Source: Boletus sp. NGJ
Taxonomy: Eukaryota > Basidiomycota > Agaricomycetes > Boletales > Boletaceae
Direction: 5' to 3'
DNA length: 64,000 nt
Assembly (NCBI GenBank): GCA_019096195.1
Contig: JAGTXK010000005.1
Span: 248,001 to 312,000 of the forward strand
Each line of letters opens with the position of its first letter. The stretch's first letter is position 1. Made by a program: the position numbers and the translations under genes. Positions 1 to 64,000 of the stretch are shown here, piece after piece. The notes beneath the pieces are model-generated. The model did no database searches. It had not been told where the DNA came from and saw nothing but the letters and a program-made list of their open reading frames with translations.

Positions 1-1139
1 GCAACGGCATACGCGGGGTGATCGGCGACGGCGGCATAGACACCGCAGGCGAAAACACGCCCTCCCCCGCCAACCGTAACCCCGCCTCGGCCGCAAAATA
101 ACACGCGCCCGACGTTTGTGTCTGGATTTGGCTTTGGCTGTCCGTCGGCCGAGTGTGTGCGTGTGCGGCGACAGTCTCGGACACATGGCCGTGCCCATCG
201 CCATCGCCATCACCATCTCTCTCCGTCCGTCTCTCTACCGAGTCCTCCTCGGACACGAACCCCTCCAAAGCACGCACCGATCCAACGCCAACGCCATGCG
301 ACCCAGGTGAAGCCGAGGACGCCGTGGTAGAGGTAGAAGCATCGGACGACAAAGGACAAGCACACGTCGTCGTCGTCGTCGTCGTCACACCCCCAACGCT
401 AGCACCGATCTGGTCTCGCGCGTCACTCGAGTCGCTCGTAGATGCCTTGACGTCGTCGACGATTCCGAGCGTGCGTGCGATCACGTACGAGGTCACGTCC
501 TATGTTATTTTTTTTATAGTTTGATTGGGGGAGTGACGGTTTGAGGGTGATGATGAGCGCATGTGTACACGCGTCGATAAACCAGGGGAAAGAGAGGGGA
601 AAAAAAAGGGAGGCGCGTCAGTAAACAGCAGGGGGGCGGGGAAAAACGATGACATAACAGGCGGAGATATCAAGGTCAAGACAAACTCTGCTGCAAGGTT
701 TGCAAGGCAGAATTTCAGCAACGTTCGGAAGGACGCGCCGAAACAAATAAAACAAAACAGGAAACATATAAAACTTTGTTTTTACAAAAAAAGAAATAAA
801 GAGCAAAGAGGCGAGCTCTATCCCCAAAAATATATATTTACTCAATTACGAAATGAAGGGGGGAATGATGAGAGGGAGGGGACGTACGAGAAGCGTCAAG
901 AGGACGACAGGGAGGACGAGTATGACCGCCAAGATCCGAAATGTTGATGCGAGGCGGCCGATCCATGACTTGGGTTGATAGTACCACAAGTATGTCACGT
1001 ACGCATCCCAAAGACGACGGGGGAACGTCGACGCGATGTGCCACCCTACCAAAAACGCGGAGGACGAGGACGAGGACGGCGATTGAGAAGACAATGCATC
1101 CAAGGACGGGGAAGGTGACGACGTCCATGCGTTCATCAT
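1..1139 (-). CDS. Conserved membrane-anchored basidiomycete protein, 3' end beyond the window
   Basis: Exon 1 is 1139-888 (84 codons). Exon 2 is 499 down to position 1 and runs off the window, so the C-terminus is missing. The intron (500-887, 388 nt) has a good GTACGT donor and a CATAG acceptor and keeps phase 0. The start is the ATG pair at 1139. Residues 1-27 are Ser/Pro-rich. Residues 30-84 hold an aromatic stretch (YLWYYQPKSW) followed by a strongly hydrophobic segment (about residues 67-84) that looks like a membrane anchor, and exon 2 continues with DVTSYVIARTLG. The rest is low complexity: a Thr7 run encoded by a GTC repeat, an Asp-Gly repeat, and Ser/Thr/Gln-rich sequence. I know this arrangement only as a conserved fungal protein of unknown function. 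The intron is much longer than others in the window, so a missed small exon is possible. Confidence 0.55.
365..386 (+). repeat. CGT trinucleotide repeat
   Basis: About seven CGT/GTC units in tandem. On the minus strand it lies within exon 2 of the gene at the left edge and encodes a run of threonines, so its length can vary without shifting the frame. Confidence 0.8.
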
Positions 1140-1837
1140 GGCATTAAACGGCGGATGACAATGTGACTCTTCGCAGCGATTCGGGTGATTCAGATTTGAG
1201 GGATCTTGATGCCGTCCGTACCTGCTCGCGCCCCTCGCCTCTAGGAGGAGAGACTGTTGTCACTCGTCGATTACGACAAGGCGCAGTGGAGAAAGGTCGG
1301 ACACAGAACACAGGGCGTAAAGAGCAACGGCAGCCGTAAGTTGTTCAAAGATTCTGAATGGAAGCAAGAGTGGATCCCGTGACGGAGGTGTTTTTTCTTC
1401 TGGAAGGCTTTGGCGAGAGTCTAAGCTGGACGGTGAAGGAAAGAGATCAGTGTCAGATTGATAAAATCACGGAGCCGGCGCACGTCTGGCTGTCAGCAAG
1501 TTGAGACAGGGTCTGATGCGGCACTGGAGCACGTGCCAACCATTTTGAACGCAAAGCTAACTCAAATTCGCCAAGTAAAATCTCTATAATGCATTTGTAT
1601 TTTGTATCAGATAGCGCACAATAGTACAGAGATGGAGAGAGGCTACATATGTCTTCCAACGAGCGTTAGGGGAAGTCCATTGGCGTACAAGTAACTACCA
1701 GAGATCCTGAGTTGAACAGTGACAAACGAAACGGGAAAAATTACGACACAATGAGAACATGCACAGACAAGCAGGCCGTGCTGCCGATAGCGTTAGCAAA
1801 GAAACGGAGACGTGCTGACAAAACGACGAGAAGCAAG
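1140..1837. other. Intergenic: promoter of the left-edge gene and 3' flank of the CSL gene
   Basis: No open frame here has coding character on either strand. Both flanking genes are on the minus strand, so this 0.7 kb holds the promoter and 5' UTR of the left-edge gene and the 3' end of the CSL transcript. It contains one CACGTG hexamer near 1530. Confidence 0.5.
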
Positions 1838-4800
1838 CTAGGGGAACATTGTGTTAGAGGGGAATACGACGCCGTCTGGGCGGATCATGATCATGGGTCG
1901 ACGTTTCGTAACCTGGTTTTCCGGCGGCAGACACCCAAGGACCTCTGTGCACCTCACCTCTACATACGGCGAGGGCTCAGACCCAAAGAAGATATGAATG
2001 GGTTCCGCCTTGTTGAAATTTTCACCATATATCGTCAGCATCTTGCTGACGTGAGGATTCGGCTTCGCCAAGACACCACGGGACTGCTGACAGTTTGTCT
2101 TGGGTGCTTCCGCAGCACGGTCAGGAGGGAGGTATTTTACAACAGCAGGGAATGGTGTGACCGGCTTCGAAGGTATGGGGAATGACCCGATTTGCGGTGC
2201 GTTCTGGTTGTCAAATAAAACAGGCGGCACGTAAAAGTTGTACCGCACTTGGTCTGAAAGCATCCTTGTCAGAATGGAAGAAAAAGAATGATAAAACCCG
2301 GAGTATTACCTGTGCCAACAATCGTCCAGACGCTTGTTTCACCAATATCAACTTGCCACAGCGCCCCAGATGATGCACCGGAATCACTCGAGGAACCCCG
2401 GCGACCCGAGGACGCCGAGCCCGCTGATGTAGGACGTCTCCGACCCTTCGGACCAGGATTCTTGGTAATGCCACCGGCGCTCGACGTAGAGCGCTTACCC
2501 TTCTTGACACGGCCGCCGTCGTTGGAGAAATCATTGGACGACGATGGTGAGGCGGGTTCGCTGTTAGCCGTCCCATTGGCCTGGCCAAAGTAGTCGGGAC
2601 CGTTCGACATTGACGCCGGCGTCGAGACAACGGGAGAACCCGGAAGAATCGGTGATGTCGAGCCAAGGCTCTGGGGAATGTTCCACTGCCGACCTTCAAT
2701 TGGTCGATAGGTATTCACTTTCTCACCCATACAGGACAAGAAAGCGCCTGTTTGGCCGGGTGTGCCGGGCTCTGGCATTCCCTTGGTGGAGTCGAACACC
2801 TCAAAGGCAATCTTGTGGAGCTGGGACACAGGGTCGCCGCAAACTTCACCAGGGGAACAGTAGTGGTCTGCCACGCCTTTGGCGCCCTCCTGAAGGCCCC
2901 CACCAACAACAGTTGTTTGGTGGTCCACTTTACGGATGATGAGGACGGGTGAGACGACGCCAGAGACGAGGCACTGCAGCACTACTGTCTGGTTGTAGTA
3001 GATCGGGATCTGCGAGCCGTTATTTGTAAAAGGAATTGCATTTGGGGGAGGTGACGGGTAGTCAGGTTGAGGTGGCGGTGGCGGCGGGGCGTCGATACCA
3101 CCAGAAGGTTTGTTCACGTCAACGATGTACATAACGAACGGATCCCAGCTCGCAGTGCGGGCGATGAAAGACGGCGTACTCGACCTCGTACGGTTGTCAA
3201 TGCCCATAAGCGGTGCGCCATCGGAACCCTTAAAAGACGATCCGGAGCCGGAAACACAAAGGTATTTCGTGGACACCGTCTGGGAGCGCAAGCGGTGGAA
3301 GAGTGAAATGGTAGACCCGTGATTGATGCACACTGCGGATAACCAATTCATATCAACCAAACGGGACAAGTGAATTATATTTAACGTACGTTCGAGGTTC
3401 TTTGCGCTTTGCCTCTTTTTGCTTGGCTTGCTGATAACCTTGATGGGACGGGAAGGGAAAGTTCCGATGACACGCTCAGGCTCATCGTCGGATGAAGGTG
3501 CTGTAATCTTGACGAGGGCCTCAACCTTCTTCTTCTTCTCATCCACGTCTGAGATAAACAGTTGCTTGCCCACGCAGCGACCGATGTAAGTTGTACCCGT
3601 CGGGGCATCGTTTACGTCAAAAATCTTTCCAGACGCAGAAGTCCATTCAATCGTGCCCTCTTGAGGTACAGGTTCGCCGGAAATGCAAACGGTGACACGT
3701 GGGGGACAAAGCTTTGGTTCCTCCCCACGACGAACGACGTCTGTCCACCACGAGTTGCCGATCATTATCGCTGTTGGTGGGGGACAAAGGAAGCGCTTCT
3801 CGGTACCGTACGATTTTTGGGCGACCTTGGAGGACATGACAATGACGGTCCTTTCGCCAAAGGCAAGACGGTTTGGGGTGCGCACGTACTGGTCCAAGTA
3901 AGGGCTATCGAGGATAAACCTTAGTATGGGAAATTTCAAATTAATAGAATGTGACGGGTCTCACCGGATAAAGGTCTGCAAGTCATTCGACGAAACCATT
4001 CCTGGGCCATGGCGAAAACCAGGGAAGCCACCCATGCTGGGCATCAAGGACAAGTCTGCATGGGGGTTTGGACCCAAGTACTGGACATCTTCGTACGCTG
4101 GCATGCCTGAGTCGGGGCGGAAACAATGGGTGGCCTGTGGGGCGACGCCCGTTCGAAACATGTCGGGACTATGGCCCAAGTGGGACGGGAGAGAAGTGGG
4201 AGGGAGTGGGCTGTGCGAGAAATGGGAGTCGGGCTGGAAGCGACCCATGCGATCCGAGAACGGCTGGAGGGCGGATGGCGGGTAACCGGTACCATTGCTC
4301 ATACCATAATCATCTGCAAAATCAGAGTGATAGCCAGTGTTGGAGATCCGACGCTCAGGGAGAAGGTCAGAGTAATGGCTGTCGGAAAACGCCTTTTGAT
4401 GGCCGTTGAGGGGGAACACAGGAGAATGCTGTATGCCGGACATGGGATCGCTTGGGGTGAGTGGGGAGACCTTGCCCGAGCTGCCACTGTAGGATGAAGG
4501 AACGCTGCTCATCATGTCGTACGAGCTGCCGTTGGAGTGTGCAAAGGCAGGCATGGAGTCTGAGAAGGAGGTGCGGGAGTAAGCGGGGTCTTGTGCGATG
4601 GTGTAGGATGGTCCTATGGAGGAGGACGAGGAAGAGTTGGCGCGATAGCGAGTGGAGGAGAACGGGGTTGGGTTGTTGTTGAATATATCGTAGGGGGGGT
4701 GGTCGGGAACGTCAATGGGTTCTGCGTGATCGAAATTTTGAGGGGTGATCGACTGGGAGAGATGATGGTGCGAAGGGGAAGCGGCGTCGACGGAGTGTAG

Positions 4801-4878
4801 AGAAGAGAAGGACTGATCGAGATCCGCGGGGTAGAGAGAATGGGAGGGCTGGTGTGCGGTTGCAGCCCCGAAATCCAT
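1838..4878 (-). CDS. CSL (CBF1/Su(H)/Lag-1) family transcription factor
   Basis: Four exons: 4878-3965, 3904-3390, 3332-2310 and 2253-1838, giving 955 aa in frame with introns of 56-60 nt. The start ATG at 4878 follows a proline run. An upstream in-frame ATG at 5097 is possible but would add low-complexity sequence. The first ~300 residues are Ser/Pro/His-rich. The Rel-like N-terminal DNA-binding domain begins near residue 305 and carries the CSL signature KVAQKSYGTEKRFLCPPP. The beta-trefoil domain follows, with ISKPSKKRQS and FHRLRSQTVSTKYL, and is interrupted by a proline-rich insert (PPPPPPQPDYPSPPP). The C-terminal IPT/TIG fold includes MLTIYGENFNKAEP. Family knowledge: CSL proteins bind GTGRGAA-type sites. 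Fungi lack Notch, and in fission yeast Cbf11/Cbf12 act in adhesion, lipid metabolism and the cell cycle. The long N-terminal tail and Pro insert resemble the fungal subfamilies. The target genes cannot be read from this sequence. Confidence 0.93.
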
Positions 4879-7800
4879 TGGAAAGTAGGGAATGGGAGGA
4901 GGAGGAGGAGGAGGAGATGGTGGTGGTAGCGGACAAAGACGAAACTTGAAGTTGTTTGGGTGGATGGGCGATGTCGAGCAAATGGGTGATCGGGCGTCGG
5001 AAGTTGCCGCTGTCACATCACGGAGCGACCATATTGAGCGATCAGGTCGACCGAAGGGAAATGAACGGATCCGTACCAGTTCAGTTGTCTCTGGCACAAT
5101 TAGTATTGCCCCGTTCCTAACCCCATCATTACGATCAGCATGCGGTCGTTTCAGCCACGAGCCACTGACCGTCTTCCAACACAGCGAACACGACCGGTAC
5201 CACGAGGACCTCTATGAAATTTCACCAAATAAGGCCTCGTTCCTGTCTGTAGCAGCTGCGTGCCGTTATGATGCTTGCTTGCTGCTCCGTGGATGGCAGG
5301 CAGACGGTTGCGACGAACGGAGGGGGGTATGCGCGAAAATGGGGAGACACCATATTGTTCCCCAGCTCCCCCTCTTTTATATATCTGGGGATTTGCACAG
5401 AACTCTAATTGCGTCTGGGCAACCGTAAGACTCAGATCGCGAACACCGCGGCAGGCGCTGATTTCATGAAAAATAAAAAAGGCCCCGTTTCCTGCTATCA
5501 AATCCACCCTTACTCGTGTCTCGGCAAGCTCGCAAAGATCTACCGCGAGTCCGTATTTGCGATCTCTCTCCTGCCTTTCCCGTCATGGCCTTTTTTTTTT
5601 TCTTAGCCTATCGGTGCTCGGTATATTTCTAGGCGAACCGCACCGTATTCTGGTTCTCTTCTTCCGATTGGCCTCTATCAGCCTACCTTGTGGCATTGAC
5701 TTTGCACGGTCGCACACACGGCGGAATTAATTGCGTTTTCAGCATGCATCTCCCCCTTTAGATCTTTGCTATTTTCGACATATTCGGGCTTTTCCGTCAA
5801 TGAGGTACGTTGTCTGGTTCGATCCCGTTCCTTCTGGGCTACCGTCTGATAGACGCCTTGCCATCTCTTCCTCCCAGTTCGTACAAATGGGCAATAGTTT
5901 TAGCGGATCTCGCACTGCCCGCCCACTCATCGTTCACCCGAGAGCAACGTATAACCGCCCCCCTCTCTTGCCTGCCCTCCGCGCGGTTCACAACGCTATC
6001 AACAACTTCTTCATATACGTGACCCTTGGAATGTGGTACAGCTTCTCGTGCCGTGCTGGTGACAACACCCCCCTACTCACATCTTTTATGGGATAATCTT
6101 ACATAGACATCCTGGCGGACGCTCGGATGCACCCGATCATAACCTCCTAACGGCATCTGTACTTATGCCATATGGTTCCTCTCTCTCCGCCACCGGGTTC
6201 CGTCCCGCTTGTCGTGATCGCGCGGACTTTGACTAGTGACTGATCTGATCACTAAGGCCCCTGCCGGCCCCCACTCATTCTTTTTTTTCATTTGCTCGGT
6301 TGCAAAGAGTAACCAGACTATCTATTCCCCGATGATGGTATCTGGCTGCCAAGCGACCCAATAACATCCAGCAAGAAGTCGATCCCGTTTGGAAGGTGTT
6401 AGCTTATTATCTTTTTCCCTTGGGGAGATTTCAAGTTTAATTGCGAAATGATGCCGCGATGCGTGTGGATTCACACCGCACTTTTTTTCTTTCTTTTTTT
6501 TCTTTCTTTTTTTTCTTTTTCCCTTTTCCCGCCTTCTCCAGATGAGGTTGACACATGCCCCTGGGGTGAGGTCGCAGGATCGTTATGCGCTGTTAACACG
6601 AGTTTATCTCAGATGCCGACCGGTGAGAGAGAACTGGTTTACAATTGGATTCTTTGCCTGTGCGTCGATCGAGTGTGCGATTTAATATCGGAGAGTTGCC
6701 TGTGATGTAGCTAACCCTCAATCGCTTGACATTTACTTCCGTGGGGGCAGTCATGCCTCGCACCTCGTACGTACTCGTGTCCCGCCAGGGGGGTCTTAAT
6801 CCCAATGTCACGGAAGCCGATCGGGATTTTGTCTAAGGACAACGGAGGGATCACGCAGATACCATAACAAAATATTAATGCTGTGTGCATGTTTGTAAGT
6901 CGCTGAACACTCGACGGGGTGCAATAGCAATATTATTAGCAACTGAGCATCCCATTAAAGACAGCAGTGAGCTCGTGCTCCATCGAGAGTAACTACAGAC
7001 GATAGGATCAATAAGCATGGCGGCGGGTCTGCTGGTCATGTAGCCTTTGGTGCTCAAGGATGATGGCGGTCAAGACGCCGGATTGTGGCTACGGTATCCT
7101 TTACGTTTCCGGTGAAAAAAATCGACTATCGGGCGAATGCGAGCGTACCCTGATGAGCACCGCCTCCTCCTTTGACGGGAAATTGCATCACGACGGCAAG
7201 GGACCTGTCAGGAACACACGATTGAGGGTCGCCTCGGAGCCCGCGCAAAGAAGCAACGAATCGTGAGCGGTACGCAATCCCTCAGAGTTGAAAAATGACG
7301 ACAAAGATGAGGTGATTTCATGACAGGATCGGGTAGCGCAGGTCGACTGACATGGGCGTGGTACCTACGTAGAGTTGGAAGTCAGCTGGGGGTGATCAAC
7401 GGCATGTTGGCGCAAGAGCGCACCGAGTCAAGCCTAGAGGGATCCGCGTTTGGATAGGGCCTATGTCATGCCGGGTATCTGAGTTGATCAGACGGGGGCC
7501 GACGGTAGTGAGGTGATCATACTCGATAGGCATAGTCACCAGGAGATCGAAGCGCGCCAGACGGGTGAGGCCGGTGGAGCAGCTCATGATATCCAAATCA
7601 GTCCGATTGTTGTTGATTCAGGCGACAGTGATGATCATCTCCAGCCACGAAGGTCTAATAACGATTAGTGCGGAGGATTCGAGAATCCGCAGTACGGGCT
7701 GGCTGCAAACATGCAGAAATGGTGTGTCGACAACGTAGATGCTTACGACGGAAAGTTTGATCAAAGGGATGACTGGGTTGGTCAGCAGACGCGGCGTGAG

Positions 7801-8403
7801 AGGACACCCTAAGCGAGGGATGCATCGAGAAGACCCACCTGGAGAGGAGGACGACAAGGCCATCAAAGAGCCAGAGGGCCACAAAGGCGATGAAAAGTTT
7901 CATTGATGGGCGCCATTGTAATATGAATCTCTGCAATATTGCGGTGTCAGAGATGCGATTGGCAAATGAGTTGTCCTGTTTGCGTCGGCGGTGACAACTT
8001 GAAACTTGAAACCTGAGATGTCTGGTCAACACGAGCGACAGCCGCGTTGCCTAGGAATTCGATCCAGTATGAGCAATATGGTCGAATGTCAGTTGTTGTG
8101 GAGTTCGGGTTGTGGTCGGTTCGTGGCGGGCGGCAACTGAAAATGGGCGTGACAATCTGCACCGTGGTCGTCAGCGCAGTCGCTTCAGCTTCAGGGCCTG
8201 GCACGGCTCAGCGAGAACCAACTGCACAAACTCACCCGCTCACCGCTCAGCTGTGCAGTCGTGAGTACAGTCAGCGGTGGACCGACTCGATCGTCGACAT
8301 TTCTTGCATTGTACATTCAATTCTATCTCACTGGCCAGCCGCCCAGTCGTTGCTGTGAACCCCCTCAGACTGCTCGTCAAGTTCGAACTGGATTCGGAAC
8401 ACC
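4879..8403. other. Intergenic region, 3.5 kb, between divergent CSL and the 491-aa protein gene
   Basis: The two flanking genes diverge, so both promoters lie here. The short open frames lack splice-connected partners or recognisable motifs, and several stretches are stop-rich. The main structure seen is a pyrimidine-rich tract at 6481-6535. The length would suit a long regulatory region or 5' UTR of a developmental regulator such as CSL, but this is inference. Confidence 0.45.
6481..6535 (+). repeat. Pyrimidine (CT) tract
   Basis: About 55 nt of almost uninterrupted T and C. Such tracts are common in fungal promoters and 5' UTRs. No gene start lies directly downstream. Confidence 0.7.
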
Positions 8404-10060
8404 ATGTCAGCAGCTGCGTATCGTCTGGAGACACCCCGTCCTCGCCCACCCCCACCCCCACTGCGCCCACTTCCCCCCAGGACCTCGGTCAACGGTCATA
8501 GTAACCAGACGCTCCTTTATGACCTTCCTTCCTCGCCTTCCATCATCTCACCACCAAACAGTCCACCTCCCTCCAAACAGTGTCCAATATCGCCATCGTC
8601 ACCCTCTTTCCCTGGCGGCAGAACCAGGGGCCGCAGGGGTGGTCGCCCAGGTCCGACACCCCCCGCCCGTAATCGCTCCTCGACACCGCTGGGCGTGTCC
8701 CAAAGCGACATCGAGAAGTTCACCGACTATTGTCGCTCATGGTACTCTACCTATCTCACGTCTTTTTTTCCCCGGTAGCATCTGTTCATGACGTTCGATA
8801 GGTACTTTGACCAGGACGAAGCCGCCGGTCATGCCATGACACAAATTCTGAACAACGTAGCGCCGTCTCAGCGTGCGCTTTACTCGCGCCTTCAAGCGTC
8901 TGTTCGTTCTGCTTTCCACGCGAGTGTCAACGCACGACGACATGCGGAGTTTCAGGCACATATCTGCGCTACGCAGCCGGGTGGTTCGTTGATGCCTCAT
9001 TCCCGAGCAGACCCAGGCGGTCCAATGGCGAGAAAGGAGCGTTTCGATCGCTTGGATAGATTCGTACGGACTTGGTGTACCATGGGTATGCCAGGAACGA
9101 AGCCTTTCTTTGAAGCGCTGTGGGCAGTGATGCGGTTACAAGTGCTCCCAGAAAACCTTGGGGGTGCGGGGGGCAACAAAATGCAATGGGAGCTTGATGA
9201 TGCTGTGTTCAAGGAGGCAGCGTATGTCACCCCACCTTCTATCTGGCCCTGCATCTCTGACCTAATTTTTTTCGTTCTCTCTCTCACGCAGTGGAAAAGA
9301 TTTCATGCTCGAAGCCATTGACGTCCTTAAAGGGGTGAGTTCCACTTTTGCATGAGTATATACTTTGATACCTACCGCTCTTTAGGTGCTTGCCTTTGAT
9401 GAGGTCCCTTCCTCGGGTGCAAGGGGTGGCAGCTGTGTTTCCCACCCGCCATCGTCCTCACTTTTGAACAGCAAATTAAATCCATTGTCTAGTTCCGGTG
9501 CCTCTCGTCCCCCAAGGCCATCACCCATTTCCATGGTTACTCACAGTAAACGTGCGCGAGCACCAAGTGACCCATTCTTAGATATGCCCACCCTCTCACA
9601 CTCTCTCCCATCTGCGTCTTCGCATTCCTCCGATGTCACAGTATCTCCTCTACCCTCCACAGCAGAAGACGTGGAAGAAGATGGCATCCCTATCACCACG
9701 CGCGATCACGATGCGGGAGCGGAACAGCAACTGGTTCCTCTCCGCTCAGAGATCCCAGCTGAGGAGGCAGATGACATGTATTTACGCATCTGGACAACGC
9801 CGGATTTACCGAACCCAGAGTATCTGTCGTTGCTAACTATTTTCCCTTCGTTCATCACTCGAGGATCGTTACCTCGTTTTCCCGTCTCATCGCATCCCCG
9901 GGCAACTGATATTGAAGAGGGCGAGGAAGAACGAGGGGAAGACAAGGAAATTCGCTTTGGCACGGGTTCGATGTGGGTGAGCGCCAAGCAACGGAGTGAC
10001 GGGTACAAAGGTGGATGGTGGACGCGGTTCGTCTTATGGTGGCGAAGACTATTTTGTTAG
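8404..10060 (+). CDS. Conserved protein of unknown function, 491 aa
   Basis: Four exons: 8404-8741, 8802-9221, 9292-9334 and 9386-10060. The introns (60, 70 and 51 nt) are GT-AG and the whole reads in frame. Residues 1-100 are Pro/Ser-rich with a basic Arg-Gly patch (GGRTRGRRGGRPG, about residues 71-83). A compact region of about 150 residues follows, starting SQSDIEKFTDYCRSWYFDQD, predicted largely helical and probably the conserved core (LDRFVRTWCTMGMPGTKPFF). The C-terminal half is Ser-rich then acidic, and the protein ends in an aromatic/basic tail (GGWWTRFVLWWRRLFC) that could bind a membrane or a partner. I recognise no catalytic motif or named domain. Frame continuity through four exons makes it a real gene. 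Its function is unknown. Confidence 0.75.
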
Positions 10061-13000
10061 GATACCCCCTCGTCTCCCCTACCTTGTGGAAAGGAATGGA
10101 TCAACAGACATGCTGAACATATGTAACACTCTTTTGTCTATCGCATGCACTTTTGATTGGCACGTTCATTCAAATACCTCTTTCGTAGACGGTCGTTGTT
10201 TGATTTGGACATGGCATACAGAGATCTACATATCATTCCGTTCAGACATTTTCATTCGACTTTCTTGTATTTTGTACTGGCACATGCCGTAGAATAACGG
10301 TTGTACCGTGATAACAGTGACGATGGTGGCACCGACCGGAACCGCTTCATCTCCAGAATGACGGCAACCGGGACCGCCAGTTTTTTTCCCTTGAGAACTC
10401 CGGACCCCGGTTACACATCCGATTCCATAGAAGACAAAACGAAAAAAAGAAAAGAAAAGTGGCCAACTGTCACAGTTGTGCGATCACAACACGGACGTTT
10501 GCGATGCAGCCGGCTGCTGTTGCACATTGTTCTGATCTTCCATGTAGAATATAATGAACCCGTGTTTCCCTCACCAGGTTCGTCCGGCCCTTGATATTAT
10601 ATTCCCGTCACAATTTTTATTTTCCAATTGTCATCCGCCCAGAAATCCAGTGTCTGGTATGGTCCATTCGATCTTTTGATACCGATAGCCTACGGGACGA
10701 CCGAAAAATGCTGCTCACGACGGTGAACGTTGACCGGCCCGATGTCTTGTGCAGGTATGGAAACCCGAGATAGCAGATAAAATCGCGTTCACTTTGACCC
10801 GCGCGGCCTGCCCATCTGGCACAATTATCACATTTAATAATATTTTCCAGCAAAGAGCCTCAGCGCGAGTCACAATAGTCAGGCTACCCCCGTCGTGTGA
10901 GATTCCGCAACTCGAGGCGGTTGCTTCTACTCGGGGTCTCAATAAGCGAGGGGGGGAGGGGCGCCGCGGTGGGGGCTTGAAGCACGTCTTGTCCTGCCGT
11001 CGGGTGGTCTACGTCAACAGCGTGTTCCTGGCGGCCTTGGGGCGACTTGGACGTCGAGATGGGCATTCTCCACTGCTTCCTCTCTGGTCTCTCTCTTTCT
11101 TGTTCGTCCGGGGATCCGAGGGAACCTTTTGGCGTTCGGGCACCCGTCCGTGTGTGTGTTCGAGACGGATCGCAACCAAGCAACCAATCCATGCCGTGAT
11201 TTAGCCTCGGGGCGTGTGTACATGCGGGGACCCTCACCCGAGGAATAATCACCCCCGATATCCGATTTCGAGCACGCGGCTTAAGGTCGGGGAGAGGTCG
11301 TGGAATCCGTTGAGATAGAGACGACGACACGGGACGTAGATAGCCTTCCAGCCTTGGACCCAACTCTTGGACACCACGATTCGAGTTCCAACGGAACCTC
11401 CTGGAAAGGAAACCCCCGGAAAAAACAATCGAGCCGTCGCGTTGGTGGTGCAAGACGACAGGGAATTGGGACCATATGGCCTTATCTGTTCCTCCCTTGT
11501 GGCCTTATCGCGCAATGGAGTGCCAAGGCGCATGGCGCATGTCCCGATGCACTGGTACAACGTATAAACGACTCCACCGAGACGGCCGGTATCTAAGATG
11601 TATTGATGGCACCACACACTTGTCAGTCTGTTGCAGCCCCGACCGCTGCGCACGCATGGCTCCGTTATCCTCTCCATTCCCGTATGTCACTTCCTTGGGT
11701 TAATTATATTCACCCTCTGGCGTTATACTCGCAGTGCCTCACGCTGGACGTACTCCAACAAACGGCTGCAATCTCTAGAAATAGGTAAATGGTGAGTAAC
11801 TGGAATAGGAATGGGAATAGATTTTTCGTCCAGTGGTGATAGGCAGTTCAAACGTTTGTGGATTGATATCTAGGGACGTCACGCTGGAAGCCCGAAAATC
11901 GGGCAGAAATTCATCGGAGCATGTCAGAACAGGCAGGGACGAAGAGCATGTCAATTGCAAGGTTTACGCCGCGGCACCTTTTTTTTTCTTTTGTGTGCGG
12001 AATTGTTTGACATGTGACTTTTTTTTTATCTTTTAGACATTTCTTCTTTTCCCGTGGTGCGTGCAATGTTTTGGTAGTGTGCGTCGTCGTTCGACGGGTT
12101 GTCAAAATGTTGGCTTGGTGCTCAGTGTTTTCCCTAAAACTGTCAAAGGTTCACATAGTGCAGCCTCTGGCGATCCTCGACGAATCCCACCCATTCGTCC
12201 CGATTCAACCCGCCCACCCGCCCAGGCGCATCGGATCCTACCGGGATCAAGGAAAGGACCCACGATAGAGTCTTCTAAAGCGCCCCTCAACGATGGAGAA
12301 ACGATTCTTCCGCCGACCCACCTCTCCCTTTATTTTCTTTTCCCCCCATTTATGTTTTTCCCATCCCGCCTTTGCGCTTGCCGTGTTCGGGGCTGTGTCT
12401 TACTTCTCTCTTATCAGGTTATAATGGGGGCCGCCACCCCACACGGCGCAGTGTGCGCGAAATAGACCACGCAAACGACCGCAGTCGATTTCAAGGTTTG
12501 GTTTGATGATTGACCCATTGACGACGCGCTTCTGAGTGTGGATCGAGTTGGGGGTTGAGGCGACTAGCAGCCTCCTAGCCCCTCCACTATTCCACTGCTC
12601 CCCCTGTCCTCTTGTTTCGCCCCTACCCCAACTCCTTTTTTTTAGAGGCGTACGCGCGCTCGAATCGTGGTTGGTTTCCATCGTGCGTCGCTCGAGAAAA
12701 GCCTAATTACCATCCCGCACGATCGTCGAACGTCATTTTATTTCCTCCGAGTCGTTCTGACGCACTATCCATTCAAGAAGCCTCCCACCGTCTCTTTTTC
12801 TTTAATCTCGAGGCTCGTGGGCGGAGAATCGATTTATGCAGGCTTTTCGAGGAATAAAGTACCGAGGGGGATTAACGGAATGGGTCGACCCTACCAATTT
12901 TTTCATTTTCGCCGACGCTGGATGGGGATTCCTATTTCTGAAAGTGGACACCCACAGTACAGTATTGGCTTAGGCTCAGCACGATCGATGATCAACGACG

Positions 13001-15302
13001 TTCTCTAGGATTTTCCATCACTCCATTTCCTATCGACGCGTATCACATCAACTATGGAGGCGATGTCCCAGCCCCTCGAAAAAAAAACTCTAATCTACAC
13101 CGACTACACTTCCCTGAACTTTTCCACCACCCTCGTTCGTTACCGACGCGGTTAGTCTACCGATCGTGGTATCAAATAAACCATGCCGTTTTTTTCCCAG
13201 TCAAACGCTGTGAAACGTTAACTACCTCCGCCTCGTGGTTTTCTCGGGACATTTTCGACCGAGGATTAGCCTGTTCGGTTCGGTAACATCCTCGAGTCCT
13301 CTCCAGACCGCATGCAACCAAAGGCGCGGCGTGGCTCAATCCTCATTGTCCGTTTGGACACACTCGCTGAGATAATGCATGCGGGGCTTCTTGTGGCGCC
13401 CTGTTAGCCTGAGGTACATTATGGTATGTGCTTACGCCCAGTCTATCGACCAAAGCATTTCCGATGCTATCCGACACGACGTCCGTGATGAGGGCGTTTC
13501 TCGGAGCATAACGTGTATCAGGAAGCACGAAAGCGCAAGCGGAGATGAATGTTATCTAGTACTCGCCTTACCCTCTTATGTCATAATTCTCTTCATCGAT
13601 GCGTTACGTTCCACATTATGTACGGGGGTGCGAGTGCGAGTTGCGTGCGGTGCGTGCGTGGGGGGGGGACCACCTCCGAGGCGGCCTCGTTATTCGCCGT
13701 GTCGTACACAATCTGAACCGTGTGTTGGCCCACTTGCTACGAATTGGTTCGAGAAACAAAAAGGGTTTGCGTTGGCCCGTGAACGTTCAAAACGTTCATG
13801 TTTCGTTTGTGTTGGGGACCGCGTTACCTAATGATTCCGTTGGTGCTAGACTAAATAATAGTAGTCCAGCCAATTGTGGGGAGGACATACTTTATCAGGC
13901 AAGCTCGTTCGATGGTGGCACCGTGGCAGTGTAAGCTCTTTCGCAGACTTTGTCACTCTCTGCATACGTATATAGAGGGCCGTGGACGCGACAGAGCACC
14001 ATCTCGTCCCGTCCTCTTTCAAGGCGATGCATAGTATCCTCTGTCCTGTATTCCGGTCCTAAATTTTGATGATGCCTTTTTTTTCTCTTGTCAGCACTGA
14101 GGACCATCGCCTGCCACCTTGGAGCCAAGTGACGTTGATGCTTGGGATCGTCGTGGTGTCCCACTTCAAAGGTTCCAGGGCTACAAGCCGAGTTTGCATT
14201 TTACCTCGGTCTCCACGGTTGCTTGCGCTGTCAATTTGGTTTCGGTTTTGGGGGGTAAACGCCTTCGCCACGGTCTGTTGTGAAGATCTGACGCACGAAC
14301 CAAGTCCCGCCCTCCGGCGCGTCGTCACTGAATTCATATGCATAAACGAGGCGTGGTCGTCGTGATCTGATCAAGAGATGCCGATATCGATACAATTATC
14401 AGCTCGGTGACCTCTCCACTTTCCACTTTGCCCCTCGTCCGAGCTCCTAATTCTCCGCGTGCGTTCCTTCCTCTGCATCACGAAGATCACCTGGGCTGGA
14501 CCTGGACGAATTTTTTTTTTTTTCGTCTTCCCCCTCGGGTAGGCCAAGCCACTCCGTACCGCGCGCAGTTCCGCGTCCCGCCGATCCCGTATCTCATGTC
14601 GTGTTCTGGAACACGTCACGGTCCGTACACATGGATGAGTCTAGCCTCGTTGAATCGGATCGAATCTGAAACTTGTCAGACTTGCGATGACAGTGCACAT
14701 TCATGCGTCAGCGCATGGCCCAACGGGATCGATGCAGTAACCCAGACCACACTCGGAGAGAGAGGGGATCGTGAATAGCTTCCGTTCCCCTCCACCCTCT
14801 TCCTGCGAAAGTAGTCGTGCACGATGCCAACGATGCGTTCATCCAAGCGGCAGTGCCGGTATGAAGGCTGGTGTGGTCACGTGGGAGCGTGGGAGAATGC
14901 GTCTGCAGCGAACATTACTCGAGGAAGGCGGCTGGGTGGAACAAAGGCGGTGAGATGTCCCTGCACGACCTCGTGCCAATGATGAGACGGTGCTTTTCAT
15001 TCTCTTCCTTGTTCGTCGTAACGCACGGGTATGAATATGCGCGCTCCGTGTCGTCCATGCAATGATCACGACCAAATTTGAAACGTCTTTGAGCACGCAA
15101 CCCACGACTGCATGATACCTGAACGAGACATTCCTTGTTACATATGAACAATCTTTCTTGTCAAAGCATGCGCAACACAATAATGTACACTGATAGCAAT
15201 AAATTCATAGCAATAAATGCGACCAAGCCCCAAAAAGATGCATCAAACGGTCCAAGTAGTACATGTTGTGGGGACCGAACAAGACGGGAAACGTGATCAG
15301 GG
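10061..15302. other. Gene-poor stretch, 5.2 kb
   Basis: The flanking genes converge here: plus-strand gene ends at 10060, minus-strand gene ends at 15303. Open frames on both strands reach 190 codons (for example 10884-11453 minus) but are Arg/Pro/Ser-rich, overlap each other in several frames and show no conserved motif or splice-consistent chain. They are probably by-products of GC-rich composition. A T11 run lies at 14513-14523. I saw no terminal repeats, tRNA or rRNA. Long non-coding transcripts cannot be excluded. Confidence 0.4.
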
Positions 15303-16947
15303 TCAACGTTGTGCTTTGAGAGAAGCAATAAGTCTGTCCTTGGCACGGCAACGTTCTTCTGACCTAAATATCGCATCCGAGGAGACGTCAGCTCACCATC
15401 ACGAGGTCCAAACGTCCGCCGCGGTGGAGCCCGGAGGGAGACACGAAACATGGGAAGAAGTGGGTGGGGGTGGTGCAATGGCAAATAATACGCACTGAAG
15501 AAGTTTTGCTTTCAACTCATCGCACTCGGCCGACAATGCCGCGATGTGTTGTTTCTTGACTTCGTCCCCATACCCGAGCGCGTTCTTTTGGCGCTCGAGG
15601 CGCTCAATGAACTTGCCAGCGTCAAGTTGGTCGATAGTGTTAGCGTACGTCATGAGCGTGTGGATAGTGTCTCGCATCCCGTTGATGTTGGAAGCGATGC
15701 GTTCGCCGGTCGTTGGTGTGCAGGACGGGCCTTGAGAGCCGACCGAAGACCGAGGGGAACGCGACGACGCGCGTTGCACGGCGTCGGTTTCTAACTTGGA
15801 CTTGAACAACGAGGTCGTGTCGACAAATGGGTTTTCCTGGAAAAAAACATGAGTCATGGATCAGTGGTGCTCGTGGGTTCGAGGTGCCGGTGCGATGCAC
15901 GGTAACGCACCTCGGCTTCCACGAGCCGGTCCCATTGGGCGCTAGCCCGTTCTTTGCCCTTGTACCGCGTCGGGCTGACGGGCTCGGGTCTCGAACTACC
16001 ACTGCCGCTCGCGGTTGGGGCAAATGCCTCGGTGCGGTTTCCTTGCATTTTCGCAGATTGGGGCGGCGTCAGTAACGCAGACGTAGAAGTTCTAACGGGG
16101 TCCTGTAAGACGGAAGACGGACGCTTCTTGGGTGTGGATGGTCCCGCGCCAGACTGGGACTCTTGGGTAGGAGGCAGACCGAGGAAACTGTACCGTGCAC
16201 GGGGAGGCTCGACATCTTCTTCAACCTCTGTGGTCGTGTCGGAAGCAGGCGAAGGCGCGGACGCGGGTTCGTTGGGCTCCACGCCGTGTGTGAATGGAAG
16301 TGCGTCCAGATGCTCTGGGACGGCAAGCTGGGGACGTGGTGGTTGGTGGGGCGTCTCGTCTTCTTGTCGAGCTCGCAAGCCGGCTTCGATGGCTTGCAGA
16401 CGTGCTTTTTTACTGGGTGTGTTGTCGGTGGCAAGCTCAGGGGTAGTGTTCGTTTGGACAAAACGAGGGTCTGTCGCAGAGCATTCTGAATGTTTTCTCT
16501 TTACAGGCGTGTGTTGAGGGGCGAAGGTCGAAGTGGAATGGAGCGGACTGGGTCGCGGTGTGCAGAGGCCCATCGAGGGGACGCTCTTGGGAGAGTAGGG
16601 CGAGACCGTCGGAGCATGCGCAGCCACTTCAGGAGTGGTTTGGGGTGGATGCCTCGCTGTTAGCAGCTTGATAAGGAGTTGATGGACCGGAGGAAGAAAG
16701 GAAGGGCGTACTAAATATGGGGTCATCTGCCCAGACTGATATAGGAGGGCGATGTAGTCAGCTTGGACAGAGGGGGAGAGAATGTGGTACTGACACCAAA
16801 AACGACATCGCTCGCTGACTGGTCTGCTGCAGGTATAGAATTCGCTGTGCAGCGCGTTAGAGAAATTTACAGGGAGTGCATCATATAGCGCTTACCGGTC
16901 AGGATTTTTGGCAGTGTGGCTGATGAGCCTGTCGACCTGTTCGCCAT
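15303..16947 (-). CDS. Coiled-coil protein with many SP/TP sites, function unknown (453 aa)
   Basis: Proposed exons: 16947-16896, 16818-15911, 15836-15496 and 15363-15303 (introns 77, 74 and 132 nt), all in frame. The start MANRSTGSS and the first intron's acceptor are the least certain parts. A short N-terminal region (YHILSPSVQADYIALLYQSG) is followed by about 230 residues of disordered sequence rich in SP and TP dipeptides (SPYSPKSVPS, TPRPSPL, TPKKRPSS) and Lys/Arg patches, the kind of sequence that CDKs phosphorylate and that can carry nuclear localisation signals. The C-terminal ~130 residues look helical and coiled-coil: IASNINGMRDTIHTLMTY, then ECDELKAKLLQ, running across the last splice into SEERCRAKDRLIASLKAQR. 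This suggests a nuclear, cell-cycle-regulated structural or adaptor protein, by inference only. It is transcribed away from POC4, 216 bp from that start. Confidence 0.65.
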
Positions 16948-17163
16948 GGTCACAACGAACAATACCATCTGGGCCCATGGGACTGGTTGACTGTATTTTG
17001 GGTGTCCTCGAGGACATTTGAAAATTTGAACGCAAGTTGAACTGTCCCTCGACGAGTCCAATGTTTGACACTCAATATACATGTCACGTGACAGCGATTG
17101 CAATATCGATGGTCGTCGAGGGGAGGACAGGTTGGACAATCTCAGAATCAGACTACGACGACG
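16948..17163. promoter_or_regulatory. Divergent promoter between the coiled-coil gene and POC4
   Basis: The two start codons are 216 bp apart in opposite directions. The palindrome TCACGTGA lies at 17084-17091 and contains a CACGTG E-box, the core site of bHLH factors such as fungal Cbf1. Co-regulation is an inference from spacing. Confidence 0.5.
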
Positions 17164-17746
17164 ATGGCGACGACGGGGTTGATTGATGTGAGAACGAAAT
17201 ATATTGCACCTGCTGAAGCGACGCTTCCTGCGCTTGGGGTGCACATCACGCGGCTGGTGGACTCGTACATGATCTGGGTGGGGGTGACGGAGGAGACGGA
17301 AGAGACGGTGGGGGATGCACCGCGGACGGGATTACTGTGCAGAGACTGGGCGTGTGCGATGCCGTGTACGCCTGGGAGTGCGGTGAGTGTCGCAACGCGG
17401 ACGTGTCGTAACTACTGAGCGATTCTGCAGCAAGCGGCACCAGCGACGACGCTGTATCGGACATCTGCATCAGCATCAGATCCTGCGTTTTCAATGGCAC
17501 AGCGACTGGGTGGGTCTCGCTGATTTGATTCACTGACAAGACTTGAATGCTGAGCCGGTGATGGCAGCGAAACGGATTAGCAAGGTCGTCTTTTTGTCAG
17601 TGGACATCGACAGTTCACTGCACGGCACACGGCTGCTGATGGATGCAGAGAAGGGGGTCGTTGAGACTGTGTTGGAACTGGAGCGATCATCGCCGTCGTC
17701 GTCGCTGTCGTTGCCAGCTTTGTCAGGGCTTTCCCAGTCGAACTAG
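17164..17746 (+). CDS. POC4: Proteasome assembly chaperone 4 homologue (Poc4/Pba4, PSMG4)
   Basis: Three exons: 17164-17382, 17431-17509 and 17568-17746, giving 158 aa in frame. The start at 17164 (MATTGLIDV) is preferred over the in-frame ATG at 17098 because the family is short and begins just before the first strand. Two blocks support the call: LGVHITRLVDSYMIWVGV, matching the family's central strand with its RL-x-DS-x-x-WVG pattern, and SMAQRLAKRISKVVFLSVD, matching the AQRLA-R-x-x-K-VF-S block of PSMG4. The tail is Ser-rich. In yeast and mammals Poc4/PAC4 pairs with Poc3/PAC3 and helps build the alpha ring of the 20S proteasome in the cytoplasm. Such chaperones diverge quickly, so the match rests on these two blocks and size. 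The gene overlaps neither neighbour and ends 175 bp before YAK1. Confidence 0.8.
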
Positions 17747-17921
17747 TTGTACTAGTAGTAGTGTAAACTCGAACCGACCCTGAACAGACCGCCACCCGTC
17801 CTCCCATTGCGCTCCATCCCTTGGTCTCTTCACTCGTCGTCTTCCACGACGACCAACATCTCTTTTTCGTTCGTCACACCTCAGGTAGCGACTCTCCCAC
17901 CGCCCTGCTGCGACTCTGAGC

Positions 17922-22649
<4,728 letters not shown>

Positions 22650-23050
22650 TCAACCTCACTTATACGCCTTGCTTTCCTACCATTTTTTTAAACCATGATG
22701 AATGAAATGACGAATGACGATCGCAATCCACCGATTCTTTTCTTTCCTGTTTTTCTTTCCTTCTTTTTGTTGTGCAATCCTCACATCCTCCACTCCACTT
22801 ACTGTCTGTCATTTACGACACATCTGATCTCGTTCAAAGTTTTTCTTTTTCTTTTTCTACTTTTTTACTTACTTCCTTTTACAATCTCCTACCGAGCAAT
22901 CATATACATCGCAACCCCCGAGTCAGATGACTCGTTGAGAGGGGTGAGGCGATCATCATCTTTTCAGTGATGCGGCTCATTCGAAAAAAGGGATGACGGG
23001 GGTACGCCTCTCGCTCTACAACGCGTCGTATTAACCAAAACATCCCTGCT
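22650..23050. other. 3' flank between convergent YAK1 and the phosphatase locus
   Basis: T-rich sequence of 0.4 kb between two convergent genes. It holds both 3' UTRs. I see no gene. Confidence 0.5.
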
Positions 23051-24276
23051 CTAATTCACGGATGTCCTCTTGGCGTACTGTTTAAACTTTTCCTCGACTT
23101 CCCACGCGCCGGACCAATATTCGACGGTGCATTGCAGACGCGATGTTGAGCCTTTGGCGCGTTCGTTTGCAATCTTGTGTTCGAGCCCGCGGAAGCGACG
23201 GCAGAGGACGACGTCTTGGCTAGGAGTGGGAGGGTGGGCATGAGTCTCGTGTGCGTTGGGAGGATGGGACGTACCTCCTCAGACGCAAGACGGCGCAGAA
23301 ATCGTTGCTGCCGTCGCCAATGTAGATGATACGGTCGAATTCGGTGTCGTTGGATTGACGATGGGCGTCAAGGTAGCGCGTGAGTTCTTGTCCTGTCGTG
23401 TATTAAGTGTGTATGGTGTGTAGGACGAGAGCAGAGGTGACGGTGAAAGAGAAAAGGGGGCGAGGACGTACCCTTGCACATGTTTTCCTCGCATCCGACT
23501 TGGCAATTGTGAGGAGGGTCTTGGGGTCCGACGCGCCGACGGAGGACGAGACGGTTTGGGTTGTCGGAGGGCGGAAAAGTCGGCGGGGTTGGTGATGATG
23601 GTGTCGAAGCACCCTCGGATGCCTTGGTGCTGATCGGTGAGGGAGTTGGGAGTACAAGACGATCAGTACGTGTGTGTAGTGACAGTGGGAAGGAGTGCCT
23701 CGAACCTGGAGGATGGTATTGATGAAAAAGACGTTTGCGTTGGAGAGGATGAAGAGAGTGGTATCGAGGCTGGCGGGGTCGTTGAGAAGCTGTATACCGC
23801 GCTTCATGGCGGGATGCTAACGTGGTCGGTGAGTAGGGTGGTCCCTCGGCCGTCGATACAAGGAAAAGTGCGCGACTCACGAAAGGAATTTGGCGGAGGG
23901 CATTCTCGATATCTTGCTTGTGTATACCACGGCTTTCTTCAGATAGCTCGTACAGAGACTCGGCGCTTTGAAAGTGGGAAATGATGACGGAGATCAATCA
24001 CGATGAATCCTGCTATGCGAGTAGAACGACAAGGAGCGTTGATCTCTCACACGAGGTCCGTCCATTGTACGGTCTTTCCCGGGCTCTCGCGAGCGATCTC
24101 TCATTTTTCTACGAATGTCGGGTGCGAGGACTTCAAAGAGCCAGCGATCAGAGTCTTGATCTGCCATGGACCTGGTGAACGGTCAGGTTTTACTTTATGT
24201 TGGGGAGGAGCGGTGAGGGATGGCGACTGGCCAGTCGAAAGTCAAACACGACGAGCTGTTTCCTTGGCGAGGTCAT
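23051..24276 (-). pseudogene. PHOSPHO-type HAD phosphatase, with three apparent +1 frameshifts
   Basis: Family: HAD-superfamily phosphatases of the PHOSPHO1/PHOSPHO2 type, which act on small phosphate monoesters such as phosphocholine, phosphoethanolamine or pyridoxal phosphate. Exons: start MTSPRKQLVVFDF at 24276, then 24171-24051, 23965-23881, 23816-23706, 23629-23472, 23392-23275 and 23219-23051. Motifs seen: the VFDFDW nucleophile motif (split by a shift), ADQDSDRWLFEVLAPDIRRK, HPAMKRGIQLL, LFILSNANVFFINTILQ, NCQVGCEENMCKG, and the C-terminal acid motif IIYIGDGSNDFC. Three places need one extra base to be skipped: in the nucleophile motif near 24230, before KTVQWTDLV near 24085, and between ITNPADFS and DNPNRLVLRRRV near 23580. 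None can be explained by an intron, because no GT-AG pair fits. All lie beside short homopolymers, so assembly error or genuine decay are both possible. The later exons splice cleanly. Confidence 0.6.
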
Positions 24277-24401
24277 TAATTGGTGAGGGGTGCGGTGAGA
24301 AGAGGAGATGGTCGTGGTATTAGATCAACGTCCGAGTCATCAAGCTGTGCAACTACAAGCGACGTTTGACAGGGCTTGTCCTCGGTCCCTTGATCCACCG
24401 A
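24277..24401. promoter_or_regulatory. Divergent promoter between the PHOSPHO-type phosphatase and TFB1
   Basis: Only 125 bp separate the two start codons, which point in opposite directions. No clear TATA box or E-box is visible. Confidence 0.45.
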
Positions 24402-26967
24402 ATGCCACCCGTCGTTTGCACAGCGAAGGCGTCCTACAAAAAACTATCTGGCACGCTTGAACTCACAGACGGTCATCTACAATGGACTCAGGACGGTAAA
24501 AAAGCCCCTTCCGTACGCGTACCACACCAAGACGCCTCCTGTGAGCAGAAACAACACCTCCACGCCCGCTCACCAACTCACATTCCCTACATCCACAGCA
24601 CTTTTCTGCAGCAAAGAAGGTGCTGCTCAGGTCAGACTGAAGCTTGGCCTCGTCAACGACGATGCGGGACACAACTTTACGTTCACGGCGACGCCTCAGG
24701 AAGTGGCCTATGTGGAGAGGGAGACGTTCAAGATGCAGCTGACCAACATCATCAGTCGCAATCGCAGTAGTGGCGTCTTGACTACTGCAACTAACGCCGG
24801 GGCTGCTGCCTCGCCAGCGCAGACACACAAAAGACCCGTGACAGCCGCTTCGACGCTGACCCCTTCGAAAGCCGCGGTGGCTGCTATATTTCCAGCCTCG
24901 AGGGCCTCCACGTCGCGTGCCACCTCTGTCGTGAGCGATGGAAGGACGCCGATTTTGTCGGGACAAGACGCAACGACGGATTTTAGACTGAGAAAGCGGG
25001 TTCTGTTGGCGAACCCAGAGTTGTTGGCGTTGCACAAAGAGCTCGTCATGGGTGGTCAGATTACCGAGGCTGAATTTTGGGAGGGGAGAGAGGTGCGTGT
25101 GTTTTTGGCTTGGTTGTCGTGATGCGTGATGTCCATCCTGCCCTGTCCTCGTCGGTCCAAACACTGCCGACCTTTTTCGACACGACGCGCCGTTGATACA
25201 CGTAGCACCTCCTGCTTGCAGAGGCAGCGACAGAAAACCAAAAACGTGGCCGTCCAGGTCAACTCGTAGATCCGCGCCCACAAACGGTAGAGGGCGGAGA
25301 AGTCAAAATTGTCATCACACCTCAGCTCGTACATGATATATTTGAGGAATTTCCAGTGGTGGCAAAAGCATACAGTGATAACGTCCCAAATAAGGTGACC
25401 TAACCTTCCTTGCGCGTACCCGTGTGTCATGCTGACATGCATCTAGCTCTCTGAAGCAGAGTTCTGGAAACGCTACTTTCAGAGCAAGCTGTTCAATGCA
25501 CATCGAGCTTCCATTCGTTCTTCAGCAACGCAGCACGTTGTCAAAGAGGATCCAATATTTGACAAGTATCTCGAGAAGGATGATGATGGTCCGTATCATT
25601 ACGATTGCTCACAGCTACTAGACACTCATGTTAAGATGGGGTTTAGATTTGGAACCTAGACGGCCAAGAGACGAAGTGTCAGATTTATACGTCAATCTTG
25701 GCGCTACACTTGAGGACCACGGGGAGGTGAGCTAGTGTGATAAGCTGGTGGTGAAATAAAGATATTGATGTACGACGCATAGACAGGAAACGAGAGAGAT
25801 GTGACCATGCAAGCTGGCCGTCAGCGTGGTGCACTCCCACTCATCCGTAAATTCAACGAGCATTCAGAAAGATTGCTTAATTCTGCATTGTAAGCTCTGT
25901 TGGGTCTCTTTTCCCGCGTTCCTGCTTAGTTCTCCTGTCACCAGAGGAGATATGCCACATTGTAAGCGACGACGAGTGGATGAGGGAGATGGGGAGGTAA
26001 AATTGTTTTCTGCGATTCTAATCATCGCTTAGTTGGGTGTGCATAGAATTCCTTCTCTGAAATCGAATTCGACGATCTCCAAGACCACGAGTCGTCCCCT
26101 GGTGTCCTTCTCGAAATGCAAGATCGGCAACGCTATTTCGAGGGACAATTAGGCAAGGTTGGGCATTTGGGTAGCGGAGCAGAAGGCCCGAGAGAAGTAG
26201 CCGATGTACAGAATGAGTTCAAGGAATTGCTTAATGGGTTGGACGGATGGGAAGGGCAGATTCGGACAAGTAAGTTTTTGTTTACACATCTGTGTACGAT
26301 TGATCTTCAGTGGGACCTTGATAGCTCAAAGTAGAGAAAAAATCCGGCGATGCGGCGTTGATATCTATGACACAGAACGTCGCTGCGCGGTTGGACATCA
26401 AGACTAGGAAGGGTACATGTGTCGTTTCAATTCCCTCTTCGCCCGTCTCTTACTTGTCGTACCTTTGATAGCCGACTTTCCTCCTAGCCTCTTCCGCCAG
26501 CTCACGACGTGTCAAACAGCCGCTAATGAATTTCTTCGGCAATTCTGGACGTCAATTTATCCGCCCCCTTCTGAACACGCTACTCCGACCTTCACCGCCG
26601 CACAACGGTCGGCAAAAGCAGCCAAGATGGTAGGGTACCTCGGCAAGACGCATGAAAAGGTTGACGCGCTTGTGAGAGCTGCGGTCCTTGAAGGGGTGGA
26701 GGGAAACAGGGTCGTCGTTGTGAGTGAATGCTTCTTTTTTTTTGTTTTCTTTCCTTGAACCTCTCATTACTCTCTCCACTCTATCTCCCACACGAGTTTT
26801 CTGTGTCCCATCTTTACGTCGTGCGACTTTTAATTTGCAACACGATACAGGCTATGAAACCTCTGATAGATGCCGTGGACCATGCGCTGGCGTTTCACCG
26901 TGGGAGGAGTACGGTCGCAGGCGGCGGGTTTTCTCTGGAGAAACCTGGTGGCGTCAAGCTTGTATGA
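24402..26967 (+). CDS. TFB1: TFIIH core subunit Tfb1 (p62/GTF2H1)
   Basis: Eleven exons: 24402-24540, 24599-25092, 25206-25394, 25447-25588, 25647-25726, 25783-25889, 25945-25996, 26047-26269, 26332-26412, 26472-26719 and 26851-26967. They read as 623 aa in frame, close to the usual family length. The N-terminal PH domain is recognisable (ASYKKLSGTLELTDGHLQWT, KKAPSVRVP, then SLFCSKEGAAQVRLKLGL and FTFTATPQEVAYVERE). Two BSD domains follow, with the hallmark Phe-Trp pairs in ITEAEFWEGREHLLL and LSEAEFWKRYFQSKLFNAHR. The C-terminal helical region contains QLTTCQTAANEFLRQFW, typical of this family. Tfb1 is part of the TFIIH core that opens DNA at RNA polymerase II promoters and in nucleotide excision repair. 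Its PH domain contacts activators, TFIIE and XPC/Rad4-type proteins. Nothing looks damaged. Confidence 0.94.
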
Positions 26968-27789
26968 ACGCGGCAGCCTCGTGTGGGTGTGAATGGTTGG
27001 CTGTGGCTGCCCGTCACTTCACGGATTTCGCTAATCCTTCCTCCGCCGGTCTAGCCATTGGTTCGTTTCGTCGGTGACAAGGTGCCTCTCCATCAAGCAC
27101 TCGACCCCTACTATAGCCTAGGCCCTGTTTTGTTGCCTCGTTCCCTCACATCCATCTCTCTAAATCCCTCGGCGAAACTACATGTATGTTCATCTAATAT
27201 CTAGACTAGGCTTCCGCCCTTTAGGGAGGGTTTTATGATACACACGATTGTTGTCGTGCCCAACGCCATGACAAATCAACAGGACATTTATTTGCATTGC
27301 AGAAATTGTCATCGGACGCGACATGTGTCACTTTGAACTCGGCGAGATCTGATTCTTTCAGTGGTGTGCGACATGGAGATCACTTCCAGTCCGTGGGGGT
27401 GGTGGGGGGAAAACCGTAAAAGACTCCGTTCAAACCTATTCAGAGTACGACGGTTTAATGGTGCCAGCTTGAAATCCTTGATTGTGCGACACGATCTGGC
27501 CCAGGGTGGCTAGTCGCGGGGCTCTTCCTACCTTTCCTTCTGATAGCGATGACCGACGGTCATTAAAGGGACATACACAGTATCTTGTCGTATCTCGTGG
27601 TACTAAGATGGGTGATTCCTCGGTAAAGGTATGAGGGATTCTCATACCGTTTCAGCGATACGAGTCGAGTTATGTACATTCGGTACTGCGGTGCATATTA
27701 TGTAATCCACGGTACATTTGCTGACTAATAACATCACTTTCGACCTTCCGAAAACGCCTAAGCCTGCTATCTATCTACCGCAAACAAAA
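26968..27789. other. Intergenic, 0.8 kb, upstream of CDC26
   Basis: Holds the 3' flank of TFB1 and the promoter of CDC26. Open frames are short and without motifs. Confidence 0.45.
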
Positions 27790-28050
27790 ATGATCCGACG
27801 TCCCCCAACGATGATCCCCATGACGGATGCAGACATCCAAGACGTCCGCGCGCTCGTCGCACAACAAAAGGCAGGACACGAGACGCGCCAAAAAGTCCTT
27901 CTGAGGATGAAGAAACTCGCAGAGCTCTCGGACCCGATCGCGGAGGCCTCCGCGACGGCCACGCTCTTCCGACAGCTCACGGACAGGGCGCGAGAGCAGG
28001 ACGAGAGGCATAAGCGGTTGGGGATACCACCTGGGAAGAGCTCGTCTTGA
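27790..28050 (+). CDS. CDC26: Anaphase-promoting complex subunit CDC26 (APC12)
   Basis: A single exon of 86 codons. The call rests on the start MIRRPPTMIPMTDADIQDVR, which fits the CDC26/Hcn1 pattern: Met, hydrophobic, Arg-Arg, x-Pro-Thr, then a short link into an acidic amphipathic helix. In the known structure of fission yeast Hcn1 the extreme N-terminus threads through the TPR superhelix of Cut9/APC6, so the first residues are the conserved part. The rest is a charged helix. I chose the ATG at 27790 rather than the upstream in-frame 27718 because CDC26 must begin directly with this motif. CDC26 stabilises the APC/C ubiquitin ligase. The short length limits certainty. Confidence 0.75.
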   Translation: MIRRPPTMIPMTDADIQDVRALVAQQKAGHETRQKVLLRMKKLAELSDPIAEASATATLFRQLTDRAREQDERHKRLGIPPGKSSS

Positions 28051-29780
28051 CGCTGACTTGTCGCGCTTGGTCCGTCCATGTCTCCTGTCGTGACCATTTG
28101 CTGACGTCCTATCCGCATCAGCCTTGAGAATGCACGTCGCCGTGAAAAAACACAAGTATTTGTGTAGGAATACGTGGAAGATGTATGCATGTACGGTATG
28201 AACAGGGCGTGGCGAGGATATGATCGCGGTTAGCATAATCCTTGTTCAATCCACGCAAGACCTCCACGATATCTGTTCTCCTTCTGAACGAGACTATCCA
28301 CTGTGTCTTGTCTCGACAGAGTGCGTGAACTTCTATCGCTGCCCGCAGGTACAGCCCCGCGTCGGAGGTCTCCAAGGCAGGCCTGTATTGCGCTTCTGCA
28401 CTGCATTCATCGTCCGCTGGAGCGAGTATGACTTTGACTCGTACGAAAGCCGCCCCGCAATGGATGTGCACCTCTCACGGAGTCGCCAGGCAAAGTGGGT
28501 CAACGACGGGAGTCGGGCGAAAAAAATTCCACCAAGTAGAGGAGCTTGACGCCTTACTTAAATTTCTCTGCTCGACAGAATCCTAAACAGGCTCCTCGAC
28601 TTTTCTTGCATTGGCGAGGAACAACCCTCGATGGTGTCGTATTTCACAACGATCGTGTGGGTAACTCTTTCAATTTCGCTCCTCGAGCATCAAACATATT
28701 CTTGCTTGGCTACTTGTGCTTTGCCGTGCTCCCAAGCGGGTGAACTCGGACATTTCGCTTGCTTAGTGCGTTCAAGTCGCGTCGAGGTGCTGGAAGGTGA
28801 GTGTCACAAGTTCTCTCCAAATGGAAGGACGGAATCTGGGAGAGAACCGACCAGGCAGGACTTTGTCCATTCACGACCGTGGCGTTTATAATTTCAGGTT
28901 GGCGCATGTATGACCCACCGGGATGGATGCTGCAGTGACCGATTCGCCTTTTCTCGCAGCCACAGTATTTTTTTTTTTTAAAAAAAAAAGGCTCAGACAA
29001 GGCTGCCCGGAGACCTGGTTGAAGCTTGAAGCTCCTTTATCACGGTACACCTTGCGTTTGAACACGTCGTGACTCATTTCCATTGCTGGACTCTCCAGAC
29101 ACCTACGCCCTCTTTCGATCCGTCACCCCCCCTTCCTCGTCCTAATTCCCCTGTCCTTGTCGCCGCGTTCTCATATTGGCGCTCTTCCTGACATCCACCA
29201 ACCCAGACATCCGTAGAGGCTACCCTCACACGACGCCAGACGCCACCAACGTCGCAGACGTCCCCCCCACTCCGAATCGTCCCCGCCAACAAAGATGTTC
29301 ACGCATCCGACCAGTCCCTCCTATAAGACAAGTACGATAACGGCCCACAGACGCCCACCCATGACCAGATTTAGGGATGACCGTCCCGTTCGCACATCGA
29401 TCATATGATAATATCTTTTTTTTTTTTTTTTTGCGGCTCAACCCAGCTGAGGATAGGGTTTGACGACGCGATCAGGATGAGCACAGTCTGACTGACTTGC
29501 CGTCTCGTGATCGATCGAAATGCATTGTTTTGTTCTCGTCGACCAGCGCCTTTCGTGTTCTCCCTCTGTCGAACAATTTCATCGCTATCTCGTTGACGAG
29601 CCTGAGGTCCGTGCGCCACTTTGTTCTCAATCGTCAGATAACGAAAGAGATCGTTCAGGGCCTTGATCCCTCCTTGCTACCAAGTAGCCTACAACAAAAC
29701 ATACAGCGCTCATCGATATACGACATCATAGGGTAACAAACAAACAGAATCCTCATTCAAGAAGTATGGTACAACCATCC
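28051..29780. other. Stretch of 1.7 kb without a confident gene
   Basis: Lies between CDC26 (plus) and the F-box gene (minus), which converge. A few open frames look semi-plausible, for example 28220-28549 plus and 28118-28471 minus, which overlap each other, and 29497-29736 plus. None could be linked by splice sites to a full protein or recognised. An A/T inverted run (T10 then A10) lies near 28972-28989 and a T17 run at 29416-29432. Confidence 0.4.
29416..29432 (+). repeat. T17 homopolymer
   Basis: Seventeen uninterrupted T residues, just beyond the 3' end of the convergent F-box gene. Length is likely to vary between strains or assemblies. Confidence 0.8.
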
Positions 29781-31436
29781 TCAGATTTCCAAAACGTCCT
29801 CATCCTCATCCTCCTTGGGTTTACCGGCACCAAGCCTTATTTTGACTTCCTCATCCACGTTTCCCCACGACTGTCTGATCGCGAGTACATTCACGGCCAC
29901 GTCTACATTCGTCTCGAACCGCATCCAAGCGAACAAGAGACGGGGTGAGAACCGAATCGCGACAAACACGTCCACCACACCGGCAACCATCTCCGGTCCC
30001 AACGGCGAATCGACGAGATTGACCCGTTCGAAATGTCGCGGCGGATAGGACACGTCCATGTCCTCTGGAACGTGGACAAAGGTCGGGGTGTCTAAAAGGA
30101 TGGAAAAACTGCGTAGCGCGGGGCACGTCCGGAGGAGTCGTACGAGTCCGTGGAGGGTGATTCCGCCGGGAGATCGCCAGCCTGAGTCGTGGTTGATGAG
30201 GAGCTCCTCGAGGTGTGGCCACGCGGACGCCAGCTCTACGAGGTCGTTGTCTGTCAGGCCTACAGCCTGGTTGAGGTTGATCTTCAAGGAACGGAGGTTA
30301 CCAAAGGTCATGCAAGGATATAAATCGTCATAAATCAGTGGGTAATTGTCCGACTCGACTTCACCACCAGCCAAAAGTCGACGGAAGAGGTAGTGTTGGC
30401 TCAGGATAGTGAGGTGGGTGAGGGTGTCTGACGAGCACGCGTCCCCAAGGGACGTTATGAACGACCGGAGGGTCTGTTTGGAAGGGGAGCCGGGAAATCT
30501 GACAGTGAGTTCCTTGATTGCAGGAAGTCGAGTACGAGCGAATAGGTTTGCAACGGACGACAACCACCCGGATGCTATCTCGCACCGCGAGAGGTTCGAG
30601 AAGACGAGGACAAAGTCAGAAGGGAGGATTCGGCCTGGTAATTCCTCGCTGAGTACGAACGAGAGGTGTGTCAGCGCAGACATGCAGGAGATGTGTAAAA
30701 TGGCCTCCGCGTCGAGGGCGACCTCGCGACACTCCAGGAACCGAATACTTGACCAACGGAGGACGTGATTGGAGATGATGTTGTCAAGCTCTACGTATTG
30801 GCGAGGCAAGTAAAGCCGAAACTTCTTTATATGTGGGCAGAGGTTCCCAGCGGAGTCAAGGATATTCCGATATTGAGAGGTATCTGCACGTCTGAAATCG
30901 AGATGGAGTACTCTCAACGGCCGGGCGGCAACGTGCACCAGGGGAAATGGCCTCCCATAGTTCCAGGACAGAAATCGGAGGTTGGGGAAGAGTGCGTCAG
31001 GGGAAGGACTGAAGAGCATCGTGATGGACTCCTCATCGAGACAAGCCTCCATGAGTATACAGTTGAGAAAGATCCAGACGCGACGGGCATAACTTCGAAG
31101 GGTGGCCCACTCAACATCGGTGAGCGGTCTTTTAAACGCATAGTGCTATGAAGGAGAGGGATAAGCATGTGTAGAGATGCAAGATCACAATCGTCTTACG
31201 CATCGTTTCTCTGAGTGAGTGGCATCGGGAACACAGCGTGCCAACGCTGATAAGTCGGGCAATTCTGACCAAAGAACGTCCAGGGCTGGTTCCTTGAAGG
31301 CTTGACATGTTCTGGCTAGCGCAGCTAGATCACTGGTATGGGGTAACCTCTCCTGAGCCCACTCCCAATTCTCCACAGGGGCAACGTGACCAAAGATATT
31401 GTAGAGGATCTCTGGGAGGTAAAGTGCGAGATGCAT
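29781..31436 (-). CDS. F-box / leucine-rich-repeat-like protein
   Basis: Two exons: 31436-31200 and 31145-29781, giving 533 aa in frame. The intron is 54 nt. The start MHLALYLPEILYNIFGHV begins directly with an F-box-like helix (LPEILxxIF), followed by LAALARTCQAFKEPALDVLW, the usual second and third helices that bind Skp1. After the splice comes YAFKRPLTDVEWATLRSYAR, a block common in the large Agaricomycete F-box family. The rest consists of irregular leucine-rich strands and helices (LRFLSWNYG, LRVLHLDF, LTHLSFVLS, LRSLKINLN, LEELLINHD, LRSFSILLD) that would form an LRR-type horseshoe. It ends in an acidic tail. F-box proteins recruit substrates to SCF ubiquitin ligases; the substrate here is unknown. 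The family is highly expanded in these fungi and poorly characterised. Confidence 0.85.
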
Positions 31437-33874
31437 GGGTGTAAAGACGTGAGCAGTCAGAGGTCGACATCGGAGTTGGACTCTTTTTACCTTTGATCCT
31501 TTACATGCATTGTCTGCCAATTTGGAACATGACAATCTTGAGCCGGGACAAGCTACTCATAGTGGCGCAGGAGATGCTCCGAAACTGCATTAAGTAAGGT
31601 TGTGAGGCCCGACCCTCTGAGAATACAACCCTTGCATTTCGTGTTATACGTGGGGGTCCTCGACGAAAGTCTGCGCAAAAGCAGACATGTTTTCCGTCTG
31701 CAAAACAGCCCGAGTGGCGGGCCGCGATTTGACCGGCTGACTAAGCTAGCTTCACCGCTCTCAGTCCACGAACGCATAGATCCCTACTGAGTTGATTTTT
31801 TTGCATGTGAATTCATGTCCAAAACATGATTTGGAACCAAAATCTTCCACGGATATATTACTACCGCGCAGGCTCCATCCAACACGGAACCTTGCTAGCG
31901 AAAATGTCATGCACATGTCCATTTCGTTCGTACACAGCATGCCCAGGGGCCAGCAGAACACGCGGGAAAAAAAAAAAAAAAAAAAAAAAGTTGAAACCGC
32001 TACACGCTCAGGGGCTTGGGCAGTGAGCGCTTGATCATGAACGGCTTAGTTGATCAAGCTAGATTTGTGATTGGATGACCGATGTGTGTCTTACACGGTC
32101 GAGCTTCAATATCGGGGGTCGCTGCACCCTCGTAAGACATACAAACGATCAAAAAGGTTTTCGAGCCCGGGGACGCGTTTCGTAGGTATATACGTCCAAT
32201 GTCACACATGTATGTATACCCGCTTGGGGGGGAACTCTTCGGAAACGGGGGTCGTTCCTTGGTGCCACTCGCACGCAACGCTTTGGGAAAGGGGGACAAT
32301 GGAGAAGGCACGGCAAATGTAACTTGAGAATATTTTTGAGGGGCGGGTCGGAGAGAGCCGGTCCATGTGATGCTGTGGTCCCGGGAAAGTGTAATTGCTG
32401 TAAAGTTTGTTTGATCTAGGGTCCGATGCGCGTAGATAGGCTTGTGTCCAGGGTGGCGTCGATGGCGATACTGTGCATCTTTCATAGGACATGTGCATGA
32501 GGGACTCGACACTGTCGAAGCGAGACATGGACCTGATCATACTAACCCTCGTGTTGGGGCTCGATCCCCCCTCCGATGGAACACAAGCGATGTAGTAGCG
32601 CCCAGCCCGTGTCGACAGGGTACATACCTCTGAAACGCGTGTCACCGGCCGAACAAAGCAACGTCGTACAGCCCCAGCCCTGTAACCTTCTTTTTTTTTT
32701 TTGCTCTATTGTCCGCCTTATCTGGACACGTCCAGAAGAGCCAAGTCATCCATTCATTACCAGGCCCCCCTCGAGCGCGTGACAAGTCCGAGGGGAAACG
32801 AGTCACGATTGAGATGAGCATGAATGTTCGAACCCCTCGGCCTCGTGAAAGTTTCCAGTTTGACGATACCTGGTCATATGATATTCATTCACGGACGCGG
32901 TTCTTACCGGATAGCCCTCACATTGCAAAGCTTAGTTTCTGAAACGTAATTACATTGGCTACAGGTACACTTCATGAGGAACAATTCAATGCGATGATCA
33001 AAAAAGAAAACAAAAAAGCATGCCAGCGCTATTTAATGAAACCAGTTCGGCGTGAAAAGTGTTAGAGGGAAAATTGAAGCTTCCCAAGGTAATAATAGAT
33101 CAATCACCTGTATGGAGAAGAAAATGTATGATGTGGTATGAATAGAAAACCCAGGCGCGATAAGTGTCAAGGAATCATCGAGAAATGAAGAATGGGAATG
33201 GAGTTGGAGTTGCAAAAAGATCAACGAGATGCGGATGGTGAGAGGTGATAACTGAGGTATGAAATAAGTCCAAGGGTAAAGAAGCATTAAAGGTTCGGGA
33301 CAATAGGTGATGTGAAGCATGTCTTTAGAGTGATGAAATTCAGGAGACAATGCGCCGAGGTTAGATGAAAGACCAAGTCGCCGATGCAAAGACACGCGAC
33401 GTGGCGGTGAAATACCGTGTAGATGACCTCGGGCAAGCGACAGCAGAGAGAAAACAATACGGTCGATCAAAACTATGCACACTGAAAGCAAACCGATGAG
33501 ATAACATAATGGATAAAGCGGCGGGCCCTTGAGGTCCAGCAAGACATTAAGATCGTGAGATGAAACGGATGTTGAGCAGGTCGATTTTTGGACGCCGGCT
33601 ACTCAGTTCATGAAGGCCCAGGACTGGACGGAGTCTTCCACCTGCGAAGGAGGCATGGCGAAGGGTGGCTTCCAGCTACCCGCCACCCGACGCGTCGACG
33701 CGTTGATTGCACCGGCGGGGCGGTACGTACGAGGTACCAGAAACATCGGTTGGCGTGTTCGTCATCTGAGTGAAGATGGGCATTGCCACTGCATGCTGAG
33801 CACTCTGGAAGCGCACCTGCTGCGGAGCGACTGTAGTAGGGAGAGAGGGAGGGGACACGGTAGTAGTGTCCTCG
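31437..33874. other. Intergenic, 2.4 kb
   Basis: Contains the promoter of the F-box gene at its left and the 3' flank of the HMG-box gene at its right. Open frames of up to 169 codons (33033-33542 minus) lack motifs and look like composition effects. An A23 run lies at 31967-31989. On the minus strand, 33676-33874 has an open frame with coding-like Ser/Thr/Pro composition directly after the HMG-box stop, discussed as a finding. Confidence 0.4.
31967..31989 (+). repeat. A23 homopolymer
   Basis: Twenty-three A residues in a row. It could be the trace of a poly(A) retroposed end, but I see no coding remnant or flanking target-site duplication, so it is reported only as a homopolymer. Confidence 0.85.
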
Positions 33875-35315
33875 TCAGTGCCTCCCGCAGCTTCGAAAGT
33901 TGAAGTAGTGCATCATATCCTGCGTAAAAACGCTAGACTGGCGCTGCTGAGTAGTCGTGTACGCCTGAACATCGGGAATATTGGGAGTATGGAAGAGGGA
34001 CTGAAGGTCGTCCTGGACGGATGAAGTGACTGCAGCAGAGCTCGAGCTACTTCTCGCTAAGGAATCCATCTGCTTTTGAAATTCAGCAAGGTCAAAGTCG
34101 GCAAACAGTTGCTCGTTGTAATCAACTGTTGAGGCCGGGGGACCCATGGCGATCTCCAACTCGCCCTGGGGTTGAGCCGTGAGGTTAGAAGATTCGACAC
34201 TCGCCACATTGAAGACACCGTTTTCGTCCGTCGTTGAGAGCATCCCTAACGATGAGCTGCGGTGGAGACGTCGCGGGAACTGAGCAAAGTTCTGCGTTTG
34301 GTTAACTGGAATATCGAATTGTACAACCTCCTAAAAGTGTGTTTAGAGAGCGCAGAGATTCATTAATTCCATGGAAGCTCACATTAGAATTGTGAAAGTC
34401 AAGACCTGATAACCGAGTGGGAATATTATTCCACACTTGCGCTGCTGGCACGACTTTGTTCTCGGCTGATGGGAGTTGTACATGAGGTGAGCCCAAAGGT
34501 AATCCAATTGGGGCAGACGACTGAAAGAGGAGTGTTGGAAGTGATTGGGCCGCATAAGGATTAGGAGACGGTTGGTGGGAGCTAGGGAAAGACGAAAAGT
34601 ACATTGGATTGGGAGGGAGCTGCGAGGAATAGGAGGATGCCTGTGATTCAGAGCTAGGCGATGTTCGAACAGACGAGCTCGACGAGGACGAAGTCACGTT
34701 TGCCTCTGGATAAGGTTGTACCTCGGGTGACTCGGAACTCTCACACGAGGGAGGCGATGGTGCGGCGGACATTGGAGGAGAGGGACCGCCAGGACCATAG
34801 TGTGTTTCAGGTAAATAGTGCGCGTAGGGGTATGGCAAGGCCGTGTTGGGTTGATAACCAGGAAGAAAATATGGCTGGGGCATGTAGAACACGGGAGGAG
34901 GAGGCGGGATAGCGGCAGTCGCGTTCGTTTCCGCGTCCACGTCTGCGGCTGGTGGTGTGGCGTCGCGAGCTTTGGACTTTTTCGCGCGGCAGCTTTGTTT
35001 GCGGGCCTCCTTGTCTCGCATCTTCTCTTCCTTCCTCTTGGGTGAGTAATGGTAATCGGGGTATAGCTGTTGATGCTCCGCCTTCTTGCCTTCCGCCATA
35101 CGCTCGAAATGTCGCTTGACATGCTCCGCTTCGTTCTTCCACATAACGGAGATCCTTTTGGAGACGACCGCTTGAGACATTCGTTCGTTGGTCAGGCGGA
35201 GCATTTTGAACCTGGAGGAACGATACAAGATCCATGCATTTGGGGGCCGTGGGGGCTGAACTCTGTAATCGCGACGGCGAGAAGAGCCCTCGGTAGGGGA
35301 ACGATCTCGAGCCAT
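33875..35315 (-). CDS. HMG-box transcription factor (MATA-HMG type)
   Basis: Two exons: 35315-34383 and 34330-33875 (intron 52 nt), 462 aa in frame. The ATG at 35315 (MARDRSPTEGS) places the HMG box near the N-terminus, as usual. The box spans about residues 19-90: PPRPPNAWILYRSSRFKMLR, MSQAVVSKRISVMWKNE, and QLYPDYHYSPKRKEEK. This is the sequence-specific class (MAT, SOX, Ste11, Prf1 type) rather than the abundant non-specific HMGB class, because it has the RPPNAWILYR start and the YPDY-x-Y-x-PKRK end. A basic region follows. The remainder is Pro/Ser/Tyr-rich and probably an activation domain. Members control mating, nutrient response and fruiting in basidiomycetes. No homeodomain or pheromone gene lies nearby, so this is not evidence of a mating-type locus. 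A coding-like frame continues past the stop (see findings). Confidence 0.88.
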
Positions 35316-36881
35316 GTGATGGGAATGAGATGGGAGATAGCAGGGGGCGAGGGGGAGAAGGGGAAGATATAAGTGGTTTGGGAAGAAAGACGCGTCGATG
35401 AAATAGAGCGGGAAAAAAGGCAGGCGCTGGGAGACCCGTTTTAGTAGGTCCGTGTGGGTCCACCTTGTTGTGGGTCTGTTTGCTCTGTCCGTCTCTCTGT
35501 CAGCCCAGCTTTTATCTTCCTTTCCACAACGGCCAAAGCTACGGTCCACGAGCAATAGAGTGCACCACTCACCGAGCATACCGCCATCGTTTCCGCGCTA
35601 CAATAGAACACGCCTGACACCTGCCAAGGGTCAAAGCACCAAGCCAACACTGCTCGGTCCTTCACGAAGTCACAGCACCGCCGGTCCCGGGCGTCCTCCA
35701 CAGTGTGTCGCGTAGTCACAGTCACCCCTGCAACGTGGAGGTGGTCAAGAGCAAAGCAAGTACCGGGTGCCTGGCCTGGGAATTTTATTCAGTCCCTTTA
35801 GCCTTTCCCAGACGTTCAGGATGTTCTACTGTGAAACATTATTCTCTTGACGATGCGTCCTTCTGCAACCTCGTAGCACTGACGCTTTGTCTGTGAAAGT
35901 AACGACCATCCATCTACTCTCAACTCGACTTGTTCGATCTTGTCCAGCGCTTCAGATCCCCCGCCAATATCTTCGCATGTGCGTGATTCCACAGAAAGGG
36001 GCCAACAGCAAAAGAGTCCACAGTATCGGCAAATAAATGTCACGTATATTCGAAAGGGTCCGGTCCGTGTTCCACCTTTATCGAGATCATAAGTTGCCGG
36101 GCAGAACACTGCCCCGTGGATGGACGATGGATCCGCCGACCCATCACATCCATTTAGGGCACATATCGTACCCAATCATTGCGGGTCTCGTACTAGTCTC
36201 GCAGTAGGTCTTTGGTTTGGGATGTCGACCGATGGATGCCCTCACATTCAACGTGGGGTTCGTCGAGTGTCACTATCTCTATTCAACATAGTCGCGACGT
36301 GGGTCATTGATCTATCAACTTGGACTAGCCTCTCGTGGACCCGTATCCAACATGATCCAAGCAGGGTTGTCTTGCCGATAAATATCAATATCCTTGCTGT
36401 CTTGTTCTCATAAGGTCTGGCACATTTACTGATACCGCTCTATTCTAATATGGCTTTGACTCGGTAAACGTCCCGGTTTGGGTGTGGGGCCTCTGGAATA
36501 CAGTCCAGAACTAGATCCAGAACCTCGTATCTCTCCTCAGTACGGGGAAGATCAAGGGAAGATACTACAACTTGCCCAACTGCCAGTTGTACTACTGCAG
36601 GTGATGCGTTCAGTCCCATGCCTCATGCAATTGTAACTCTGATGGGATCACGCCCGGTGGCATCAGCGTTACTGAAACGACTCCAGAGTTACACGGTGCC
36701 CGTCATCGTGCGTCCAATGACATCCCGCATAAATATTAAAGTCCCCCTCGAAGGATGTCGGTGACTAAACTATAATTTGCGGAGGTACTACTTATAGGTA
36801 CGACGACCTGAACTTTATCGTCACTTTGCTGCTAGTGTGTGACATCGTAGGCTTCAAACCCCAAAATTCGTTTCCCCTATC
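35316..36881. other. Intergenic, 1.6 kb, between the HMG-box gene and the hydroxylase array
   Basis: Holds the HMG-box promoter. From about 36400 the sequence begins to resemble the flanks of the array units, including the box TGACTAAACTATA at 36762-36774. No gene recognised. Confidence 0.45.
36762..36774 (+). promoter_or_regulatory. Upstream box TGACTAAACTATA of array unit A
   Basis: Found 120 bp before the unit's ATG. The same 13-mer occurs before units B (37928-37940) and C (40827-40839). Unit E has TGACTAAACTGGA at 46638-46650, and unit D has a degenerate GCTAACTATAG near 43855. The core TGACTAA resembles AP-1/Yap1-type bZIP sites. Conservation may simply reflect recent duplication. Confidence 0.5.
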
Positions 36882-37393
36882 ATGACGGCTTCTGCTGCAC
36901 CTGTACTCGCGGTAAGCCTCTCTGGCTTGTGGCAGGATCGACAAGGCTAACGTGGGCGCGCGGTGTACGCAGACTGCATTTTCCATGCAGGCTTCGTCTC
37001 ACCTTATTTCTCAGTGATCAGTCATTCCGGGGGCCAAGGTCTAAACACATGTGTCCAAGACTATTTCTGAATGACATGCGCGACGGCGTCATCTCGATAG
37101 TACAACCTAGCTTGGAAACTCGCCCTGGTCCACAAAGGTCTATCCCCTGCCATCCTCCTGGAATCCTACACCCCACCACCGGGATCCTTCACAAGACACT
37201 CGGAGAGAAGACGGTCGAGCGTGATGAGCGGATGAACATGCCCGGGGTTAGTCGTGGCGCGAAGATGGAGACAAGGCTGATCGACGTGTTCAGCCCGACC
37301 TATCACATGGTGCTCGTGCTCATTGCGGATGCGGCGTCCTCGACAGATGTCCTCGAGGCATTGAGGTATTGTGGTGGCATACTTTCCATCTAG
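36882..37393 (+). pseudogene. Fragment of the FAD hydroxylase (array unit A), internally deleted
   Basis: The unit keeps exon 1 (36882-36911, MTASAAPVLA plus its GTAAGC donor). About 60 bp later it resumes near exons 9-10 (FAD motif region, CCGGGGGCCAAGGTCTAAAC at 37028-37047) and then carries part of the last exon, ending with KMETRLIDVFSP and VLEALRYCGGILSI. All of exons 2-8 (the FAD-binding Gly motif, substrate domain and DG motif) and part of the C-terminal domain are missing. It is too incomplete to act as a hydroxylase. It marks the left end of the array. Confidence 0.8.
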
Positions 37394-38052
37394 GATTCGA
37401 TGACCGTGAGCTCCTTTAATAATTGTTCGGGTTTGCTGTATAGTATCGTTTTTTGTTGTTTTATAGAGCAAGTACTACTTAGTACTACTTGTACTTGGGT
37501 ACAAGAACTGACGAAAGCGTTCTCCGAACAAGTTGGTCCGAGAATGATGATGTCATCGTCGAGCTAATTCGGTCAACCCGGCTGACCTAAGGACACTGGC
37601 ACGGTAGTAAAAGCACATTCAAGGACTAGTACCCACTCGGGCTGATCCATCATATTTGCCTTGGGGGCAAGCCTGACGGTCATACTCAATCATCGCGACT
37701 CTCGAGTCGTAGTTTTATCTTTGGTTTGGGATGGCAACCGAGTAGTCTGTTCGCCGAATCGGCGTGCAGGTGACGCACTCAAGTTCAATTGCAGTCATTA
37801 TAAATTTATAACCAGGTATGCTCAATGCAACTTTCAATTCTCATGACATCGATAATGCCACAGGCCATCTTCACCGTGCGTTCAATGAAAGAACGGCCCG
37901 CATAATGTCCCCCTTGGAGGATGTTTGTGACTAAACTATAGACTCGGGAAGTACTCCTTATACTGGGTGCGATAACCCAAAGCATCGTCACTTTGTTGTG
38001 CGTGTGCAATGTGGTCAACTTCACACCCCCCGCCAACTCGTTGCGCACTATC
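37394..38052. other. Spacer between array units A and B
   Basis: No gene. Contains a small direct repeat (AGTACTACTT twice, near 37470-37490) and the TGACTAAACTATA box at 37928-37940. Confidence 0.5.
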
Positions 38053-40085
38053 ATGAAGGCTTCTGCTGCACCTGTACTCGTAGTAAGCTTCTCGAGGTCA
38101 CTCGGGCTTTTGGTGGGATCGACAAAGCTAACATGCATGCGTGGTCCGTCGAGGCTCGTCGCTGCCCTCACACTGTTGCAGAATTATATCCCCGTTCATA
38201 TCATCGACAGGGAACCCCACTACCCTATCGGCCAGCGCGGTAGCAGACTTTGGGTAAGCCCCGATAGAACTTTGAGTCACATGCCTATATCCGCTAACAG
38301 ACAGTTTGGCCCCTAGCCCCGTACCTTTGAAGTATTCCACTTTCTTCGCGCACACGAGATTCATCAAAGGGCTACGCCAGTGCTCCCTATACGGGAATAC
38401 AAGCCTGGCACCCTCGAACCTACCAAGACCTTCTCGATATTCACTCACAACGATCCAACACCATCGGTTCCTTAGGTAAGTGTACATCAACTTTCTTGTG
38501 ACTATGACCAACTCCGTATGTTCTGTAGAATAACCCGATGTTCCTCGGTCAACCACCGCTAGAGGGTATCCTACGTTCTCACCTTAAAAAGTGTGGCTGT
38601 TCGATCGAGCTGGGAATTGAACTCCAATCGTTGAAAACGATGGAGATGGAGAGCGAGTACTCGCAAAGTTGGTCAAGAGGAAGGACGGCGAAGAGATCAA
38701 CATTCGAGGTATCATGTCTTATTGGCGCAGATGGTGCTAAAGGTGTGTGACTTCTATGGAACAGTCCTTTCGTGACGCGCGACGAGTCATGTTGTCTGGT
38801 AGGCGTCACTAGGAAACAACTTGGATTGACGTTCCTCGGCGAAACCAGGCAGGATTTTCACTCTGTCGTGGGAGAGAGGTCGAAGGCGTCGAGAGAGAAA
38901 AGTACGCGCGGTTTCTTGTCTATACAATATATGATATGAGACGATTCACTGAAACTGCATCCAGCACTGGCACTTCTTTGGCGACAGATCGTCCAGCTTG
39001 TGAGCATCAATCTCTCAGTGTTCTTTTGTATCTAATCTTCGCACAGCTTTATGCTTCGCCCATCGGATGAGATAGCTCCGGATGGTTTCCAGTTCTTGAT
39101 GACCTTGAAAGAATATGATCCGAAACAGCCGATTGCCGATGGGAAATTGTTGCTTAAATGCATAGCCGAACTGGATGGGACACGAAATTAATGTTAGAAA
39201 GATTGTCTTCCTGTCAGAGTACCGGTAAACTATACTGTAAGGACATGTCCGCTGATCCTATATAAGTCGAGACAGGCCCAACGTCAGGATGGTCGACAAG
39301 TTTGGTGTTGGTCGAGTTCTTATTATTGGCGGTGAGACAATCATGTATCTTTCCTCCTTCACTCATTGACATGCAACCTTCTGTAGACGCAGCCCAGTGC
39401 AGACCGCACTTTCCGCACAGGCTTCGTTCAACCTTTCTTCTCAGTGTTCATAGTCCTACCGGAGGCCAAGGTCTAAATACATGTGTCCAAGATGCTGTAG
39501 GTATTGTCCACAAAGGTCTTTCCTCAACTACCCCCCTCGACTCCTACACCACCCGGATCCTCGACCCAGATACTCGAAAACGCAGACGATCGAGAACTTC
39601 ACGAGGCACGCAGGTATGAACGTGCTAAGTGTGAATTATTGGACAAGTCCAATTATTCTGGACGAGTTTACGCATGCCGAACCCGTGCATGCGTATAGAG
39701 TATTGGAGGAGGGGGTGTTGGTGGCGGGTGATAGGGCACCGGATGCTACGGGGTTGCTCATGGCTGTCGATGGAGCGGAGACGGAGACGAGGCTGTTCGA
39801 CGTATTCATTCCGGAGGCGGCGTCATCGACCGATGTCCTCGAGGCGTTGAACAGGTATCCAGGGGACGTGATGCGGTCGATGATCGTCCTTCCGCAGGTT
39901 CGGAGGTGACGACTGTAGCACAGGCGGACGTGGTCATCGACCGGGGTAGGCATGCTTATCAGGGGTACTTGGCGGCGAAGGGAGAGAAAATGGTCATGGT
40001 CAGACCTGATGGTGTCGTGGGTGCCATCGTGCGGGGCGTGGAGGGGGTGGGAGCATACCTTTCCAGGGTTTTCAACCGACCGTGA
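38053..40085 (+). pseudogene. FAD-dependent hydroxylase, broken copy (array unit B)
   Basis: Same exon order as the intact units D and E, from ATG 38053 to a stop at 40083-40085. It is damaged in several places. The start of exon 2, including the whole GGGPSG FAD-binding loop, is missing. The last codon of exon 3 has become TAG (38473-38475). Exon 4 has extra and missing bases around 38635-38720. Exon 10 and the start of exon 11 are rearranged around 39490-39600. The C-terminal half of exon 11 still reads well (DEFTHAEPVHAYRVLEEGVL). Loss of the FAD loop makes activity very unlikely. Part of the last exon is still open and could be misannotated as a short gene. Confidence 0.82.
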
Positions 40086-40904
40086 ACTCCTTGCTGTATA
40101 GTATCGGGGATTTTTTTTTTCAAGGTGCATGTAGGGGAAGTCCATAGAGCATTCGGAGAATGGGCTAGTCCCAAAACGACGGGTTAACGTGCTAGTCAAC
40201 CTAATAGATCCAAGGTCGACTTCATGATTAGTTGAAGTTGCTGGGTAGGACACCTGTGCCTCGTCGAAGCACATTTGACGCACCAATCCATCCTATTCAC
40301 TGAAAGGGAGCCCGGCAGTCGTACTGCATCACTGCAAATATCTGACAAGCAGATGTGATGGGGGATATCGTCACATTCCTGGCTGAGTCGGACCACGTCC
40401 CGGATTGTGTGGGATCCACCTTGGCTTGTATAAGGCAAGCGTGCAATCGTAATGGCCGAGCTAGCATATAACAAGTTCTCTCTCGGTTCCGAACTGGGAG
40501 GCTGCAATCATATGAGTTGGGAGTCTGTAAAATCGAAGTTTTAGTATGAAGTAGCATCGAGGAAAAGTGTAGTAAACTACTGTACTCCTTCGGCATTTGC
40601 CTGGATCAAATTCCGACAAACGCGTACCGCCACTTTGACCTTAACACCACGTACGTAGTACTACCTTTGGTTTGTGTTACCAAGTATGACTTCCAAGTTC
40701 TGATGGGATCACGCCCCGTGGATCACCGTTACCAAGCTACAGGTCACAGGGTTGCCCGTCGCCGTGCCTCCACTGACAGAACAACCCAGATAGAGTCTCG
40801 CGCGCTGCGCGCATGATGTTCAATGGTGACTAAACTATAGCTCAGTGGAGGCACTGTATAGGATGCAATGACTCGGCGCTGTCCGTGTGCAACGTCGCGC
40901 TATC
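40086..40904. other. Spacer between array units B and C
   Basis: No gene seen. Ends with the TGACTAAACTATA box (40827-40839), 78 bp before the ATG of unit C, closer than in the other units. Confidence 0.5.
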
Positions 40905-43102
40905 ATGTCTCCTTCTGCTGCGCCTGTACTCGTGGTAAGGGGCCTCTCGGGCTGTCGGTGGGATCGACAAGGCTAACATGGACGCGTGGTGCACTAGGCT
41001 GGTGGTGGGCCATCCGGGCTCGTCGTTGCGCTCACACTGTTGCAGAATCACATCCCTGTTCGAATCATAGACAAGGAACCCCAGTGTCATATTGGCCAGC
41101 GCGGCCACGGGCTGTGGGTATGTGCCGATGAATTGATCCACATGCCGATGTACGCTGATTGATAGTTCGGCGTTCTCTTCTCTGAATAGCCCCGTACCTT
41201 TGAAGTATTCCACCTTCTCCGCGCACACGAGATTCATCAGAGGGCTACGCCAGTACTCCCCATACGGGAATACAAGCCTGGCACGCTCGAGCCTACCAAG
41301 AGTTACTCGATGTTCACTCACAATGACCCAACTCCCTCAATTCCTTATGTTTTCTATGGCGACGACTAATTCTGTATGTTCCGTAGAATAACCCGAAGTT
41401 GCTCGGTCAACCAATGATAGAAGGTATCCTGCGTTCTCACATTGAACAGTATGGTTGTTCTGTGGAGCTGGGAACGGAGCTTCAATCGTTTGAAGATGAT
41501 GGAGAGCGGGTACTCGCAAAGTTGATCAAGAGGAAGGACGGCGAAGAGATCTCTGAAACATTTGAGGCTTCATATCTTATTGGGGCAGATGAAGCTAGAG
41601 GTGTGTGCTCCCTATGGTCCGACTCTTTTGGCATGCAATAACTCATAGTTTCTGCTAGGAGTGACTCGGAAAGAACTTGGGTTAACATTCCTCGGCGAAA
41701 CCAGACAAGATTTGTCCTCCGTTCTCGGTGATATCTGCGTAGAGATTGAGGGGATCGACAGAAATGTATGCACGATTTCTTGCCTGCGGAATTTATAATG
41801 TGGGACGAATCATTGAAATTGCTTTAGCACTGGCACTTCCTCGGAAGCAGATCGTCCAACTTGTAAGTCTCAATTTCCCGATACTTTTCTACGCTGTATC
41901 TAATCTTCGGCTAGTCTTAGCTTCGCCCAACGGACGAAATAGCCCCTGATGGTTTCCAGATCCTGATGACGTTGAAGGAATATGATCCAAAACAGCTGAT
42001 CGCCGACGAGAAATTGCTGTGTAAATGTATATCCGAACTGATTGGACACGAAATCAATATTCGAAAGATCGTCTTTCTAACAGAGTACCGGTAAGCCATG
42101 TTATTGTCAAGACAGGTTAACCGATCCTACATGATTCGAGACAGGCCCAACATCAGGATGGTCGACAAGTTTGGTGGCGGTCGAGTTTTTATCGCTGGGG
42201 GTGAGACAATCATGCATCTTTTTCCTTCGCTCACTAATATATAAACTTCCGTAGATGCTGCCCAGTATGTACACTACACTTTTCATACACCATACAAACT
42301 TAGTCTGATCTTACGTCTCAGTGTTCACAGTCCTACCGGAGCCCAAGGCCTAAACACATGTGCGCAAGATGCTGTGGGTATTTCTGCGTGGCGTGCTCTC
42401 CTTGATTAATGGCGTCGTTTCGACAGCTCAACCTAGCCTGGAAACTCTCCCTGGTCCACAAAGGACTCTCTCCTGTCGCCCTCCTAGATTCCTACACCCC
42501 TGAGCGTCTCCCCGTCATCGCCGAAATGCTCAACATCACTACCGGTATTTTTTACAAGCTGCGCGAAGCGCCAACGATCGAGAGTGCCATGGAGCGTGAA
42601 AAGCGGATGAACATGCTCGGTGTGAATTGTCGAACTAGCCCGATTGTGCTGGACGAGTTCACGCATGCCGAACCTGTGAATGCATATGGAGTATTGGATG
42701 AGGGGGTCTTGGTGGCTGGGGATAGGGCACCGGATGCCACGGGGTTGGCCATGGCTACTCGTGGTGCGGAGATGGAGACGAGGCTGTTCGACGTGTTTAG
42801 CCCGACCCATCACACGGTACTCTTGTTCATTCCGGATACGGCGTCATCGACGGATGTCCTCGAGGTGTCGAGCAGGTAGCCTAGGGACGTGATCCGGTCG
42901 ATAATTGTCCTTCCGCAGGGTGGAGGTGACGACTGTGGCACAGGCGGACGTTGTCGTCGACCACGGTGGGTATGCTTATCAGGGGTACTTGGCGGTGAAA
43001 GGAGAGAAGAAGATGGTCGTGGTTAGACCTGATGGTGTCGTGGGTGCCATCTTGCATGGTGTTGAGGGGGTGGAGGCGTACTTTGCCAAGATTTTCGTCT
43101 AG
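40905..43102 (+). pseudogene. FAD-dependent hydroxylase, broken copy (array unit C)
   Basis: Exons correspond to those of D and E: 40905-40934, 40998-41117, 41190-41348, 41387-41600, 41659-41765, 41828-41862, about 41919-42091, 42148-42200, 42255-42264, then the last two from about 42321. The FAD loop (GGGPSGLVVALTL) is intact. Faults: intron 3 is only 38 nt and its donor is GTTTTC where unit D has GTAAGT; the DG motif reads ADEARG instead of ADGARG; exon 7 lacks one base at its start (ATG of the intact copies is AG); exon 11 has TAG at 42877-42879 and a 2-base gap near 42920. Upstream parts are well conserved, so inactivation looks fairly recent. A truncated transcript may still be made. Confidence 0.82.
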
Positions 43103-43992
43103 GATTTGATGACCACTGGCAGGAACGCCTTGCTGTATAGGTAAAGTACACATACGTAGGTACGAGAACTGACGAATCCAGCATTCTCTGAACGAGTTCA
43201 TACTAACTTGGTTATCTAACTTACTGACACGACTTGTTGGAATACAAGCCATGTCGCTGCTTACTAATCACATTTAGTTTTCAAACATTCGTTTTTCGCT
43301 CCCTCAGTGATTGTCTAGTACGAGACCACGGAGGTATGATCCTTACTACGCTCATTTATATTTAGCTGACCTACCTACTATAGCTACTGTCTGCTAAGCT
43401 TATTACTTCTGTCCCACCACGACTGAGATCAGAAGTTGCTGGGCAAGGCACTGCCTCGTCAAAGCCCAGGTCGTACTGGATATCTGACCAGTAGATGTGA
43501 TGCATGAAAGTTGTCTTGGAAGAGGGCAACCAAGGATATTCATCCCAGCCTAAGTCTCTGACCCAGCCTGTCCCGATTTATATGCAGGACCACTGGAACA
43601 TAAATATAATCCAGGTGTGCAATTGAAATTACTGAGCTAGATCTAGAATCTCGGATTACCGCTACCGGGGAAGATAACGAGTTCTTTTCAGAAAGTTGGA
43701 GGACGCACGCACCGCCGCTCGTGTCAACGGAATGCCATGGACTCTGATGCAATAATGTCCTACTTATGCATCAACATTGCTAAAAAAATGATCTTGCAGG
43801 GTCACCAGGTTGTACTCCACTGGCCGAACAAGTCACACGGGCTCCTATAGATGTCGCTAACTATAGCTTGGGGAAGTACTATGTATATCAGATGCGATGG
43901 CTCGACTCGGAAGTATCGGCGCTTTGCTGCCACCCACGTCACACGTACGTGCAACACCGTCGACTCCAAATCCCTCGTTTGGCTGTGCTATC
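43103..43992. other. Spacer between array units C and D
   Basis: No gene seen. Similar in character to the other spacers, with a degenerate upstream box near 43855. Confidence 0.5.
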
Positions 43993-46195
43993 ATGAAGCC
44001 TTCTGTTGCACCTGTGCTCGTGGTAAGTCTCTCTGACTTGTCGTGCAATGGATCCGACAAGGCTAACGTGGATCTCGTGTTCTGCACTACTAGGTTGGTG
44101 GTGGGCCATCCGGACTCGCCGCTGCACTCACGCTGTTGCAGAATCACATCCCCGTTCGAATCATCGAAAAGGAACCCCACCACCGTATCGGACAGCGCGG
44201 CAGCGGACTTTGGGTAAGCCCCAGTTGAATGAGCCACATGCTGATACATAGTTTGGCGCCTTCTGCTCTGAATAGCCTCGTACCTTTGAAGCATTCCACT
44301 TTCTCCGCGCACATGAGATTTATCAGAGAGCTACGCCAGTGCTCCCCATACAGGAATACAAGCCTGGCACCCTCGAGCCAACCAAGGGCTACTCGATGTT
44401 CACTCAGATGGACCCAGCTCCCTCCATTCCTTATGTAAGTGTACTTTAACTTTCCTGTGACGACGACCGATTCTGTATGTCGCGCAGAATAGCCTGATGT
44501 TCCTAGGTCAACCAACGCTAGAAGGTATCCTGCGTTCTCACATTGAACAGTATGGTTGCTCTGTGGAGCTGGGAACGGAACTCCAATCGTTTGAAGACGA
44601 TGGAGAGCGGGTACTCGCAAAGTTGGTTAAGAGGATGGACGGTGAAGAGATCTCTGAAGTATTCGAGGCTTCGTATCTTATTGGCGGGGATGGTGCTAGA
44701 GGTGTGTGTGACCTCTATGAATCAATTGCTTCGTTGCATGCGATGAATCATATTTTCTGCCAGGAGTGACTCGGAAACAACTTGGGTTAGCATTTCTTGG
44801 CGAAACCATGCAAGATTTTCACTCTGTTGTGGGAGATATCTGCCTACAAATTGAAGGGGAAGTAATTGACAGAAAGGTATGTACGCTTTCTTGTCTACGC
44901 AATATAAAATGCGAGCAACGAAATTGCATCCAGCACTGGCACTTCTTGGGGAACAGATCGTCCAGCTTGTGAGTATCAATTTCTCAGTATTTTTTTGTAT
45001 CTAATCTTTGCACAGCTTTATGCTTCGCCCATCGGATGAGATAGCTCCGGATGGTTTCCAGTTCTTGATGACCTTGAAAGAATATGATCCAAAACAGCTG
45101 ATCGCCGACGAGAAATTGATGTTAAAGTGCATGTCCGAACTGATAGGACACGAAATCCATGTTAGAAAGATTGTCTTCCTGTCAGAGTACCGGTAAGCTG
45201 CATTGTAAGGACAGGTCCGCCGATCCTATATAAGTCGAGACAGGCCCAACATCAGGATGGTCGACAAGTTTGGTATTGGCCGAGTTTTTATTGTTGGCGG
45301 TGAGGCAATCATGTATCTTCCTCCTTCACTCACTGACATACAACCTTTTGCAGACGCAGCCCAGTACGTAGACCGCACTTTCCATACATGCTTCATCTAA
45401 CTTTTCTTCTCAGTGTTCATAGTCCTACCGGAGGCCAAGGTCTAAACACATGTGTCCAAGATGCTGTAGGTACTTCTGAGTGGCGTACTTTCCGTCCTGA
45501 CAGAGTGGTTTTCACAGCTCAACCTAACCTGGAAACTCTCCCTTGTCCACAAAGGTCTTTCCCCAGCCACCTTCCTCGGCTCCTATACCCAAGAGCGCCT
45601 CCCCGTCGCCGCCGAAATGCTGAACATCACCACCGGAATTCTCCAACAGATACGCGAAGCGACGACGATCGAGCGCACCATGGAGCGGGAAAAGCGGATG
45701 AACATGCTCGGTGTGAATTGCCGGGCGAGCCCCATTGTTCTAGACGAGTTCACGCATGCGGAACCCGTGCATGCATATAGAATATTGGAACAGGGGGTCT
45801 TGGTAGCGGGTGATAGGGCACCGGATGCCCCGGGGTTGGTCGTGGCTGTCGATGGAGCGGAGACAGTGACGAGGCTGTTCGACTTGTTCAGCCCGACCTA
45901 TCACACCGTGCTCGTGTTCGCTCCAGATGCGGAGACCTCCGTGGATGTCCTTGAGGCATTGAAGAGGTATCCTGGGGACATGATTCGGCCGGTGATTATC
46001 CTTCCGCAGTGTTCGGACGTAAGGACTGTCGCGCAGGCGGATATTGTTGTCGACCACAGTGGGCACGCTTACCTGGGGTACTTGGTGGTGAAAGGAGAGA
46101 AAAAGGTGGTCGTGGTCAGACCTGATGGCGTGACAGGTGCCATTGTCCGCGGCGTTGAGGGGGTGGGGGCATACTTTGCCAATATTTTCGTCTAG
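43993..46195 (+). CDS. FAD-dependent aromatic hydroxylase, PheA/TfdB type (array unit D, intact)
   Basis: Eleven exons: 43993-44022, 44094-44213, 44276-44434, 44488-44701, 44764-44876, 44934-44968, 45016-45192, 45244-45299, 45354-45363, 45414-45465 and 45518-46195. They give 547 aa in frame. Motifs: VLVVGGGPSGLAAAL (GxGxxG, FAD ADP part, residues ~8-22), LIGGDGARG (DG motif, ~residue 170), and DAAHVHSPTGGQGLNTCVQD (second FAD motif, ~residues 301-320). The C-terminal part (DEFTHAEPVHAYR to VVVVRPDGVTGAIVRGVEG) matches the thioredoxin-like domain of phenol 2-monooxygenase relatives. These enzymes use NAD(P)H and oxygen to hydroxylate phenolic rings, and in fungi act in aromatic degradation, detoxification or secondary metabolism. 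Substrate unknown. No signal peptide, so cytosolic. Confidence 0.9.
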
Positions 46196-46787
46196 GATTC
46201 GATGGACCATGAACTCCTTGTTATATAGTCTCATTGTTGTGTAGAGGGTAAGTATCGATCTGTGGGTTGGTGCAACCACTGACAAAAGCATTCTCCGACT
46301 CGGGCTAATTCGGTCAACTCAGCTGGCCAGATCCAAGGACGCTCTCAATTGTCTCGCCGTGATCCACATCAGAAGTTCCTAGCTAACGAGTTCCTAGCTG
46401 CTATATTATGCCTGCACCGCCCCTCTTCAAGTCAGCTAGCGACATAACTTTTTGCCAAATTGGTACAACGGTAACGTATTCGGTTCCCGACACTACCACA
46501 GTTGCCCTGCGCGCAACCACGAATGCTGATGCCAATCACGTCCTGTGCATCAACGTCGCTACAATGACTTGGCAGATTCACTAGGTTTCCTTCTGATGGA
46601 AGTACTGGTATCCCACACAAACACCTGCGAATATCGTTGACTAAACTGGAGACTGGAACGTACTACAATGATTCCCAAGATAAATTCGCAGTACTACTTA
46701 TAGGCTACGCTGATGACTGGAAGCATCGTCACTTTACTGCCCGAGTGAAGTATCGTAGACTTCAAACCGTCGATTCGTTAGACTGTC
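46196..46787. other. Spacer between array units D and E
   Basis: No gene seen. Carries TGACTAAACTGGA at 46638-46650, the variant upstream box of unit E. Confidence 0.5.
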
Positions 46788-48984
46788 ATGACGGCTACTA
46801 CTGCACCTGTACTCGTGGTCAGTTTCTCTGATTTATGGTGCAATCGACAAGGCTAACTAGAACTTGCGCTGTGTACTAGGCTGGCGGTGGGCCATCCGGG
46901 CTCGTCGTTGCACTCACACTGTTGCAGAATCGCATCCCTGTTCGAATCATCGACAAGGAACCCCATCACCGTATCGGCCAGCGTGGCCACGGGCTTTGGG
47001 TAAGCCCCGATGGATTGATCCACATGCCGATGTACGCTGACTGATAGTTTGGCGTCTTCTCTGAATAGCCCCGTACCTTTGAAGTATTCCACTTTCTCCG
47101 CGCACACGAGATTCATCAAAGGGCTACGCCAGTGCTCGCTATACAGGAATACAAGCCTGGCACCCTCGAACCTACCAAGACCTTCTCGATGTTCACTCAC
47201 AACGATCCAACACCATCAATTCCCTACGTAAGTTTCGACTTTCCGGTGACTACGACTCACTCTATGTTCTTTAGAACAACCCAATGTTCCTCGGTCAACC
47301 ACCGCTAGAAGGTATCCTACGTTCTCACCTTGAAAAGTATGGTTGTTCCATCGAGCTTGGAACAGAACTCCAATCATTCGAGGACAATGGAGAGCGAGTA
47401 CTCGCAAAGTTGGTCAAGAGGAAGGACGGCGAGGAGACCTGTGAAGTATTCGAGGCTTCGTATCTTATTGGTGCGGATGGTGCTAGAGGTGTGTGACCTC
47501 TACGAATCAGTCCTTCCGTTGCGTGCGACGAGTCATGTTTTCCGCTAGGACTAACTCGGAAAGAACTTGGGTTAACATTCCTCGGCGAAACCAGGCAAGA
47601 TTTCTCCTCCGTTGTCGGTGATATCTGCCTAGAGATGGAGGAGATCGACAGAAAAGTACGCATGATTTCTTGTCTACGGAATATTTAATGTGGGATCATT
47701 CACTGAAACTGCTTCAGCACTGGCACTTCCTTGGAAGCAGGTCATCTAACTTGTAAGTCTCAACTTCCCGATGCTTTTCTACGCTGTATCTATTCTTCGG
47801 GTAGCCTCATGTTTCGCCCGACGGACGAAATAGCCCCCGATGGTTTCCAGTTCCTGATGAGCATGAAGGATTATAACCCGAAACAGCTGATCGCCGACGA
47901 GAAATTGATGTTTAAATGCATGTCCGAACTGATTGGACACGAAATCCGTGTTAGAAAGGTCGTTGTTCTGTCAGAGTTCCGGTAAGCCATGTTTTAAGGA
48001 CAGGTTCGCCAATCCTTGACAAGTCGAGACAGGCCCAACATCAGGATGGTTGACAAGTTTGGTGGTGGTCGAGTTTTCATTGTTGGGGGTGAGAGAACCA
48101 TGTATCTCCCCCATTGCTCACCAATATATAACCTCTGCAGATTCTGCTCAGTATGTAGACTACACTTACCATACACCACACAGGCTTCGTCTAACCTTTC
48201 TTCTCAGTGTTCACAGTCCAACCGGTGGCCAAGGTCTCAATACATGTGTCCAAGATGCTGTAGGTACTTCTGAGTGGTGTACTTTCCGTGGCTAACGGTG
48301 TGGTTTTCACAGCTCAACCTGGCCTGGAAACTCTCCCTGGCCCACAAAGGGCTGTCCCCAGCCACCCTCCTCGACTCCTACACCAAAGAGCGCCTCCCTG
48401 TCGTTGCCGAAATGCTGAACATCACCTCCGGAATTCTCCAACAGATACGCGAAGCGCCGACGATCGATCGCGCAATGGAGCGGGAAAAGCGGATGAACAT
48501 GCTCGGTGTGAATTGCCGGACGAGCCCAATTGTTCTAGACGAGTTCACGCATGCCGAACCTGTGAACGCATATGGGGTATTGGATGAAGGGGTATTGGTG
48601 GCGGGTGATAGGGCACCGGATGCCCCGGGTTTGGTCGTGGCTGCCAGTAGCGCAGAGACGAGGCTGTTTGACGTGTTCAGCCCGACCTATCACACCGTGC
48701 TCGTGTTCGCTCCAGATGCGGCGACCTCCGTGGATATCCTTGAGGCATTGAGGAGGTATCATGGGGACGTGATCCGGCCGGTGATCGTCCTTCCGCAAGG
48801 TTCGGAGGTGACGACCGTCGCGCAGGCGGATATTGTCGTCGACCACAGTGGGCACGCTTACCGGGGGTACTTGGCGGTGAAAGGAGAGAAGAAGGTGGTC
48901 GTGGTCAGACCTGATGGTGTCGTGGGTGCCATCGTGCGTGGCGTTGAGGGGGTAGGAGCGTACTTTGTCAAGATTTTCGTCTAG
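46788..48984 (+). CDS. FAD-dependent aromatic hydroxylase, PheA/TfdB type (array unit E, intact)
   Basis: Eleven exons: 46788-46817, 46880-46999, 47069-47227, 47275-47488, 47549-47655, 47718-47752, 47805-47981, 48033-48088, 48141-48150, 48208-48259 and 48313-48984. They give 543 aa in frame. Motifs: VLVAGGGPSGLVVALTLLQN (residues 8-27), YLIGADGARG (DG motif), and DSAHVHSPTGGQGLNTCVQD (299-318), then the C-terminal thioredoxin-like domain ending VVVVRPDGVVGAIVRGVEG. It is two codons shorter than unit D in exon 5 and two in exon 11, but otherwise closely similar. Exon 9 is only 10 nt. All splice sites look usable. Unit E lies only 210 bp upstream of ATG5. It is probably functional, with the substrate not predictable from sequence. 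Confidence 0.92.
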
Positions 48985-49194
48985 GATTTGATGACCAGGA
49001 ACGCCTCGCTGTATAGTATCGATAATTCTATAGGTAAATACGGTACACATATGCATGTACAAGAAAGGTTCTCCAGACGAGTTCACCAGAAGAACATTTT
49101 GTTTAGATTTTTGCTCATGGCCAGTACATCACGTGCGCTCGTGATCACAAGAACACCACTCTAACGCTGTCCTTGGTATTGGGCTTTTCGTCAA
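48985..49194. promoter_or_regulatory. Short ATG5 promoter region with E-box
   Basis: Only 210 bp separate the hydroxylase stop from the ATG5 start. CACGTG lies at 49130-49135 (in TCACGTGC), about 60 bp before the ATG. No TATA box is obvious. Confidence 0.45.
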
Positions 49195-50543
49195 ATGTCC
49201 GCGTACGGTACAACGCGCAACCACCCTGGCTCAACGTTCGCGACGTCAGCCTCTGTCACGCTTTTCCGACGTCTCTCATGGGAAGGGACGGTCCCGCTGG
49301 AAATTCGCGTCGATCCCAAAGAACTTCCCGCAAATTCTGATCGCGGACTCGAATGCTACTACGTCCAGGCACCGAGGGTCAGCTACCTGCCCTTGCTCAT
49401 GCCAGAACTACGAAGATTCCTGATGGATATCGTATTTGATGAGGCAGCTGGCAAAATTCTGAAGGAGGAGGAATGGTGGTTTGAGAGCGAAGAGGGTACT
49501 CTGCTGAAGTGGTACGTCCGTCTTTCTCACCATGTCGGCGCATACCTGTCAATGCAAACCTTTCACGACGCTGTGGTTGAGGACGGTATATCTATATTGA
49601 CACAACATGCATTGTAGGCATTGGCCGATTGGTTTGATCTATGACAACCATGCTATATCAGCTTCAATACGACCTAGTGCGCCTGCATCGGGATCAGGAC
49701 TGAACATACAGGTCGCACCATTGAAACTGATCCTTCATCTCGCGTCGCCACCGACTGAGAAACTTCTCCTCCCCCCCACCGCCGAATCCTGCAAACAAGC
49801 TTTCATGGGTCAATTGAAGGAAGCAGATTTCATTCGATGGGGGAACACGAAACGGATGACTGGTCTCAGAAAGGCTGAACAAGATGGGATATGGGAGGGC
49901 ATCAAAGAACGTAAGTTTTCTTCGTCGCTGGGGCCTTGTGCTCTAAAACGTGTCGCCTCGGAGCTAGCTTGGCTGACTGATTTGGGCGATCCTCGTCGAT
50001 GACAAATGACATTCACTCGTTCCAGACAACTTTGATGACTATTGGCGCGTCGCTTCCAAGATCGTACCCACAATGGCACCCGCGAGACCGAGTTCACCAC
50101 CGCCCCCTGGTGGTTCGTTGCATGTGCGCCCGGCATCCACCGATCAACAAAGTGCGCCGGATCGCGACGGGGCATACAACGTCCGAAGTGTTCCCGTTAG
50201 ACTATATCTTCCCGACGGACCGGTTATTCAAGACCTCGTACCGCCAATATTAGACGATGGTACGCGCGCTCAAACTATATATCTATCGTCGTTTTTCTAA
50301 TGAAAGCACGTTTCCTTCTCGCGCTCCCGCAATGATGAACTAGGTTCTACACACACGCTGTCACACTACCTATCAACACACCTTCCGCTGCTATTCCCTC
50401 CTCAACTATCACCCGGCTCTGATCTCGCATACGCGTTAATTCAGGGAATCGTTTCGCCCCCAGAGACGGAAATGGCTTGGCTTGGCGCGTGTTTGGCAGG
50501 TGCGGACGGTTGGGTGAACATTTGTGTTGGCGTTTCGCGGTAG
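49195..50543 (+). CDS. ATG5: Autophagy protein Atg5
   Basis: Four exons: 49195-49511, 49618-49910, 50026-50259 and 50344-50543, giving 347 aa in frame. The conserved start of the family is clear: LSWEGTVPLEIRVDPKEL, ECYYVQAPRVSYLPLLMPEL, KEEEWWFE, and across the first splice KWHWPIGLIYD. The Atg12 acceptor lysine is predicted as K184 in WGNTKRMTGLRKAE, by its match to the NGSTKR context of yeast Atg5. It lies between the two ubiquitin-like folds. The C-terminal fold begins VRSVPVRLYLPDGPVIQDL and ends GADGWVNICVGVSR. A Pro/Ser-rich linker (residues ~240-265) is longer than in yeast. Atg5 is joined to Atg12 by Atg7 and Atg10 and, with Atg16, promotes Atg8 lipidation at the autophagosome membrane. 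Nothing appears damaged. Confidence 0.94.
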
Positions 50544-53500
50544 AAGTCGAACGGTCCGCAAAACGTTTTACAATGTTTCATTCCGCTCCCTTTCTCACTC
50601 TACCCGGATCTACGCGTGCAAGGTTCGCGTTAGACGGTAAATACGGATGTCAATGCTAGTAGTTTCTTACGTTTGATTTTTCTTTTTCTTTTTCCTTCTG
50701 ACCACGTTTACCTTAGTCCACCGCTCGTCTCGTCTGGCTCCATCTTCCCATTGCACGGATATAATTTCGACTCGGTTTAATGGTGATATGAGCAGATACC
50801 CTAGCCGCCTTCAGTTGATCGCACTCACGACCTCGAACGGCGATCTGCGTTGCTTTGACTCCCTCCCCGGGTGGGAAAAAACATTCTAATAATGACCCTG
50901 CGGATCACGTTCGAACATTCGAAGTCCTTGTCATGAGATCCAAGTTGCTTTTCCCGCCGATCCGGGCACGGCACGCTTGCGCTTGGGACAGCGAAACAAG
51001 TCAAGTCATAGGCGTAAGCGGCCCGGTCACTGAGGATCAAGATGGTGTGGCGGCTGTGTGGGACATCACTGTGCTCAACTTCACACAGATCGTCGCACGA
51101 AATCACCGCCTCAAAATGTCGAACGACTGAATGTATTGCCATTGCGAACTGTACCGCGTGCTCTCGAATCGCGTCCGCTTATATGTTGATGGCTATGCGT
51201 CCGTGGCGCCGCGGGTCGTGCAGGCGACTGCGGCCACCTGGTTTGGCTGTGAGGGGATAATCAGTCAATCCGGCGCGATTTTGTTCACCAACGAACTCCC
51301 CATTAAAATAAAAAAAACTTTTTACAGGCATGTCAGGCAAAGCGTGTTTCACCGCGCGACCTGCAACATTGATCTCTCGGCATGTCCGCGGGATGATGCG
51401 GCGTGTCGCGCGTTTTCATTGCGGTTTGGCGAGATGCCATCAGCCTACCTCACCTTCGTACCTACCCGGTCGGAATAGCCACCCGTTTGTGCAGGCTCCC
51501 ACTCCTCCTGCGGGTGGGACATATCCACGGCCATGACGCGCGTCCTTGCGTCGTGTTCGGGATGCACTCCCAGGTTTTTTGTTTTGTTTTTGTTTAGCGT
51601 TCGATGACGACAAACGACGAGGACTTAAAATGTATTCTGCCACCCGTGAGACTGGTTCTCTTGCCCTCTTGGGGGATCTGGCAGGGTGAATGGGCGGATA
51701 CTGCAGATGGATAGATGGACGAGGATGTTGTGAGGTTGAGCGTTGATAGAAATCCCCATTCCAGAGTCCCCCCCGGAATCGACCGCATCAGCCTGAGTAT
51801 CTGTGGCGGTCACAATAGTCCTTGAGGGTCGGGGCTGGGCATGACCAGAGAGATTCCTGGCTACTCACTACTGATGGTGACCCCACGCCGGTTCAATGGA
51901 TGTCACATCGACAACCAACGCTCTTCTTTTTTGGTTCGTTGATCCGGTGGTTCCGTCGGAATAATGACGACTCGAGGATTAGGTCGCCGCATCACCCGTG
52001 CTGTTTGAAAAAAAAAAAAAAGGTCCCAGCTTCCCGGGACATACCGGACGCGCCCTGGAAGGCCGACCGGGTTCTCGGACGTGTCGCGGACGCGAATCTA
52101 GGGGTAGGGTCGTCTCTGCTTGTGCGGTGATGACAATGTGACGATCCCCTGATTCGCAGCTGTGTAGTCCAAGCTTTGCGATATGAATGGCTGTGGGTAA
52201 CATGACATCAAGCTAAAGAAAAAGGCGTAGAGAATTTATTCGTGTGTGATATGCAATCAAACTCCTTGGTAGGACATCTTGAATAGAAGATCCTCAGTCA
52301 GTGGTCATTAGAATAAGCCCTTGAACGATAATCACGCATCCACCAATCTGCAAACCTGTTACAAAGCACCCTGTTTCGCATCAATCAGTTAGTCGTAATC
52401 AAACCAAGATATATCATTCACATTATGAAGGGGAATGCCATACTTGATATCTCATCGTACGTTCCCTTGTGACCCGAATCACTGTGTTGCCTCTGATGAT
52501 CAAAGTGTTGTTTGTGTGGAATACTACCGTAGTAACTGCTCGTCCCCATTGATGGTTTAATAAAATGCCACCCAGATAACTAGATGTATTTCGAGAACAC
52601 AGGCGGCGTGAACCCAGGGACAACATTTCAATTATGCGTTTCCTATTGAATGATAATAATCTGTAAGAATATGCAATGTGTTCATTAAGAAGAAGAATAC
52701 TTCGCTACAATTGCGTATGATGAAATGAAAAAACATTCATGTGGGATACCTCGTGCAGGGTAAATGAGGGAAAGAGAGGCATAATGGGCGGGGGGAGAAG
52801 GTGAAGCCCGTAGTGTATACGGCCACTCAATGCACCATTGACATGAGGATGATCCTGACGTACCAAAATCATCGGGCTGATGAGTCTCATGGGAGTGGTT
52901 CAAATTCGAAGTAGGGGAGAGTTTCAAAGATACGACTGAACTGGACAAACTCACGGATCACCTTGTACACCGTTGACGCTAGGATGAGCGTACGCCATAC
53001 CCCAATCGCAAACCATTAGATGCCGTTGAGGATGGATGTGGAGAAAGAGCTGAAATCACGCGTGACAACTTGGTTCCGAGTGACACTACCATTTTAGGCG
53101 ACTGCCATAATGTCTGACATTTTGGGCAATGAAAAACAGTCATGATCAACGCCTCCGCCACCCTTGTGTTCTGAGCACTACGGATCATCCAGCCTGACAT
53201 GTCGATAGGGCTGTGCTACAGTACCAATACACACCCTACGTCGAACCATCACGATCATGCAAGCCCCCTTTTCTGCCAACACGACGAGGCCAGGTACTAT
53301 CCCGCGGTGATACGAACACACGTGCGCAAAGTTTTCTCGTCGAGTTTCAAGTCATCCATCGATCAGCAGGAAACCATGAACTGACACTTTCGGATTTCCC
53401 GGTAACATAGTTGTTGATCATCACACCGTGACACGGAACTTGGCAGGGTAATGTGACGTGGCAAGTAACACTTGATGGAAAAAAGGAGGGTCGCCATCAT

Positions 53501-55664
53501 CGGAAACGGTCCTTCTCATCTCACCGCTCCAAGCAAATGCTCGGTCATGCTCTACGATACAGGTTCCAGAAAAATACCGGTCCACCGTTCCATATGATTT
53601 CGGAGGTCGGTCCTGAATACCTCGCATGGAATGGCCACACGCGAACCCCGCAATCAAGATGGATCGTGCTAGACCATGTTGCTTACAACATAGGAACCAC
53701 ACATACGATCATCGCAAGGCACAGGTTGGAACTCAGAAACTTTCGTTGGCTGCGGTAGGCGCCGACCGGGTTGGTCTGTTTGGAAAGCGGTCTTTGCATC
53801 ACATGCCAGGGAACTGTAATGCTTCAAGCAAAGTTGCACTCTGAACTTGCGATTCAAAGTGATCTGCAAATGCTTGGTATTTCATGTGACCTCCATCATC
53901 TTCGGAACTGAACGCAGTATCTCTTCCACAGTCGATTGTCCCATAGTAGCCCGTCCGCAGTTGCTTCTCACCCATTTTGAGTTGAATTTGGCACAACAAC
54001 TATCCACCGACAGACAGGTGACTCGGACCGCTCGGCCCCGGCCAACGCCAACGCCACAGATGTATAGATGTATTAAAATCGAGGTGTGGATGGTAAAGTC
54101 CATGTGTCACCAGTGAGTCTATGGAGATAGTTGCACGAGTCTGTTGTCAACTCAATCGTGGTAACAGCCGCCCCGCGGTAACCACCCGGAGGTTCGCAAC
54201 GCTTGATCATGTCATCCACCCGTTGACTGGGCAGACACGACGGTCCGACGGTAACCTTTGCCCAATGGGACTTTGCTCGAGAGGAACCCTATCAATATCA
54301 ACCTTGCATTGTCCAGTGTGCACCACTGATACGTCAAGTGAGCCCTAATGAAACACCTTTACTTTGTCTCTTGACTATGGGTGAACCGACGCGTACGGGC
54401 AAACCCCCCTCAGATATGATCAACATCGTTATCGCAAACATCGTCTGGGGCCGAGCCTCTCAAAATCCCCCTCGGCCGACAAGATACTCATCAAGTCTGA
54501 CTACACTTGTTTTCCACTGCCAAGAACAAAGTAAAAACCAGCGACTTCTCCCGTTATCTTCCGTCTATACAGGCCTAAACAATCTGCCGAGTGGCCCCTG
54601 TGTTTATCCAGCTGAAATGAATCGTATCTACGAAAGACTAACGACTCTTAAATTTCACGACCGAGCAGCCCCAGATCTCACAAAGTGTGCCCGGCACGTA
54701 AGCGATCTAAAAGGATGTCGTACAACTTGGTCACTTTTCGGGTCATTTTGCGCATGTTGTCAATGCTTTCGCTTTGCCGAGCTTCGGGTGGAATGCAGCA
54801 GCGCAGCAAGTCGACCGTACCCTCGGAGCATTCTTTGCTCCGAAGAAAGCATCGAGAAGATCAGACGTCTGATGGCGTCCTTCAATTGGTACGATTCACA
54901 ATTCTCCCAGGGATAGCCGCCGGAACGACGGTTAACTTTGGAGTCAGAGTTTTTATTTGTTTCATTTGTTTCTCGACGTTTTCTAACCTCTTTCCAGAAC
55001 CTGTTCCTGTTTGCATTATTGGGGGGCGAATATGAATATGAATATGTAATACGATACGGCTAGCACCAAAATCTGAGCCTCGTGGACTCGGCGTCTAATT
55101 TCCTTCGAGTCGTTCCTTGAGCATGCCGGTAATTCAGGGTGGCAACACCTTTCCCAGGTTGGTTTTTTGTTGGAAGGGAACCTTTTTTGGGACGTTGGAA
55201 GGTCCCTTGACCGGGCCAAGCAAAACTGTCGACAGCTCGCATCTCAAAGCCTGGACCCAATCACAACTGTAGGTATTACATTCAGACACGATGTGTATTA
55301 CATATCTATCAAATAATAATTCCTTGGGAGTGACAAATTGTCCATACATGACGGAATGAAAAGAAGCAACTCTACATGTAAATATATAAATATAAACCTT
55401 CCCTTTAGAACCCTCGACAGCTGCGCATGGTATGACATGTACCCTCGATTGCTTGATTATGCACAGGCCAAAGGATGTTGATGTTGATATGATGCCTAGA
55501 CTCCGCGTGTGATTCAGAAGGATGGACGGGACTAAAAAAGGTATGATGTTCAATGGTCGCGATGTTTGCCGTCGGAGGCAATGGTAAGCTTATAGCAAAT
55601 TTGTAAACAGCAGATATGATCAGCCGAGTTTCTGTGCCGCCACTGCTTGGCCGATCAGCGACGG
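50544..55664. other. Gene-poor stretch, 5.1 kb
   Basis: No gene I can support. Short open frames occur on both strands. A few have natural-looking composition, such as 53799-53999 minus (GYYGTIDCGRDTAFSS) and 54338-54916 plus, but none could be joined by splice sites into a full protein or matched to a family. They may be remnants of decayed genes. No terminal repeats, tRNA or reverse transcriptase motifs seen. An A14 run lies near 52008-52021. Confidence 0.35.
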
Positions 55665-57000
55665 TCAGCCCAAGAGACCGTGGGAGCGTAGTAAAGGCAT
55701 ACACGAGGAGGCGTAAAGCCGCAACTGGCTTAAACTTGACCATATAATCCGTAGTCGATTCTGATATGGATCGTATGGGCTCAGCTGGAGCGACGATTCT
55801 TCGGACAAGCCAATCGCCATGGCAGTCTGCATGGCAAGCTGTGGGAGTGGGCATCAGTCAAACTCGGACATCGGTCAGACCACACGCACGTCGCTATACT
55901 GACGGAATCCTAGTTCCGGGCGCATAAGCAACAGCTCGAGGAATGCGGTGTCTATAACGTACCATGCTCGCGACCACTCTTGTACTCTGCCCACGCGAGA
56001 AGAATCGCCGCTTGGAGTGTCTCAAGGGAAGGGTGTTGGAGCGATGCTGACAGTTGTTCCTAATATATTTCCGTTGGTACCAGCAACCGTATTAAGCGAG
56101 AACGGGCTCACTTTCGCAGTATCACAATAGATTTCAGCGACGGCCTGCGAACCTCTTGTAACAATGTCGGGGATATCGGAAAATCTGCAAGGACGTGAAG
56201 CGCGAGCTCTATGGTCCATACCAAGCACATCACCTTGCACCCAAAGCAGCTATGCAATTCGAAAGTAGGGGAGGCAACGTCTGACGTCGAAACTTGTCGG
56301 ATATGTCTTCGTAGCTGAGGAAGGGGCACTGGGCACCCATATTGCTGATGAATAATTGTATGAACTGTTGCATCCAGGCCCGCTGGGGAGATGATGGGTG
56401 TCCAGCATCGAAGAGTAGAGGCGACCTGTATGGTGGCGATTGTCCAGTATGTCTTCCATACGAAGAACCAAAAGCGGATTGAGTGAGACGGTGACCGTTG
56501 TGAGATCCTGAACTCTTGGCATGGTCAAGAGGGTAAGATTGGTAGCGTACATGAGCATCAGTATTGTGTGCGGTTGACTGAGGCGGCGAGTATGACGAGG
56601 AGCGTCGCATGGATAGTGGTGGCGTTGGAGGAGCATTTGGTGCAGAAAACTCTGCAACAGTGCTCTCGGGGGTGTCGTGAGACTCATATTCAGCTCTACC
56701 AGCTTGACGTGTGAGGTTAGGTCCGACGATGGCTCGACTGCGCTCGGCAAAGTAGCGCTCTCGATCTCGAAATTTGCATTGGATCTTTGCGACTTTGCAT
56801 GCTTCGCAATGGGAGTCCGAACTAGGTTGAAGACACTTGATCTTTTTTAAGCGACTGAAGGGGAAAACAGTGAAGACTATAACGAATGTACGATGGCACC
56901 AATGCGCTTACCAATTATCACAGGACGTGACAAGACGAGGGCGTTTCTTGTGACTTTGAGATTCCTGAGGGGACTCGATAATAAACTGGAAGCCTTCCAT
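55665..57000 (-). CDS. Zn2Cys6 binuclear cluster transcription factor, short C-terminus
   Basis: Proposed exons: 57000-56912, 56854-56234, 56184-56112, 56059-55963, 55909-55890 (20 nt) and 55838-55665, giving 357 aa in frame. The zinc cluster is CDNCRLKKIKC, then CEACKVAKIQC (C-x2-C-x6-C-x8-C-x2-C-x6-C), split by intron 1. A Ser/Tyr/His-rich linker follows. The fungal-specific transcription factor domain is then recognisable: RFSDIPDIVTRGSQAVAEIY, LETLQAAILLAWAEYKSGRE, and across the 20-nt exon GFRQYSDLAMQTAMAIGL. The model stops soon after RLRIIWSSLSQLRLY, much earlier than usual for this family (commonly 600 aa or more). Either further exons towards 55100 were not resolved or the gene is truncated. 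Regulates unknown targets in the nucleus. Confidence 0.7.
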
Positions 57001-58101
57001 GATTCGAGGATGATGGGAAACGACTCGATGACGAAGGTATAGGGCTGTTTATATCCGCACTATATAGTACCTCGAGGCCACTCAAAAGCTGTCACGCTCC
57101 TGTCACCGGAAAAATATACCAATAAGCGTCGACTCAGATAGTCCAGATCCACGAATCTTGAAGTCTCGCTGAAACGATTTCTCACTCGTGATCAGTCAAA
57201 GCCTCTTAAGCGATCACCGCGAAAAAAGAGCTTACTCAACGGGCCACACTGGTACCGGTGCATTGATCGATTTTTTTGATCAGAGATCAAGTTAACCGCC
57301 GGGGATTAGTCAATTCGAGAACATCGCGTGAATACACCTGCATTTGTTTCAAGCCGGTGCCGTAAAGGGATTGGCAATCACTTGGCCCGCAACTCCTGAC
57401 CAAGTCCACTGCGCGCAAACACGATATGTATGTGGATTCCTGATCAGTTCCCCAAGACGCCGTAACACGATGGTGGGCTCACTGAGGTGGGCAACACGCC
57501 AAGCACTCGCTGAACAAATAGGTAAGCATGGGCCGTTTTGGTTTTTTGGGGCCACGCGTTGCGCTGGCTACCTATGGGAACCCGGAGCCCTCGTCCAGCC
57601 TTGAGGTCAGGTTGGGTCCCAGACGGTGGGTGATGATGCTTCCGTTCCTACACTGCGTTTCACACCGTTTGGGGCTGGGAAAGTGATTGGCTGTGCCTTG
57701 CAACTAGATTGAGGGCACATTCGGCAATATATGCCGAATGCCATGTCATCACTTGAGTTCACTTTAACGCTCCTCCGTCCGCAGCAAAAATCCTAAACTT
57801 GAGCGCCATCGATTCGACTCCACAGCGATTGCCGAGTACTTCCGCTGTCGACGGGCCAAATCTGTCAGCAACTACATTCATATTTCGGATCAATGGTACG
57901 GTACATCCGATAGTATTTAAGCCGCGCACCCCACGTAATTCCAGCCCTTCTTCAGGGTCACCAACCTCTGGATCATGCTACACGCAAAAAATAAAAACTA
58001 GCACAAAATATGTGAATTCAATCCGCCAAAACATGGTCTTACAGCTCTACTCACCAAGATAACCAATGCAGAGAATCAAATGACAGCTAGCGATAGTCCA
58101 T
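57001..58101. other. Intergenic, 1.1 kb
   Basis: Contains the promoter of the Zn2Cys6 gene on its left side and the 3' flank of the transporter gene on its right. No convincing open frame. Confidence 0.45.
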
Positions 58102-59931
58102 CTATACACCCTTCCTGGTGTTATGCGTTTCGTCACCCCAATTCAGCTTAGAGCTTCTCAAACTCTGAATTTCTTCGGCATCTTCCTCCCCTTCATCAAG
58201 CCCTTCGCCGGAGAAGAGAAGGTGCCGATGGATTTCCCCGTCACTGCCTTCCTCGAGCTTTGTGGTACTCGTTTCAGTAACCGGGGTATACACAGTTCCT
58301 TTTTAAAGCCAACTTACGGATGAATGTTTAGCTCTGGAATCATGTGATCTCGCAATCAATTCTACATCATGGCCATATAACGACCCTTCGCCACTCAGAT
58401 TTTCATCATCGAGTTGTATGACATTGCCATGTGCATCGAGAGCGACGTTGGAATCGACGGTCTTGCGATATTTGTCGTACGTAAAAAGCACAATACCTAT
58501 CCTCACCATGTCAGCCAATGATGCACTAGACCGAGAGTGAAGACCGACCGCAAACGGTAATAGCAACACCTGTGATGTTGACGGGTGTCAATTTGTCCCC
58601 AAAGAACCAGGCAGAAATCGTGATCGTCGAGACTTCTTTGGCTATCCCTGCTATGGACATTGGAAGAACGCCAGCACGTTGAATGATGCTTGCACAACAA
58701 TCTGTAGTCAACCTCGTGGTGTACGCGAGAATGAACATGGCCGCTCGAACGTACTAGTACTCGCTCATCACCATGAAAAATGCGAGGACGCCGGGAGCGA
58801 TAAACATAAGGAGTGTATTCAGCGTTGCAGCCACGGTAGCGAAGAAATGGGTCGAGAACACATTGTTCCACCCTTCCCAAGCGATGCTAATCACAGCCAC
58901 TGAAACAGCCGTAGATGGTGACAACCAGAATATCGTGGTCGGCGGGTTATCGAGCCCCATGGATTTGTCCTGCATTGCGAGTTGTGTGAGACTCCAGCGA
59001 AGGCCACTGCAAACGCTGGCGAAGATGACCAGCAAGAATCCAGATAGGACAAATGCAGTTTCTGAGGCGACCATTAATAGCACTCCCGCGAAAATGATTA
59101 GGATCACGACGACCAAGCGCACAGAGAATGTCTCCAGTCGAAAGAGAAACGCGAAGCCAAGGACGAATATTAGCGAGGAAGACTTGCACATGGCTATAGG
59201 AATCAGATGTCAACTGATCATCCATGCCGCCCGAGGGGGCGAAGAAAACACCTAATAAGAGAACTCACTATAGAAGGATAGTGTAATGGTCTTCAGAGAA
59301 ACGTTGGACAGTCCGATATCAATGCCAGTTGCCACTGCAGCGGGGGCAGCCTTGATGCTGCTTAAATGGTATCACGTTGGTGGTATTTGTGTTCAGACTG
59401 ACTCACCTATAGCTACGTAGTGTGGGTCTTCTATCAGAGGCGAAACTTTTTGAAAAAGTGCATCTAAGCAAAGCAGCCAGTAAAAACTGGATGAACATAT
59501 GGACAGTGGTCACGAATAGCGGGAATGGGAAATTGTAGTGTTTCGGAGAAAACAACCATGTGTTATACACGGAGAGCACCGTCGCACAAAGGAACCTGGG
59601 TGGGGACGCTCAGGAGTTCGAGCAGAAAGACGATGGTGAGTGAATTGTACCATGCCAAGATGAAGAACGTGTTGATGAGCGTATTCCTCCACCAAAAGTT
59701 CTTCTTCTCTGCCTGGGACGCGATATGGACGTCGCTTTCGTCGTCGAGAATAGTGTCTTCACCGTCAGGATCTCCAGTAATTTGTTCCGCATTGGAGAAT
59801 ATCGGCTCATGTTCGGAAGAGTCGGAATGCATGGACAACCCAGAAACAAGTATGAGTGAGGCAGCGTGTGAAAATTTCGACTCAGGTCGCGCAACCGGTC
59901 CTGATGCGAACATCTCAACTAGTATGGACAT
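58102..59931 (-). CDS. Triose-phosphate-transporter-family nucleotide-sugar-type transporter (SLC35C2-like)
   Basis: Seven exons: 59931-59651, 59595-59407, 59357-59269, 59193-58755, 58688-58549, 58496-58318 and 58257-58102. They give 490 aa in frame. The N-terminal ~70 residues are acidic and cytosolic (DDESDVHIASQAEKKNFWWR). About ten membrane spans follow, starting with LINTFFILAWFLCATVLSVY. Family blocks seen: KHYNFPFPLFVTTVHMFIQF, GIDIGLSNVSLKTITLSFYT, MCKSSSLIFVLGFAFLFRLE, GLRWSLTQLAMQDKSMGLDN, and QRAGVLPMSIAGIAKEVSTI. It ends in an acidic tail. This is the EamA/TPT group close to human SLC35C2 and yeast Ymd8, located in Golgi or ER membranes; the substrate is not settled. The start could also be the next ATG at 59913. 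It lies 130 bp downstream of MED31 on the same strand. Confidence 0.9.
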
Positions 59932-60061
59932 GGATCGTTCCTATCAACAAAGTCATCACGCCGTCCCTGTTCAGCCCATGGATCTGACTCTCCAAATGAT
60001 ACCAGTTCAGACCAGCAACTCATCCAATGGATTGAGTCAGAAATTTATTACCACGACAACA

Positions 60062-60579
60062 CTATGCAACGTGCTTCTCAGGTTCCTGTGCATGTGGCAC
60101 CTCGGGAGGAATAGGTGCGATAGGATAGTTTCGCCTGGACACGGAATTCATGAGATCTCTGAGGATACAAGTTGAGCCGTGAACTTGCCATGTTCGCCAG
60201 TGATCAAACTGTTTTTGGTTCAGATACTCTCGCCATTCGTCTTTCTTTATCTCTGATCTAAAGCGAGCATGCTGAAGCAGCTCCAGATGGTGCAGAGCAT
60301 GAGGATAGCTTCAAGAGCGTTCGGGTTAGTGTCAAGACAGGGACCGGACTACACCGACTGTATGAAGCGCGCATAATCCTTCTCTCGCCAATACTGTAAA
60401 TATTCCAAGTAATTGACGAATGCGGGTTGATCGAGTATGTTTTGTTGGGCCAAGGTGTGCAAATAGTAAGGATTTGCGAGAGATTGTACGAACTCGAGTT
60501 CTAGCTCAAACCGTTCTCTATTTGCGGCCCTGGCATCTGTGACTGGAGGAGGGGATTCAACCGTCGCGGTTGTAGACAT
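60062..60579 (-). CDS. MED31: Mediator complex subunit 31 (Soh1)
   Basis: Two exons: 60579-60359 and 60308-60062, 155 aa in frame. The start [12 protein letters not shown] is preferred over the in-frame ATG at 60606, since the family has a short N-terminus. Hallmark blocks: [51 protein letters not shown], and across the 50-nt intron [20 protein letters not shown]. The Soh1 domain covers about residues 20-110. A Pro-rich tail ([11 protein letters not shown]) follows. MED31 binds Med7 in the middle module of Mediator and links activators to RNA polymerase II. It shares a 137-bp divergent promoter with UCH37. Confidence 0.95.
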
Positions 60580-60716
60580 CTTGAATTTTCGTAACCAAGT
60601 TGTCATCAGTCTCTGTGTTTGGATCTAAAGCCTTCGCCAAACAAGACTGTCACGTGGCTGTGACGCGTCGAAATCAAAACCTTTCTGTCCACATTACATT
60701 TTCTGTTAGCCCCACC
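60580..60716. promoter_or_regulatory. Divergent promoter between MED31 and UCH37
   Basis: The two start codons are 137 bp apart in opposite directions. A CACGTG E-box is at 60651-60656, near the middle. Confidence 0.55.
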
Positions 60717-61923
60717 ATGTCTGACGAAGATTCTAGCGGTTGGGAACTCACAGAATCCGACCCTGGTGTCTTCACGTACGTACACAACAACATTCACTCC
60801 CTACCGCCAAACTGAATTCCTTGTCAACGATCAGGGAACTCCTGAAAGCGCTCGGCGTTCCTTACATCGTTGATGACTTGTACTCGCTTGATCCAGAGAC
60901 TCTCTCTGCGCTACAGCCTCTCCACGCCCTGATATTTCTCTTCAAATGGCTGCCTTCCACAGCTGGCGAGCCAAGCAGCACTGTGGGACAGGATGATACC
61001 GATTTTCCCGGTTTCTTTGCGCAACAGACAGTCAACAATGCCTGTGCAACCCTCGCAGTAATAAACGCACTAGGAAACATACCGTCACTCCCTTCTGGTC
61101 CACAGTTAGCGAACCTGTTGAGTTTTACCACGGGAATGGACCCACAGACATGTGGGATGGCGGTGACCAGTGCGGACTGGTTACGGGAAGCACATAACGC
61201 ACTTTCTCCACCAAGTTCTATCTCGTTAGATGGCCTTGGGCTACCGAAGAAGACCGAAGATGCTTATCATTTTGTCGTCTACATTCCCGTTATGGGTAGT
61301 GTATATGAACTCGATGGATTAAAGCCGTATCCTGTTCGCCACGGCGAATATGATGGATCTATGGAAGGCTGGCTAATAAGAGCAAGGTGGGTACCTGTCG
61401 TCGAACTTTTCCTCCAATGGATTAATATCCACCTGATTAGAGAGGTAATCGAGCATCGGATAGGCACGTATCCAGCTGGAGCGGTAAGCGAGTTCCCTAG
61501 TGGAGATAGCCGTTCTTAAATCAACTTCTCTTCTCTGCTAGTTGGAGTTTAGTTTACTTGCCCTTCGCGACGATCCCTTGCCTGCTCTCAAAACACAGCT
61601 AGAACACCTGCAGCAAACAGCAAGTCGTTCAGAAGCCAGTCAAGTTGTTGTGAAGATCAACAATGAAAACTCCAAACGCGAACGCTGGGCAGTACGTTGT
61701 TGAACCGTCCTAAGATCTGATGGGTTTTATTCAATGAGTACGCTTCGGGCAGTTCGAAAATAGCCTTCGCCGTCACAACCACATCGGGCTAGTTCACGCG
61801 CTGTTAATTACACTTGCGAACGCTGGGCAGCTTTCATCAGCCACGGAGAATGCGAGGAAGGTTATGCGGGAACGGCTCGCGAGGCGGAGAGAAATGGGAC
61901 TTGGCGACATGGATGAGGATTAG
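60717..61923 (+). CDS. UCH37: Ubiquitin C-terminal hydrolase UCH37/UCHL5 (peptidase C12)
   Basis: Five exons: 60717-60775, 60835-61386, 61441-61483, 61542-61691 and 61753-61923, giving 324 aa in frame. The UCH domain covers residues ~8-220. It starts GWELTESDPGVFTELLKALG and contains the catalytic residues in the usual places: Q84 and C90 in FFAQQTVNNACATL, H165 in EDAYHFVVYIP, and D180 in YELDGLKPYP. The intron at 61387-61440 is a multiple of three and could be missed; removing it gives the family-like EGWLIRAREVIEHR. The C-terminal ULD-like region (FENSLRRHNHIGLVHALLIT, then a basic helix ending LGDMDED) is what distinguishes UCH37 from the short UCHs. It binds Rpn13 at the proteasome, or NFRKB in INO80 in animals. 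It trims ubiquitin chains. Confidence 0.94.
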
Positions 61924-62453
61924 TGTGGCTTTGTCGTGCCAATCCCTCGGAGCTGTGCATGTGGGTAGCAACTCCACACCACGACTCGCTCTTTCGCCGT
62001 TTCGGTCCCTTTTGTGAAAATCATGTGTTCCGCACTTGATCTCTGAGTGAGAATTCCGACCACGCACGTCGAACACCGAGGTGGGGCCGCCAACATGGAT
62101 AGCAGTTTCTAGGGAATAGCCACTCGATGCAAGTTCCGGCCATACCAGTGTTAGGGTTTCGTAACTACGGAGGTGACAAAGGACAGCTCGCTTCGGTTCG
62201 GTAACAAAATGTTCCCGTCTTATCTTCAAGGGCTCGTGGCGGGTACGTTTCTATCTGGATATCAATCTACTAGTGTCGTGCATTTCGTTGTTATAATGTT
62301 CCGCAAATGGTCACATGACCCTTTATTAATTACACCTGCTTTCCTCTACAGCCTGTTGGGCGGCGGTTTCTTGCAACGATCCGACGCGAAGGCCGTTTTC
62401 CATCGGAAGGTCTCAAGTACAGTTACCTCAACCAACAAACGTACTCTGCAAAT
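61924..62453. other. Intergenic, 0.5 kb, promoter of the aldo-keto reductase
   Basis: No coding frame seen. Holds the 3' flank of UCH37 and the upstream region of the aldo-keto reductase gene. Confidence 0.45.
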
Positions 62454-63798
62454 ATGTCGCTTACCATCAAATCAACCGTCCAGTTGACGTCAGGTATTTT
62501 AGAGTTCAATCCTGTTCACAATTCTTTACTGACGCCCAACGGTCCATGTAGGACATGCGATGCCCCTTCTCGGGTTTGGCGTGTACCAAAATTACAACAC
62601 ACGACCGTCCGTGCTAACAGCCTTTGCAGCCGGTTATAGGTATGTTGATCGATCCGTTACGATCGCAGTCTTTCAGCACTTGATCACATCTGATTTGCCG
62701 GTGCTCGTTAGACACGTCGATTCAGCCCAGGCGTACAAGAACGAAGCAGAAGTCGGTGAAGCTGTCAGAGAGAGTGGTCTCGAACGAAGCGACGTATTCA
62801 TCAGTACGCAACCGTGCGTGTTAAAGCAAGGTTCATCACGACGCTTATCGCTCTGCATGCAAAAGCCACGAAATGTATTAGTAAAACGCATGGCTATGAC
62901 AGCACCCTCGAAGGCGTCGACGAGTCGCTCGCAAGGTTTGGCTTCGGTAAGTGGGGATGAACGTTCCGATCACGTCTTCGGCAACTCACTTTTTGCTTCT
63001 CCGTCTATTGTTGTCGCTCAACAGATTATATTGACTTGTTTTTGATCCACGATCCTTTTTCTGGCACGGAACGACGCTTGGCCACCTACCGTGCCTTGCT
63101 AGATGCCCAAAAGGCAGGGAAAATCAGGACGGTCGGGGTGTCGAACTAGTCGGTTCTTTTAAATCTGCCTCTCTCGATTCCCTGATTAACTTTCTGCAAT
63201 CTAGTGGTGTCAAGCATCTCGAGGAAATAAAAACTGCGGGGTTGCAGATGCCCGCTGTGGACCAAATCGAGGCATGTTCCATTTTCCATTGTCATTTAAA
63301 TGAGGTAATTTATTTCCCTGTGCGTAGCTTCATCCTCTGTGCCAGCAGCGGCCTGTTGTGGATTATTGTCGAACCCACGAGATTGTTGTGCAAGCGTACT
63401 GCCCGATTCTGCGCGGCAAGACGGATAATCCAGTGATTCAAGCGATGGCACAGAAGGTCAGGACTATCATCGCCGCGCCGCACCAGCGCCCTCATGCCTT
63501 CCATCCCATCGATCTAGCACGGGCGAGATCCCGCTCAGATACTCATCAGATGGTCCTTGCAGAAAGGGTGCGTTTTTCATCTTACTTATCGATGTGGAAG
63601 AATTTTAGATCGTTCTGCACCATTTCTTCTTGTTCTTGCAGATTTGTCCCCCTTCCAAAGTCGGCTACTTCCAGTAGGATCAGATCCAACGCAGAGATAT
63701 ACGACTTTTCGCTCGGTCCAGAGGATATAACGCTTTTGGATGACCTTGACGTCGGGAAAGCAGGAGCTATCAGTTGGAACCCAGTTGATGCACCTTGA
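62454..63798 (+). CDS. Aldo-keto reductase
   Basis: Nine exons: 62454-62493, 62552-62639, 62712-62803, 62866-62946, 63025-63148, 63205-63271, 63328-63456, 63518-63567 and 63642-63798. They give 275 aa in frame, a normal family length. The catalytic tetrad is present: D46 and Y51 in GYRHVDSAQAYKNEAEVG, K76 in FITTKC, and H109 in YIDLFLIHDP. The cofactor site is seen in VPLPKSATSSRIRSNAEIYD. Other blocks: GKIRTVGVSNYGVKHLEEI and MPAVDQIELHPLCQQRPVVD. These NADPH enzymes reduce aldehydes and ketones in the cytosol. The sequence resembles the fungal Gcy/Ypr-like and 2,5-diketogluconate reductase-type group; the substrate is not predictable. Intron 6 (63272-63327) needs a GC donor (GAG|GCATGT), a typical GC-AG donor context. 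The stop is 202 bp from the window's right edge. Confidence 0.9.
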
Positions 63799-64000
63799 AC
63801 TCCGATACGAATATTCCGTGATGGTTGCAAGGTCAGAAGTGTAAATTTATCCTGTTATATGCTTGGCTCTCTCGACTCCGGATCAGTGACACTGCAGCGA
63901 GGCGACATGTCGTAACAAGCTCGAAAAATGAACTTCATACACAATATTGTGTTACACCACTTTCTTTCTTCATTGTTCGTCAATAGAGTTGTATCAGCGG

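Follow-up and report, generated by a model that had tools for sequence, protein, structure and literature searches.

A five-unit tandem array of an FAD-dependent aromatic hydroxylase gene in Boletus sp. NGJ, with broken units, intact units and mosaic gene bodies

Introduction

Tandem gene arrays in yeasts contain degenerate copies, some of them at the array end; a study of these arrays reports a relic in 11% of them and invokes birth-and-death evolution (PMC2822764). For the tandem arrays of Trypanosoma brucei, array regions are described that give inconsistent affinities, and a homogenisation that coexists with divergence (PMC1855330). In our literature searches, no title on an array of the FAD_binding_3 hydroxylase family was found.

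Here we describe such an array in a window of 64 kb, the whole stretch of DNA analysed, on contig C107 of the Boletus sp. NGJ genome (32.8 Mb, 141 contigs). Its short introns and its genes are in keeping with a fungal, probably basidiomycete, source. Our locus resembles the yeast arrays in having tandem paralogs beside degenerate copies, but differs in that three of its five units are broken and in that each gene carries ten introns, allowing introns to be compared with spacers (PMC2822764). It shares with the T. brucei arrays the region-dependent affinities between units, although those arrays belong to another lineage with polycistronic expression and conversion in them was studied with several genomes (PMC1855330). 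The hydroxylase array is one of a documented kind, the relic-bearing tandem arrays with region-dependent affinities.

Results

Comparison of the window with itself gave collinear direct repeats across the whole gene, confirming the original prediction of five head-to-tail copies, all of one FAD-dependent aromatic hydroxylase gene (PF01494) on the forward strand. The start codons lie at 36882 (unit A), 38053 (B), 40905 (C), 43993 (D) and 46788 (E), and the distances given earlier for consecutive units, 2852 bp for B-C, 3088 bp for C-D and 2795 bp for D-E, are exact. The predicted state of the units was also borne out, with A a fragment, B and C broken, and D and E intact. The spacer upstream of unit A (36083..36881, forward strand) contains islands homologous to the B, C and D spacers at 36083-36232; since this homology reaches left to about 36.08 kb, the array is wider than first noted, extending over approximately 36.1-49.0 kb. 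The array had been placed between an HMG-box gene and ATG5, and Pfam profile matches confirmed both neighbours: the HMG-box gene (PF00505, E = 1.8e-14) is the left neighbour on the reverse strand and ATG5 (PF20638, E = 3.5e-14), with its start codon assigned by eye, begins about 210 bp past E. In agreement with the claim that other biosynthetic genes are absent nearby, a Pfam scan of 18 neighbouring frames (64 ORFs are listed in the window) revealed no clear biosynthetic partner; at 62.5 kb, a frame resembling aldo/keto reductases scored 20.6 bits, below the cut-off of 24. The window also encodes a CSL/LAG1-type DNA-binding protein at 2269-3960 on the reverse strand (PF09271, E = 2.5e-53; PF09270, E = 1.3e-9), and a reverse-strand frame at 56230-56907, which is without a Pfam match, shows by eye a CxxCx6C pattern that resembles a portion of a Zn2Cys6 binuclear cluster.

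Units D (43993..46195, forward strand) and E (46788..48984, forward strand) are intact FAD_binding_3 hydroxylase genes of 11 exons, coding for 547 and 543 amino acids, respectively, in which all introns are GT-AG and 47-71 bp long and no internal stops occur. The donor of the first intron is GTCAGT in E versus GTAAG in A to D, the former being weaker yet canonical. We scanned the E protein whole with the profile of FAD_binding_3 (PF01494), which matched residues 6-356 (E = 1.8e-65, 221.9 bits versus a cut-off of 22), and read the D protein for motifs. In the translations, flavin motifs were recognized by eye as GGGPSG, GADGARG and VGDSAH in E and as GGDGARG and VGDAAH in D; we take the three motifs of E to be the GxGxxG, DG and GD motifs of group A flavoprotein monooxygenases. 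Among the best 60 of 85 structure matches, the closest solved structures to E are the monooxygenases 5kow (rifampin monooxygenase, E = 3e-35), 3ihg (RdmE) and 1pn0 (phenol hydroxylase). The likeness of E to these group A flavoprotein aromatic hydroxylases lies within residues 6-395 and includes the flavin motifs common to both, whereas the best-scoring matches end by about residue 400 of E. The C-terminal part of E scored 19.6 bits, below the cut-off of 24.9, against PF07976, the C-terminal thioredoxin-like domain as in phenol hydroxylases, and the predicted structure of exon 11 (mean pLDDT 39.2) is too low in confidence for a C-terminal fold search. We infer from family membership that D and E are genes for group A flavoprotein aromatic hydroxylases, whose two products are related but distinct. 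The likeliest predicted activity is hydroxylation of a phenolic or polycyclic compound, aromatic compounds of these two types being the usual substrates of this group.

Unit A (36882..37395, forward strand) is a 0.5 kb relic. Exon 1 and portions of exons 10-11 remain, as does, judged by eye, the 3' end, whereas exons 2-9 have been lost together with further internal pieces. As A keeps both gene ends and is therefore not end-truncated, it was once a full unit. Unit B (38053..40085, forward strand) is a pseudogene with about 14 lesions in the alignment; in E's reading frame its codon 103 is a TAG, eight indels break the frame and four in-frame deletions take 42, 30, 3 and 3 nt, and another deletion removes most of intron 10 plus the start of exon 11. 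Unit C (40905..43102, forward strand), also a pseudogene, has like B kept the exon layout. It is broken by a TAG at codon 469 and by deletions of 1 nt in exon 7 and 2 nt in exon 11, and the donor of its shortened intron 3 is damaged (GTTTTC). The lesion counts of B and C depend on one alignment with E as the reference, and the listed stops and frame-breaking indels differ between the two pseudogenes. The predicted fall of damage from left to right is real, but among five units a strict order in either direction would arise at random in about 1 of 30 cases, and the gradient could be due to chance.

Exact copies of TGACTAAACTATA occur three times in the genome, solely before the broken units A (36762..36774), B (37928..37940) and C (40827..40839), all on the forward strand and 78-125 bp ahead of the start codon. 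Upstream of E we found a diverged form with 2 mismatches in 14 (46638..46651, forward strand). No TGACTAAACTATA within 3 mismatches was found upstream of D, and a shortened form is visible by eye near 43857.

To place the units among their relatives, we searched the genome with the DNA of D (3' part) and E, and all 8 of 8 matches fell inside the array. The E protein gave at least 36 matches, at least 31 of them in the array; its closest matches outside, at least 5 and all on contig C109, are remote, with 32-42% over some 75 aa. This concentration of matches marks the units as one local family. A grouping of the units with genes elsewhere, the outcome named as speaking against the original prediction, was not seen: within this genome the units match each other, and the tandem paralogs are closer mutually than to the rest of the genome, as under birth-and-death evolution. 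For PF01494, at least 22 matches were listed in the genome (20 of 66 candidates scored), 19 of which lie in three tandem clusters, with 12 on C109 at 356-384 kb, 4 on C102 at 822-832 kb and 3 in the array described here; among the matches listed, single ones are on C114, C44 and C17.

The C109 cluster corresponds to a second FAD_binding_3 tandem array (L061-L065, 355501-388500) of four copies and one partial copy. Its units are larger and have a second stretch that is 88-94% identical between units and that, in L064, the unit scanned with Pfam, holds a cytochrome P450 gene (PF00067) on the opposite strand. Most of its hydroxylase stretches align separately, at 68-86%; L064 and L065 align in one piece at 91%. 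On C102, a third FAD_binding_3 set (L066-L067, 821001-833500) apparently comprises three head-to-tail copies on the reverse strand, which are 82-85% identical over long pieces; the C-terminal end of the E protein matches two of theirs (42-48% over 44-48 aa).

We then compared the spacers, using the distal parts more than 200 bp upstream of the ATG in local alignments against 200 dinucleotide shuffles and three control stretches. Our conclusion rests on this test rather than on an earlier one with 30 mononucleotide shuffles, in which the proximal 150 bp were included. Eight of the ten spacer pairs scored above all 200 shuffles, A-E reached p = 0.035 and the homology of C-E was not significant in this test (p = 0.21, p values being per pair); the lowest p among 18 pairs including a control stretch was 0.050. 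The islands are 21-61 aligned bp long and some margins are narrow, as for B-C with a score of 27 versus a shuffled maximum of 26. With nine of the ten pairs sharing islands at p ≤ 0.035, tandem duplication of units including the spacer is supported, and these homologous islands suggest that the duplicated unit probably took in the spacer, as unequal crossing-over would give. When aligned end to end, the spacers of units B to E are 44-55% identical (8 shuffles per pair), and their distal parts are globally at or below the shuffled level in 4 of 6 pairs and exceed it by about 2 sd in the other two, B-E and C-D. In contrast, the introns, aligned likewise and without exon anchors, are 71-80% identical, intron cores without splice signals 70-78.5%, and Ks is 0.38-0.48, so that the gene bodies are less diverged than the spacers at presumably neutral sites. 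Faster evolution of spacers than of introns may be the plain cause of this gap. As the spacers are at or near chance identity while the introns remain well alignable, the array and its duplications appear to be old.

To follow affinities along the gene, we used a four-way alignment of B to E, leaving out A as too short. The 137 quartet-informative sites comprise 63 for the grouping BD/CE, 41 for BC/DE and 33 for BE/CD. Like sites are adjacent 95 times versus 48.2 (sd 5.4) expected, a value reached in 0 of 10000 shuffles; the excess persists at third positions plus introns (62 versus 32.9 expected, 0 of 20000 shuffles) and in introns alone (25 versus 17.6 expected, p = 0.008). From exon 3 to exon 4 (E 47061-47400) BE/CD is favoured at 19 of 21 sites, from exon 5 to exon 10 (E 47546-48240) BD/CE at 44 of 51, and in exon 11 (E 48241-48984) BC/DE at 27 of 38; the other three blocks hold 10/5/2 mixed sites, 5 BC/DE sites and 5 BE/CD sites. 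These block borders were set after inspection of the data, whereas the topology tests were run on five equal slices fixed independently of site patterns. BD/CE was the sole accepted tree in slice 3 (others p-AU < 1e-4) and BC/DE in slice 5 (others p-AU 0.012 and 0.005), slice 2 preferred BE/CD with one of the others rejected (p-AU 0.007 and 0.076), slice 4 preferred BD/CE and rejected BE/CD alone, weakly (p-AU 0.043), and slice 1 singled out no tree of B to E. A single tree for the units was rejected, since the gene slices disagree and slices 3 and 5 reject each other's tree. The whole-gene alignment prefers BD/CE (others p-AU 0.020 and 0.005), which we attribute to the strong middle block. 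The unit tree proposed earlier, with introns and spacers included, therefore failed: instead of one tree, the regions of exons 3-4, 5-10 and 11 favour three. The mutually rejected trees show that the units exchanged sequence, and a unit tree cannot show which copy is oldest.

Exchange tracts could be located directly, all on the forward strand. B 39042..39119 and D 45011..45088 are identical at 77 of 77 positions with 22 discriminating sites (0 of 2000 permutations). With mismatches allowed, B 38313..38463 and E 47056-47215 are identical at 147 of 151 positions (global p = 0.036), and D 45635..45724 and E 48430-48519 at 83 of 87 (global p = 0.0005); at this setting only three tracts reached global p < 0.05, with none for B-C, C-D or C-E. 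The Ks of B-D is 0.074 in exons 8-10 versus 0.41 in exon 11; exons 5-7, taken together, have a value of 0.43, which is not below that of other regions and argues for recent exchange in only part of this stretch. Judging from these tracts, sequence has evidently moved between units now broken and units now intact, an exchange between units of the type seen in concerted evolution.

The claim that D and E are kept by selection was followed up with the dN/dS check that had been suggested, and D-E gave a Ks of 0.379, a Ka of 0.084 and a dN/dS of 0.22 (FAD part 0.18, C-terminal part 0.35), indicating purifying selection. Changes unique to one unit, counted at codons that are the same in the remaining three, gave a dN/dS of 0.35 (B), 0.23 (C), 0.22 (D) and 0.16 (E); neither B versus D+E (Fisher p = 0.085) nor C versus E (p = 0.49) differed significantly. 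As the value of C is close to that of D, C looks recently inactivated rather than old. Taken with the lesion counts, dN/dS makes a loss in the order A, B, C plausible. The array thus combines constrained functional copies with independent pseudogenes, a further feature of birth-and-death evolution.

Discussion

Altogether, the locus is most probably an old tandem array that evolves by birth and death and is partly homogenised. Head-to-tail duplication, presumably through unequal crossing-over, would have multiplied whole units of gene plus spacer, and ectopic recombination, either gene conversion or crossovers within genes, would have moved short tracts between units. Such exchange may have kept gene bodies and introns alignable while the spacers decayed to islands. 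Redundant units carry the lesions described above and would have lost function in turn, A, then B, then C, while D and E remain under purifying selection.

The original prediction had explained the locus by repeated unequal crossing-over with old copies decaying on the left. Its tandem duplication holds, but a recent simple history is not supported, given the old spacers, the mosaic and a unit C that looks recently lost. Repeated recent crossing-over alone, with age and decay falling from left to right, would account for the head-to-tail order, the similar pitch, the lesion gradient and the homologous spacer islands; we consider it unlikely, because the spacers are at or near chance identity, trees contradict each other along the gene and neighbours are not consistently closest: in exons 5-10, B pairs with D, and C pairs with E. 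As intragenic crossovers could yield such mosaics, this explanation merges with an old, partially homogenised array if the breakpoints were intragenic. It is rather improbable that B and C act as a pseudogene reservoir from which conversion repeatedly refreshes parts of D and E, including their middle (substrate-side) exons; if so, pseudogenes would feed diversity into functional hydroxylases.

An assembly in 141 contigs might invite the suspicion that dikaryon haplotypes or chimeric contigs were joined end to end. However, the exons of any two units among B to E differ by 13-18%, the spacers of these units can hardly be aligned and the broken units carry different lesions, which far exceeds usual allelic differences and makes such an artefact hardly credible. 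It is equally hard to believe that repeat-induced point mutation (RIP) of the duplicates made the lesions. Among the changes unique to C, 51 are C>T/G>A versus 28 in reverse, as RIP would leave them, but there is no clear excess in B (53 versus 47) or E (27 versus 28), and intact D has 40 versus 29. In addition, the TpA/ApT index of the window (0.66) falls within the range found for the units (0.55-0.75) and the lesions of B are nearly all indels; substitution counts, indices and indel-dominated lesions thus leave RIP unsupported as the lesion source.

The old, partially homogenised array preferred here provides a clean small case for comparing introns, exons and spacers, and illustrates how exchange can mask the age of a tandem array and how misleading a unit tree can be. 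It also shows, within a single genome, one enzyme family repeatedly arranged in tandem. Existing knowledge of tandem arrays is unchanged by this case, which is an ordinary, well-preserved example of family growth and decay.
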